Shown: one piece after another, positions 1 through 53,175 of the stretch
Layout: each line of letters begins with the position of its first letter
Numbering within the stretch: position 1 is the stretch's first letter
Origin: Acidimicrobiia bacterium
GTDB lineage: Bacteria > Actinomycetota > Acidimicrobiia > Acidimicrobiales > Poriferisodalaceae
Length of the DNA: 53,175 bases
Direction of reading: 5' to 3'
Assembly: GCA_022824805.1 (NCBI GenBank)
Contig: JAJDZE010000185.1
Span: 1-53,175 of the forward strand
Position numbers and translations under genes: made by a program
The notes under the pieces: model-generated
Seen by the model: the letters and a program-made list of their open reading frames with translations, nothing else
Database searches by the model: none
Told to the model about the DNA's origin: nothing

Positions 1-4
1 GTGT

Positions 5-442
5 CTAGGCAGCCAGCAGTCGCTTGCGCTCGGTGTGGCCCACATAGGCGAGGCTCTGGGGTGGGCGGAAGCCGTGAGTCTGTCGAAGCGTGTTCAGCGG
101 TATCGGGGCGGCCAGCGGCTCGGGGCTCTCCAGCAGCAGCGCCACGCCGCGGTCTCGGCCTTGGAGGTAGGTGTTGAATTCGGCCCTCGACAGCGCGGTG
201 TCGGCGCCGTGCAGGTGCCACAGCTCATCGGCTGGGTACCGGGCGACACTTCGGACCACGCATGTGCCGACGAGCGCCCGCGTGCTGCCCGACGCGTACA
301 GAAGCGCAAGCGTGGGAACGGTGATGCGCGGCAGAACCCGTCGCACTTCGACCGTCTTGGTGCCGACCAGGATCGCCTCAGCAAATCTCGGCTTCAGCGA
401 GAGCACCAACGCCCGTGCAGGATCGACCATGCGTTCAGTCAT
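5..442 (-). CDS. ASCH-domain protein (PUA-like RNA-binding fold)
   Basis: The 145-residue protein opens, after a short lead, with ALVLSLKPRFAEAILVGTKTV followed by EVRR. This is the N-terminal strand-helix signature of small ASCH proteins, which belong to the PUA-like superfamily and are thought to bind RNA. The whole protein is about one ASCH domain long. Its ATG (440-442) overlaps the TGA of the upstream GNAT-PIN gene (435-437) by 8 bp, so the two are probably translationally coupled. A second in-frame ATG at 428-430 would instead leave a 4-nt gap. The gene ends with TAG at 5-7, so it is complete. The family assignment is good. The function, perhaps recognising RNA for the PIN/GNAT protein, is inference. 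Confidence 0.75.
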   Translation of the reverse strand: MTERMVDPARALVLSLKPRFAEAILVGTKTVEVRRVLPRITVPTLALLYASGSTRALVGTCVVRSVARYPADELWHLHGADTALSRAEFNTYLQGRDRGVALLLESPEPLAAPIPLNTLRQTHGFRPPQSLAYVGHTERKRLLAA

Positions 443-2486
443 GATCGGTGGGTTGAGGCTGTCCCATGCCCTCGCGGTATAGCGCCTCAGCAGTGCGCTC
501 GCTCACAGTGCGCGCCGTGATGGCGAACCCTTGCTGCCAAATGTCGTCAGATGCAAGCACGCGGGCGCGCTCGGCCTCGACAGGGTGGTCGAACACATCA
601 GTCCGGCTGAACAGCAGCACGGTCGCCGCGGAGGAACCCCTACCGCCACTGGTCGCGGATTGACGGACTTGGTCGAGATCAAACACGCCGCGCCTCGAGT
701 ACCTGCGGTGAAGGCGCTCTGGAGTGCCCGTGTCGACGTCTTCGAGCCACGACATCGCCCTCACTCCCGCTTCGGGGCCTCCACCGGTGACCCACCACAG
801 AATTCGTGCCGGCGCAGACAAGCCGGTCCGGCGACCCATGTAGTACGCATTCTCTCGTGCGGTGGCCGCTTCTGGCGCGGTTTCGATGAGCGTCATCTGC
901 GCTTCGCGATAGCCGAGCAGCGTCCGGCCGTAGCTCGGCCGGACCGGTACCACAAGGCACGGGACTGCACCGGTGAACACCTTTAAGGGCCAACGCTGCA
1001 GCTCTATGCGACTGATCAGCGCCGGTGACGGCTGCTCAACCCCCGGATCGGGAAGCCCGAGGTCGTCAGGCAGCGCATCACCGCATCCAATGACGAGTTG
1101 AGACACTTCCGCTCGCCACAAGCCCTCAGAATTCCTGAAGCCCTCGTCCCTGAGCGCTCGTCCGACCGTCTCGCCCACAGCATCGGTGATCGCGATGCTC
1201 TCCGCTCCGTAGGCCACGGCGCGCTGTCGGAGCCCGTGGATGAGCTGGCGCAGCACGCTGTAGGCCCTACGGTCCCCGAGGGAGCGCAGCACGTTCACCC
1301 GCAACGTGTTCGCTTCGATGCAATGTGCTGCGAGCGCCCACAACGTGCCGGCGGCGGTCACTTCCTCGACGCGGCCGCCAGGCTCGCCAACGGCACCAGC
1401 GATCCGGTCGCGTAGCTCGGCAGCCCGTTCGCCCCAGGCTTGGTTGGTGAAGCGGGCAAGGACTTCGTTGGCCGGCACGCTGCTGCGCCGTTGGATTGCG
1501 AAGCTCGAGGTCTTGATGATCTGCGGTTCGAATCCGTCGGCGCTCTCCGCCTGTATAGAGAGCAGGAAGTTCGCTGGGCTGAGCACCCGCACCCCCACAA
1601 GGCGCTCGATCTCGTCAGCCGACCGCAACAGCCCGTCATCTCTGGTGACCAAGTGCGATGCTCCACCGGCCACGGTCTCAGCCACCACCCTCAGATCGGC
1701 ATCTTGGTTCGTGCTCAGGCTGTCGGCGCCACGCAGCGTTGCGTAGTACTCACTGACCACTGAAGCCGCGGAATCGAGTTGAGGAAACTCGTGCTGGTCT
1801 GCGTCCGTATAGTCAGCGTCGGCGAGCCGTTTGGACGCGAGAAGCTCGCGGGACACCTCCGCCGTGATCACCAATTCCGCATGGTCGACTAGCCAGTCGG
1901 CCATGAGCGCACGTGATGCACCTTTGTCGCGTCCGTCTCTCACATCAAGCACGACATTCGTGTCGAGCACGGCGACGATGAGGTCGTCGTCAACCGCTGC
2001 TTCCGAGACCTCCGCTAGCACATCGAAGAGCGTCCAGTCGGCGATCCGTCGCCACCAAACTGCCAGCATGTGCCCGGCTCGGCTACGCCCGCGGAGGCGA
2101 CTCCATTCTTCGAACCCGAGCCGAGGCCACATGTCGTGAGCGGGGTAATCAACTCGACATCGAAGCCGGATGCCTCGTCGGTCCGAGTGAAGGCGAGTGA
2201 TTTCCTCAACCAATCGGCGCGCCGCTCCGGACTTCCGCATGTCGTCCCGCACGCACAGGTGCGTCAAAGAGACCTCATGACGCCGCTTGCGCAATGCGAA
2301 CAATGCATAGCCGATGACCTCGCCACGCAGCTTGGCCGCCAGCAGGCAACCCGAGGCAGCGGCTTCGGTGAACACGGCATATGGGAGTTGCCCGAGCGTC
2401 GAGCTGTTCGCATTCCCGAGCTCGACGACCTGGTCGTAGGTCTGACCGCCCGCTTCGACCTGCTCAATCTTCACGTCGTGCGCCAC
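435..2486 (-). CDS. GNAT acetyltransferase-PIN domain fusion protein
   Basis: This is a large multidomain protein of about 683 residues. The first ~140 residues look like a GNAT N-acetyltransferase, with a core resembling GEVIGYALF, then LTHLCVRDDMRKSGAARRLV for acetyl-CoA binding. Next comes a PIN nuclease domain with its acidic set: LDTN, the E of VSRELL, the D of NQDADLRVV and TRDDG. A second, degenerate GNAT-like stretch follows (YGAESIAITDAVGETVGRA and the region after it), then an unassigned C-terminal region. The frame is open to 2702, but the first ~70 residues from there look non-coding. GTG at 2486 (or 2474) with an upstream gaggcgg is preferred. The stop overlaps the ASCH gene. Roles such as RNA cleavage or acetylation of aminoacyl-tRNA are inferred from domain families. 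Confidence 0.7.
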   Translation of the reverse strand: MAHDVKIEQVEAGGQTYDQVVELGNANSSTLGQLPYAVFTEAAASGCLLAAKLRGEVIGYALFALRKRRHEVSLTHLCVRDDMRKSGAARRLVEEITRLHSDRRGIRLRCRVDYPAHDMWPRLGFEEWSRLRGRSRAGHMLAVWWRRIADWTLFDVLAEVSEAAVDDDLIVAVLDTNVVLDVRDGRDKGASRALMADWLVDHAELVITAEVSRELLASKRLADADYTDADQHEFPQLDSAASVVSEYYATLRGADSLSTNQDADLRVVAETVAGGASHLVTRDDGLLRSADEIERLVGVRVLSPANFLLSIQAESADGFEPQIIKTSSFAIQRRSSVPANEVLARFTNQAWGERAAELRDRIAGAVGEPGGRVEEVTAAGTLWALAAHCIEANTLRVNVLRSLGDRRAYSVLRQLIHGLRQRAVAYGAESIAITDAVGETVGRALRDEGFRNSEGLWRAEVSQLVIGCGDALPDDLGLPDPGVEQPSPALISRIELQRWPLKVFTGAVPCLVVPVRPSYGRTLLGYREAQMTLIETAPEAATARENAYYMGRRTGLSAPARILWWVTGGGPEAGVRAMSWLEDVDTGTPERLHRRYSRRGVFDLDQVRQSATSGGRGSSAATVLLFSRTDVFDHPVEAERARVLASDDIWQQGFAITARTVSERTAEALYREGMGQPQPTDHD

Positions 2487-2759
2487 GGCCCCGCCTCGTC
2501 TCGCCCGGCAACCCAGCCACTGCGAGGTGCATTGTGGCATCGGGCCGACGAATGTCTCGAATTGTTTCCGCTCCGGGATCGTCGTATGCGCACAGCGAAC
2601 ACCGGGCTGGCAATGCCTGTCCGCAGCGTCATCTCGGACAGGCTGGGTCGCCTCGGAATCGTCTCTCGACACGAGAACAACCGTATGGACACGGTGCGAC
2701 ACGTATCGGCAGCGACGGCGGCCTTGTCGGCATCGGGGCGTTCAGTCATGGGCGACCGG

Positions 2760-4142
2760 TCAGCTTGCTTGCATCACGTGGGCATCGTGTCCGTCAGATG
2801 CGCTGTCGCGCAAGCGCCGGGTGTTCTCAGACTCGTGCCATTCAGCCGCTTCGGGCGTGTCGGTGAACTCGGTCACGACAGCGAGCCCGTCTTCTGAGTT
2901 GAGAGCGTCATGGACTTCCTGCGGAGTTGCGTAGAAGAACTCTCGGCGCAGGTTCACGAGGTTGACGCGTTGAGGGGCGAAGCGGTCGTGCAGCCGCTTT
3001 TCGAGGTCCACTGCGTCCTCGGAGAAGATCATCGCGTGCAGGTCGTATCCGAACGGCACTGACGCATCGCCGAGCTCCTTGACGCGGTCCATCGGGTCGA
3101 GCCGGCGTGTCATGCCGATCTTGACCATGCGCTCGCCGAGCGAGCCGACGTTGGAGATCACATAGACGTGTCCGGCTCGCACGTTCGCAGCCCGCTGCTC
3201 GACGGATTCCATCGAGACGTCCAGCTCTTCGAGCTTCTCCTTCAGCTCCGTCATCTCGGCGGTCTTGGAAGCCGAGTCGTCGCCTTGCTGCTGCAGCTTG
3301 CGCAGCACGCCCAGGTAGTGGCTGCGCTCCTTCTCGAGGCGCTTCTTCTCGTTCTCGAGTTCCTTGCGCGCCTTGGCCTCCTCGCGCAGGCGTGCCCGTT
3401 CGGCCTTGGCCGCCTCCTTCTCTTCCTCCTTCTTCTGCAGGAAGTCGGCGACCAGCTCCAGTTCCTTCACGCGCAGAGCGTGGTACGCGCTGCTGATCGC
3501 TATCTCCATCGGCTGCGCACCGAGCCGGTTGATGGCGTTGCGCGACTTCTCCAGCCGCGAAACGGAAGCTTCGAGCCGGAACGGACGCATCTTGTCCGCC
3601 AGCATGTCGGCCTCGTTGTTGTAGGCCCTCAGCAGCAGCTTCGAGGTGTCCTTGATCATCTTGCGGCCCTTGGCCTCCGAGTCGTTGACCGTCCACTTGT
3701 TCGTCGTGGTCGTGACGGCTCCGCCGTCCTTGGCGCTCGCCTTGATCTGGTCACGGACGGCCTTCAGCCGATCCCTGTACTCGTCGGAGTTCTCCATCGG
3801 GTGCTGATAGTCGTACACACCGATCTCCTGGAGGATCGCCGTGTCGCGCATCGCGACCACACGGTCGGCAAGCTCTCGATGCTCTGAGACGAGCCGGGCG
3901 TGCTCGTCGCTCAGCGCCGCATGCGATTCCTTGAGTTGCTCGTGCATGTGCAGCGCTTCTTCGTAGCCATCGGGCAGATAGCTCCGCATGGCGTCAACGA
4001 AGTCGAACACCCGACCCAGCTCGCCCCGCAGGACGCCGATCTCGTCTTCCATGGACTTCTTGCCGCCGATCCGTTTGTGGCTGACGGCTGCCGGGAGCCG
4101 GAAGGTCTTGGGGCCGAATGAGAGGGTGCGCTGATCTGTCAT
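2760..4142 (-). CDS. DUF4041 / GIY-YIG (T5orf172, MUG113) protein
   Basis: The protein has about 460 residues. Its N-terminal half contains a DUF4041-type segment (around ILQEIGVYDYQHPMENSDEY, then KASAKDGGA and TVNDSEAKGRKMIK). A long charged coiled coil follows, rich in Glu, Lys, Ala and Arg. The C-terminal ~110 residues form a GIY-YIG-like nuclease of the T5orf172/MUG113 type (GHVYVISNVGSLGERMVKIG, then MTRRLDPMDRVKELGDASV, later LEKRLHDRFAPQRVNLVNLR with EFF). The start is ATG 4142 (MTDQRTLSFG); a frame extension to 4160 adds six unlikely residues. Such proteins occur in phage-related and mobile regions and are predicted DNA endonucleases. The target is unknown. The gene is divergent from the small ORFs at 4422. 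Confidence 0.8.
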   Translation of the reverse strand: MTDQRTLSFGPKTFRLPAAVSHKRIGGKKSMEDEIGVLRGELGRVFDFVDAMRSYLPDGYEEALHMHEQLKESHAALSDEHARLVSEHRELADRVVAMRDTAILQEIGVYDYQHPMENSDEYRDRLKAVRDQIKASAKDGGAVTTTTNKWTVNDSEAKGRKMIKDTSKLLLRAYNNEADMLADKMRPFRLEASVSRLEKSRNAINRLGAQPMEIAISSAYHALRVKELELVADFLQKKEEEKEAAKAERARLREEAKARKELENEKKRLEKERSHYLGVLRKLQQQGDDSASKTAEMTELKEKLEELDVSMESVEQRAANVRAGHVYVISNVGSLGERMVKIGMTRRLDPMDRVKELGDASVPFGYDLHAMIFSEDAVDLEKRLHDRFAPQRVNLVNLRREFFYATPQEVHDALNSEDGLAVVTEFTDTPEAAEWHESENTRRLRDSASDGHDAHVMQAS

Positions 4143-4421
4143 GGGGCGAGATCCTTGCACGCCCTGCTCAGCTGAACCTCAGTATTTCTTGACCAACGCC
4201 GAACCTGACCCTGCCGCACGCCCGGCCTGCGACGGAACTCGCGACTGCTCAGGTGGCATCTCGTTGCTGCGGTCAACTTCGTCGGGCGGCACGACTTGCG
4301 TGTGCCATCTGCGAGTTGACGCTGACCCGGCGTACGGGCGACGCGCGTCAGCACGTGGGTGTTGCGCGCGCCATACTGCGCGTGTGGCATCGGTGTACTA
4401 CGCGGAAGGGTTCGGTTCGCC

Positions 4422-4652
4422 GTGAGTGACAGCACAGCCCGGGCATCGATCCGGCCCGTCGAACGCGTGGCTCTGCCGACGTTCTGGGATGGCGTGGCGC
4501 AGGCGTTTGACATTCAGGGGCAGCACCCGCCCTACAACTTTCTGGAAGACAAGGGTGCCGACCTCTACGTGTCGGTGGTGAGCCGCTGGCTGCGGTATGG
4601 GGTGAGGGCGAGGAACGTCGCTGCGCATCACGTGCCAGAAGTCAGCGAATGA
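4422..4652 (+). CDS. small hypothetical protein, actinobacterial island type
   Basis: This 76-residue ORF starts at GTG 4422 (VSDSTARASIRPVERVALP) with a ggaaggg about 12 nt upstream. The core pattern LPTFWDGVAQAFDIQGQ, then PYNFLEDKGADLYV and a WLRYG motif, resembles a recurrent small-protein family that I recall from actinobacterial genomic islands, where LPxFWxG and a short DW-x-VG motif recur. No function is known to me. It overlaps the next ORF by 4 nt (ATGA), so both were probably expressed together. The region before it, 4143-4421, lies between divergent genes and probably contains both promoters, but I could not pick a confident box. Confidence 0.5.
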   Translation: MSDSTARASIRPVERVALPTFWDGVAQAFDIQGQHPPYNFLEDKGADLYVSVVSRWLRYGVRARNVAAHHVPEVSE

Positions 4653-4892
4653 CCGAAGGGGAACAGGACCCGAACGGCGACTTGGCACCTGCCAAGGCTG
4701 AGCAGGCTGAGGCACCTTCCACGCAGCTGTCGTTCAATCAGTTCAACCAGCAGATTCAGCTCAACTTCCCGTCGGTGATCGAGGCGCTCAACGGCCTTGC
4801 TGACAACCACCCGACGCTGGCGGAGCAGAGCGGCGGCGCAGGAACGCATCGCCAAGGCTGAGCAGATGCTCAGCATTCCCGACGAGTCTTGA
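4649..4892 (+). pseudogene. small partner ORF with an apparent frameshift
   Basis: ATG 4649 overlaps the previous stop (ATGA). The frame reads MTEGEQDPNGDLAPAKAEQA and continues sensibly through FNQFNQQIQLNFPSVIEALN to HPTLAEQ, then degrades to SGGAGTHRQG and stops at 4861. From about 4825 the +1 frame gives a plausible helical ending, RAAAQERIAKAEQMLSIPDES, stopping at TGA 4890-4892. The simplest reading is a one-base indel in the gagcagagcggcggcg stretch splitting an ~80-residue protein. The Gln/Asn-rich start and helical tail give no function. A sequencing error is an alternative. Confidence 0.5.
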
Positions 4893-5129
4893 CCGCCACC
4901 TGCCATCACGTCTCGATCGTGACGTGATCCTTCGGATCGCCGTCGGTGTAACGGCCGTAGGAAGCGGCGGTTTCTGGCGCTTCGCGTATTTTTGGATCGG
5001 GCTGCCTGGGGGCCTCGCTGCTGGCTGGAAGGGCGCGGAGCACTTGGTGAGCCTGGGAACTTCCTCTCACTACAGTCGCCGTCGGACCGGGATGGCCCGC
5101 ATGCCGCGTCGGCACGGTCGGAGGCTCGA

Positions 5130-5379
5130 GTGAACGCACAAACGCACGGTGAGCTCGCGAACTTCATCTGGGATATCTGCAATCTGTTGCGTGGTCCGTA
5201 CAAGCGCAATGAGTACCGCAGGGTGATCTTGCCGCTGACGGTGCTGCGTCGGTTCGACTGCGTGCTGGCGGACACCAAGGACGACGTGCTGGCCGCTGGG
5301 CGGGTCCACGCGAAGCAGTCCGAGAACGTGCGGCACCAGTTGCTGGCTGCGGCTGCGCAGCGGAGCTTCTACAACGTCC
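5130..5379 (+). pseudogene. N-terminal stub of a type I restriction methylase (HsdM)
   Basis: From GTG 5130 the frame encodes ELANFIWDICNLLRGPYKRN followed by EYRRVILPLTVLRRFDCVLA and a KDDVL motif. This is the HsdM N-terminal helical domain at the start of type I N6-adenine methyltransferase subunits. Similarity stops at about AAAQRSFYN near 5370. No SAM-binding or NPPY-containing catalytic domain, hsdS or hsdR follows. The stub therefore records a type I system deleted down to about 80 codons, and it cannot methylate DNA. An IS30 remnant lies 240 bp downstream and is a likely cause of the deletion. Confidence 0.8.
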
Positions 5380-5541
5380 CTCGACGAGGCCCTCGCCTAC
5401 CACAACGGAGTCCTCGCCGAAGCAGATGCGACGGTTCTGGCCGAGTACGGCGAGGCCCCGCCGACGCTGTCGACCCGGTTCGAGATGGTCGAGATCGAGA
5501 TCGCCGACCCTCACCCGACCCTCACCGCAGTAGCTGGGTGA
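5380..5541 (+). other. unidentified in-frame C-terminal gene fragment
   Basis: Immediately after the HsdM stub a different frame (ctc at 5380 to TGA 5539-5541) reads LDEALAYHNGVLAEADATVL then AEYGEAPPTLSTRFEMVEIE and ends in a short Pro/Thr tail. It has protein-like composition and a clean stop but no start of its own. It looks like the C-terminal end of another gene joined to the HsdM stub by deletion. I do not recognise the family. The stretch 5542-5616 after it holds nothing I can identify. Confidence 0.35.
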
Positions 5542-5616
5542 AACAGGCCATACGCGGCACCATCGCGACCCTCGCTGAGACCACCGGCGGAGCGCTGTTC
5601 GGCGACCGTGACGAGC

Positions 5617-5850
5617 TCACCGTGCGGCTGCCTGCGCTGCCTCGGCCCGGTACACCCCCTCAGCGCCTCGCCCGCGGCCCAGCTCGCGCCACACCGTCGA
5701 CGGGTGCTGCCCCAGACGCTCAGCGATGTCCTCGCAGCGGACCCCCTCCGATCTCAACGCCTCAATACGAACGCGCTCCAACGCGCTCAGCCTCGCTGCC
5801 ATACTGGACACCTCCACTGGTGGTTGCTGTGTTCCAAGAACGGTCATCAT
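5617..5850 (-). pseudogene. IS30-family transposase, N-terminal remnant
   Basis: The minus-strand frame begins at ATG 5850 and includes RLSALERVRIEALRSEGVRC followed by EDIAERLGQHPSTVWRELGRG. This is the helix-turn-helix DNA-binding start of IS30-family transposases. Only about 77 codons remain, and the DDE catalytic domain is absent. One IS end probably lies just upstream at 5863-5878, where half of an inverted repeat occurs. The fragment is a dead insertion sequence between the hsdM stub and the CYTH gene. Confidence 0.75.
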
Positions 5851-5878
5851 GACCGATCACTCGCAACCACCAGTGGAG
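5812..5878. repeat. 16-bp perfect inverted repeat at the IS30 remnant
   Basis: The arm ctccactggtggttgc (5812-5827) is exactly inverted as gcaaccaccagtggag (5863-5878), with 35 bp between. The spacer contains the transposase start and a near-palindrome, cggtcatcatgaccg (5841-5855). The outer arm probably belongs to the IS terminal repeat. The inner arm lies inside the first codons of the transposase and may be an operator or a stem-loop limiting its expression. Confidence 0.6.
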
Positions 5879-5904
5879 TTCGCCGACCCATGGGACTGCG
5901 CTCG

Positions 5905-5910
5905 TAGGAT
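5905..5910 (+). promoter_or_regulatory. -10 box TAGGAT for the CYTH gene
   Basis: TAGGAT ends 6 nt before the GTG start at 5917. This is the spacing expected if transcription begins at or next to the start codon, giving a leaderless mRNA. No clear -35 was required or seen. Confidence 0.45.
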
Positions 5911-5916
5911 CGTTGC

Positions 5917-6405
5917 GTGGCGCACGCCGAGATAGAGCGCAAGTTCGTCGTTCCTGACTTTGCGCGGATCTGGGCTGGGGACACTGAGCCAGGCGCCGGC
6001 TCGGGCACATCCATCGCGCAGGGCTACTTGATCGACAAGCCACATCGGAGCCTGCGGGTCAGGTTGACGCGCGATGGAGCGACACTCACGCTCAACGGGC
6101 CCCGCCACGAGGCAACGCGCATCGAGATCGAAGAATCCATCTCGGTGGGTCTGGCGGAGCAGCTGCTCGCTGTCGCCGAGCCCAATGTGGTGACGAAGAT
6201 CAGATACCCGTTGGTGTCGGAAGACCGACTTTGGGTAGTCGACAAGTTCCAAGATCGGAACGAAGGGCTGGTGATTGCCGAAGCAGAGTTGGCCTCGCCC
6301 AGGGAACGGCTAGTCGTGCCCTCGTGGTGTGGGCCCGAGGTCACCGAAGACGAGCGCTACTACAACGAGTCTCTGGCGCGACACCCGTTCTCGGCTTGGG
6401 GCTGA
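5917..6405 (+). CDS. CYTH-domain protein (triphosphate tunnel metalloenzyme)
   Basis: The 162-residue protein starts at GTG 5917. It carries the diagnostic N-terminal EIERKFVV motif (ExExK), followed by GYLID, LRVRLTRDGATLTLNGPR and the acidic strand pattern EIEESI, then KIRYPL, WVVDKF and AEAELAS. These alternating charged residues line the tunnel of CYTH enzymes, which hydrolyse triphosphates such as inorganic tripolyphosphate, thiamine triphosphate or nucleotides with divalent metal. The length matches the short bacterial CYTH (NeuTTM-like) class. It lies in the island between the IS30 remnant and the dGTPase and converges on the latter with 14 bp between stops. The substrate is not deducible from sequence. 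Confidence 0.85.
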   Translation: MAHAEIERKFVVPDFARIWAGDTEPGAGSGTSIAQGYLIDKPHRSLRVRLTRDGATLTLNGPRHEATRIEIEESISVGLAEQLLAVAEPNVVTKIRYPLVSEDRLWVVDKFQDRNEGLVIAEAELASPRERLVVPSWCGPEVTEDERYYNESLARHPFSAWG

Positions 6406-6419
6406 CAAGAACCAGGCAG

Positions 6420-8135
6420 TCAGATGATGTCTCGGAAGCCGCCGAGCGAGACGCCCGTCAAGCGGCGGTGCAATGCCACGGCCTGCGGCTCGGTCAGCGA
6501 GGCAACATAGTCGGCTGCAGCACGGATCACTGCAAGACGCTGGAGGCAGCCTTCGGGTAGGTCCACTCCGGCAACCCGCGTGAACCCGGGACCCTTCTCG
6601 GCAAGCTCGCTGTAGTGGTGCGGCAGAAGGTCGGCTTGAGATGCATAGATCTCCACCAAGTCGTCAACGACGCGTGCTTGCCCTGCCTGCTGTGTTTGCA
6701 GCCCGGGCAGGTTGATGACGTACCGCCAAGCGAGTTCTTTCAGCAGATCGCACTGATAGCGCAGATCTCGCTCCGCGACGTGTGGCCTCCCCTCGACCTC
6801 GGCATCCAGCTTGAGACGACCCTTGTGCAGCAGCGGGGCACCCTCCACGCCGACGTTGGGGCCGGCGAAGTACTTGATGAGATCGCTGGTGCGTCGATGG
6901 GACAGACGTCGTGAGCTGATCGAGTTCGGCGATGCCTCCCAGCCCGGAATGCTCAGGGCGTCGATCAAACCCGCGCGCATGCGGTCCAAGAAGTCATCGT
7001 CAGTCTGACGCGGACTTCCGGAGTGGTCCTTCTTGTCCGCCCACTTTTCTTGAAGGTAGTCCCGAAACGACAACCACTCGTCGGTCAGCGGCTTCTTGCC
7101 GTTACCCGCCCTGACGGCCACAACGTCATGGCCGCTAGTGCGCAATGGGAGCCCTTCAGTGTTCGGCTCGCTGCCGCGTGGGCTCGATTCGCTGCCCTGA
7201 AGTGAACTCAAGCCGCGGATGCTCTCATCTTCGCTGGCCGTCGTACCGAATATCCGATCCAGCGGGATCATTCCGGCCATATAGAAATCCTCGACGTCGT
7301 GCACGGCGTACGTGACGTCGTCGCACCAGTCCATCAGCTGGCATTCGAAGCTGCGACGCTCATCGTTCTCTGCTGGACTCGGGTTGGCACCCGTGTGCTC
7401 GCGTGCGCGATTGAGCGTCGCATGGTCGCTCTCGGGATCGTCGGCGTCGCCGTACACGCCCCACTTCTTGAGCGTCAGCCGACTACGGCCCCACGGGTAC
7501 TTGGAGACCGCGTCAATCGCGGCCGCGGTCAGGTCAAGGCCGATGTAACTGTCAACACCCTGCGTCGCACGCTCTTCAGCAGCGAATGCCTTGTGAGCGA
7601 GGCGAGTGACAATCCTGAACGACTGGGGGTTGCCTTCGAAGCCGCCGATGACTCGTTGCGCTTCGGAGGCTTGATTCTGGCCCTGATCGATCCCGGCACC
7701 TTCGAGATAGTGGCGGACCGCCTGACCGACGAGACGGTCGACCGCCCTATGCAGTGCACGCTCACCGGTGTGCCCGAACGGCGGATGACCGATGTCGTGC
7801 GCAAGGCACGCGAACTCGACGAGGTCAGGGTCGGGCGCATGGAGTTCGGGCTCCTCGCCCTTCTTGCGACTCTGCACGGGAGGCGCCGGATGAGGACAGA
7901 GTTGCTCCGCGAGACGTCGCCCGAGTTGCGCCACCTTCAGGCTGTGAGTCAATCGCGTGTGAAATGGCCCGATTTCAGTGCTTGCGACAACCTGGCTCTT
8001 GCCAGCGAGGCGACGGAACGCGCTGGAATACAGCAGTCGGTCGCGATCCTTGGCGAACGGAGATCGAACATCGTCCTCACGTGCCCGACTGGTTGCCCCA
8101 GATCGCCGGACATACGCTCCGGGCGGATACAGCAT
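6420..8135 (-). CDS. dgt: dGTPase-like deoxynucleotide triphosphohydrolase (HD domain)
   Basis: The 571-residue protein begins MLYPPGAYVRRSG and has the Dgt signature RSPFAKDRDRLLYSSAFRRL. It then has the metal-binding H of HTRLTHSLKVA and the HD pair in CLAHDIGHPPFGHTGE, and a later DVTYAVHDVEDF conserved in the family. Enzymes of this group cleave dNTPs to deoxynucleoside and tripolyphosphate. Besides housekeeping versions, defence versions deplete dGTP or dCTP during phage infection. Location inside the island and a tightly linked small partner gene (12-bp gap upstream) favour a defence role, but that is inference. An insert of roughly 100 residues around the Asp/Ser-rich middle (near 7100-7250) is longer than in the E. 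coli enzyme. Confidence 0.85.
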   Translation of the reverse strand: MLYPPGAYVRRSGATSRAREDDVRSPFAKDRDRLLYSSAFRRLAGKSQVVASTEIGPFHTRLTHSLKVAQLGRRLAEQLCPHPAPPVQSRKKGEEPELHAPDPDLVEFACLAHDIGHPPFGHTGERALHRAVDRLVGQAVRHYLEGAGIDQGQNQASEAQRVIGGFEGNPQSFRIVTRLAHKAFAAEERATQGVDSYIGLDLTAAAIDAVSKYPWGRSRLTLKKWGVYGDADDPESDHATLNRAREHTGANPSPAENDERRSFECQLMDWCDDVTYAVHDVEDFYMAGMIPLDRIFGTTASEDESIRGLSSLQGSESSPRGSEPNTEGLPLRTSGHDVVAVRAGNGKKPLTDEWLSFRDYLQEKWADKKDHSGSPRQTDDDFLDRMRAGLIDALSIPGWEASPNSISSRRLSHRRTSDLIKYFAGPNVGVEGAPLLHKGRLKLDAEVEGRPHVAERDLRYQCDLLKELAWRYVINLPGLQTQQAGQARVVDDLVEIYASQADLLPHHYSELAEKGPGFTRVAGVDLPEGCLQRLAVIRAAADYVASLTEPQAVALHRRLTGVSLGGFRDII

Positions 8136-8147
8136 CAGGCTGGAGAG

Positions 8148-8534
8148 CTAGAGGCTGAGGCCCTCGCGCACGAACCGAGCCAAGGACCGGATGACGTCTT
8201 CTTCATTGCTGGCGTCAAGTTCGGGTGGCGGATCGATCGCACTCAACCGATCTTCACCAAGATCTGTCAACGCGTAGCGCCCTGCCGAGTGCTTCACGCG
8301 ATCCATCTGCTGAAGGTACGCGATGGACTCGTGAAGACCCAAACGCCAGTCGTCGCCGTCGAAGGCTCGGAGCACACGACAGTTCTTCTCGTCGTAGCCC
8401 GACTGCTGTGTCATGTACGCCATGCCCTCGAGGAGCAGCCGCTCCACCGGGCGCGATTCCTCGGCATCAAGGACTTCCAAGATGCGCAGGACGGCGTCGG
8501 ATCTCGTGAGCACGCCGCTGTGCGTCTCTGTCAT
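8148..8534 (-). CDS. small hypothetical protein upstream of the dGTPase
   Basis: The chosen start is ATG 8534 (MTETHSGVLTRSDAVLRILE), with ggagagg about 10 nt upstream. The frame is open to 8597 but the extra residues look non-coding. The 128-residue product is mostly helical, with YLQQMDRVKHSAGRYALTDL near the C-terminus, a pattern like the recognition helix and wing of a winged-helix protein. It ends 12 bp before the dGTPase start, so the two form an operon with this gene first. A regulator or inhibitor of the dGTPase is a reasonable guess. I do not recognise a named family. Confidence 0.6.
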   Translation of the reverse strand: MTETHSGVLTRSDAVLRILEVLDAEESRPVERLLLEGMAYMTQQSGYDEKNCRVLRAFDGDDWRLGLHESIAYLQQMDRVKHSAGRYALTDLGEDRLSAIDPPPELDASNEEDVIRSLARFVREGLSL

Positions 8535-8899
8535 GGACACTTGGCCTCTCCCCATGTGTGCATCCCGTGGCGCCTGTTCGGATCGCCGGAGTTTCATCTC
8601 TGTAGTTTCGTGCTGTGCTGAGCGACCGTACCGTACGCGTCTGCGTACGACCGCGCAGGCTGAGCCGCCTCTGTCCGGCTGGACCGTAGTCGGCCGACCC
8701 TTGGCCGACCCCGAGAATTTTCACCGCCGTAGCTCCGTTCGGCCGCCATCGCAGCTGCGCAGTGTGCGGCACGGGGTGCCGGCACGACTGCTGACATCGG
8801 CCCCGAGACTTCTCGGCGCGTCCATGAGCCCCAAGGCTCACCCGCCTCGCAGGCGAGATGCCGCGACGAGGTGTCGGCGCTGAGTCCGAGGACGGGGAC
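8535..8899. other. 365-bp region without a recognisable gene
   Basis: No frame gives a convincing protein. It must contain the promoter of the minus-strand small gene/dGTPase operon. A short inverted repeat, cgtacgc (8632-8638) with gcgtacg (8643-8649), sits about 100 bp upstream of that start and could be an operator, but it is short enough to be chance. The region ends at the left inverted repeat of the recombinase element. Confidence 0.4.
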
Positions 8900-8916
8900 A
8901 ATTGCCGTTATCCCTC
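8900..8916 (+). repeat. left 17-bp inverted repeat of the recombinase element
   Basis: aattgccgttatccctc is a perfect inverted match to 10146-10162. It lies 115 bp beyond the recombinase stop. The flanks beyond 17 bp do not match. Confidence 0.7.
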
Positions 8917-9031
8917 ACGTTGTGCCCCCCAGCAGTCCGAGATCGCAGATCAGCCGATCCGGTAAACCGGCCGAATCCGCAGGGTACCAACGCTGTCGCG
9001 GGCCTTCTGAGACCGGGCCGCTCCGTGTGGA

Positions 9032-10054
9032 TCAGCCCATCCGGGGCGGCTCGCCGGTGCCCCGCGGGTGGTTGTAGAACTGCGCCACTGCGCCCCGGTC
9101 GGCGGTCTCGTTGCGGGTGTAGCGGGCGGGCATCGTCGGGGAACGCCACCGTCCCGCGGTCATCAGGCTGGGCAGCTCTACGCCGATGCGTGCAAGGTCC
9201 TGAGCCATGCCGACACGCGGCGAGTGCCCGCTGAAGCCGTCGCCCAGGCCGGCCGTCGCGGCTGCCTTCTTGATCCGCAGCGAGATCTGATTCGGGCTGA
9301 GCCCGAACACCCGGAGCTCCGCCGGGGCGCCATTGCGGATCGACGCAAGGGCCGCCATGGTCTGCGGCGACACGAACAGCACGGCGCCTTCGCCGTCGGG
9401 GTCGGTCTTCGAGCGCCGGATCAGCAGCCGCCCGCTGCCGTCGGGCGCCGTCTCGATGTCGCTCCAGGTCAGCGCAGCGCATTCGGAGACCCGCAGCAGC
9501 GCGTCGCGCATGAGCCTCACGAGAGCGATGTCGACGCTGCCTCGCCTGGCGGCGTTCTGTGCGCTCTCTCGTCTGCCGTTCTTGCCGAGGCGCCGTCTGC
9601 AGGCGACCGCTTCGATGGCGTCGAGTGCATCGGCGGTGAGGCCCTTCGCCTGCTTCTGGGCCTTGCCGGCCACCCGAGTCGCTCCCCTGAGGGTTCGCTT
9701 GACATCTTGGTGGTTGCACGGGTTGGGGAGGCCGCAGCTGCTGTGGACGTAGGCGATCGCAGCAGCGGCGACGCGCAGCGTGGCCGGCTTGTGCCCGTGC
9801 TGCTCGAAGCGCTCGGCCAGGTAGACGGCGACGTGCTCGGGCTCGGCGGGGACGGCTGGGCTTCCCCGCTCGTCGGCCCAGGTCACGAAGCTGCGCCATT
9901 GGCTTCTGTAGCTGCGAAGCGTGTTGCGGCTGACTTCGTGGCCGGAGAGCCCGATTCGATTCTGCGCGTCGGATGGGGTGAGCAGGACAGCTCGGGCCGA
10001 CGAGTCCATAGCCACGAGCCCCACTTCAGAATTCCGCAAATGAGGTGTTGTCAT
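9032..10054 (-). CDS. tyrosine recombinase / integrase
   Basis: The 340-residue protein has an N-terminal SAM-like core-binding domain (NTLRSYRSQWRSFVTWADER). Its C-terminal catalytic domain contains Arg I in LLRVSECAALTW, the HxxR box in SGHSPRVGMAQDL, the GRWRSPTMPARY segment that places the late Trp and Tyr, and a final Tyr in VAQFYNH; the nucleophile is probably the Tyr of ARYTRN. It cuts and rejoins DNA through a 3'-phosphotyrosine link. ATG 10054 is used here, and ATG 10009 is an alternative. It is bracketed by perfect inverted repeats, which may be its own recombination sites. The protein is complete and shows no frame damage. Confidence 0.88.
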   Translation of the reverse strand: MTTPHLRNSEVGLVAMDSSARAVLLTPSDAQNRIGLSGHEVSRNTLRSYRSQWRSFVTWADERGSPAVPAEPEHVAVYLAERFEQHGHKPATLRVAAAAIAYVHSSCGLPNPCNHQDVKRTLRGATRVAGKAQKQAKGLTADALDAIEAVACRRRLGKNGRRESAQNAARRGSVDIALVRLMRDALLRVSECAALTWSDIETAPDGSGRLLIRRSKTDPDGEGAVLFVSPQTMAALASIRNGAPAELRVFGLSPNQISLRIKKAAATAGLGDGFSGHSPRVGMAQDLARIGVELPSLMTAGRWRSPTMPARYTRNETADRGAVAQFYNHPRGTGEPPRMG

Positions 10055-10145
10055 GGGCCGAGACGGCTAGCGCATGATCCCCGCGAGCGCCCCAGGCAAG
10101 GCGCGACGGCTGCGTACTCACCAGTGGTCATTCGAGATCAGCACC

Positions 10146-10162
10146 GAGGGATAACGGCAATT
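10146..10162 (-). repeat. right 17-bp inverted repeat of the recombinase element
   Basis: gagggataacggcaatt is the exact reverse complement of 8900-8916. It lies 91 bp upstream of the recombinase start and 67 bp before the start of the type ISP-like gene, so recombination here would alter the upstream region of both genes. Confidence 0.7.
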
Positions 10163-10229
10163 TCACACGGCGGTTGACGGGGACGGCATCCGAGTCCGCC
10201 CAAGGCCGTGCGCAGGGTTGTCAAGCGGC

Positions 10230-13200
10230 ATGACCGGCGATCCCGACCGGGCCGGCGTGCTTGAACGAGCCTCCGAGACGCTGGAGCAGTACTCGCCCCA
10301 ATCGACCGATGGCACCTGGCTGGAAGAACTCACCGTCGAGGTGGCTCCGTTCTTGGCGGACTGGGATGTCGAGATCTGTTACCCGTGGGCTGAGTGGCCG
10401 TCTCGCGAAGAACACTTCCCCAAGACCACGAAGCAGGACATCGGTATCGACCTCGTGGCGCACCGGCGTTCCGACGGCCGCCCAATTGCTGTCCAGTGCA
10501 AAGCCCGTCAGCTCAATCCCGACGGCACCGGTGCAGAGATCGGCAAGGGCGAAGTGTCAGCGTTCTCGACGCCGGCCGCTAACGACCTCTTCGCAGAACG
10601 CTGGTTGGTCACCAACGGCGCCAACTCCCTCAATGCCAACGCCGAGAGCGCTATCGAGGTCAGCGGAAAGCCGATCAAGTTGGTGAATCTGGCGGCGGAC
10701 CTCACGGCCGAAGCATCCGCCGACCCGGCCGACGACGACAGTCCTCCCGGCGACGACCCAGCAGCCCCACAGACCCGCACCAGCATGCAGCGCGAAGCCG
10801 TAGAGCAGAGCGTTCGCATCCTGCGAGAACACGCCGAGACCGACTCGGGCGGGTTGCCCAAGGGACAGGCCAGGGGCCGGATCATCCTGCCGTGTGGCGC
10901 CGGCAAGACCCGCATCGCATTGCGGATCGTCGAACAGCTCACCGATGCAGGCCAGCTCTCGGTGGTGCTGTGCCCGTCGATCGCACTCGTCGCACAGCTG
11001 CGACGTGAATTCCTCCAGAACGCCGAATCCGACCTCCGGGCGATGGCCGTGTGTTCAGACAAGACCGCCGGCTACGACCCGAAGAAGGAAGGCAGCGCCA
11101 AACGGGCACTTGACCCCACCCAGGACAACAGCAACGTCAGCGCTACTGAGGTCAAAGGGCTGGTCAGCACTGATCCGCAAGAAATCGCCGACTGGATAGC
11201 TATCGGCGCCGACGACCCGCGCATCAACGTCATCTTCGGCACCTACCAGAGCGCCAGCCGGGTCGCCGAAGCTCTTGCCCTCGCAGACACCGATGTCCAG
11301 GTGCTCGTCTGCGACGAAGCGCACCGCACTGCCGCCCTGCGCCGCCATCGCAAGGCAGACGAGCAGGAACGCCTCCAAGAGTTCACGCTCTGCCACGACC
11401 AGCAGGCCTTCCCGGCCCGCTACCGCATCTACCAAACCGCCACGCCGCGCATCTACAACCACACCAACTCGCCCCGCAGGGTCGACGCATCCGAGTTCCT
11501 GGTCCGCTCCATGGACGACGAGACGATCTTCGGCGTCGAGCTCTACCGCAAGAGCTATGTGGAAGCCGTCCGCAACGGCTGGCTGTCGGACTACCGGATC
11601 ATCGCTCTCGGCGTCAACGACCCTGAGGCGTTCGCGGCAGCCAACGAGCTCGCACGCACCACCGAGTCCAAGGGCAAGTCCAAGCTCACCACGGTCGACT
11701 ACCTGCGCGGCCTGGCGCTCGTGCTGGTGATGGGCGGTGCCACCCGGTCAAGCGGCGAGCACGACGTCACGGTCGAGTCGTGCATCGCCTTCATGAACAC
11801 GGTCGACAAGTCCAAGAACATGATGAAGGACCTGCAGACCGACGCAGTCCGCGACTGGCTGGCGTCCCGCATGGACGGCGCCGAGCCCGCCGAGTTCACT
11901 TTGGAGCACCTCGACGCCACCTACAACGTCGCCAAGCGGGACAACGCCAAACAGAAGCTCGCCGCCGCGACGGCCGACAATCCGCACGGCATCGTCAACG
12001 TCGGCATCTTCGGCGAGGGCACCGACTCGCCGTCGCTCAGCGCGGTCGCCTTCCTCGAACCGCGCAAGAGCCCGATCGACGTGGTGCAGGCGGTCGGCCG
12101 GGCCATGCGCACGGCGCCGGGCAAGAAGTTCGGCTACATCATCTGCCCGATCCTCATTCCGCCCAACGACGACCCTGAGCGGTGGCTGACCAGGGCCAAT
12201 CCTGAAGAGGGCTGGTCCGAGTTGGGCCAGATCCTCCTGGCGCTGCGGGCACACGACAGCCGCATCGAAGACGAGCTCGCCGACATGCTGCAGGTGTACG
12301 TGCCGCCGCTGCAGCTGAACCAGGAGACAACGAGTCTGGTTGGGGTGGCTTCGGCGTCGACCGGCCGCATCCGCTACGGCGAGCACCGCGGCCCCATTGA
12401 CGCGGTGTTCGAGGTGGTCGAAGCGGCAGCAGCCGCCGACACTCCCCTCTCACAGCACGGCCTGACACCGGTGCGTCCCGATGACTGGACGCCTGAGACC
12501 GAGCCGACCCAGATCGTCACCGTCGCCCCGACCTCCGACGGCTCGCTGCAATTGCGCCACGACACGGTTGTGCGCAACAAGCCGAAGGCAAAGGAACCGC
12601 GCGGCCGGGTCGACGCAGATAAGACGAAGAAGCACGCCCGCAAGATGATCAACGACGGCGAGGGCAAGCCCGTGCCGTCAAAGGGAGAGCGGAAGAAGCG
12701 AGCCGCCAAGAACAAGAAACAGAAGCAGGAAGAGCACGCCCAGCAGATGCTGGAGCTGATCGAGGGCGAATTCGGCACCGACATCACGGTGAACCTGCTC
12801 GCCAAATCGGGCCTGCGTCGTGACCGCGTCAGCCGTGACCTGAACGTCCTCGAGGAGAGCGTCAACGAGGCGGCCCACCACCTCCGGCAAGACGGGTTGA
12901 AGCCAGCTCTGGATGCTCACTTCGGTCTGGACCAGCTCGCCGCGGATAAGCGCTCGGGTCAGGCCGACGGCTGCACCATTGCGGCGCTGTTGTTGATGAA
13001 CGCAGCGATGTTGCACCAGCGCATCGCTGTGGGCGGATGGCTGCGTGATGTCGAGCCGCTCGCTGTGGTCAAGAACGACGCACGCGTCGTCGAACGTCTG
13101 AAGCGCAACTGGAACCGCATCACCCGCCAAGACTTCCTGCCGGTCATCGAGCCCGCTCAGGAGGCCATCTTCGCTGTCGAAGACACAGCGAGACTTGCTG

Positions 13201-15179
13201 GATTGGAGCGGGCGCTCCGGCACCTGGCAGCCGAAGCCGAACGCATCGCCGAGACCTACGCCGACATGGGCGCCGACCATGCCGGTCCATTGTTCAACAA
13301 GGTGATGGGCAACCAGGCATCCGATGGCGCCTACTTCACCCGTCCGCCCGCAGCCACCATGGCAGCACGGTTGGCACTCGACGCCTGCGGTGATCAGGAC
13401 TGGACCGACCCGGCCACCTGGCGGGCCCACAAGTCCGTCGATCTCGCATGCGGCAGCGGCACCTTGCTCGCCGCGTTGTTGACGGAGATGAAGCGCCGGG
13501 CCCGCGAACAGGGCGCGTCGGCCAAGAAGTTGGCGAGCCTCCAGAAGCTCGCAGTGGAGGACGTGCTCAAGGGCATGGACATCAATTCGGTGTCGCTGCA
13601 ACTGGCCGCCACCCAGTTGACTGCCGGTAATGCCGACATCAAGTACAGCGGGATGGGCCTCTACCGGATGCCATACGGTCCGACCGGCGACCCGATGGTG
13701 CCCATCGCCGCCGGGACGCTGGAGCTGATCGCTGAAGACGAACTCGTGCCTCGGTCAGAGCTAGAGATGTTTGCCGGGGCAGCCCAGGGTTCGGCGGTAA
13801 AGGCCAGCTTGGGCGATCCAGAAGTCGAGCGTGGCGCGCGAGCAGTGGTAGGTGCCCGCATTGCGATCATGAACCCGCCCTTTACGAACCGGGAGAAGAT
13901 GGGCGAGAAGTTCCCGGACGCCACTCAACGACTTTTGCGCAACCGAACGGACGGCCTCGAACAGCGTTTGGTGACCGCCGATCCAGAGTTGGAGGGCATG
14001 TTCGACAAGAACTCGCTGGCACCACTCTTTGTGTTGTTGGCGGAGAAGTGCCTGCATGGAGCCAAGAGCAGTCTCGTTCTCATCCACCCGACGATCGCCC
14101 TAACGAACTCGTCAGGAGTTCATGAGCGACGGGTTCTAGCCAAGAGATTTCATGTGCACACCATTCTGACTTGCCATCAGCCCGGCAACATCAGTCTCAG
14201 TCAGAACACGAACATCAACGAGAGCATCGTCGTGCTAGGTCGCCCGGGCAACGGTTCGCAGTCGACGCGATTCGTTGCGCTAGACCGCTTCCCTACGGAC
14301 GATTCTGAGGTCGCAGAGGTGTTCGCCGCAATCGAGGAACGCGGCATCGGGGTGCTCTCCGATGGCTGGGGAGAAGTATCCGAATGGCCTGCCGACCGCG
14401 TACTGCACGGTGATTGGACGGCCGCGATTTGGAGATCGCCTGGTCTCGCCGATGCGGCGGCACGATTCGCCGCTCACGATGCGCTGATGCCACTAGCGGA
14501 ACGAGGTCTACAGGTCCACGCCGCTGGTAAACACTCCATGAGCGGCTACCGCCGGTTGAAGGCCAAGACGCGCGCGTCCTTCCCGATCCTCAAGAGCAAG
14601 GGAGCTGACGGGCAGTTGCGAATCGAGGCCGTGCCTGACGAACAATGGGAATGGATACAGGGAGGCAAGCCGCCGATCCTGGATAAGTCGGGTCACCTGC
14701 TTGTGACGGCTGGCCAGGACACGAGCACTGGGCGCGTCACCGCCGTCGCGTCAAGGACCGCATACGTCGGTTACGGCTGGATGCCCATAACAGGCCTGAC
14801 CATCGAACAGTCCAAGGGCGCCGCCGTGTTCCTCAATTCGACAGTGGGACGGCTGCTGCTAATGCGAACCCCTGGCCTCAAGCTCAACTTTCCGAAGTAC
14901 AACCCGGCGGTGTACAACGAACTTCCGATTCCGAACCTCTCCGACTCGAACGTCGGCTCGACGCTCGCCGACTGCTGGACCGCAACCCGTCGCATGCACG
15001 TGCCGCAGTTCCGTGACGGCGAGTGTGAAGTCCGCGAACTTTGGGACGCTGCCGTCTGCGCCGCGCTCGACTGGGACGAAGCCGAGATCTCTGCGCTGCG
15101 TAAGCTTCTCCACGCCGAACCCCACGTCCGCGGCCTCACCTACGGCCAGTTCACCGACCGACTCCCCCCGCTCGGATGA
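10230..15179 (+). CDS. single-chain restriction-modification enzyme, type ISP-like (nuclease-helicase-methyltransferase)
   Basis: About 1649 residues from ATG 10230; TTG 10218 is an alternative start. Domains in order: a Mrr-like PD-(D/E)xK nuclease (QDIGIDLVAHRRSDG, then AVQCKAR, about residues 68-92); an SF2 helicase with Walker A LPCGAGKTRIAL near 219, CDEAHRTA near 359, and motif VI QAVGRAMRT near 620; a charged linker with Lys-rich coiled coil near 780-860; and an N6-adenine methyltransferase with motif I SVDLACGSGTLLAAL near 1069 and motif IV NPPF near 1213. About 400 C-terminal residues could be the target recognition domain. This order matches type ISP enzymes such as LlaGI and LlaBIII, which translocate on DNA and cut after head-on collision. 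NPPF in place of NPPY is an accepted variant. Specificity cannot be read. Confidence 0.85.
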   Translation: MTGDPDRAGVLERASETLEQYSPQSTDGTWLEELTVEVAPFLADWDVEICYPWAEWPSREEHFPKTTKQDIGIDLVAHRRSDGRPIAVQCKARQLNPDGTGAEIGKGEVSAFSTPAANDLFAERWLVTNGANSLNANAESAIEVSGKPIKLVNLAADLTAEASADPADDDSPPGDDPAAPQTRTSMQREAVEQSVRILREHAETDSGGLPKGQARGRIILPCGAGKTRIALRIVEQLTDAGQLSVVLCPSIALVAQLRREFLQNAESDLRAMAVCSDKTAGYDPKKEGSAKRALDPTQDNSNVSATEVKGLVSTDPQEIADWIAIGADDPRINVIFGTYQSASRVAEALALADTDVQVLVCDEAHRTAALRRHRKADEQERLQEFTLCHDQQAFPARYRIYQTATPRIYNHTNSPRRVDASEFLVRSMDDETIFGVELYRKSYVEAVRNGWLSDYRIIALGVNDPEAFAAANELARTTESKGKSKLTTVDYLRGLALVLVMGGATRSSGEHDVTVESCIAFMNTVDKSKNMMKDLQTDAVRDWLASRMDGAEPAEFTLEHLDATYNVAKRDNAKQKLAAATADNPHGIVNVGIFGEGTDSPSLSAVAFLEPRKSPIDVVQAVGRAMRTAPGKKFGYIICPILIPPNDDPERWLTRANPEEGWSELGQILLALRAHDSRIEDELADMLQVYVPPLQLNQETTSLVGVASASTGRIRYGEHRGPIDAVFEVVEAAAAADTPLSQHGLTPVRPDDWTPETEPTQIVTVAPTSDGSLQLRHDTVVRNKPKAKEPRGRVDADKTKKHARKMINDGEGKPVPSKGERKKRAAKNKKQKQEEHAQQMLELIEGEFGTDITVNLLAKSGLRRDRVSRDLNVLEESVNEAAHHLRQDGLKPALDAHFGLDQLAADKRSGQADGCTIAALLLMNAAMLHQRIAVGGWLRDVEPLAVVKNDARVVERLKRNWNRITRQDFLPVIEPAQEAIFAVEDTARLAGLERALRHLAAEAERIAETYADMGADHAGPLFNKVMGNQASDGAYFTRPPAATMAARLALDACGDQDWTDPATWRAHKSVDLACGSGTLLAALLTEMKRRAREQGASAKKLASLQKLAVEDVLKGMDINSVSLQLAATQLTAGNADIKYSGMGLYRMPYGPTGDPMVPIAAGTLELIAEDELVPRSELEMFAGAAQGSAVKASLGDPEVERGARAVVGARIAIMNPPFTNREKMGEKFPDATQRLLRNRTDGLEQRLVTADPELEGMFDKNSLAPLFVLLAEKCLHGAKSSLVLIHPTIALTNSSGVHERRVLAKRFHVHTILTCHQPGNISLSQNTNINESIVVLGRPGNGSQSTRFVALDRFPTDDSEVAEVFAAIEERGIGVLSDGWGEVSEWPADRVLHGDWTAAIWRSPGLADAAARFAAHDALMPLAERGLQVHAAGKHSMSGYRRLKAKTRASFPILKSKGADGQLRIEAVPDEQWEWIQGGKPPILDKSGHLLVTAGQDTSTGRVTAVASRTAYVGYGWMPITGLTIEQSKGAAVFLNSTVGRLLLMRTPGLKLNFPKYNPAVYNELPIPNLSDSNVGSTLADCWTATRRMHVPQFRDGECEVRELWDAAVCAALDWDEAEISALRKLLHAEPHVRGLTYGQFTDRLPPLG

Positions 15180-15592
15180 ACTGCTCGATGAGTTCTATGC
15201 TTGCGCACGAATGCCCACGTCTTCGTCCCGCCGAAGCAGCTCCGATATCGAACTGATTCGGCGAAGCACAGCTATGTGCGCGGCACTGCCAAGTCCAGCG
15301 AGCAGCCTCAGGTATGAAGGTAAGCGTGGGAGCTCGGCACCGGGCGGCGTTCACGACGACCATGTGGACATAGCGAGCATGAAGCTGGTGTGCCAACGGT
15401 ATCCTCGCATCCCCGAAGAACTACCTCGTTGACACTATAGAGACGAACAAATGTGTCACCGGAGAGGCCCGCTAAGAATAACCCAAGGCCATAGTGCATC
15501 GCCTTCAGGCCGTTCCTGTCTAATCCTGGGGGTAAGGCCAAGACAGTCAGGTATTTTCTCGCTGAGCACTATCGGCGTTGGAGAGGAGAATT
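15180..15592. other. 413-bp gap, decayed and A+T-richer towards the AAA gene
   Basis: No intact gene is visible. A 36-codon frame from TTG 15201 reads NAHVFVPPKQLRYRTDSAKH and stops at TGA near 15318. A 17-residue end, MKLVCQRYPRIPEELPR, stops at 15432. Both look like remains of lost genes, and I do not recognise them. Base composition drops from about 15430, where the DNA resembles the following operon, so the boundary of a separately acquired segment is probably here. The AAA gene promoter should lie at 15480-15580. Confidence 0.35.
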
Positions 15593-17227
15593 ATGCGTCT
15601 TGAGTCAATCCATTTGCGGGACTACAAACGATTCACGGACTTGCGCATCGAAGAACTTCCGAAGTCCGCTCGACTGGTGATATTGACAGGTCCAAACGGG
15701 TCGGGCAAATCGTCCCTGTTCGATGCTCTTCTGTTCAAGGCGAACAATGAACCTAGAGTGCACAACCCGCACCTAGGGGACGAACTCCAGAAGTATTACT
15801 ACAAGACACAAGAAGAAGTCGAACAGCGAAGGGCAGGCCAGAATCTATGGAATCAAATTGATGTCCAGTTTCACGACGGACAGCCCGCTAGCGGTTCATG
15901 GGCAAGTGCATTTAACATTAGATCGCCGTATCGAAACGAACCTGAGTTCACCGTCTCCGGTGTAAGCCGAGTCGAGCCCGCCCATACGAGCCGCAGATTC
16001 GAGAGGATCATCGATCCCGACCAAGCGGTCTCAGACAACTACCGAAGGCTCACATGGAAACGTCTCACCGATCTAGATAGCGACGCGGCAGACGATATGA
16101 CTTTCGGTCAATACCGCACAACGGCAATCAGGGAACTTCAAGAGGCGATCCGCACCCTGTTCCCGAATCTCCAGTTACAGGATTTCGGAGGAGTAACAGG
16201 AGGCGGGGGCTTTCGATTCAGCAAAGGAGCTGCCAACGATTTTCCATATAAGAATCTGTCTGGTGGCGAAAAAGCCGCCTTTGACTTGCTTTTAGACATA
16301 TTCGTGAAGCGTGGAGAGTATAAAGATGCGATCTACTGTATCGATGAGCCTGAGGCACATGCAGCAGTCGCTATACAGGGAAAGCTCCTCGAAGCACTGT
16401 TGTCTTTGCTCCCTGCTAAATCACAATTGTGGATAGCAACGCACTCGATCGGATTCGTGCGCGCCGCGTATCGGATGGCTCAGCGAGGCGATGAGGTCAT
16501 TTTTCTAGACTTCGCCGCGGATGATTTTGATGAGGCAGTCGTATTGACACCCTCCCCGGCTGGACGGAATTTCTGGCGTAGGACCTACCACGTAGCACTG
16601 GACGATCTTGCGGCCCTCGTTGGACCGAGTAGGATCATCCTCTGTGAAGGCAATCGCGAAAGGCCGCCCGAAGGATTTGACGCGCAGTGTTATTCTAAGA
16701 TTTTCGAGGGCACTCATGGGGACACGATGTTCCTCTCACGCGGCGGTTCCACGCAAGTGGAACGAACGGAAGATCTGGCTGCCGTCATAGAGGCGCTTCT
16801 GGAAGGCGTCGAGATTCTGCGTCTGATAGATCGCGACGATATGACCGACGAGGTGCGAACGATACGCCTTGAGAATGACAACATGCGTATATTGTCTCGG
16901 CGTGAGATAGAGAACTTCCTGTATGATCCCGCCGTCCTTACAACATTCTTCCGGTTACATGGTTACTCCGAGCTTCCGGCTTCGATTGAAGAGCTGCTCC
17001 CTGACCCGGCTCACGGAGACATGCGGCAGGTGAATCGCGAGGTGTTGAACAAAGCGCGACAGATGCTGCCTCGCATGCATCTTGGCAACGACCGAAAGGA
17101 ATTCGCGCTGGTGCACTTGGCACCAGCCCTACGAAACACACCAGAGGTATTTCATAAGCTGGAGGAAGATGTATTCGGGTTGCCGGAAAGAACAGAACAG
17201 GTTGTTATCAGAGACAACCAAGTATGA
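15593..17227 (+). CDS. AAA ATPase with TOPRIM nuclease domain (OLD-like)
   Basis: The 544-residue protein starts at ATG 15593, preceded by a strong ggagagga; a TTG 15 nt earlier is in frame but unlikely. It has the ABC-type ATPase set: Walker A GPNGSGKSS (residues 33-41), signature LSGGEKAAFDLL (from 222), Walker B IDEPEAH (near 250) and H-loop ATHSIGF. A C-terminal TOPRIM-like nuclease follows, with IILCEGN (acidic E near 351), DRDD (near 412) and REIENFL. Proteins of this plan, related to OLD, act in antiphage defence as ATP-regulated DNA nucleases. The DNA is visibly more A+T-rich than its neighbours, indicating recent transfer. The stop overlaps the TIR gene (ATGA), so the pair is one system. 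Confidence 0.82.
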   Translation: MRLESIHLRDYKRFTDLRIEELPKSARLVILTGPNGSGKSSLFDALLFKANNEPRVHNPHLGDELQKYYYKTQEEVEQRRAGQNLWNQIDVQFHDGQPASGSWASAFNIRSPYRNEPEFTVSGVSRVEPAHTSRRFERIIDPDQAVSDNYRRLTWKRLTDLDSDAADDMTFGQYRTTAIRELQEAIRTLFPNLQLQDFGGVTGGGGFRFSKGAANDFPYKNLSGGEKAAFDLLLDIFVKRGEYKDAIYCIDEPEAHAAVAIQGKLLEALLSLLPAKSQLWIATHSIGFVRAAYRMAQRGDEVIFLDFAADDFDEAVVLTPSPAGRNFWRRTYHVALDDLAALVGPSRIILCEGNRERPPEGFDAQCYSKIFEGTHGDTMFLSRGGSTQVERTEDLAAVIEALLEGVEILRLIDRDDMTDEVRTIRLENDNMRILSRREIENFLYDPAVLTTFFRLHGYSELPASIEELLPDPAHGDMRQVNREVLNKARQMLPRMHLGNDRKEFALVHLAPALRNTPEVFHKLEEDVFGLPERTEQVVIRDNQV

Positions 17228-17595
17228 CGATCGATGAACACTACATTCCTACGGCATTTCTCTGCTATGCCCGACACGATGATGTAAGCGATGACGGTCG
17301 AATTGCAAAACTTCGCGTGCTCATACAACGGGAAGTACAAGCTACCGATGGAGAGTCCTTCGCTATTCTTCAAGATACGTCAGACTTCTTGGTCGGCATG
17401 CAATTCCGCGATGAAATCGATGCAATTCTTGAGAAGGCATCTACTCTTATCTCGTTTGTAACCACATCGCTGTTCAATAGCTCCAACTGTCGTGCCGAAA
17501 TTTCGCGTTTTCGACAGTGTTCTGAATCCGAGCTGGTTCAGCCGCCAATCTTCCCAACCCGGCGCTTCGCGCTTGCGCGTGGTGTAGCTGTGTGA
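17224..17595 (+). pseudogene. TIR-domain effector, truncated by insertion-sequence DNA
   Basis: ATG 17224 overlaps the AAA-TOPRIM stop (ATGA). About 96 residues form a good TIR N-terminal half: TAFLCYARHDDVSDDGRI, then the FAILQDTSDFLVGMQFRDEI region, and the SSNCRAEI motif carrying the probable catalytic Glu (residue 92). TIR effectors cleave NAD+ or sense and make signal nucleotides in antiphage systems. From about residue 100 the frame runs into unrelated sequence and stops at 17595. ISL3-type DNA begins next to it, so the C-terminal part of TIR and any downstream domain are lost. The short open frame may still be translated but is unlikely to be functional. Confidence 0.75.
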
Positions 17596-18380
17596 GGGTC
17601 ACGGTCTGAATGGGAGGGACTCCCCAGAATCGGTGGTGGTTGTAATCCCGAGTTCTGGTGGATCCCTGTGAGGATTGACGCTATTCGCGCGTTGCATGTG
17701 GTTGTCGGCTTGAGTGTTGGCGTGACGGTGACCGGTGTGAGGGACCGCGACGGCGACCCTTTGGTGATCGGGATCGAGCTGGCTGGGCGGCCGTGCTGTG
17801 TTGGCGCGATCGCCGCTGGCGGTGCCCCGAAGGGTCGTGCGCGGTGGGCACGTTCATCGACCAGGGCCCCGCAGTCGCGCCGACCAGGGCGCGGACGGCC
17901 AGCCGGGCGGCGCGTCACGCGACCCGCCGCGCCGGCAAGGGCAGAGCGATCAGTGATATCGCCGCGGAGATCGGCTGCGGGTGGCACACCGCGATGGCTG
18001 CGGTGCACCGGTGGGGCGCAGCGCTGCTGGACGTCGACACTGAACGCCTCGACGGGGTCATTGCTTTGGGCCCCGACGAGATTTTGATGTTCCGCCGCGG
18101 CCGGTACCGCGAAAAGCACTGGGGCACCACCATCGCGGGGCACCCGCCGCGGCAGGCTGCTCGACATCGTGCCCGGTCGCAGCGCCGACGGGGCCACCGC
18201 ATGGATCCGAGCGAGATCGTCGCGGTGGCCCAAGCAGGTCCGCTGGGGCGTGATGGACCTGTCGGGGCCGTATCGCATGACGTTCACCGACGCTCTGCCG
18301 CACGCCCGCCAGGTCGCTGACCCGTACCGGGTGATCAAGCTCGCCAACTCGGCCGTCGACGACGTGCACCACCGGCCCGA
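17596..18380 (+). mobile_element. ISL3-family insertion sequence remnant
   Basis: Several frames together recover an ISL3-family transposase. The frame from GTG/ATG near 17668 gives VTGVRDRDGDPLVIGIELAG and the CC zinc-binding start. The frame around 17920-18160 gives RAGKGRAISDIAAEIGCGWH, ALLDVDTERLDGVIALG and the DEILMFRRGRYREKHWGTT segment. The third frame, around 18200-18370, gives VRWGVMDLSGPYRMTFTDAL and RQVADPYRVIKLANS. At least three frameshifts and loss of the C-terminal half make it non-functional. A hairpin-like ggactccccagaatc with gagttctggtggatcc (about 17619-17670) may be the IS left end. It truncates the TIR gene. Confidence 0.75.
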
Positions 18381-18539
18381 ACGACCGACAGTGCACTCAA
18401 GGCGCTCGAACCGACGCTCCTATCAGGTCACATTCGAACCGACCCGCTGGTGCGCGTCCCCGACACGACGCAGGCCGACAGATCGTTTTCAAGACACAAA
18501 GCCAGCGAAGAGTCGAGCCAAGCCCACACCATGCCAGAG

Positions 18540-18786
18540 ACACAGCTACCAGTATGAGTGCGAAGAGCCCCATATCTGCATCACGCCTGCCGCGCCCAGT
18601 CTCAACGGCAACGTTGAGCGTTCACACCGCATCGACGCCGAAGAGTCCTCTGCGGGCTCCTCGACGGCGACGGCATCGACGACACCGACATCCTCAACGA
18701 CCGCCTGCGCGCCTGGGAGGACAACCTGCAACTTCGAACGACCCCACGGCGGCCTCGACGGCCAAACCCCCTATGAGAGACCCTGA
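18540..18786 (+). pseudogene. IS481-family transposase C-terminal remnant
   Basis: The + strand encodes PAAPSLNGNVERSHRIDAEE, the conserved end of the rve/DDE core of IS481-like transposases. A shifted frame gives the equivalent of LDGDGIDDTDILNDRLRAWE, and the first frame resumes with FERPHGGLDGQTPYERP before a stop. Two frameshifts within 250 bp and no upstream catalytic region show a dead fragment. The DNA from 18381 to 18539, between this and the ISL3 remnant, has no recognisable coding content. Confidence 0.75.
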
Positions 18787-18813
18787 CCTCAACCGCCTAC
18801 GTCAGCAGCACAC

Positions 18814-19443
18814 CTAGGTGACCTCCTCTAGCCGTGTGCGAGCGAGATGTTCGAGCCGCTGAGCCTGGACCCAGAGCGTGCGGCGAATCCCCGTCTGAAC
18901 TTTCCGTTCGCTGATGACGCGCGCCAGATCGGCAATGGTCCGTGCGCGCCGAGCGATTCGAATGTCGGGGTGCTCACGCTTCGTGCGGGACGCGTCCGGC
19001 AGGATTTCACCTCGCACCGAACTGGGCAGCTCAATCAACTCGGCCTCTGGAATGTCGCCTTCATTGAGCACGGCGCTGAACAGAGAATCCGACAACGCCT
19101 GTTGGTACACGGTGAACTCCGCGCGGTCGAGCGTGTCCTTGATGACTTCGTCGCTCGCTTCTTGCAGGTCCCAAAACGGCCACATCTCGATCTCCGCGAC
19201 CTCAAAAGGGTCGAGGACTCGCATCGCCACAGCGTCGGTGCGCTGATTCGTCAGATGCCGTCTGATTCTCGTTCGCAGCTGCTCTCTGGTTTGACCGACG
19301 TAGATCGGTTCTCCGTCATAGTCGATGAACAGGTACACGCCAACCTTGCAGTCGCCTGCGGCTCTGCCATCCTCTCCAAGCAAATTGAGGACGCGGTCGA
19401 CGCCCTCGTAGAGCTCCGTGACGTCAAGAGGCTCGTCCACCAT
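18814..19443 (-). CDS. GIY-YIG nuclease, probable type II restriction endonuclease
   Basis: The 209-residue protein starts at ATG 19443 (MVDEPLDVTELYEG). Its GIY-YIG module is VGVYLFIDYDGEPIYVGQT, followed by the catalytic Arg in LRTRIRRHL, and a possible metal-binding Glu in DRAEFTVYQQ. The C-terminal half is helical and basic. It is adjacent to and overlaps a C5-methyltransferase gene on the same strand, so I infer a GIY-YIG restriction enzyme paired with its methylase, as in Eco29kI-like systems. I see no close similarity to Eco29kI beyond the motif. Its first ~64 codons lie inside the methylase open frame, discussed under that gene. Confidence 0.75.
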   Translation of the reverse strand: MVDEPLDVTELYEGVDRVLNLLGEDGRAAGDCKVGVYLFIDYDGEPIYVGQTREQLRTRIRRHLTNQRTDAVAMRVLDPFEVAEIEMWPFWDLQEASDEVIKDTLDRAEFTVYQQALSDSLFSAVLNEGDIPEAELIELPSSVRGEILPDASRTKREHPDIRIARRARTIADLARVISERKVQTGIRRTLWVQAQRLEHLARTRLEEVT

Positions 19444-20498
19444 CGGCTCAGTGCCCGAGCGAGCCAGTGATGACCGAGCCACTCGATGACCGGTACGCAC
19501 ACAGCGTCGCCCAACGCAAACATCGCTTGTCGCTCCGTAACAGCCCCGTAGTCAAGGTCACCGGCCCCTTGAAGCCTGGCGTACTCGTCTCGGCTCATCC
19601 AGCGCACATCCGCTGTGCCTCGTCCTGCGCGGACGATGGCCTGACGAGACGAACCGCCACGGGTCGTCCTGAGCGCCCCCGCAATCTCGTCCCCGCGAAT
19701 CTCCCATACCGCACGACCGTCGCGAGTGCGTCGGTACGCACCTCGCCAGCTCACTGTCTGGGATTCCCGATAGCAGCGAAGCCGGGCTTGCTGAAGATCG
19801 GATAGGGAATCGAAGAACGCATCGCGCTTGTCGCCCGTCCACCACTCGCCGCCGCTGTCTGCTACATCGGCTAGGCGAGTGTCGTCTCGCCGAGGCGGTG
19901 GCTCAACCGTCACAGCCGCGGCACCCTTGACGGCGAGCAGGAACACACGCGGGCGGCTCTGGGGAACGAACGCGGCTGCATCCACCGTCACGTCGCTCAC
20001 TTGGTAGCCGAGGTCGCCCAGGAGCTCAACGACAGTCCTGAAGTCTTGGCCGCCATTAGCCGTGAGGAAGCCCGGGACGTTCTCCACGAGCACAGCGTGC
20101 GGTGCCCGCTCACCCATTTCGGCGATGATCCGGACGAAATGGTGGATCAAGCCAGAGTGTTCGCCAGCGAGACCGGCGCGGGCACCCGCCAAGGACAGGT
20201 CCACGCATGGAAACGAGGCCGTAGCTAGCTCGACATCAGGAATCTGTTCGCCACAAATGTCACGAATGTCCCCGACAACAAGTGGCTCCTCGCCCCAGTT
20301 CGCTCGATAGAGCGCTGCCTTGGTCTCGTCGATGTCGTTCGCGAACACGGTTCGGACACCGCAACGCTCAAGGCCAGCACGCACCAACCCCATGCCGGCG
20401 AAGAACTCCGCTGCGCGCGGCCCCGCCTGCTGGTCATGGACCGGGAACAGCCCCATCTGCCGAAAACCAGTGCCCGGGATCGGACGGTTCTGCGCCAT
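19251..20498 (-). CDS. dcm: DNA (cytosine-5-)-methyltransferase
   Basis: The chosen start is ATG 20498 (MAQNRPIPGTGFRQMGLFPV), with gaggg about 11 nt upstream; the frame is open to 21035, but that part looks non-coding. C5-methylase motifs are: I, AEFFAGMGLVRAGLE; IV, SFPCVDLSLAG with the catalytic Cys; VI, VLVENVPGF; VIII, PQSRPRVFLL; TRD region RTTRGGSSRQAI; IX/X, YARLQGAGD and ALGDAVCVPVIEWLGHH. The domain is complete by about 19455. The frame then runs out of sense through the nuclease gene to 19251, a 193-nt overlap. A +1 shift would end it at TGA 19448-19450, 4 nt before the nuclease ATG, so a small indel may have removed the native stop. Confidence 0.88.
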   Translation of the reverse strand: MAQNRPIPGTGFRQMGLFPVHDQQAGPRAAEFFAGMGLVRAGLERCGVRTVFANDIDETKAALYRANWGEEPLVVGDIRDICGEQIPDVELATASFPCVDLSLAGARAGLAGEHSGLIHHFVRIIAEMGERAPHAVLVENVPGFLTANGGQDFRTVVELLGDLGYQVSDVTVDAAAFVPQSRPRVFLLAVKGAAAVTVEPPPRRDDTRLADVADSGGEWWTGDKRDAFFDSLSDLQQARLRCYRESQTVSWRGAYRRTRDGRAVWEIRGDEIAGALRTTRGGSSRQAIVRAGRGTADVRWMSRDEYARLQGAGDLDYGAVTERQAMFALGDAVCVPVIEWLGHHWLARALSRWWTSLLTSRSSTRASTASSICLERMAEPQATARLACTCSSTMTENRSTSVKPESSCERESDGI

Positions 20499-21131
20499 GC
20501 GCGAACCCTCGTCCAGCAGCAGGGCCATCAGCGGAGGGGGGCGGTCGAAGTCATGCGAACGACAGTAGGCGTCGGGTGTCACAAACCGAGCGATACCGGC
20601 CGTAACCTCAATGCGAGACGCACCGCGAACCCCGCATGCAACCCGAGCCGGCGAGCGAGGCCGCGTCTGACAGTCCCTCGAGCTGGCGCACCGGTTGGGT
20701 GCCACCGGTCGCAGCGGCGCCCTGGTGAACGGCGTGCTGGCAGCCTCCGACGCCCGGTGACGCCGTTCGTCGCCGCGTGCGCCGCCTACGGAGCGATCAG
20801 CCTGGCCTGCGTGCTGTAGGCGCATCGGCACCGGCAGCCGACTGTTCCCGCGCATCGCTCCCCGGCATCTTGAGCGGCCGCGCCTGACAGCCCGTCGTCG
20901 CGCAAGCCGTTCCCTGAGCTCGTCTCGCGGCCTCACGCTCGCAGCGCTCGGAGAGCGCGCGAAGACATGCGTGATTCGAGGCCATTCCTTTGCAGATTCA
21001 AAGAGATAGAAAATCATTGGCATGATCTGAAACAACGCGTCTAGAACTCACTGCGAGTCCTCCCGGCGACCTCGTGGGAACGAGACGCCAAGGAATCCGA
21101 CGTCACAGGACGAGTTCGAAGGAGATGAGCG
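20499..21131. other. 633-bp boundary region without a recognised gene
   Basis: No frame gives a family I know. Two short + strand frames have protein-like ends: ELAHRLGATGRSGALVNGVL stopping near 20760, overlapped by TPFVAACAAYGAISLACVL stopping near 20819. They may be debris of a membrane protein gene. The stretch 20960-21060 is A+T-richer and may contain the promoter of the lipoprotein/Tad operon; gaaggagatgagcg just before 21132 supplies its ribosome site. This region is the probable right edge of the defence island. Confidence 0.35.
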
Positions 21132-23120
21132 ATGGCCATTCGAAGGCGCCGCAGCGTGACCGCACTGGGCCCGCTGGTGGCCGTTGTCGGGGTGCTGGTG
21201 GCAGCGTGCAGCGTCGGCGGCGGTGAACCGGTCGATCCTGTCCCGTCGATCTCGGTGGGCACCGGCGACGCCGCCATCGACGACGCTGACAGCGCCGACG
21301 GTGAGCAGCGCTCGGCGCTGGGCGAGCGTCCCGCCGGCGAGGCACGGCTGATCGTCGCGGGCACTGGCGAGTACCCGATCACGGGCACGCATCGCTCACC
21401 GCTCGAACCGCAGTCGGCCGTCGCGATCGGCGGCGGCCGCATCTGGGTTCCCTGGCCGCCGTATCCGGCGCCGCGTTTGGACCCACCACGTCATAGCCAA
21501 TCGGCAGCGGCCGGCTCGCACTCGGAGCTGCTCGGCGACATCGGCCGGGGTCACGAATACATCGTCCGCCAACGCGCGCAGTGGGAAGCGATGCCGCCCT
21601 ACCTGCCGGAAGCTCGGACCGCGTTTGCCGAAGGGACTCGGGTGGCACGCCGGCGCGGAGGCACCGAAACGGCGTGGGAGTTGGCGGTCGATCCAGCGGG
21701 ACTCGACTACGAGACCCGCATTCATGCGGACCGCAGCATCGCCTACGACCACGTATCGCTGTGCCCGCCGCATCCCACACCCGCCTCGCTCGGCGTGGAT
21801 CCCAGCGCTGCAGATGCCGAGCAGGACCGGGCCGGCGCGGCCATCGAATCGTTCATCACCGGGATGCGCTCGCCCGGGGGTCGGCCGATGCACTCGTGGG
21901 GCACGACGGTCAATGAGGTCGCCAAGCTGCTCGTCTACAGCCCCGGCGAGCCGATGGAGCTTGCCCTTGGCGGCCACAGCCTGACTGATGCGGGATTCTT
22001 CCCCGGCGACTGGTCGGCGCAGGCGAAGCGCTGGCTTGCCCAGAGGGCGGCCCAAGGCGCCGTCACGGACTCGATCATCGGGCACGCTGCTGTCAGCAGC
22101 GGCCCCGCCACACTCTGGGAAGCCTGCAGCGATCTGGCCACCATCATTCCGGGCGTCTACACCGAGTCGCACCGCACCCGACAGCTCGAGTCGCTGTGGG
22201 CTCGTGGGCTGCGGCTCGAGTTCACGGCGCCGGCCGTCGAGCGGGCCTGGGTGGCCGATCTCAGTGCCGCGGGCCACGCGCTGGCGGTGATCTGCCACGC
22301 GCCGGGGCAATCGTTCCTCGTCGATGCCTCGACAGGCGAGCGTCTCGATGCTGGCACCCGTCACCGAGCGCAAGTCGAGGCGATGTGGCTCACTTGGTCG
22401 CGGCTCAGCTATCGAGTGCTCCGCAATGCCCTGTTCGAGGGTGACTGCGACAGCGACGCTTTCTCTTCCGCGACGCGGTGGCTGCACGAACGCAAGGACG
22501 CTCACGCCGCAGCCATCGACTGGAGCGAACCCCGTGCATGGGGCTCGGGCGTGCGCAACCAGTGGATCGCCGTGCGCGAGTGGGTGGAGGTGCCCCAGCA
22601 CGAGGCTTGGCAGGCGCACCGCGATCACAGCTGGCATCTGCGGTTCTGGTGCCAGGTCGGCATCCCCGTCGGTGCACTGGTCGACGGCGAGCTGCTGCGG
22701 CCCGAGCTGGTGTCTCACTGCACTCCCGGGCAGTGGTCGGCGTTGGTCGAGGCCACGGCAGCCGCGCCCCAAGTGACAAGCGAGCTCTCGGCGACGCACT
22801 GGGAACCAGATGCGAGCTGGCACGAGCGCATGTATCTCTCGCAGTTCAAGTCGTTCGAACAGGTCCTGGGCTGCCCTGCGAATCCCGATCTCATCGAGGA
22901 GGCGCTCGCACGGCCGATTGAGCGGCGGGCAAAGAAGCCATGGCCGCCGCGCTCGCTCCCGCTCACCCCCGACGGGCATGCCTACCCGCGCCCGATGCCG
23001 CCGTGCCCCGAGGCCGGCTGGCCACCGCAGACAGATCAGTTCTGGTGGCCTGAGGCCGAACCGCTGGCCAATGCCGGCGGTGACAGGTCGGCCGACGAAA
23101 CCGCAGGGGCGACGTCATGA
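21132..23120 (+). CDS. large lipoprotein of the Tad locus, function unknown
   Basis: The 662-residue protein starts at ATG 21132 after gaaggagatgagcg. The N-terminus has basic residues, a hydrophobic segment and a lipobox ending LVAACS, so it is probably exported and lipid-anchored at Cys near residue 26. A low-complexity Asp/Ser/Gly stretch follows, then a mostly Trp- and His-rich mature region without repeats or a family I recognise. It overlaps the next gene by 4 nt (ATGA) and heads the Tad-like gene series. It may be a surface or assembly component of the pilus, but that is context only. Confidence 0.7.
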   Translation: MAIRRRRSVTALGPLVAVVGVLVAACSVGGGEPVDPVPSISVGTGDAAIDDADSADGEQRSALGERPAGEARLIVAGTGEYPITGTHRSPLEPQSAVAIGGGRIWVPWPPYPAPRLDPPRHSQSAAAGSHSELLGDIGRGHEYIVRQRAQWEAMPPYLPEARTAFAEGTRVARRRGGTETAWELAVDPAGLDYETRIHADRSIAYDHVSLCPPHPTPASLGVDPSAADAEQDRAGAAIESFITGMRSPGGRPMHSWGTTVNEVAKLLVYSPGEPMELALGGHSLTDAGFFPGDWSAQAKRWLAQRAAQGAVTDSIIGHAAVSSGPATLWEACSDLATIIPGVYTESHRTRQLESLWARGLRLEFTAPAVERAWVADLSAAGHALAVICHAPGQSFLVDASTGERLDAGTRHRAQVEAMWLTWSRLSYRVLRNALFEGDCDSDAFSSATRWLHERKDAHAAAIDWSEPRAWGSGVRNQWIAVREWVEVPQHEAWQAHRDHSWHLRFWCQVGIPVGALVDGELLRPELVSHCTPGQWSALVEATAAAPQVTSELSATHWEPDASWHERMYLSQFKSFEQVLGCPANPDLIEEALARPIERRAKKPWPPRSLPLTPDGHAYPRPMPPCPEAGWPPQTDQFWWPEAEPLANAGGDRSADETAGATS

Positions 23121-25582
23121 GTCGCCGCAGCAACTCACAGCGCACCTTCTCGGCACGGCGCTGGTTCGCGGGCGCGTGCGTGGTGCTTGCGGCGCTTGGC
23201 ATCGTGGCAGCGCCCGACGACCCCGCTGAAGCACAGACATCTGTCGCACCTGTGCTGGCCTGCGGCGGCGGCATGGTGCTCGACAGTTCGAGCGGCCAGT
23301 GCCTGACTCCACGCACCGAGACGTCGCTGCGCCCTTCGAGCTGCTCGGCGGGGTCGGTGCGAGTGGCGGGTCAGTACGGCGGCCACGTCTGTCAGAGGAA
23401 GGTGACCGAGCAGGTGGACACCGGGCGGACGCAGCAGGTGTACAGCCATACGACCTACGACAAGGTATGGGTGCCGACCGGCACCAAGCGAGTGCAGACG
23501 GGAACGAACCGCGTCTGGGTGCCTGCCAAGACGGTCATCGAGCCGCTGGTGCCGCCGGTGCGAGTGCAGACCGGCACACGCACCGAGTCGAAGGTGGTGA
23601 CGCGCCCTGGGCCTGACGTGCTCTACGAGGTCAGCTACCAAGCAGAGGTCACGACCACGCGTACGGTCAAGCGCTGCACCTTCGACCCGTTAGCCGGTCG
23701 GCAGTGCTGGAATGAAACCGTCTCCAAAACGCGCACGGTGACGCGGACGCGCCTCGAGTGCTGCATACCCGGCCCGCCGATCACCGAGACCGTCACCACC
23801 GAAGTTCCCGTCTACGAGTACCGGACCTCGCGCACGGCCACTATCCCCGGCTACTGGAGCGAGACCCCGGTCTACTCCGAGGTCGAGACCGGCTACTGGG
23901 ACCGGGTGCCCACCATCCACCACACCACCGTGCCGATCTACGAGACCGTGGTGACCTGGGTGACGGCATCGGCCACGCTGGGCTCGTGCCCGTCAGGCTG
24001 GCAGCCCGTCGGCAGCCAGTGCTCGCGCACCGTCCTCGGCCCGCCGTCTGCCACGCCGGCGCAGAGCTGCCCGTCGGGCTCGGTGCCCCGCTACGGCGAC
24101 GCGCTGGGCGGCAACGGCCCCTCGGCGTTGACCTGCCAGTCGTCCGCTCCCGGGTCCGACACAGACACCGGCACGGAGCAGGACGACAGCGGCGGACCAG
24201 AGGACAGCCCCGACGGAACGGCGCGGTCGCTGCTGCATCTGGCCGGTGAGAGCGACGAGCGGCTGGCCGAGCTGGGCATCCACCGGTGCTCGAACGGGCT
24301 GCTGTCCTATGTGCCGTGCAGTGAGCTTCCGGGTCGTACGTGGAATGACGACCCCGATGCCTGCGACGACATCGAGGGGACGGTCTATCGGCCCGACCAT
24401 GGCGGCTCCTGCGTTACGCCTGCCGACGTGCTGAACAAATGCACGACGCCCGGGCAGTGCGCAGACACCACCATTCGCACCTACTGCCCCGCGATCGGCG
24501 AACTGGCCGACACGCGGCTCGAGGAGCATGTCCATCCGCGGCGCGGGGCGGAGACCTACCGCGTCTGCCGCTTCGACTGCTCCGACTTCGGCTCGCTGCC
24601 GTCGTACGTGCGCACGCGCATCAACGGCTCCTACGACTACGCCTGCGTACCCGAGCCTGACTCGGACGACGATCCCACCTCTTCCACGACAACCACGCAG
24701 CCCGGCACCACGACCACGACCACAGCCGTTACCACGACCACGACCACAGCCGTCACCGCTACCACGACCACAGCTGCCACCACTACCACTGCCGAATCGA
24801 CGACCACCACCACGTCAGCTCAGATCGACGAGGACGAAGACGAGGACGAACCCGACGACGGCGGCGATCCCGACGATCCGCCTGCTACGACCGTGGCCGG
24901 CACCCTGCCCACGACGACCACAGCAGCGCCCGGACCGAAGTGCCCGCCGCTTCCGCCGCTTCCGCTCGGCGCAGCCGACGCCGCGGCGCTGGTATGGCAG
25001 TCGCACGTGCGCCCAGCGAACGCGGCCTCGTCACCCCAGAAGCACATGCCCGGCGCTGGACGGTTCTTGCAGGTGGCACCCGGGCGCGGATGGCTGCGCG
25101 CGCACCGCACGGTGCAGGTCAGCGATCCGAGCTGCGTGTGGACGGCGACGCACTTGCGCACGGCATGGTCGGAGCTGCGGCCGTGGATTTCCGCCGAGCG
25201 TCTGCTGATCGAGGCCGAGCCGGGCGCGAGGCACTTGGCGGACCGCTGGGATGCGCTCAGCGCCGACCAGCAGCAGCTCCTGCGCCAGTGGCACCGAGTG
25301 GGCGCAACTCCTGGGGAAGTCACCTGCGCGGTCGCCGACGCCACCGGCGCCACCGCATCATCGCGTTGCGGCTGGCTGCTCGCGCACCCCGCGGCATACG
25401 CGTGGCGCTTCGATGTGTGCTTCGAAGCGACACCGACGTTGGGACAGCGAAGTACCAGAGGCGGCGGATTGCCTACAGGCGCTTGCTGGGCGACGCTGGC
25501 CTCGGGCGTGGACTGGGTCCGGCCGGTGAGCGCTTACGCCGATAGTCGCGTGACCGTTGCACAGAGCGGGACGCGGCCGTGA
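23117..25582 (+). CDS. secreted Thr-rich protein with repeated Tyr/Val/Trp segments
   Basis: The 821-residue protein starts in an ATGA overlap. It has a signal peptide (RRWFAGACVVLAALGIVAAP then AEAQ). Residues about 95-280 are built from irregular repeats such as YDKVWVPTGTKRVQTGTNRV, VPPVRVQTGTRTES and GYWSETPVYSEVETGYWDRV with many Thr-Val-Thr strands. Cys-containing modules follow (GSCPSGWQPVGSQCS and CGGGMVLDSSSGQCL styles). A Thr-only linker of about 40 residues (near 520-565) leads into an Asp/Glu-rich stretch and a C-terminal ~230-residue Cys-containing domain. This is the plan of a wall-exposed adhesin or stalk. It lies between the lipoprotein and pilus genes. No named family is recognised. 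Confidence 0.7.
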   Translation: MSRRSNSQRTFSARRWFAGACVVLAALGIVAAPDDPAEAQTSVAPVLACGGGMVLDSSSGQCLTPRTETSLRPSSCSAGSVRVAGQYGGHVCQRKVTEQVDTGRTQQVYSHTTYDKVWVPTGTKRVQTGTNRVWVPAKTVIEPLVPPVRVQTGTRTESKVVTRPGPDVLYEVSYQAEVTTTRTVKRCTFDPLAGRQCWNETVSKTRTVTRTRLECCIPGPPITETVTTEVPVYEYRTSRTATIPGYWSETPVYSEVETGYWDRVPTIHHTTVPIYETVVTWVTASATLGSCPSGWQPVGSQCSRTVLGPPSATPAQSCPSGSVPRYGDALGGNGPSALTCQSSAPGSDTDTGTEQDDSGGPEDSPDGTARSLLHLAGESDERLAELGIHRCSNGLLSYVPCSELPGRTWNDDPDACDDIEGTVYRPDHGGSCVTPADVLNKCTTPGQCADTTIRTYCPAIGELADTRLEEHVHPRRGAETYRVCRFDCSDFGSLPSYVRTRINGSYDYACVPEPDSDDDPTSSTTTTQPGTTTTTTAVTTTTTTAVTATTTTAATTTTAESTTTTTSAQIDEDEDEDEPDDGGDPDDPPATTVAGTLPTTTTAAPGPKCPPLPPLPLGAADAAALVWQSHVRPANAASSPQKHMPGAGRFLQVAPGRGWLRAHRTVQVSDPSCVWTATHLRTAWSELRPWISAERLLIEAEPGARHLADRWDALSADQQQLLRQWHRVGATPGEVTCAVADATGATASSRCGWLLAHPAAYAWRFDVCFEATPTLGQRSTRGGGLPTGACWATLASGVDWVRPVSAYADSRVTVAQSGTRP
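24707..24812 (+). repeat. Thr-codon low-complexity repeat
   Basis: The 23-mer accacgaccacgaccacagccgt occurs at 24707-24729 and again at 24731-24753 (24-bp period), followed by further acc/acg/act runs to about 24812. It encodes the Thr-rich linker of the secreted protein and is a likely site of copy-number slippage between strains. Confidence 0.75.
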
Positions 25583-26313
25583 CGCCGTCGGTTCGCACCG
25601 GATTCGGGTCCGATGACCCGGCACCGGCCTCGCCAGGCGCGACACGCCCCGGCATCGAGCCGTGGCGTGTCGGTGTCTCAGCAGTGATCGTCGCCGTTGT
25701 CGTAGCGGCGATCTGGCTGTGGGGCCGTCCGCACCAAGAGCCGCCGCAAGCGCTCGCGGCGGTGACATCGGAGGCGTGGCTCGCAGGCCAGCCGCCGGGC
25801 GCCTTTGAGACGGTGCACGTTCCCGTGGACCTCGCCGGCCAATTCGCTGATCCTGACCTGATCGCGAGCAGCATCGCGGCCTTCGATGTCCCCGCGGGGA
25901 CCTTCGTCACGCCGGCGCTGCTGGGTTCGCCTGATGCGGTGATCGGTGCGAACACCGTCATGCGACTGCGCGCAGACACCTCAGCGTGGCCAGAGCCTGG
26001 TCCTCGTGCGGGCAGCCGTGCCGTCGTCGCAGGCGTGCTGGGCGGCTGCGCGCTCGACGTGACGACGCTGGCAGGCGGTGCGGACGGCACCATCGTGGTG
26101 CATGTCGACGCGGCGAGCGCTGCACGTTATGTGCGCGTCGCCGATCTGGACGGGCTCGTGGTCTGGCCGGCGCCGCCCGACGGCTGGCCCGCGTGCCGCC
26201 CGGTGAGCAGTGCGGGCGCAGTCTCATCGATGTTCGGCAGCAATGTGCCGCCGGGATTCGGCAACGAATCTCCGTCGTCTCCGTCGCCATCCGCGAATCC
26301 GGCGGGAGGCTGA
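25579..26313 (+). CDS. CpaB/RcpC-like SAF-domain membrane protein
   Basis: The 244-residue protein starts at GTG 25579, overlapping the previous stop (GTGA). A single membrane helix (VSAVIVAVVVAAIWLW, about residues 33-50) is followed by a segment resembling a SAF domain: HVPVDLAGQFADPDLIASSI, then DVPAGTFVTPALLG. CpaB/RcpC proteins of Flp pilus systems have this arrangement, with the periplasmic or wall-side domain helping pilus assembly. The tail is Ser/Pro-rich. It ends 3 bp before the ATPase gene. The SAF assignment rests on pattern and context and is moderate. Confidence 0.6.
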   Translation: MTPSVRTGFGSDDPAPASPGATRPGIEPWRVGVSAVIVAVVVAAIWLWGRPHQEPPQALAAVTSEAWLAGQPPGAFETVHVPVDLAGQFADPDLIASSIAAFDVPAGTFVTPALLGSPDAVIGANTVMRLRADTSAWPEPGPRAGSRAVVAGVLGGCALDVTTLAGGADGTIVVHVDAASAARYVRVADLDGLVVWPAPPDGWPACRPVSSAGAVSSMFGSNVPPGFGNESPSSPSPSANPAGG

Positions 26314-26316
26314 GGA

Positions 26317-28362
26317 GTGCTGCTCGTGTTGTGCGACGACGCCGTCGACCCGGCGACGCGCGACTGGGTGCGCGACGCGCTGCGGGCCGGACTGTCTGCG
26401 GTCGCGGGCCAAGTTTGGTTCGCCGCCGACGTGGTGTCGATGCCGCGCCCCGACGAGGCGGGAGAGCCGTATGTGGCGTGGCTGACCAGCGATGTCGAGC
26501 CCGATGCCATCGCAGCAGCGACCGCCGCGTCGAGCGAGGTGGTGCTGCTGCTCGGCGTGACCGCGGCTCGTGCCGCAACCCGACCGGCCGGCAACCCCCA
26601 CACCGCACATGTGTGGCACGCCGCAGCGTCGAGCGGGGTGCCACGCACTGCTGTATGGCTGCCGGCCGCGGACGGCGGGCGCGGTGATCCCACGGGCGAG
26701 CTGTCTGCCGCGCTGGATGCGAACCGGGTGGTGCGCATCAAGCGGGTCGGCGCTCGCAGTTCCTACCGGCAGCTCCACCGGCTCGGACGCTCGCTGGCAT
26801 CGTCTGCATGCGCCCCGCAGCGACTCGATCGAACCGATGGCGCGGTTCGACGCCGCACCGCCGCTCGCGCCGCCACGGATGCGCTCTCGGAGCTGCTCGA
26901 CGAACCCGACATCGAGGAGTTCCAGATTCGCGGCGGGGAGTCGATGCTCGTTCAGTACGCCGATGGCCGGGTGGAGCGACGGCCGTCACCGTTCGCCGCT
27001 GACGACGACCTCATCGAGGCGGTGCGCTTTCTGGCCAGCTATTCCGGTGACCGACCTCAGCGCTTCGACGAGCTGGATCCCCGGCTGGATGTGCGTGTCG
27101 GCGATCGCTGGCGCCTGCACGCCGAGGCGTTCGTGACTAGCCCGCCCAATGTCGTGCTCCGCTCGAACATGGCGGGCCGCATGCGTCTCGACGACCTGGG
27201 CATCGCCTCGAACGAACTCGGCAGCGTGCTCATCGAGGCCATAGCCGGCAGGGTGCGCGCCAACGTGGTGGTCGCGGCGGCGATGGGCGGCGGCAAGACC
27301 ACGCTGTGTCAGGCACTGCTCGCGGCGGTGCCCGACCACGAGCGCATCGACACCATCGAGGACACGCCCGAGCTGCGGCTGGCTGAGTACGGCATCCACC
27401 CCAACACCTACGAGCGGCTGACCCGCGACGCCAATCAGGACGGCCACGGCCGTCACTCGATGGCCGACCACATCCGTGATGCCAAGCGGGCGAACGCCGC
27501 CAAGCTGGTAGTGGGAGAGATCCGCGGCGAGGGCTGCGAGGCCCTGCTGGATGCCATGTCCTCGGGCTTGGACGGGTGCCTGGTCACGCTCCACTCGCAG
27601 CCGGGCAAGGGCGTGCTCGAGAAGCTCGTGGCCTATGCCTGCTCCGAGGGTGCAGAACCCGACTATGCGCGACGTCAGATCGCCGCGGCGGTTGACCTGT
27701 GCGTGTGGATGGGCCGAAATGACGCCGGTGAGCGGGTGGTGGCCGACGTCACCCAGCTCACCGGCATCGACGATCTAACCGGAGTCATCTCGACGACGTG
27801 CCTGTGGGCGTTGCGACCCGGCGACCGCTGGGCGACCGCAGCCGGCCGCCCCGCAGGCCGCATGTCCGAGGTGTATGCGTCGGCCGGTCTCCCTACATCG
27901 GGCAGTGAAGCCGAGCTGCCGATCGCCTACTCGCAGATCGTCGATGTACCCGCGTCGGTGCCCGCAGCAGGCGGCGTGACGGCGGCGGCCGACCCGTCGA
28001 TCCTCGTGCAGGCGCAGCCGGCTCAGGCGGCGCAGGCCACGGCGCAGCAACCGGAGAAATCACAGCGGCCTGCGGCCTCGCCGCGGCCGCCGGTGCCGCG
28101 GCCGGAACAACACCCGAGAGCAGGTCAGCCTCAAGCGGCCGGGCCGCTCGCGGCGTCGCATCCCCAAGCAGTGGCATCTTCACAGAGCGACGAGCCAGTG
28201 GATCCGCCGGCCCAACCGCAGCGAACAGCGGGATCGCGTTCAAGCCTGCCCGGGCGTGATAGCGGACAGTCGTACGAGGTCTTGTGGGATCCCGGTCCGC
28301 TGGTGCCGATCGACGATCCGCCGCCGTACGAGCCGCTCGTCGACGAGGAGACAGCGTGCTGA
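26317..28362 (+). CDS. tadA: TadA/CpaF-type secretion ATPase with extra N- and C-terminal regions
   Basis: The 681-residue protein starts at GTG 26317. Residues about 180-500 are a type II/IV secretion ATPase of the CpaF class: Walker A AAMGGGKTTLCQALLA near 325, Asp box TIEDTPEL, Walker B KLVVGEIRGEGCEALLDAM near 400, and the His box LVTLHSQPGKG. It powers assembly of Flp pili at the inner face of the membrane. The first ~170 residues form a separate alpha/beta domain (LLVLCDDAVD, VVLLLGVTAARA) that recalls TadZ/CpaE receiver-like domains but is unassigned. About 130 C-terminal residues are Pro/Ala/Gln-rich and probably disordered. The stop overlaps tadB by 7 nt. Confidence 0.85.
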   Translation: MLLVLCDDAVDPATRDWVRDALRAGLSAVAGQVWFAADVVSMPRPDEAGEPYVAWLTSDVEPDAIAAATAASSEVVLLLGVTAARAATRPAGNPHTAHVWHAAASSGVPRTAVWLPAADGGRGDPTGELSAALDANRVVRIKRVGARSSYRQLHRLGRSLASSACAPQRLDRTDGAVRRRTAARAATDALSELLDEPDIEEFQIRGGESMLVQYADGRVERRPSPFAADDDLIEAVRFLASYSGDRPQRFDELDPRLDVRVGDRWRLHAEAFVTSPPNVVLRSNMAGRMRLDDLGIASNELGSVLIEAIAGRVRANVVVAAAMGGGKTTLCQALLAAVPDHERIDTIEDTPELRLAEYGIHPNTYERLTRDANQDGHGRHSMADHIRDAKRANAAKLVVGEIRGEGCEALLDAMSSGLDGCLVTLHSQPGKGVLEKLVAYACSEGAEPDYARRQIAAAVDLCVWMGRNDAGERVVADVTQLTGIDDLTGVISTTCLWALRPGDRWATAAGRPAGRMSEVYASAGLPTSGSEAELPIAYSQIVDVPASVPAAGGVTAAADPSILVQAQPAQAAQATAQQPEKSQRPAASPRPPVPRPEQHPRAGQPQAAGPLAASHPQAVASSQSDEPVDPPAQPQRTAGSRSSLPGRDSGQSYEVLWDPGPLVPIDDPPPYEPLVDEETAC

Positions 28363-29129
28363 AGCTCGCGGCGTTCGGTGTGGCGGGTTGCACGGCCGCG
28401 CTCTGGCCGCTGATCGGCGCCCGACGCGGCAACAGGGGGCACGGTGATGAGGCGCCCCGCTGGCCGTTGCTCGTTACCGGCACCGTCGCACTCGTGGCTG
28501 GCCTGGCTTTCGGGCCGACAGCGGCCGGCCTCGCTGGCGCGGTGGTCGGCGTCGGCGCGTGGTGCACTGCCTGCATTGTGCGGAGCCGCCAACGCGTCAA
28601 TGCGGCAGAGTCTGTGGCCCAGTTTGCTTCGATTCTGGCCAATCAAGCCCAAGTCTCGCGAACCGTGGTGGACGCGCTCGAGACCGCAGCACCGCTGGCC
28701 ACTGGGCCGATCGCCCAGACTGCGGCCAGGCTCGTCGATGAATGCCGCAACGTAGGTGTCGAGGCGGCAGCACAGCAGTTCGCGGCTGGCTCTGACGGCC
28801 CGCTTGCCGCTTGGCTGGCCGATGTGGTGGCGGTCGCCGCAGCCAGCGGTGGTCAATGGGTACCGATCTTGGGTGTGCTGGAGGGCGAAGCTGCCGAGGC
28901 CGCCGCCACCGCACGGCACTTTCACCGCCATGTCGCCGCCAACTTGCCCCAGCTGGGGCTCGCAGCCGCCCTCGGCGCCGCCGTCGCTCTCGGCAGCGCG
29001 CTGGTCAGCCCCGATGCGTGGGAGTGGCTGTCGGGAACGCAGGGACAGCGCGTCGGACTAGCGGCGACCGTGGTCGCCGTGGCGATCAGCGTCCGGCCGC
29101 TCAGCTCGGCCTGGGAGATGCTCCGGTGA
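28356..29129 (+). CDS. tadB: TadB-like pilus platform protein (T2SSF)
   Basis: The 257-residue protein starts at GTG 28356 (VLKLAAFGVAGCTAALWPL), 7 nt inside tadA. It has two N-terminal membrane segments, a cytoplasmic T2SSF-type helical domain (FASILANQAQVSRTVVDALE, then WLADVVAVAAASGGQWVPIL), and two C-terminal membrane segments (LGLAAALGAAVALGSALV and VGLAATVVAVAISVRPL). TadB pairs with TadC as the inner-membrane platform turned by TadA. Size, topology and the place after tadA support the call. A 61-bp gap bridged by a micro-ORF separates it from tadC. Confidence 0.75.
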   Translation: MLKLAAFGVAGCTAALWPLIGARRGNRGHGDEAPRWPLLVTGTVALVAGLAFGPTAAGLAGAVVGVGAWCTACIVRSRQRVNAAESVAQFASILANQAQVSRTVVDALETAAPLATGPIAQTAARLVDECRNVGVEAAAQQFAAGSDGPLAAWLADVVAVAAASGGQWVPILGVLEGEAAEAAATARHFHRHVAANLPQLGLAAALGAAVALGSALVSPDAWEWLSGTQGQRVGLAATVVAVAISVRPLSSAWEMLR

Positions 29130-29194
29130 GCGTTCCGAGGCTCCCAGTGCTCAGCGCCCGCCCGTTCAGCTTCGAGCGGGAGCTACGCAGATGA
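29126..29194 (+). other. 22-codon micro-ORF bridging tadB and tadC
   Basis: GTG 29126 overlaps the tadB stop (GTGA). The frame reads VSVPRLPVLSARPFSFEREL plus two Arg and stops at TGA 29192-29194, which overlaps the tadC ATG (ATGA at 29191). The word tgagcgttccg occurs at both ends (29127-29137 and 29192-29202, 65-bp spacing). It could pass ribosomes between genes, but a frame this short can be chance in high-GC DNA. Confidence 0.35.
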
Positions 29195-29958
29195 GCGTTC
29201 CGGTGCCGCCGGTGGGCGTGCTCGCCATGTGGCTCATGGCCGGCACCGGTGCGTGCGCGGCCATCGGGCTGCTCGCGTCGAGCGAGCGTCGTCGACGGAA
29301 CCGCCGCTGGCTGACGGCGTTGGGTTGGAGTCCGGCCCGGCTCGCGAGCCTGACGTCGATCGTGGCGCTGTGCACCGTCGGCGTCGGATTCGTGGCGGCT
29401 GGCCGGTTGGCGGCAGGCGAGGGCGCCTCGCCGGCGACGGCCCTGGCATGGTCACTGTTGGCCGCTGTCGCGGCAGCCTGGGCGGTACCGGGTCTCATGG
29501 TTGGCGCCGTGCTGGCCGGTCACCGGCGCCGCGCCGATGGCGCCGTGCTGCTGTGGCTTCGCCGCATCCGTCTGTTCGTTGCGGCAGGGCACCCGATCAG
29601 CGTGGCGGTGCTCGATGCGGCCGAGCGCGTCACCGACCCGGCATTCGCGCCCGCGGCCGGCGCGGTCAACGCAGCGGTGCTTGGCGGGCGCGACCCGCTT
29701 GCCGCCGTAGCGGCGCAACTCGGCGATTCGCCGACGGCATCGCTGCTGCGCACCGTGGAGGCAGCCGAGCGCTCGGGAGCGGCGGCCTCCGAGTTGCTCG
29801 ATCGAGTCCTGGACCGTGTGGTGCGAGCCATGGACGACCGCCGCCGCGAGTCCATCGACCGCCTCGCCCGTTCAGTCGGTGCATCCGCCTCGCTGCTCGC
29901 CGTGGTGGCCTCGGCTGTCGTCATGGTGACCGTCGTCATGACCTTGCCCTCGGTGTGA
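29191..29958 (+). CDS. tadC: TadC-like pilus platform protein (T2SSF)
   Basis: The 255-residue protein starts at ATG 29191. It has N-terminal membrane segments (VGVLAMWLMAGTGACAAIGL, and LASLTSIVALCTVGVGFVAA), another pair around ALAWSLLAAVAAAWAVPGLM, a soluble T2SSF-like helical block (RIRLFVAAGHPISVAVLDAA, then LLRTVEAAERSGAAASELLD and RVLDRVVR), and a final membrane helix (LLAVVASAVVMVTVVMTL). This matches TadC, partner of TadB. Position after tadB supports it. A 74-bp gap follows before the small pilin-like gene. Confidence 0.75.
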   Translation: MSVPVPPVGVLAMWLMAGTGACAAIGLLASSERRRRNRRWLTALGWSPARLASLTSIVALCTVGVGFVAAGRLAAGEGASPATALAWSLLAAVAAAWAVPGLMVGAVLAGHRRRADGAVLLWLRRIRLFVAAGHPISVAVLDAAERVTDPAFAPAAGAVNAAVLGGRDPLAAVAAQLGDSPTASLLRTVEAAERSGAAASELLDRVLDRVVRAMDDRRRESIDRLARSVGASASLLAVVASAVVMVTVVMTLPSV

Positions 29959-30032
29959 GCCAGGCACCCCATTCCGATCCCGAAGACCCCAACGAACCCA
30001 AGCGCCCGCAGCAGCGGGCAAGGAGCAAACAC

Positions 30033-30239
30033 ATGGATTCACCAGTAACGAAGCTGATCTTCATCGCCGCCGCCGTCGCCGCCTCGATTCTCGTGGTGAC
30101 GGTCATGTGGACCACCCTCGGCAACAACGCCCCCCAAGCTCATGACAGCGCGGTCGACAGGTCCAAGATCACATCCGAGAACCTGTGCATGGCCGTTGGC
30201 GGCAAGTGGGACTCCAACAAGACGCCGAAGTGCGGCTAG
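30033..30239 (+). CDS. small one-helix pilin-like protein with two Cys
   Basis: The 68-residue product starts at ATG 30033, preceded by aaggagcaaacac, the best ribosome site in this locus. A 7-residue polar lead (MDSPVTK) is followed by a hydrophobic helix LIFIAAAVAASILVVTVMW. Then comes a polar tail with Asn, Asp and Lys and two Cys (NLCMAVGGKW and TPKCG), which could form a disulfide. Position between tadC and the TadE-like genes, small size and the strong ribosome site suggest the major pilin subunit. It lacks the Glu-Tyr motif of classical Flp pilins. It could alternatively be a small membrane regulator. Confidence 0.6.
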   Translation: MDSPVTKLIFIAAAVAASILVVTVMWTTLGNNAPQAHDSAVDRSKITSENLCMAVGGKWDSNKTPKCG

Positions 30240-30325
30240 CTGACGGTGGGATCGACCGTCTCCCGCTGGCTTGTGGTGCGTCGAGACATCCCGGCTAGGC
30301 GTGCGAAAGTAGGTCTCTAGCGACG

Positions 30326-30742
30326 ATGGACAGCTCGCTCTCGATCTTGCGCTTGTTCAGCGTGCTGGTGGTGTTCATGGCGCTGGTGATCTCGCTGTTC
30401 GCCCGCCAGGTCGGCGCTGCCGCGGCGCAGGGGGCGGCCGACGCCGCGGCCATCGCTGTCATCGATCTGGTGCCGGCGGACTGGGATTGCACCGAAGCAG
30501 AACTGCCTGTCGATGCCCGGGCGACAGCGGCACGGGTCGCGGTGGACCGCGCCGCGCAGCTCGCCGCCGTCCAGCCCGTCGCCGTCGAGGTACATGCCGA
30601 CCCGTCGTGCTCGGTCATCGTGTCAGTACGCGTCTCCTCCGGTGGCTGGCTCGGCCGGGACGAGGCGCTCGGCGTGGCCTGCCGTCGCCCGCCCTCCGCC
30701 GAGGGTGCTGCGCTGTGGGCACCGGTGGCACCGCCGTGCTGA
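30326..30742 (+). CDS. TadE-like pseudopilin 1
   Basis: The 138-residue protein starts at ATG 30326 (MDSSLSILRLFSVLVVFMAL), an N-terminal membrane helix. Next comes the Ala-rich segment AAAAQGAADAAAIAVIDL typical of TadE/TadF pseudopilins, then a Cys-containing extracytoplasmic part. These minor subunits prime or anchor Flp pili. The stop (TGA 30740-30742) overlaps GTG 30736, which opens a 42-codon frame leading exactly into the next gene. The exact subfamily is not resolved. Confidence 0.6.
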   Translation: MDSSLSILRLFSVLVVFMALVISLFARQVGAAAAQGAADAAAIAVIDLVPADWDCTEAELPVDARATAARVAVDRAAQLAAVQPVAVEVHADPSCSVIVSVRVSSGGWLGRDEALGVACRRPPSAEGAALWAPVAPPC

Positions 30743-30864
30743 GCAGAGCGCGGCCTATTGCGAGGCAACTGCCGCGCTCCGCGGCTTGCAGCCGGCTCCC
30801 GGGAAGGCCGTCTTGCAGGGTCGCGAGTCGCGGTGCCGACGCGGGGAGGTCGGCTCATGGATGA
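30736..30864 (+). other. 42-codon micro-ORF bridging two TadE-like genes
   Basis: GTG 30736 overlaps the upstream stop by 7 nt. The frame (VLSRARPIARQLPRSAACSR and on, Arg-rich) stops at TGA 30862-30864, overlapping the next ATG (30857) by 8 nt. It has no recognisable domain. Its value is positional: with this frame the whole junction is continuously translatable. It may be chance. Confidence 0.3.
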
Positions 30865-31273
30865 GGCCGTGGGGATGCTGAGCGCGGCGGCAGTTCTCGT
30901 GTTCGGCATCTGGCTGGTGGACTACTCCGGCGACGCCACCCGTGCGTCAGGGGCGATCCGGGCGGCGAGCGTCGAGGCGGCGCACTACGCCGCCAGCGCG
31001 CTCGCATCACCGCCGGCCGCCGCTACCGACGCCGAGATCGACCGGCACGCCGCAGGCATCGCCGAGCGCGTCGTCGGCGCCGCGGCCATCTCCGACTGCG
31101 ACACTGCCGATCAGCGCTACAGCGTCACCGCCGCCGTCCACCGTCTTCCCGCCAGGACCGCACCTGCCGCCGTGACGGTCGACGTGACCTGCCCACTGGC
31201 GGTCTCGCCCATGTTCAGCGATGTGGTCATCGCCCGCGTCGCCGTCCCGGTCCCACCGGCACTCACTCCCTAG
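30857..31273 (+). CDS. TadE/TadF-like pseudopilin 2
   Basis: The 138-residue protein starts at ATG 30857 (MDEAVGMLSAAAVLVFGIWL) with ggggaggtc about 10 nt upstream. One membrane helix is followed by an Ala-rich helix (RASGAIRAASVEAAHYAASA) like the TadE-type region after the helix, then a short globular part with two Cys (SDCDTAD and DVTCPLA). It is probably a second minor pilin. The small protein is placed by context more than by motif. Confidence 0.55.
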   Translation: MDEAVGMLSAAAVLVFGIWLVDYSGDATRASGAIRAASVEAAHYAASALASPPAAATDAEIDRHAAGIAERVVGAAAISDCDTADQRYSVTAAVHRLPARTAPAAVTVDVTCPLAVSPMFSDVVIARVAVPVPPALTP

Positions 31274-31275
31274 CG

Positions 31276-31347
31276 ATGAGCACGACACGCAGCGCCGTCG
31301 CCGCCCGGCTCGATGCTCCCGCACTCGACGGCGGGCGAGCGGCATGA
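31276..31347 (+). other. 23-codon micro-ORF before pseudopilin 3
   Basis: ATG 31276 lies 2 bp after the TAG of the previous gene. The frame reads MSTTRSAVAARLDAPALDGG plus RAA and stops at TGA 31345-31347, overlapping the next ATG (ATGA at 31344). The word atgagcacg starts both this ORF and the next gene, 68 bp apart. It could couple translation or be a duplicated start. The evidence is weak. Confidence 0.3.
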
Positions 31348-31733
31348 GCACGCCCTTCGTTGCGCTGGCGCTCGCCGCGATGTGCGCGCTGTTCAGCGCC
31401 GCAGCCGGCGACACAGCGCAGGTCATGGGTCTGCGGAACCAAGCCGCCGACGAGGCTCGTCGGACCGCAATCAGCACGCTCGACTCGTGCGCCCTCAGCA
31501 ACGATCCCAGCCGCCGCTGCCTGCCGCCGCCGGGCTGCACCGCACCTGCCTGCGAGGTCTGTTGGCGCGGCGACGCCGTCCAAGCCGACGTGTCGCTGGA
31601 CTGGTCGCCGGTGGTGTTGCGGGGCCTCGCGCCTGCCCACGGTCGCCACGCCCTCAGCCTCGAAGCGCTCGATGTCGCCGACCTCGCCGGCACAGCCCTG
31701 CCCGCCTGCGGCTCATCACGTTCCACGCCGTGA
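31344..31733 (+). CDS. TadF-like small pseudopilin 3
   Basis: The 129-residue protein starts at ATG 31344 (MSTPFVALALAAMCALFSAA), a hydrophobic N-terminal segment. An Ala/Arg helix (LRNQAADEARRTAISTLDSC) and a Cys-rich part with six or more Cys (RRCLPPPGCTAPACEVC) follow, then a short strand-rich end. It is the last gene of the Tad-like series. Its stop is 4 bp before the damaged toxin ORF. The family assignment rests on position and on the TadE/F-like start. Confidence 0.5.
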   Translation: MSTPFVALALAAMCALFSAAAGDTAQVMGLRNQAADEARRTAISTLDSCALSNDPSRRCLPPPGCTAPACEVCWRGDAVQADVSLDWSPVVLRGLAPAHGRHALSLEALDVADLAGTALPACGSSRSTP

Positions 31734-31737
31734 GACG

Positions 31738-31848
31738 GTGATCCCGAGTATCGCGGCGAGCGCCTTCAAGCACGGCATCGCCGAGGAGGGAGAGGGGCAC
31801 GACGTCATCATCCATGCGATGCCGGCGCGGGGTGCGTTTCGCCCATGA
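31738..31848 (+). pseudogene. internally deleted small toxin ORF of a toxin-antitoxin pair
   Basis: From GTG 31738 the frame reads IPSIAASAFKHGIAEEGEGH followed by DVIIHAMPARGAFRP and TGA at 31846-31848. A common actinobacterial small toxin-like family, as I recall it, has this opening (xxSAxKHGIxEE) and this ending (VIIHAMPAR.KF), but with about 35-40 residues between them that are missing here. The deletion is in frame, so a 36-residue product could be made but should be inactive. The stop overlaps the next ATG (ATGA), as in intact pairs. Confidence 0.55.
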
Positions 31849-32037
31849 GCACCGCTCGTCGTCCAGACGCCGAGATCCTCGCGGAGGCTGATGAGATCGC
31901 GGCTTGGTTCGAGAACCTCGATCCCTCCCAAGTAGAGCAGGGCCCCATTTTCGGGGTACCTGCTCAGGCGCGCAGCGCGGGACGAATTGCCGCTGCGCGA
32001 GCGCGAAATTGCGCGCCGGGTCGCGGGAGGCCCGCGC

Positions 32038-32043
32038 TAGGGT
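32038..32043 (+). promoter_or_regulatory. probable -10 box of the pyr operon
   Basis: TAGGGT lies about 20 nt upstream of the PyrR-binding hairpin, so a transcript starting near 32050 would carry the whole leader. No well-spaced -35 is seen; ttgcgc at 32009-32014 is too far upstream. This is a moderate guess. Confidence 0.4.
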
Positions 32044-32061
32044 GCGGTTCTGACCGTGAAG

Positions 32062-32079
32062 CGGGTCCCGTGAGGCCCG
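32062..32079 (+). promoter_or_regulatory. PyrR-binding loop in the pyr leader
   Basis: The sequence cgggtcccgtgaggcccg folds into a cggg/cccg stem with the loop tcccgtgagg. The loop matches the PyrR RNA target UCCNGNGAGG at every fixed position. PyrR with UMP binds this element and lowers expression of pyr genes. It lies 11 nt upstream of the pyrR ribosome site (aggaagga, 32087-32094), so binding could also block translation directly. Confidence 0.8.
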
Positions 32080-32101
32080 AACGGACAGGAAGGACCTGCG
32101 C

Positions 32102-32668
32102 GTGGCAGACCGCGAGCGACGCATGACGCCCCCCTACGGGGGCGTTTTCGTTGCCCGGACCACCATTCTCGATGCCAGCGGCGTCCACCGGGCGCTCACC
32201 CGTGTGAGCCACGAGATCATCGAGCGGAACGAGGGTCTCGACAACGTCCTCGTGGTGGGCCTGCAGACCGGCGGTGTGCAGATCGCCCTGCGGATCGTGC
32301 GGCTGCTGTTCGAGATCGACGGCACCGACGTGCCCTTCGGAACGCTCGACGTGGCTATGCACCGCGACGACATCGGCCTGCGCCCCGTCATGGCCGAGGC
32401 CGTCACCGACATCCCCTTCGACCTCGACGGCATGACGGTCGTGCTGGTCGACGACGTGCTCTACACCGGCCGCACCATCCGTGCAGCACTCGATGCCCTC
32501 AACGACTTCGGGCGGCCCCGGGCGGTGCAGCTCGCCGTGGTCATCGACCGCGGTCACCGCGAGCTGCCCATCCGCCCCGACTTCGTCGGCAAGAACCTGC
32601 CCACCAGCCGCGAGGAGATGGTGGACGTCACGCTCGAGGGCGTGCTGCTGGGGGAGATGCGCAAGTGA
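32102..32668 (+). CDS. pyrR: PyrR bifunctional RNA-binding regulator / uracil phosphoribosyltransferase
   Basis: The 188-residue protein has the start GTG 32102 (VADRERRMTPPYGG), supported by aggaagga 7 nt upstream; ATG 32123 is possible. The conserved core begins TTILDASGVHRALTRVSHEI and includes VVGLQTGGVQIALRI, the PRPP-binding loop VVLVDDVLYTGRTIRAALDA and the RELPIRPDFVGKNLPTS end. It senses UMP/PRPP and represses the operon through the upstream binding loop. An intrinsic-terminator hairpin is embedded in codons 9-16, where the residues (TPPYGGVF) are not conserved in the family. The 3' end is part of a 30-bp duplication shared with the pyrB start. Confidence 0.93.
   Translation: MADRERRMTPPYGGVFVARTTILDASGVHRALTRVSHEIIERNEGLDNVLVVGLQTGGVQIALRIVRLLFEIDGTDVPFGTLDVAMHRDDIGLRPVMAEAVTDIPFDLDGMTVVLVDDVLYTGRTIRAALDALNDFGRPRAVQLAVVIDRGHRELPIRPDFVGKNLPTSREEMVDVTLEGVLLGEMRK
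32126..32148 (+). terminator. intrinsic-terminator hairpin inside the 5' end of pyrR
   Basis: The arms acgccccc (32126-32133) and gggggcgt (32138-32145) form a perfect 8-bp G+C-rich stem with a ctac loop, followed by tttt (32145-32148). This is a textbook Rho-independent terminator for + strand transcription. It lies 24 nt after the pyrR start codon and 47 nt after the PyrR-binding loop. It could end transcripts when ribosomes do not load, joining translational repression to attenuation. Confidence 0.7.
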
Positions 32669-32742
32669 GCGTGCGCGCCGCGGCCGAAGCAGCACGCCCA
32701 CGGCAAGCGCGGGTGCTGCTGGGGGAGATGCGCAAGTGAGCG
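32642..32742 (+). repeat. 30-bp direct repeat at the pyrR-pyrB junction (71-bp period)
   Basis: The 30-mer at 32642-32671 recurs at 32713-32742 without mismatch. Both copies contain gggggagatgcgcaagtgag, that is, a ribosome site, the last pyrR codons and a GTGA stop/start overlap. The first copy ends pyrR. The second supplies the pyrB ribosome site and start (GTG 32736). A tandem duplication of an ancestral overlapping junction explains it. The intervening frame from GTG 32665 is open for 24 codons (VSVRAAAEAARPRQARVLLG and on) and ends at the second TGA. Confidence 0.8.
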
Positions 32743-33767
32743 GGCATCTGCTGACGCTGGGCGAGCTCGGCACCGAGGGCATCTCCGAGCTGCTGTCGCT
32801 CACCGACCGCTTCGTCGAGGTGGGCCGCCGGCCGATCCCTCGGGTGCCCGCCCTGCGCGGCCGCACCGTGGCCACGCTGTTCTTCGAGGAATCCACCCGC
32901 ACCCGACTGGCGTTCGAGACCGCCGCCAAGCGACTGTCGGCCGACGTGCTCAACTTCTCCGCGGCCTCGTCGTCGCTCGCCAAGGGCGAATCGCTGCGCG
33001 ACACCTTCGAGACCGTCCAGGCCATGGGCATCCATGCCGCCGTAGTCCGCCATCGCAGCGCCGGCGTGCCTGCCCAGATCGCCCGCTGGGCCGACGACGG
33101 CGTGTCGATCCTCAACGGCGGCGACGGCTGGCATGCCCATCCCACACAGGGTTTGCAGGACGCCTACACCCTGTGGCGCCACTTCACCCCGATGGTCGAC
33201 GGCGAGCCAGGCACAGAAGTCGCCGACGAACCCACGCTGGCAGGACGCCGGATCGGCATCGTCGGCGACATCGTGCACAGCCGCGTCGCCCGCAGCGACA
33301 TCGAGGCCTACACCGCGCTCGGGGCCAGCATCGTGCTGGTGGCACCGCCCACGCTGCTGCCCGCTCAGCCCCGTGAGTGGATCGACTGCTGGCTCGGGCC
33401 CGACGCGGCCAAACGCGTCGAGATCTCCCACGACTTCGATGATGTGCTCGGCGACCTCGATGTGGTCGGGCTGCTGCGCTGCCAGCGCGAACGCATGGCG
33501 GACGGCCTGATCGGGTCCATCCCCGAGTACGTGGCCCGCTACGGCTTGACCTTCCAACGGGCACACCGACTCGGCCGTGCGGTCGTCACCCATCCCGGGC
33601 CGATGAACCGCGGCATCGAGATCGCGGGCGACACCATCGAGGATCTTGCTGCCAAGGATCGCCTGCTGGTCACCCGGCAGGTCACCTATGGCGTCGCCGT
33701 CCGCATGGCGGTGCTGTTCCGCCTCATCGGATCGGGTACGGCGCTGGGAGCAGACGACGGTGGCTGA
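32736..33767 (+). CDS. pyrB: aspartate carbamoyltransferase catalytic subunit
   Basis: The 343-residue protein starts at GTG 32736 (VSGHLLTLGELGTEG). ATCase motifs are the carbamoyl-phosphate site FFEESTRTRLAFETAAKRL, the Ser/Lys loop SSSLAKGESLRDT, VVRHRSAGV, the aspartate-domain GGDGWHAHPTQGLQDAYTL and the HPGPMNRG turn. It makes carbamoyl-aspartate, the first committed step of UMP synthesis. No pyrI is present. It is followed by a catalytically dead dihydroorotase homologue that overlaps its stop (7 nt), consistent with a PyrB-PyrC' type complex. The insert VDGEPGTEVADEPTLAGRR is slightly longer than in short ATCases. Confidence 0.95.
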   Translation: MSGHLLTLGELGTEGISELLSLTDRFVEVGRRPIPRVPALRGRTVATLFFEESTRTRLAFETAAKRLSADVLNFSAASSSLAKGESLRDTFETVQAMGIHAAVVRHRSAGVPAQIARWADDGVSILNGGDGWHAHPTQGLQDAYTLWRHFTPMVDGEPGTEVADEPTLAGRRIGIVGDIVHSRVARSDIEAYTALGASIVLVAPPTLLPAQPREWIDCWLGPDAAKRVEISHDFDDVLGDLDVVGLLRCQRERMADGLIGSIPEYVARYGLTFQRAHRLGRAVVTHPGPMNRGIEIAGDTIEDLAAKDRLLVTRQVTYGVAVRMAVLFRLIGSGTALGADDGG

Positions 33768-35316
33768 GGTTGAAACGCAGCCGGGCGGCCCCCCGGGCCA
33801 GCCGATGCTGGTGATCGTCGGCGGCGAGGTCGTCGAGCGAGGTCGTCGTCGCCATGCCGACATCGCGGTGATCGACGGGCGCATCGTGCGCGTGGACCCG
33901 CCGGGACGAGGCCCGCTCGCACAGGTCATCGAGCGCGAGCGAGGCGCGCTCGCGACCATCTCCCATACCGGCTCAGAAGCGGCCCCGGGAGCGGCACACG
34001 CATGGGTCGACACGATCTACGACCTCGGTCCCGAGCTCGGGGAAGGCGCCGCCTCGGGCGAGCCGCTGCTGAGCGCGGTTGAGCTGGTCGACGCGACGAG
34101 GTGTGTGGTCGCGTCGGGTTTCGTGGATCTGTGCGCACGTGTGGCCGAGCCGCTTGCACTCGACGGCCACATGATGCAGGTCACTGCCATGGCGGCGGCC
34201 ATGGGCGGCTACACCGCACTCGTCGCGCAGCCCGACACCGACCCGCCGCTGGATCGGCTCGGCCAGCTGGCCGAGATGCGGCACCTCGCAGCGACCGCGC
34301 CAAGCTGCCACGTCGTCGCCGCGGCGACGGTCACCGCCGCACGAGCGGGCACGCATCTCGCACCGATGGCCCAACTGGCCGACGCGGGCGTCCGCTGGTT
34401 CACCGATGCGGACCCTCAGGCCGACTGGGGTCTGCTGTGCCGGGCGCTGCAGTACGCGTCGCCGCTGGGAGCGACCGTCGCGGTGCGCCCGTCGGGTGCT
34501 GCGCTCGGCATGGCGGCGCCGATGCACGAAGGTGCGGTCTCGGCGCGGATGGGCGTCGCGGGCGAGCCTGCCGACGCCGAATGTGCTGCCGTAGCGGCGG
34601 CCATCAGCGCTGCGCGCCGCACCGGCGGGCGCCTGCACCTCGACCGCATCAGCGCGGCGGGCAGCGTCGAGCTGGTGCGCACCGCCAAGGCGGACGGCCT
34701 CGATGTCTCGGCGTCGGTCACCGCAGAGCATCTCCTGTTCGTCGATGCCGACGCAGCCGGTTTCGACACGCTCTTGCGCGCGGAGCCGCCGTATCGCACC
34801 GCCGCCGACCGGACGGCGCTGGTGGCGGGCGTCAACGACCGCGCCATCGACGCGGTGGTCAGCGCTCACACGCCGCTGCCGCCCCACGACAAGGACCTGC
34901 CCTTCGATGAGGCGCCGCCCGGATTCGCCTCGCTGGAAACCTGCGCAGCCATCGTGCTGGGCCACCCCGACATCGAACTGGATGCGGCGCTCGACGCCCT
35001 GTCGTGGCGGCCCGCCGAGCTGGCCGGAGTCACACATCTGGGCGGCGGCCCGATCGAGCCGGGAAGGCCGGCCAACCTCGTGGTGATCGATCTCGACCGG
35101 CCATGGACACAGCTCGACCGAGGAAGAAAGAGCTTTGCGCGGGTGTCGCCCCACCACCGCCGGCCGATGCGAGCCCAAGTGACCGACACGATCATCGAGG
35201 GCTCACGGTCGGTCCGCTCCAGCTACCCCGAGATGCCCGACGACCTCGCCGGCGACCGAGAATCGAACCGGTTCCACGGCAGGTGGTCTTGGTTCGCACA
35301 GGAGTCACGCCCATGA
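33761..35316 (+). CDS. pyrC: dihydroorotase homologue, predicted catalytically inactive (PyrC'-like)
   Basis: The 518-residue protein starts at GTG 33761, overlapping pyrB. The fold is dihydroorotase-like: SGFVDLCARVAEP, GGYTALVAQPDTDPPLD, HLDRISAAGSVELVRTAK, SVTAEHLLF, and DKDLPFDEAPPGFASLET. However, the metal-binding HxH after FVDL is replaced by Cys125-Ala-Arg127. The second His of the HxxH-S box is replaced (HLDRIS), and the catalytic Asp of TDHAPH is Ala (SAHTPLPPH, near residue 368). About 50 extra residues precede the FVDL strand. A structural partner for ATCase, as in Pseudomonas PyrC', is likely, with the active enzyme encoded elsewhere. The stop overlaps carA. Confidence 0.82.
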
Positions 35317-36490
35317 TCCCGACCGCAGACAACCCCGCCGCGCCCGCTGCCGGTGCGCTCGTGCTCACCGACGGCACCGCGTTCGAGGGCGAGATGATCG
35401 GCGCGCCCCTGGGTCTCTCCGGCGGCATCGCATCGGGCGAGGTCGTGTTCAACACCGTGATGACCGGCTACCAGGAGGTCATCACCGACCCCTCCTACGC
35501 AGGCCAGATCATCGCGTTCACCTACCCGCACATCGGCAACTACGGCACGACCGCCGCCGATGCCGAATCTCGCCGCCCGTTCTGCCGGGGCGTCGTCATC
35601 CGCGACCTGGCCCGACGCCGCTCCAACTGGCGCGCCGACAGCGATCTCGACGCCTATCTCGCCCGCCACGGCATCGCCGGCATCGCAGGCGTGGACACGC
35701 GCCGCCTGACACGCCATGTGCGCGACCACGGCGCCATGCCCGGTGCGTTCGGGCCCGTTCCCGACGATGAGGCGCTGGAACGCCTCGCGGCCGCGGCCGC
35801 CGCCGAGCCCGGCACCGCAGGTGTCGACCTCGTCGGCGATGTCACCACCGCCGAGCCCTACACCGCCGGCGACGGGCCGTGGCGTGTGGTGGCCTACGAC
35901 CTGGGGATCAAGCGCGCCATCGCCGCCAACCTCGGGCGCATCGCCACCGTCGAGGTCGTGCCGGCGCACACCACCGCAGACGAGGTGCTCGCTCGCGAAC
36001 CCCACGGCGTGTTCCTCTCCAACGGCCCGGGCGATCCTGAGATGGCGGGCAGCGTCATCGGCGCGCTCGGCGATCTGCTCGACCGGGTGCCGATCTTCGG
36101 CATCTGTCTCGGCCAGCAGGTGCTCGGCCTCGCGCTGGGGGGCCGCTCCTACAAGCTGCCCTTCGGCCACCACGGCGGCAACGTGCCGGTGCGCGACGAG
36201 TCCACGGGCCGCGTCGAGATCACCAGCCAGAACCACAACTTCGCCATCGAATCCGGCTCGGTGCCCGGCGTCGACGAGACGCACGTCTGCCTCAACGACG
36301 GGTCGCTCGAAGGCTTCGCCTGCCGCGACCTGCCCGCGTTCGCGGTGCAGTATCACCCCGAGGCCAGCCCCGGCCCGCACGACTCGCGCTACCTCTTCGA
36401 CCGGTTCGCCGACCTCATGTCGTCGTTCTGGGGCGCGACCCCCAACGGCGCCGGCCACGGCACCGCCGCCAGTCACGGGAAGGCTCGCTG

Positions 36491-36491
<1 letters not shown>
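35313..36491 (+). CDS. carA: carbamoyl-phosphate synthase small subunit (glutaminase)
   Basis: The 392-residue protein starts at ATG 35313, overlapping the previous stop (ATGA). The N-terminal domain has [16 protein letters not shown] and [20 protein letters not shown] with the [10 protein letters not shown] box. The C-terminal class I glutamine amidotransferase has [12 protein letters not shown], nucleophile Cys in [27 protein letters not shown] and catalytic His in [15 protein letters not shown]. It releases ammonia from glutamine and channels it to CarB. It overlaps carB by 1 nt (TGATG), so translation is coupled. Confidence 0.97.
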
Positions 36492-39851
<3,360 letters not shown>

Positions 39852-39859
<8 letters not shown>

Positions 39860-40916
39860 TTCCTTGGGTCCTGACACTGCTGGGCCCCCGGGCGTGGGGC
39901 CTGGCGTCCGGCGACGCCTCGGCGGCGCGCCGCAGCGACCCGGCGTCGACATGACCGTGCAGATCGGCAGCGTGCAGCTCGCCAATCCGGTGATGACGGC
40001 GTCGGGCACCGCCGGCTACGGCGCCGAGTTGGCCGCGTACATGGACCTGGCGTCGCTGGGAGCGTTCGTCACCAAGTCGCTGTCGCCGTTCGCCTGGGAC
40101 GGCAATCCCGCGCCGCGGGTGGTGGGGGCCTCAGCGGGGATGCTCAACGCTGTCGGCTTGCAGAATCCTGGTGTCGAAGCGTGGCGCGAGAACGAATTGC
40201 CGCGCCTGCAGCGCACGAGTGCGCGCGTCGTGGGCAGCATCTGGGGACGCACGGCGGCTGACTACGCCGCAGCCGCCGAGGCGCTCGCGGGTGCCGGGCT
40301 CACGGCGCTGGAGGTGAACGTCAGCTGCCCGAACCTTGAAGGCCGGGGCCGGATGTTCGCGTGCGATCCGTCGGCCACGGCTGATGCCATCGCTGCCTCG
40401 ACTGCTGCGGGCGTGCCCGTGTGGGCGAAGCTCACCCCCAACGTCACCGATCTCGTCGAGATTGCCGCCGCAGCGCTCGAAGCCGGAGCTGAGGCTCTCA
40501 CGCTCATCAACACGGTCTTGGGAATGTCAATCGACCCTGTCACAGCGAAGCCCACGCTCGGCATCGGCGGGGGCGGGCTGTCGGGCCCCGCAATCCGGCC
40601 CGTGGCAGTGCGGGCCGTCTACGACATCCGTGCGGCGCTCGGCGAGGTACCGATTGTCGGCGTCGGCGGCATCGCCAAGGGATCCCATGCCGCAGAGCTC
40701 ATGGCAGCGGGCGCGAGCGCCGTCCAGATCGGCACGGCGTCGTTTTACGACCCCAGGGCGCCCCGAGGGGTGCTCGACGATCTGCGCAACTGGTGCAAGC
40801 AGCACGGTGTCGCTGCTGCTGCTGAGCTGACTGGCCGCGCCCATCGGTCAGCAGCCGCATCCGGCACTGCCGGCGGCCCGAGGTCTGGACCTTCTGCCGA
40901 TCTATCCGACGACTGA
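39852..40916 (+). CDS. pyrD: dihydroorotate dehydrogenase, class 1B-like catalytic subunit
   Basis: The 354-residue protein starts at ATG 39852 ([14 protein letters not shown]), 8 nt inside carB. FMN-barrel motifs are [50 protein letters not shown], the active-site Cys loop [22 protein letters not shown], and the [19 protein letters not shown] and [20 protein letters not shown] phosphate sites. Cys as catalytic base marks class 1, and the sequence style is 1B, which normally needs a PyrK electron-transfer subunit. No pyrK is in this operon. It oxidises dihydroorotate to orotate. A 32-residue unconserved lead precedes the barrel. Confidence 0.93.
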
Positions 40917-40962
40917 ACCGTGCTGGGATGAACCGGCCGACGACCGACTCAGGGGAGACTAC

Positions 40963-41754
40963 GTGAATCCGCCAACAGCCACGGCAACAGCGTCGGAGAT
41001 CGGGCGAGTGCCGGCGCGTGATCGCTTAGCGCTCGCGCTCGATGTGCCCGACCGCATGGCGGCCATGGCACTCGTAGAACGCTTCGGCGGCGACTTCGGG
41101 GTCATGAAGGTCGGCCTCGAGCTGTTCATCGCCGAGGGGCCCGCACTCGTGCGCGACATCGCGGCGACGGGCAGCCGGGTGTTCCTGGACCTCAAGCTGC
41201 ACGACATACCGAACACGGTGGAGCACGCTGCTCGCTGTGCGGGCGAACTGGGCGTCTGGCTGCTCACGTTGCACACCCAGGGCGGGCCCGAGATGCTGGC
41301 CGCGGGTGCTCGTGGCCTGAGCGACGGTGCGGCCACCGCACGCTGCGGCACTGCTGATGCAGGCTCGACTGCTGCTGGCGCGGACCCGAGTGCCGAGGAG
41401 GCGCCGATCGCACTGGGCGTCACCGTGCTCACCTCAGACGCAGACGCCCCGTCGGAGGTGCTGACGAGCCGCGCACGGCTGGCCGAGCGAGCCGGCTGCG
41501 GCGGCGTCGTGTGCGCCGCACCCGATCTTCCCGTCGTGACCGACACGGTGCCCGGGATGCTGCGGGTGGTCCCGGGCATTCGCCCTGCCGGGGCGCCGTC
41601 GGCCGATCAACGCCGTGTCGCGACCCCGGCGTCGGCGCTGGCAGCCGGTGCCGATGTGCTCGTCATCGGCCGAGCGGTCACCGCAGCGCCCGATCCCGGC
41701 GCCGCTGCGGCAGCCATCGTCGCCGAGGTCGCTGCCGCCGTGGATTCGCTGTAA
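40963..41754 (+). CDS. pyrF: orotidine 5'-phosphate decarboxylase
   Basis: The 263-residue protein starts at GTG 40963, supported by aggggagacta 2-10 nt upstream. Motifs are LALALDVPDRMAAMALVERF, VMKVGLELF, the catalytic FLDLKLHDIPNTVEHAA box (Lys and Asp), WLLTLHTQGGPEML, GVTVLTSDADA, VCAAPDLP, PGIRPAG and ADVLVIGRAVTAAPDP. It decarboxylates OMP to UMP, the last step of the pathway. An Ala/Ser/Gly-rich insert of about 25 residues (near 41330-41400) is unusual but lies in a loop. It is the last gene of the pyr operon, 46 bp after pyrD. Confidence 0.95.
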   Translation: MNPPTATATASEIGRVPARDRLALALDVPDRMAAMALVERFGGDFGVMKVGLELFIAEGPALVRDIAATGSRVFLDLKLHDIPNTVEHAARCAGELGVWLLTLHTQGGPEMLAAGARGLSDGAATARCGTADAGSTAAGADPSAEEAPIALGVTVLTSDADAPSEVLTSRARLAERAGCGGVVCAAPDLPVVTDTVPGMLRVVPGIRPAGAPSADQRRVATPASALAAGADVLVIGRAVTAAPDPGAAAAAIVAEVAAAVDSL

Positions 41755-41804
41755 GCACAGGCGCAGAGGAGCCCGGTGTCGCTAGGGCCTATCTGGCGCA
41801 TAGC

Positions 41805-41810
41805 TACACT
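41805..41810 (+). promoter_or_regulatory. -10 box TACACT for mihF
   Basis: TACACT ends 8 nt before the mihF ATG at 41819, and no ribosome site lies between. Transcription should start at or next to the start codon, which implies a leaderless mRNA. Confidence 0.55.
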
Positions 41811-41818
41811 GCACCTCA

Positions 41819-42145
41819 ATGAGTCCGCTGCCTGAATTGAGTGACGAGCAGCGTGCCGAGGCGCTGGCCAAGGCCAAGGAGGCCCGCGAGGTCCGCGCCA
41901 ACGTCAAGCATCGGCTGAAGATGGGCCTGCTCACCTTCGACGAGTTGCTGGCCGAAGCCGACACTGTCGAGAACGTGGGCAAGCTCAAGGCACTCGCTGC
42001 CTTGGAGTCGATGCCCGGTCTCGGCAAGGTCAAGGCCCGCCGACTGATGGCTGAGATTGGCATCGCCGACAACCGGCGGCTGCGAGGTCTCGGCGAGACG
42101 CAACGGCGCCGTCTGAGCGAGCATTTCGCACAGGATTCCGGCTGA
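41819..42145 (+). CDS. mihF: integration host factor, actinobacterial type
   Basis: The 108-residue protein starts at ATG 41819. The helical start (LSDEQRAEALAKAKEAREVR then ANVKHRLKMG) and the helix-two-turns-helix segment (LESMPGLGKVKARRLMAEIG, then I.DNRRLRGLG) are diagnostic of the actinobacterial IHF family, which is unrelated to E. coli IHF. It binds and bends DNA without strong sequence specificity and supports nucleoid structure and phage integration. Its place upstream of gmk and rpoZ is standard in this phylum. The 132-bp gap to gmk shows no other gene. Confidence 0.95.
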   Translation: MSPLPELSDEQRAEALAKAKEAREVRANVKHRLKMGLLTFDELLAEADTVENVGKLKALAALESMPGLGKVKARRLMAEIGIADNRRLRGLGETQRRRLSEHFAQDSG

Positions 42146-42277
42146 GAGATCACGCGTTCTTGGCGCCCCTCTCGTCACTCGACCATTGTCTCCCGCTCTT
42201 GTTCGCTCCGCTCACGGGCCGCTCGGGCCACGGCTTCGCCTGCCTGCTCAGCCTCTGGGGCGCGTGACTGCCGTCGC

Positions 42278-42871
42278 ATGACCAGCCCAGCGCCCGGCGG
42301 CGTTGCAAGCCCAGCCGCGCCTTGGGGCGTCACGCTGTACGTCGTGTGCGGGCCGGGTGGGGCCGGCAAGGGCACGATCGTGGCCGAGCTGGTGGCGCTG
42401 GATCCCATGCTGGCGCTGAGCCGATCCTGGACCACCCGTCCTCGCCGGGTAGGGGAGCCGGCTGAGGCCTACACGTTCGTGACCGCCGGCGAGTTCGACG
42501 CTCGGATCTCAGCAGGCGGCTTCTTGGAGTGGGCCGACTTCTTCGAGTACCGCTACGGCACTCCGATGCCGCCGCCCGATCTCGACCGGGATCTGGTGCT
42601 CGAAATCGACGTTCAGGGCGCAGTGTCGGTGCGCAATCGGGATCCAGCCGCCCTGGTGATCATGGTGCTGCCGCCGAGCCGCGCCGAGCAGGAGCGACGC
42701 ATGCGCCGCCGGGGCGATCCCGATGCCGACGTGGCACGCCGGCTCGCCAAGGCCGACGAGGAGCTGCCTGTCGGCTACCGGATGGCTGACCTCATCGTCG
42801 TGAACCGCGACATCTCGAGCACGGTGACCGAGATTGCCGCTTTCGTGGAGCGCACCCGCTCACGCCGGTAG
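42278..42871 (+). CDS. gmk: guanylate kinase
   Basis: The 197-residue protein starts at ATG 42278. Motifs are the P-loop VVCGPGGAGKGTIVAEL, the GMP-binding SRSWTTRPRRVGEP, YTFVTAGEFDARISAGGFLE with WADFF and YRYGTP, DLVLEIDVQGAVSVR, and the lid RRRGDPDADVARRL. It phosphorylates GMP to GDP. The second position of the P-loop (GPGG rather than GPSG) is a mild variant. It is followed 13 bp later by rpoZ, which has its own promoter box at the gmk 3' end. Confidence 0.95.
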   Translation: MTSPAPGGVASPAAPWGVTLYVVCGPGGAGKGTIVAELVALDPMLALSRSWTTRPRRVGEPAEAYTFVTAGEFDARISAGGFLEWADFFEYRYGTPMPPPDLDRDLVLEIDVQGAVSVRNRDPAALVIMVLPPSRAEQERRMRRRGDPDADVARRLAKADEELPVGYRMADLIVVNRDISSTVTEIAAFVERTRSRR

Positions 42872-42874
42872 CCT
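42869..42874 (+). promoter_or_regulatory. -10 box TAGCCT for rpoZ
   Basis: TAGCCT overlaps the gmk stop and ends 10 nt before the rpoZ ATG at 42885. The surrounding cgccggtagcct is identical to the box upstream of def, which supports a shared promoter type with very short leaders. Confidence 0.55.
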
Positions 42875-42884
42875 GCGACACGCG

Positions 42885-43223
42885 ATGACTGAGTCAACCG
42901 ACACCATGATCACCCCAGGGCTCGAAGACCTGCTCTCCAAGGTCGACTCGAAGTTCACGCTGGTGAGCCTCGCTGCCATGCGGTCGCGGCAGATCAACTC
43001 GTATTACAACCAGCTCGACGGCGGCATCGGATCGGTTGTGCCGCCGCAGGTTGCTTCGGTTGCTCGCAAGCCCCTGTCGATCGCATTCGAGGAGATCGAC
43101 GCCGACAAGATCACGTTCGAGCGGTTCGACCCCGAAGAGCGAGCACGGCTCGAAGCCGAAGCGCTTGCCGCGGCGGAGGCTGACGCAGCCATGCTCGAAG
43201 TGGTTCCCGACCTCGAGGCCTGA
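42885..43223 (+). CDS. rpoZ: RNA polymerase omega subunit
   Basis: The 112-residue protein starts at ATG 42885 (MTESTDTMITPGLEDLLSKV). The omega core is seen as DSKFTLVSLAAMRSRQINSY, later KPLSIAFEEIDADKITFER. The C-terminal tail is acidic and Ala-rich. Omega assists folding of the beta-prime subunit and assembly of RNA polymerase, and binds ppGpp at its interface in some bacteria. Neighbours gmk and coaBC are the usual ones. Its stop is 1 bp before the coaBC TTG start. Confidence 0.92.
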   Translation: MTESTDTMITPGLEDLLSKVDSKFTLVSLAAMRSRQINSYYNQLDGGIGSVVPPQVASVARKPLSIAFEEIDADKITFERFDPEERARLEAEALAAAEADAAMLEVVPDLEA

Positions 43224-43224
43224 C

Positions 43225-44484
43225 TTGCCTGACGCTGCGGCGTCTCCGTTCGCCGGGCGCCGCGTGGTGCTGGGCGTCAGCGGTGGCATCGCTGCGTACA
43301 AAGCAGTGTTGCTGTGCCGGCTGATGGTGGACGCGGGTGCCCATGTGGCCCCCGTGATGACAGCAGCGGCGCAGCGATTCGTGGGCCGCGCAACGTTCGA
43401 CGCCTTGGCCAGCGAGCGCGTACAGACGTCGATCTTCGGCGAGGACGACCCGATCCCGCACACCACGCTGGGCCAGACGGCCGACGTGGTGGTCGTGGCG
43501 CCCGCTACGGCACGAGTCATCGGCAGCTACGCGGCGGGCATCGCCGACGGTTTGCTCACCGCCACGCTGCTCGCCACGCGGGCGCCTGTGGTGGTCTGCC
43601 CTGCGATGCACACCGAGATGTGGGAGCACGCCGCCGTGCAGCACAACATCGAGGTGCTGAGGGGCCGGGGAGTGCGCATGGTGGTGCCCGAGGCCGGCCG
43701 TCTCGCCGGCGGCGACATCGGCACGGGCCGCCTTGCCGAGCCGGCCACGATCTTCCAAGCCGTGGCCGAGGTGCTCGCTGAGCTGCCCGAGCCAGACCCT
43801 GCCCGGCAGTCACCACCGCCGCGCCGCGACTTCGCCGGCGTCAGCGTTACCGTCAGCGCCGGAGGCACCCGGGAGGCCATCGATCCGGTTCGCTTCATCG
43901 GCAACCGGTCGTCGGGCAAGCAGGGATACGCCATTGCCACTGCCGCTCGCGACCGCGGTGCAGAAGTGACCTTGGTTACCAGCGCCCCGCTGGAACCGCC
44001 TGAGGGCATTCGGGAAGTGCGCGTCACCTCCGCAGCCGAGATGGAGGCCGCTGTGGCGTCGCACGCTGACGCCGACGTGATCATCATGGCTGCGGCAGTA
44101 GCCGACTTCCGGCCTGCCGAGGTTGCCCCGCAGAAGATCAAGAAGGGCAACCCCGCCGAGCGCGCCGAAGCGCCGGTCATCGTGCTCGAGCACACCCACG
44201 ACATCCTCGCCGGCCTCGGGGCGGCAAAGCCAGCGGGCCAGGTGCTGGTCGGATTCGCCGCCGAGACCGCTGACGTGCTCGACAACGCTGCCGCGAAGCT
44301 GGCCCGCAAGAATCTCGATGTCATGGTGGCCAACGACGTCTCAGCGGCCGGCGCCGGCTTCGCGCACGACACCAACATCGTGACGATCCTGCTGGCCGAC
44401 GGCGGCGTGCGCCCGCTTCCGATCTGCTCCAAGCGCGAAGTCGCCGACGCCCTCCTCGACACGGTCGCCGAGCTGCGCCGATAG
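43225..44484 (+). CDS. coaBC: phosphopantothenoylcysteine decarboxylase / phosphopantothenate-cysteine ligase
   Basis: About 419 residues; TTG 43225 ([20 protein letters not shown]) is the best start, as no ATG or GTG precedes the conserved strand. CoaC domain: [28 protein letters not shown], the His of [35 protein letters not shown] and CPAMHTEMW. CoaB domain: [56 protein letters not shown], and [20 protein letters not shown]. It joins cysteine to phosphopantothenate and decarboxylates the product in CoA synthesis. PAMH replaces PAMN, and LAGGDIG replaces the Cys-containing ACGD motif of E. coli, variants that also occur in actinobacteria as I recall. Confidence 0.93.
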
Positions 44485-44530
44485 TTCTCTGCGCCGTCTC
44501 ACCCTCTGCTGCGTCGCGACCTCGTTCGTC

Positions 44531-44536
44531 TAGCCT
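44531..44536 (+). promoter_or_regulatory. probable -10 box TAGCCT for metK
   Basis: TAGCCT lies in the 104-bp gap after coaBC, with the metK ATG 52 nt downstream of it, so the leader would be about 45 nt. No SAM riboswitch fold was evident in that short leader. Confidence 0.45.
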
Positions 44537-44588
44537 TGCCGCGCTGCTCGAAGTACCGGCAGCGACAGGCCCAGACGACCGACAGAAC

Positions 44589-45800
44589 ATGACCGAATCG
44601 GGAGCCACGGTGAACCAGTGGACCTTCACCTCAGAATCGGTGACCGAGGGCCATCCCGACAAGATGGCCGACCAGATCTCCGACGCCATCCTCGATGCCC
44701 TGATCGCCGAGGACGACCACGCCCGGGTAGCGGTGGAGACCCTGGTCACCACCGGCTTGGTCGTCGTCGCAGGCGAGGTGTCCACTGAGGCCTATGTGGA
44801 CATCCCGCGGGTGGTGCGCAACACGATCACCGGCATCGGCTACGACCATGGCGAACTCGGGTTCGACGGCAACACGTGCGGCGTGATGATCGCGCTCGAC
44901 GAGCAGTCCCCGGAGATCACCAAGGGAGTCTTCGGAAGCAGCGAGGCAGCCGCGCACGAAGACAACATCCCTGATCAGGGCGCCGGCGACCAAGGGATGA
45001 TGTTCGGCTACGCCTGCCGCGAAACCGATGCGCTCATGCCGCTGCCGATCCATGTGGCCCACCGCATGGCCGAGCAGCTCACCGAGGCGCGCCGGTCGGG
45101 CTGCATCCCCTACCTGCGCCCCGACGGCAAGACGCAGGTGAGCTTCGAGTACCGCGACGGCGAGCCGGTCGCGCTCCGCACCGTTGTCGTCTCCGCCCAG
45201 CACAGGGAGGGAATCGAGATCGAGGGCATGATGCGCCCCGACCTGCTCGAGCACGTCATCGGCCCCACCCTGCCTGCTGCCTTCGCCGACGACGACTTCG
45301 AGCTGCTCGTCAACCCGTCGGGCAGCTTCGTGAGCGGCGGGCCGGTCGCAGATGCCGGGCTCACCGGGCGCAAGATCATCGTCGACACCTACGGCGGCTA
45401 TGCCCGTCACGGCGGCGGCGCTTTCAGCGGCAAGGATCCGTCAAAGGTCGACCGTTCGGCGGCGTACGGCGCACGCTGGGTCGCGAAGAACCTCGTGGCC
45501 GCCGGGGCGGCAGACCGCTGCGAGATGCAAGTGGCCTATGCCATCGGGCGTGCCGACCCTGTCTCGGTGCTGGTGGAGACGTTCGGAACCGCCCATGCCG
45601 ATCCGGAGGCCATCTCGGCGGCAGTGGCCGAGGTCTTCGACCTGCGACCGGCGGCGCTGCTGGCCGATTTGAATCTGCGCCAGCCGATCTATCAGACCAC
45701 GGCCGCCTACGGCCACTTCGGCCGTGTGCCCGACGGCGACACCTTCCCCTGGGAGCAGCTCAACCGCGTCGACGATCTCCGGTCCGCCCTGGGTCTGTAG
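44589..45800 (+). CDS. metK: S-adenosylmethionine synthetase
   Basis: The 403-residue protein starts at ATG 44589; GTG 44610 ([20 protein letters not shown]) is a possible alternative. Motifs are [20 protein letters not shown], the [12 protein letters not shown] methionine-site hexapeptide region, [10 protein letters not shown], the P-loop-like [20 protein letters not shown] and [20 protein letters not shown]. It makes SAM from methionine and ATP. It is complete and typical, a single gene between coaBC and priA. Confidence 0.96.
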
Positions 45801-45907
45801 TCCGCGGGCGCGACCTCGCCCGATCGAAGCACAGCGAGTTCCCGCATGGGCTGCGGGGATGCGAATGCGACGCTCGGCGCCCAACCGAGGCGGGGCAGAC
45901 TTCTGCG

Positions 45908-47890
45908 ATGCAGCGGGCGGTGCAGGTGCTGGTCGACGAGCCGGCCATCGACCGCGAGTTCACCTACCTGCTGCCGCCGGAGCGGGTCTCAGGCCGCGTG
46001 CCGGTCACCGTCGGCACGATTGTGCGGGTGGTGCTCAACCGCCGTCGCCTGCGCGGCTGGGTGACCGCGCTCGATGCACCGATGCCCGCCGACCTGGAGT
46101 TGGCGTCGATCAGCAGCGTCGTCGGCGTGGGGCCGCCGCCGCATGTGGTCGAGTTGGCGAGTTGGGCCGCATGGCGATGGGCAGGCACCCGGGCTCACTT
46201 TCTGCGCACGGCGAGCCCGGATCGCGTAGTCAAGGGTCTGCCGGCGAGCCGTTCGGTGAGCCTGCCGGACATCGTGCCCAAAGACCGAGCCGACATCCCC
46301 GCATGGGTCAGCGACGCCTGCGGCGCCGAATCTGCCGCCGATGCCGTCGCCCGCCCAGTTGGCGGCAACCGCTTGGCGACCGTCGTGCGTCTCGGCCCGT
46401 GCGCCGACGAATGGCCGCTGGTCGTCGGAGCACTGCGCCACGGCCGTTTGCTGGTGCTCGTGCCCACGGTGGCCTGGGCGGCCAGGCTGTCGGGCCGGCT
46501 GCGCGAGGCCGGTGTGACAACGGCTCTGGCCCCGCGCGACTGGGCTGGCGCCGCAGCAGCGCACGCTGTCGTGGGCACCCGATCCGCTGCATGGGCGCCG
46601 TGCGAGCCATTGGACACGGTGATCGTGTTCGACGAGCACGACGAGGCGTATCAAGAGGAAGCTGCGCCCACCTGGAACGCCCGCGATGTGGCGGTCGAGC
46701 GGGCCCGCCGCGACGGCGCACGCTGCCTGCTGGTGGGGCCGATGCCCTCGCCGGAGGCACTGGTGCTCGGCGGGCGCGCTGCGGCAGGCCCAGATGCCGA
46801 CCCGCAGCCCGACGCTGGCCCGGAATCGGGCTCGGGCTCGGGCTCGGGCGTCGGTTCGGCTGCGGCGGCGTCGTCGACGATCATCACCGCTGCGAGGCCA
46901 GATGAGCGGGAGGCGTGGCCGCGAGTGCAGATTGCAGATCGTCGCCACGACGATCCAGCGACGGGGGAGTGGTGCGGCGAAGCCCTCGCCGAGCTGTTGC
47001 GCAGCGACGGCACGGTGGTGTGCGTGTTGAACCGCACCGGCCGGGCGCGTCTCGCTTACTGCGCCTCGTGCGGCGAGCTGGCGCGCTCGCGCACCAGCGG
47101 CCGTGCCCTGCTGCTGGAGAAGCAGCAGTTCACCGACCCCGACAGCGGCGATATGCGCCCCGCCGTGTGCGAATTCTGCGGAGCGATGAAGTTCCGGCGT
47201 GCTCGGGTCGGTGTGAAGGGAGTCGCTGAGGAGATGGAGCGCTTGGCTCGCCGCCCCGTCGTCCAGGTCGTCGGCGGCGCAGCGCCGGATGCAACCGGCG
47301 TCGGCACTGGCCCCGGTGCTGACGACGCTGGCGCCGGAGCATCGTCACGTCGCCGGCAACCGCGACCACAGGAGCGGCAGCCAGCGCTCTACATCGGCAC
47401 CGAGGCCGTTCTGCACCGGGTGCCATCGGCAGACGCAGTTGCGTTCGTCGACTTCGATCAGGAGCTCACTGCACCCCGTTACCGGGCCGGTGAAGAGGCC
47501 TTCGCACTGCTCGTCCGTGCAGCACGGCTGGTGGGGCTGCGCACGGGCGGCGGCAACATCTTGGTGCAAACCCGGCTGCCAGATCATCCGGTCCTGGCGG
47601 CGGCAGCCGCAGCCGATCCCAGCGAATGGCTGCGAGCCGAGGTGGAGCGTCGTCGGGCGATGCGCCAGCCGCCCGCTGCGGCGTGGGCGCTGGTGTCGGG
47701 CACCGCGGCTCCGGGCTACATCGACATTCTCTCGGCGGGCCTGCATGCCAGCTCGCTCGACATAGCGGGACCCGCCGACGGAACATGGCGCATTCGCTGC
47801 GACGACGGCGACACGCTGCTGAACGCTCTGGCAACCGCAGAGCGACCGTCGGGGAGGCTGCGAGTAGCGGTCGATCCTCTGCGAGCCTGA
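45908..47890 (+). CDS. priA: PriA-like primosomal protein without Walker A
   Basis: The 660-residue protein starts at ATG 45908 (MQRAVQVLVDEPAIDREFTY). The N-terminal DNA-binding domain matches PriA (FTYLLPPERVSGRVPVTVGT). In the helicase core, VVGTRSAAWAPCEPLDTVIV with FDEHDEAYQEEAAPTWNARD survives, but the GxTGSGKT loop is gone (the site reads VVRLGPCADEWPLVVGAL). Only two CxxC pairs are left of the zinc region (YCASCG and CEFCG). Two low-complexity inserts (Gly-Ser near 46820, Gly-Ala near 47300) are present. Actinobacterial PriA is known to be a non-helicase relative, so it probably loads or scaffolds restart factors without ATPase action. Confidence 0.9.
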   Translation: MQRAVQVLVDEPAIDREFTYLLPPERVSGRVPVTVGTIVRVVLNRRRLRGWVTALDAPMPADLELASISSVVGVGPPPHVVELASWAAWRWAGTRAHFLRTASPDRVVKGLPASRSVSLPDIVPKDRADIPAWVSDACGAESAADAVARPVGGNRLATVVRLGPCADEWPLVVGALRHGRLLVLVPTVAWAARLSGRLREAGVTTALAPRDWAGAAAAHAVVGTRSAAWAPCEPLDTVIVFDEHDEAYQEEAAPTWNARDVAVERARRDGARCLLVGPMPSPEALVLGGRAAAGPDADPQPDAGPESGSGSGSGVGSAAAASSTIITAARPDEREAWPRVQIADRRHDDPATGEWCGEALAELLRSDGTVVCVLNRTGRARLAYCASCGELARSRTSGRALLLEKQQFTDPDSGDMRPAVCEFCGAMKFRRARVGVKGVAEEMERLARRPVVQVVGGAAPDATGVGTGPGADDAGAGASSRRRQPRPQERQPALYIGTEAVLHRVPSADAVAFVDFDQELTAPRYRAGEEAFALLVRAARLVGLRTGGGNILVQTRLPDHPVLAAAAAADPSEWLRAEVERRRAMRQPPAAAWALVSGTAAPGYIDILSAGLHASSLDIAGPADGTWRIRCDDGDTLLNALATAERPSGRLRVAVDPLRA

Positions 47891-47997
47891 CTGGGCGGGC
47901 GGATCAAGAGGGCCTGCTCGACACGCCGCATTCACTTCCCGCTCTTGCCGGCCATGCCTGAGCTCCCGCGCTCACGAGCCGTGCGCGGGCGCGCCGG

Positions 47998-48003
47998 TAG
48001 CCT
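47998..48003 (+). promoter_or_regulatory. -10 box TAGCCT for def
   Basis: TAGCCT ends 9 nt before the def ATG at 48013, within the same cgccggtagcct string as at rpoZ. A near-leaderless transcript is expected. Confidence 0.5.
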
Positions 48004-48012
48004 CCGAAATCA

Positions 48013-48582
48013 ATGGGAGGCGCGTTCGAGATCCGGCTCATGGGCGATCCGGTGCTGCGCCAGCGCGCCGCCGAGATCACCGACATCGACGGCCGCGTGG
48101 CACGCATGGTCGACGACATGCTGCCGGCCATGTACGAGGCCGAGGGCATCGGCCTCGCCGCTCCCCAAGTGGGCATCCAGCGCCGCCTGTTCATCTTCGA
48201 CCTCTACGAGGGCGACGGCCCCCAGACGCTCATCAACCCCGAGATCGTCGAGAGCGACGGCGAGTGGACCTACACCGAGGGGTGTCTGTCGGTGCCGGGC
48301 TTGACCTTCGAGATCGTCCGGCCAAAGCAGGTGCACATCGTCGGACGCGACCTCGACGGCGACGAGGTCAGCATCGAGGCCGATGAGCTGCTGGCGCGCC
48401 TGTTCCAGCACGAGCTGGATCATCTCGACGGCGTGCTGCTCGTCGACCACCTCGAGAAGGCCGAGCGCAAGGAGGCACTGCGGGCGTGGCGAGTCCATCT
48501 CGCGCAGCTGCAATCGGGCGTCGTCGGACCGGCAGAAGGCGGTCCCGTCCCGCTCGTGGGCCGCGATGACGCGGGGGACTGA
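48013..48582 (+). CDS. def: peptide deformylase
   Basis: The 189-residue protein starts at ATG 48013 (MGGAFEIRLMGDPVLRQRAA). The three metalloprotease motifs are complete: GIGLAAPQVG (motif 1), EGCLSVPG with the metal-binding Cys (motif 2) and QHELDHLDG with the two His and catalytic Glu (motif 3). It removes the N-formyl group from new proteins. fmt, which adds the formyl group, follows after 156 bp. The tail of about 35 residues after motif 3 is normal for this class. Confidence 0.96.
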   Translation: MGGAFEIRLMGDPVLRQRAAEITDIDGRVARMVDDMLPAMYEAEGIGLAAPQVGIQRRLFIFDLYEGDGPQTLINPEIVESDGEWTYTEGCLSVPGLTFEIVRPKQVHIVGRDLDGDEVSIEADELLARLFQHELDHLDGVLLVDHLEKAERKEALRAWRVHLAQLQSGVVGPAEGGPVPLVGRDDAGD

Positions 48583-48738
48583 GCACTCCCGGGCGCCCGC
48601 TTCGCGACTCGCGCACTGCGACATCGTCAGAGCCGCAATGCACCGGCGCGTAGAGCTTCGCCGCAGCAGTAGATCTCCGCTGGCGCCCAGCACGGCACCT
48701 GCCCCAACCACCGCGCCCGGCCACAGCGCGATCGTCCG

Positions 48739-49638
48739 ATGACGTCACCGGGCTTGCCGCTGCCGCCTGACACGCCACGCCGGATCGCCTTCGCGGGCAC
48801 CCCGGATGACGCAGTGCCGGCATTGCACGCGCTCATCGAAGCCGGATTCGAGATCCCCGTCGTGGTGACCGGCGCGCCACGCCGCCGAAGTCGCCGCGGC
48901 AGCGACACCCCGAGCCCGGTCGCCGCTGCTGCTCGAGAGCTGGGCCTGCCGGTCAGCCACGATCCAGCCGATCTCGCAAGCTGCGGCGCCGACTGTGCGG
49001 TCGTGGTGGCCTATGGGCAGCTCGTCAGCGAGGACCTTTTGGCAGTCACACCCATGCTCAACCTGCACTTCTCGCTGCTGCCGCGCTGGCGGGGCGCCGC
49101 CCCGGTCGAGCGGGCGCTGCTGGCCGGTGACGATTGCACGGGCGTGTCGCTCATGGCGCTGGAAGCGACGCTCGACACGGGACCCGTTTACTGGCGCCAC
49201 GAAGTGCCCATCGGCCCCGCTGACACAGCGGCAGAACTTCGCCAGCGCCTCGCGCACGATGGCGCACAGCGCCTCGCGGAATCGCTGGCTGGGGGCCTTG
49301 GTACGTCCCAATCGCAATCAGGCGAGCCGACCTACGCCCGCAAGCTGACCCCCGCCGACCGTCAGATCGACTGGTCCCAGCCGGCGGCCTTCATCGACCG
49401 GCAGATCCGCGTCGGCGGAGCATGGACCACGCTCGACGGCGAGCGCTTCATAGTCCGCGATGCGAACCCGCTGGCGGACGGGCCCGACGATCCGCCCGGA
49501 ACCCTGCGCGACGACTCCGTGGCGACGAGAGACGGCATGATCCGCCTGGCCGTCGTACAGCCCGCCGGCCGGGTTGCGATCGATGTCCAAGACTGGCTGC
49601 GCGGAGCGCGCCTGCCCTCCGGCACCCGCTTCGGCTGA
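48739..49638 (+). CDS. fmt: methionyl-tRNA formyltransferase
   Basis: The 299-residue protein starts at ATG 48739 (MTSPGLPLPPDTPRRIAFAG). The N-terminal formyl-transferase fold has RIAFAGTPDDAVPALHALIE, VVVTGAPRRRSRRGSDTPSP, VVVAYGQLVSEDLL and the catalytic LNLHFSLLPRWRGAAPVERA with Asn and His, then GVSLMALEATLDTGPV. The C-terminal beta-barrel has YARKLTPADRQIDWSQPA and IDRQIRV. It formylates Met-tRNAi using 10-formyl-THF. It is slightly shorter than the E. coli enzyme (about 315) through a compact C-domain. Confidence 0.95.
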   Translation: MTSPGLPLPPDTPRRIAFAGTPDDAVPALHALIEAGFEIPVVVTGAPRRRSRRGSDTPSPVAAAARELGLPVSHDPADLASCGADCAVVVAYGQLVSEDLLAVTPMLNLHFSLLPRWRGAAPVERALLAGDDCTGVSLMALEATLDTGPVYWRHEVPIGPADTAAELRQRLAHDGAQRLAESLAGGLGTSQSQSGEPTYARKLTPADRQIDWSQPAAFIDRQIRVGGAWTTLDGERFIVRDANPLADGPDDPPGTLRDDSVATRDGMIRLAVVQPAGRVAIDVQDWLRGARLPSGTRFG

Positions 49639-49746
49639 CTGCTCTTGGCGGCGTGGCCACGGGGTTGCAGTGCAGGCCGGGCTGTGCAAGCACCCGCCTG
49701 ACACCATCCTCCCGAGCCGAGCCGGTCCGTTCGCTGCCCCATCTCG

Positions 49747-49752
49747 TAGCGT
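49747..49752 (+). promoter_or_regulatory. -10 box TAGCGT for the phosphodiesterase gene
   Basis: TAGCGT ends 6 nt before ATG 49759, again a leaderless spacing. Confidence 0.45.
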
Positions 49753-49758
49753 GGTCGG

Positions 49759-50331
49759 ATGCGCATCGGGCTGATCTCGGACACGCACATTCCTGAAGCC
49801 GCACCCGAGCTGTGGCCCGAGGCGTACGAGGCCATGGAGGGCTGTGATGCCATCTTGCATGCGGGCGACATCTACGACATCTCGGTAGTCGACCACCTCA
49901 ACGAGATAGCGCCCACCTGGGCGGCCCGCGGCAACGGCGACGACGGATCGTCAGGGCGAGACGTGCAGCCAGATCATCCGCTGCTGGCCAACGCCTGGGC
50001 GCATACCTTCGGCGGCGTTCGGGTCGGCCTCACCCACCACCTGCCGGTCCCCGAGATGTCCTTCTACACCGTGGCCGATGCGGTGGAACGGCACTTCGGC
50101 GCCGACGAGCGGCTCGACGTGTGCGTGTACGGAGATACGCATGTCCACCGCATCGACACCCTGTCGGGCGTGCTGTGCGTCAATCCCGGATCACCCACGT
50201 TCCCGCGCAACCTCAGCGCCCAGCTCGGCACTGTCGGCTATCTCGACATCGAAGACGGGGTCGCCACACCGTCGTTGTGGCAGCTCACCCCCGACGGCCT
50301 CGAACCCACCGACTCCTGGCACTACGTCTGA
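49759..50331 (+). CDS. YfcE/MJ0936-like metallophosphoesterase
   Basis: The 190-residue protein starts at ATG 49759. The calcineurin-like metal motifs are LISDTHI (D-x-H), HAGDIYD (GD), GNGDD (GN-D replacing GNHD, as usual in this class), LTHH and YGDTHVHRI (GxTH). It ends with the NPGSPTFPR substrate-loop motif of YfcE-type enzymes, small phosphodiesterases with activity on model substrates and probably a nucleotide or phosphodiester in vivo. It lies 120 bp after fmt with its own promoter box. The physiological substrate is unknown. Confidence 0.88.
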   Translation: MRIGLISDTHIPEAAPELWPEAYEAMEGCDAILHAGDIYDISVVDHLNEIAPTWAARGNGDDGSSGRDVQPDHPLLANAWAHTFGGVRVGLTHHLPVPEMSFYTVADAVERHFGADERLDVCVYGDTHVHRIDTLSGVLCVNPGSPTFPRNLSAQLGTVGYLDIEDGVATPSLWQLTPDGLEPTDSWHYV

Positions 50332-50392
50332 GCTCGTCACGCTCTGCCGGTTCGCTGTTTCGGCGACAACTGCCTCGTGTGCCTGTGCCGCC

Positions 50393-50398
50393 TACAGT
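50393..50398 (+). promoter_or_regulatory. probable -10 box TACAGT for the amidohydrolase gene
   Basis: TACAGT lies about 41 nt upstream of the GTG at 50440. The leader then contains the aagggggag ribosome site. Confidence 0.35.
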
Positions 50399-50439
50399 GC
50401 CCCGCGTTGCTGCACAGGTTCGATCAAGGGGGAGTGGCA

Positions 50440-51474
50440 GTGTCTGAGAATTCGGCAGGCGACAAGGACGCGTGGCTGGCAGCCACCGTTGAGCAGCCGA
50501 TCGACGCCGACGAAGAGATCGTCGATCCGCATCACCATCTGTGGGACTTTCCAGCAGGCACCTACCTCGTGCCCGAACTTCATGAAGACACGGGTGCCGG
50601 CCACAACGTCACCCAGACCGTCTTTGTGGAGTGTGCTGCGGGCTACCACACGAGCGGGCCTGAGCACATGCGCCCGGTGGGCGAGACCGAGTTCGTGCGC
50701 GAGCAGGCGGCCATTTCCGCCGAGGCCGACGGCGCCACGATCTCGGCCATCGTCAGCTTCGCCGACCTGACGCTGGGCAATGCCGTCGAGGAGGTGCTCG
50801 CAGCACACGATGAGGCCGGTGAAGGGCTCTTCCGCGGCATCCGCCACGCCAACGCCTGGGACGGCAGCGACCAGATCCGCGAGAGCCACACCAAGCCCCC
50901 GCCCGAGCTGCTCGCCGACCCGGACTTCCGGGCCGGCTACGCAACGCTGGGCCGCATGGGCTTCAGCTTTGATGGCTGGATGTTCCACACACAGGTCCGC
51001 GAGCTGGTCGACCTCGCTCATGCGGTGCCCGACACCCCCGTCGTGCTCGACCACCTCGGCGGCCCGCTGGGCATCGGTCCCTATGCCGACCGCCGAGACG
51101 AGGTGCGCGCCGCCCTGCGACCGGCGCTCGAAGCGCTTGCCCGCCACCCGCAGGTCGCCGTCAAGGTGGGCGGGATCGGCATGAGCATCTACGGCGTGGG
51201 CTTCAAGCGACTGCCGCAGGCGCCGTCCTCGGAGCACGTCGCAGCCTCCTGGAGCGACGACATCCGCCACTGCATCGAGACCTTCGGCCCCGACCGCTGC
51301 ATGTTCGAGAGCAACTTCCCGGTCGACAAGCAGGGCTGCTCGTACACGGTGCTGTTCAACGCCTTCCAGCGCATCTGCGACGAGGCCGGCTACACCGCCG
51401 CCGAGCGCGCCGACCTGTTCGCCGGCACGGCACGCCGCTTCTACCGAGTCGACCCGCCCGCCCGCGCTGATTGA
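50440..51474 (+). CDS. amidohydrolase family 2 (TIM-barrel metal-dependent hydrolase)
   Basis: About 344 residues from GTG 50440 (VSENSAGDKDAWLAATVEQP), chosen because gggggag lies at a normal distance; GTG 50434 is too close to it. Barrel motifs are IVDPHHHLWDF (HxH), GIRHANAW, FHTQVRELVDLA, VVLDHLGGPLGIG, VAVKVGGIGM and the C-terminal FGPDRCMFESNFPVDK, characteristic of the family 2 amidohydrolases related to 2-pyrone-4,6-dicarboxylate and lactone hydrolases. It probably hydrolyses a lactone or decarboxylates an aromatic acid. Neighbours give no pathway, so the substrate is unknown. Confidence 0.88.
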   Translation: MSENSAGDKDAWLAATVEQPIDADEEIVDPHHHLWDFPAGTYLVPELHEDTGAGHNVTQTVFVECAAGYHTSGPEHMRPVGETEFVREQAAISAEADGATISAIVSFADLTLGNAVEEVLAAHDEAGEGLFRGIRHANAWDGSDQIRESHTKPPPELLADPDFRAGYATLGRMGFSFDGWMFHTQVRELVDLAHAVPDTPVVLDHLGGPLGIGPYADRRDEVRAALRPALEALARHPQVAVKVGGIGMSIYGVGFKRLPQAPSSEHVAASWSDDIRHCIETFGPDRCMFESNFPVDKQGCSYTVLFNAFQRICDEAGYTAAERADLFAGTARRFYRVDPPARAD

Positions 51475-51502
51475 TGAACCCGGCGTTCAATCGTCGCGCC
51501 GC

Positions 51503-51508
51503 TAATCT
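51503..51508 (+). promoter_or_regulatory. probable -10 box TAATCT for the toxin-antitoxin operon
   Basis: TAATCT lies 35 nt upstream of the antitoxin ATG at 51544, in the 69-bp gap after the amidohydrolase gene. There is no other clear signal. Confidence 0.35.
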
Positions 51509-51543
51509 CGGGAAATGAGAGACCGACGGTAAGGCGCATTCTG

Positions 51544-52272
51544 ATGTCGGAATTGTCGTCGTGGCCGCTGCGAACCGAGCGGGCGCTGTACACGATCGCC
51601 GAGGCGGCCCAGATCGTCGATGTCCCCGCCTCGACAATGGGTACATGGGTGAAGGGTTATCGCCGCCAACCTCGCGACGGTCGCCCGGTCATTGGTGAAC
51701 CCATCATCACATCGCTAAAGCCAAGTTCGCGCGGAATGCCCTCGATCCCGTTCATCGGGACGGCTGAAGCGCTCGTAGTGGCTGCCGTTCGCCGTCGAGG
51801 CGTGCCACTGCAACGTGTGAGACCAGCGCTGGAGACGCTCATCCAAGAGCTGGGGGTCGAATACGCCTTGGCGTCGCGGAGGCTCTATACCGACGGTGCC
51901 GAGATTCTCTTCGACTACGGCGGTCGATTCTGCGACACCGAGGTGGGTCATGCCGCCTTGGAGCTCGTGGTCGTCAGGAATGGCCAAGGGGTCTTCGCCG
52001 AGGTCATCTCCGACTATCTCGAGCGCATCGACTATGCGACTGATGGCTTTGCTGAGCGGATCCGCGTTCCGCCCTTCGACAGTGGCGTGATCGTCGCTGA
52101 CCCGAAGCGGGCTGCCGGTGCGCCCATCTTCGCCCGCGGCGGCGCTCGCGTCGTCGATGCCAAGAGCTTGCTCGACGCCGGCGAGTCGGCGCGAACGGTG
52201 AGCGAGGAATACGGGATGCCCGAAGAGCATCTCTGGGACTTCCTGCGTGCAACATCCAGCTGGGCTGCCTGA
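51544..52272 (+). CDS. DUF433-containing antitoxin with MerR-like N-terminus
   Basis: The 242-residue protein starts at ATG 51544. The N-terminus (ALYTIAEAAQIVDVPASTMG then TWVKGY) resembles a MerR-type helix-turn-helix. The C-terminal ~65 residues (VIVADPKRAAGAPIFARGGA, then DAGESARTVSEEYGMPEEHL and WDFLRA) match DUF433, a winged-helix of the VapB antitoxin type. The middle part is unassigned. It overlaps the following PIN-like gene by 26 nt, as in translationally coupled pairs. It probably binds its own promoter and neutralises the toxin. Confidence 0.75.
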   Translation: MSELSSWPLRTERALYTIAEAAQIVDVPASTMGTWVKGYRRQPRDGRPVIGEPIITSLKPSSRGMPSIPFIGTAEALVVAAVRRRGVPLQRVRPALETLIQELGVEYALASRRLYTDGAEILFDYGGRFCDTEVGHAALELVVVRNGQGVFAEVISDYLERIDYATDGFAERIRVPPFDSGVIVADPKRAAGAPIFARGGARVVDAKSLLDAGESARTVSEEYGMPEEHLWDFLRATSSWAA

Positions 52273-52657
52273 CATATTCTTGGACCGAAGTCTGGGGCGC
52301 AAGGGTGTGCCGGATCGGCTTCGCGCTGCCGGGCTGCGCGTGGTCACGCTGGCCGAGCACTACGGCGTGCCTGCTGACGAGGACGTTGCAGACGAGGCTT
52401 GGCTCGAACTCGTGGCTCAGCACAACTGGATCGCGTTCATGAAGGACAGGCGGGTTCGCACGCGCGAGGGATGGGCCGTCAATCTCCACGCTGTTCGCTG
52501 TTTCTGCCTGCACCCGTCCCAAGGCTTGAAGGTGCAGGCGATGGCAGATCGCTTTCTCGACAACTTGGTCGCCATTCGTTCAGCGTGCATTCGACCGGGA
52601 CCGTTCTTCTACCACGTGCAGGCCAACGGAATTCGCCCGCAGCGCCTCCCCTCATGA
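52247..52657 (+). CDS. PIN-like toxin (VapC45-type)
   Basis: The 136-residue protein starts at GTG 52247, inside the antitoxin gene. The N-terminal DIFLDRSLGRKGVPDRLRAA is the first acidic strand of the PIN-like (VapC45/PIN_10) family. Then RVVTLAEHYGVPADEDVADE and WLELVAQHNWIAFMKDRRVR give further family residues (D-x-x-W and KD-x-x-I-like), and the protein ends with PGPFFYHVQANGI. It is predicted to be an RNase whose activity is held by the upstream DUF433 protein. It is complete. Its target RNA is unknown. Confidence 0.75.
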   Translation: MQHPAGLPDIFLDRSLGRKGVPDRLRAAGLRVVTLAEHYGVPADEDVADEAWLELVAQHNWIAFMKDRRVRTREGWAVNLHAVRCFCLHPSQGLKVQAMADRFLDNLVAIRSACIRPGPFFYHVQANGIRPQRLPS

Positions 52658-52931
52658 CAGCCGCGTAGCGGGCCACGGCGACCGCCGCTGCCCCGAGAAC
52701 CGGGTCTAGGTCGGCTCGAAGTCTCAGCCATCGCCGTGGCCGCTGGCTGCCGTCGACCGGCGGGGCAAACTGCGCCAGGCAGGTCTTGCGGACCAGGAGC
52801 GCTTGCTGGGGTCATTCACGCTACTCGATTCCTCGTTGACCGTGCAGTCCTGAGAAGGGACGCTGTCGCGCAAACGCGATCATGAAGTCCAAGATCTGAC
52901 CTGCGGTTGTGTGCTGGGTCCGCCCGGCCGG
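52658..52931. other. 274-bp convergent intergenic region
   Basis: It lies between the end of the toxin gene and the end of a minus-strand gene. No coding frame, RNA gene or strong hairpin with a T-run is visible. Confidence 0.4.
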
Positions 52932-53175
52932 CTAGGTCAGCCCGATGCCTTCGTGGGGCAGCATGGCCCATTGGGTCTCGTCGTGCCCATACAGCAGGCG
53001 GCAGCCGTGTTCGTCGCGCAGCGACTTCAGGCTGCGCATCGATTCGAGCTGCATGTCGTGGTCGTAGCCGAACGGCGGCAGCAGCATCCGGTCGAGCACG
53101 TCCTCCCAGTAGACGCAGTCTCCGGTCAGCACCACCGGACCGCTGTCGAGCTCCACCCGCAGCGACTGGTGGCCT
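52932..53175 (-). CDS. metallo-beta-lactamase-fold hydrolase, C-terminal part (cut by window edge)
   Basis: The minus-strand frame enters from the window end and stops at TAG 52932-52934. The visible ~80 residues include GHQSLRVELDSGPVVLTGDC followed by VYWEDVLDRMLLPPFGYDHD and CRLLYGHDETQW. The GHQSL motif, GD with the bridging Asp and a late GHD are typical of the N-acyl homoserine lactonase group of the MBL fold. The N-terminal HxHxDH part lies outside the window. The substrate cannot be told. Confidence 0.75.
   Translation of the reverse strand, partial: GHQSLRVELDSGPVVLTGDCVYWEDVLDRMLLPPFGYDHDMQLESMRSLKSLRDEHGCRLLYGHDETQWAMLPHEGIGLT

Follow-up and report, generated by a model that had tools for sequence, protein, structure and literature searches.

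A Cre-like recombinase gene between inverted sites, a probable switch in front of exchangeable restriction genes in Acidimicrobiia

The recombinase segment and its surroundings

The window analysed here, a 53,175-nucleotide stretch of DNA from an Acidimicrobiia bacterium, contains a 1.26-kb segment (8900-10162) that is bounded by perfect inverted 17-mers and has a recombinase gene as its sole gene (Table 1). The left repeat reads AATTGCCGTTATCCCTC and the right one is its exact reverse complement. The arrangement is as the earlier note had described it: the repeats are exact, a single complete tyrosine recombinase ORF lies between them, and the right site precedes the ATG of a large restriction gene (at 10230) by 67 bp. 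By chance, 0.03 matches to the 17-mer were expected per window at up to three mismatches, and none of the shuffled sequences contained two. At the same threshold no third copy was present in the window, and a genome-wide search of the 3.69-Mb genome returned no further copy with fewer than three mismatches. For comparison, we used ten congeneric genomes (Acidimicrobiia MAGs, referred to by G numbers).

Table 1 Features of the inverted segment and the adjoining genes in the window
Feature	Position	Strand	Remarks
Site A outer arm, GGGGAC	8894..8899	+	GGGGAC or AGGGAC in the window, G002, G006, G008 and G009
Recombination site A, 17-mer	8900..8916	-	minus-strand reading GAGGGATAACGGCAATT
Site A core dyad, GGGACAA-TTGCCG-TTATCCC	8895-8901, 8902-8907, 8908-8914		putative arm, spacer and arm
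3' non-coding segment end, recombinase stop to site A	8917..9031	.	
Cre-like tyrosine recombinase, 340 aa	9032..10054	-	Phage_integrase 1.2e-11, Phage_int_SAM_1 2.5e-5
Recombinase 5' leader, inside the segment	10055..10145	.	partly conserved across genomes; presumed location of the recombinase promoter
Recombination site B, 17-mer	10146..10162	+	GAGGGATAACGGCAATT
Site B outer arm, TCACACGGC	10163..10171	+	kept before unrelated restriction genes
Single-polypeptide restriction-modification enzyme, 1649 aa, type ISP-like order	10230..15179	+	presumed target
AAA ATPase related to AriA/PtuA-type defence ATPases	15593..17227	+	downstream of the restriction gene

In site A, two 7-bp arms that match at six of seven positions surround an asymmetric 6-bp sequence, TTGCCG, which we assign as the putative spacer. 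Sites A and B have only the inner arm and the spacer in common, and the outer arm of B fits the dyad poorly. About 6-8 bp outward of each 17-mer are also conserved, with a sequence that differs by side (GGGGAC at A, TCACAC at B). The outer arm of site B is the same in G008 as in the window, and reads ACACACGGC in G006, TCACACAGC in G002 and TCACACTGC in G009. Beyond 6-9 bp on each side, the flanks of the window are unrelated to those of its relatives, and its A flank could not be aligned. Since the outer arms are side-specific and conserved although the DNA farther out is unrelated, they probably belong to the sites.

The recombinase carries the R-K-H-R-H/W-Y catalytic domain of tyrosine recombinases (Cre/Xer superfamily), and the catalytic residues assigned from the motifs (R188, K216, H277, R280, W303 and Y312) are invariant in six orthologs. 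Its ORF is intact in six of six genomes, as far as assembled, and the gene is, judged by a dN/dS of 0.21-0.49, under purifying selection. The cores of the sites are identical in five genomes, in which the DNA of the segment has diverged by 7-10%. Plasmid-borne relatives of the recombinase had less than 40% identity among the matches listed. A phage or viral origin of the cassette was considered and rejected, as the cassette had no match in phage records and neither the 17-mer nor the protein family had one in viral contigs.

The protein encoded next to site B contains Mrr_cat_2, ResIII and Helicase_C domains, with Mrr-type nuclease, helicase and N6-methylase motifs and a C-terminal part. Residues 28-683 match the PADLOC model REase_MTase_IIG (1.3e-98), while the methylase part gives a weak match to MTase_II (4e-4) and has DLACGSG and NPPF motifs. 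In a type ISP enzyme a target-recognition part would come next, and none was recognised in this protein. The C-5 cytosine DNA methylase encoded at 19251-21035 (DNA_methylase, 9e-44) supports the view of this neighbourhood as a defence island. Several other genes were recorded in the window. A DUF4041/T5orf172 protein (2760-4160) strongly matches the PD-Lambda-1 defence model (1.1e-115), and an unusual fusion-like protein with acetyltransferase and PIN-type domains (435-2702) weakly matches the candidate defence model PDC-M11A. The AAA ATPase gene is followed by a short, seemingly truncated TIR-domain-like ORF (17224-17595; TIR_2, 2.1e-5, below the Pfam cut-off), and overlapping ORFs on both strands at about 17600-18800 are possibly a degraded insertion element.

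Orientation of the segment in congeneric genomes

Orthologs of the recombinase, with 84-88% protein identity, were found in five of the ten congeners. Four of these (G002, G006, G008 and G009) have exactly one inverted 17-mer pair each, with two inner mismatches in one of the copies in G006, G008 and G009. In G007, the contig ends inside the recombinase gene; one site with two mismatches is visible, and the 3' end of the gene joins an A-like flank (80% over 169 bp). Four of the five congeners lacking an ortholog have no site, and the fifth, G005, has a single weak match with two mismatches. In G002, an insert of ~100 bp whose ends form perfect 17-bp inverted repeats (CAGGCTGCTGAAAAAGT; L042 5960-6058) abuts the B site inside the segment; it is probably a MITE, and it would make the switch longer at its 5' end.

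Naming the flanks A and B after the left and right sides of the window, we found that the 3' end of the recombinase gene joins A in the window and in G002, and B in G006, G008 and G009. Between G002 and G009, homology extends into both flanks, which are collinear: flank A has 73% identity over 55 bp (BLAST, 53 bp at 91%) and flank B 87% over 60 bp (BLAST, 284 bp at 89%). The 1.24-kb segment between them, in contrast, can be aligned only when reversed, at 90%. Likewise, flank A of G006 and G008 is collinear with that of G002 and the segment is reversed; across G006, G008 and G009, the reversed alignments to G002 have 90-92% identity. As the segment is reversed while the flanks remain collinear, sequence comparison indicates that inversion in place has happened in this genus. 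The differences at the sites are partitioned in the same way: the inner ones (CCCTC versus CCCCT) move with the segment and the outer ones (GTCCC versus TCACA) remain with the flank, which places the crossover within the common 15 bp, GGGATAACGGCAATT. The tree of the segment and recombinase is weakly supported; we therefore conclude that at least one inversion is required and claim no higher number. Both orientations were seen between species, and inversions could be rare.

These comparisons bear directly on whether the unit is a switch or a mobile element. The compact layout, with terminal inverted repeats around a recombinase gene, would also suit a minimal transposable element inserted near restriction genes in either orientation, and the unit now lies in different contexts, with window flanks that resemble those of its relatives for no more than 6-9 bp. 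Yet the many copies with target duplications by which the earlier note would have recognised a plain mobile element did not turn up: among the genomes searched there is one cassette per genome and there are no solo sites, and by eye the ends of the window segment show no target-site duplication. A search of the genus with flank A for a cassette-free version of the same A-B junction gave weak partial matches only. Moreover, GGGGAC and TCACAC keep to their own sides whichever way the segment faces; a symmetric element, on inserting, would leave no such pattern. We regard such an element as distinctly improbable; both orientations with the flanks in place, together with the single copy and the absence of other sites, favour the invertible switch, one of the two options given in the earlier note. 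An integrated phage or the remnant of an integrative element, with the 17-mers as its attachment sites, would account for the integrase homology of the enzyme (phrog_1, 4e-15). An integrated circle, however, is bounded by attachment sites in direct orientation, and the inverted 17-mers contradict this explanation; no tRNA was found in the window either, leaving it barely tenable.

Restriction genes beside site B and the proposed switch

In every case, the gene on the B side is a large restriction gene whose start codon lies 37-67 bp after site B, but its type differs: type ISP-like in the window, type III in G002 and G009, and type IIG in G006 and G008. In G002, a type III Res gene is followed by a type III methylase gene, and G009 has the same Res start; in G006, a type IIG gene occurs with a helicase gene, and an AAA ATPase gene similar to that of the window follows this module; G008 has the same IIG start. 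Unrelated B genes occur in G006 and G009, two genomes with the same flank A and the same orientation, which indicates that the gene behind the switch was exchanged. An ortholog of the restriction gene of the window, 87% identical, occurs in G003 without a site or a recombinase ortholog, and the homology between the two begins at the start codon.

We consider it likely that 8900-10162 is a self-contained inversion module that switches the restriction gene. According to this model, the Cre-like recombinase would recombine the inverted sites A and B, each a short dyad of two ~7-bp arms flanking the asymmetric 6-bp spacer TTGCCG, and thereby flip the segment that carries its own gene. Because the start codon follows site B at a distance of 37-67 bp, flipping would alter which end of the segment adjoins the 5' leader of the restriction gene, and its most likely effect would be ON/OFF switching of that gene. 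Where the 3' end of the recombinase gene points to B (G006, G008 and G009), the two genes are co-directional, and a single transcript starting at the recombinase promoter could cover both, the putative ON state by read-through. With the 5' end toward B, as in the window and G002, transcription would face away from the restriction gene, which would be OFF or low; the window may thus represent the OFF state. In G006 and G008, 37 bp separate the site from the start codon. A complete promoter does not fit into this distance; the restriction gene is therefore probably transcribed from a start in or beyond the segment, and from the sequence a promoter outside the segment is unlikely in these two genomes. 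The promoter position, the ON state, present-day switching within populations and a role in phage defence are what we infer from this arrangement, as is the effect of inversion on expression. The segment in front of exchangeable restriction genes would then probably act as a random switch of defence.

The effect of inversion might, however, be something other than a promoter flip: downstream expression could change through the transcript of the recombinase gene or through an element at the end of the segment, for termination or in the leader, or inversion could serve mainly the self-regulation of the recombinase. Scans of the segment and leader gave no convincing promoter, no terminator-like structure was reported between the recombinase stop and site A, and there is a precedent in the flagellar switch of C. 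difficile, where inversion is reported to act with Rho factor and not by promoter orientation alone (PMC7446863). Nothing indicates a specific termination element, though, and the fact that unrelated restriction genes all start 37-67 bp from the site speaks for these genes as the target. On balance, we judge an effect of this kind rather unlikely. The segment could also be a decayed or frozen switch that inverted in the past and is now a non-flipping relic beside a defence island. The restriction genes adjoining three cassettes (G006, G008 and G009) are indeed broken; against this stand the intact recombinase ORFs with their dN/dS and invariant catalytic residues, and site cores that have remained unchanged despite the divergence of the segment, which makes a relic improbable.

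The broken genes are worth considering in relation to orientation. In G006 (L041), the restriction gene has an in-frame stop, and in G008 (L044) and G009 (L043) homology is lost abruptly before the contig end in a manner resembling insertion-sequence junctions. The gene is thus broken wherever the recombinase gene has its 3' end toward B (three genomes), so that every putative ON genome has a broken restriction gene, and intact in both genomes with the opposite orientation, the window and G002 (3/3 versus 0/2, one-sided exact p = 0.1, n = 5). With five genomes and this p value, the association between breakage and the 3'-toward-B orientation is suggestive and serves as a lead only.

Distant relatives, comparable systems and significance

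A similar cassette was found in G153, a genome of another family, whose recombinase gene is ~66% identical at the DNA level. It is bounded by inverted 15-mers, TATAAGTTGCGTTAT, with the layout ATATAA-GTTGCG-TTATAT and the same geometry. The 3' end of the recombinase gene faces a TcmP-like/DUF5131 pair. Its two genes match PDC-M30A and PDC-M30B, both models of candidate defence systems, and the pair is a candidate for a fourth defence system. In the same genome, a direct repeat of the left site lies 42 bp from it, at the start of the contig (L084 1-60), and might allow a second crossover position. No flanking inverted repeats above chance or shuffles were found in 27 more distant relatives (order and class). 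Among genus paralogs of ~40-48% identity, none exceeded shuffles except in G004, where a 12-bp pair (ACTTGCATACAC; L108 2706-2717 and 3848-3859) surrounds a 329-aa recombinase paralog and could be another, unrelated switch or chance.

In the Hin system of Salmonella, the recombinase gene lies inside the inverted segment, which adjoins the upstream side of the gene that is switched; in fim-type switches, the inverted element does not include the recombinase genes. The segment described here resembles Hin in that a short stretch between inverted sites carries its own recombinase just upstream of the presumed target. Hin belongs to the serine recombinases and, with an enhancer, switches flagellin genes; the enzyme of the window, by contrast, is a Cre-like tyrosine recombinase, and so no serine invertase of the Hin/Gin kind, and its segment lies before several unrelated restriction types. 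In contrast to fim, the segment consists almost wholly of the recombinase gene. The short inverted repeats and the small segment upstream of the regulated gene are features in common with the FimB/FimE switches and other tyrosine-recombinase invertons (PMC6083910 and PMC5903667); the history of Hin is reviewed in PMC11868660.

Cre of phage P1 provides the closest solved structures by sequence (phmmer, E about 1e-16; ~64 bits over two stretches) and an arm-spacer-arm site layout, but the proposed spacer has 6 bp rather than 8, and the cre gene is not part of a segment inverted by Cre. Among restriction systems, the hsdS inversion by PsrA/CreX also joins a tyrosine recombinase acting at repeats to restriction-modification diversity (PMC7096588 and PMC4190663). 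PsrA shuffles coding sequence for target recognition, whereas here no inverted coding segments of a specificity gene are present and the segment holds the recombinase gene alone; with no restriction coding sequence inside it, an effect on expression is expected. A further difference from PsrA is that the restriction system type itself is exchangeable. PinQ inversion affecting phage T2 is comparable as a recombinase-driven inversion tied to phage resistance, although PinQ is a serine recombinase that inverts 1.8 kb within a different cryptic prophage, with no expression switch by restriction genes (PMC12529663).

Restriction made phase-variable by inversion of hsdS or by slippage at repeats has been described, as have promoter invertons close to surface genes (PMC7096588, PMC4190663, PMC5903667, PMC11868660 and PMC11892184). 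In the literature searched, which was accessible in part and comprised papers outside subscription, we found no single-gene recombinase inverton reused before several restriction types. The recombinase switches known from restriction systems for the most part reshuffle specificity genes within one system type. We give about even chances to the broader proposal that the cassette is a portable, self-contained Cre-like inverton, a general defence switch not tied to any single system and conferring stochastic on/off control on unrelated anti-phage systems, which would include type ISP, type IIG, type III and TcmP-like/DUF5131 systems. The six-genome set offers a ready natural experiment on orientation versus restriction-gene integrity. 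If the proposal is true, stochastic control of defence could be acquired as a plug-in, separately from the weapon itself, and the cassette would allow a simple test of bet-hedging on costly restriction systems in the little-studied class Acidimicrobiia.
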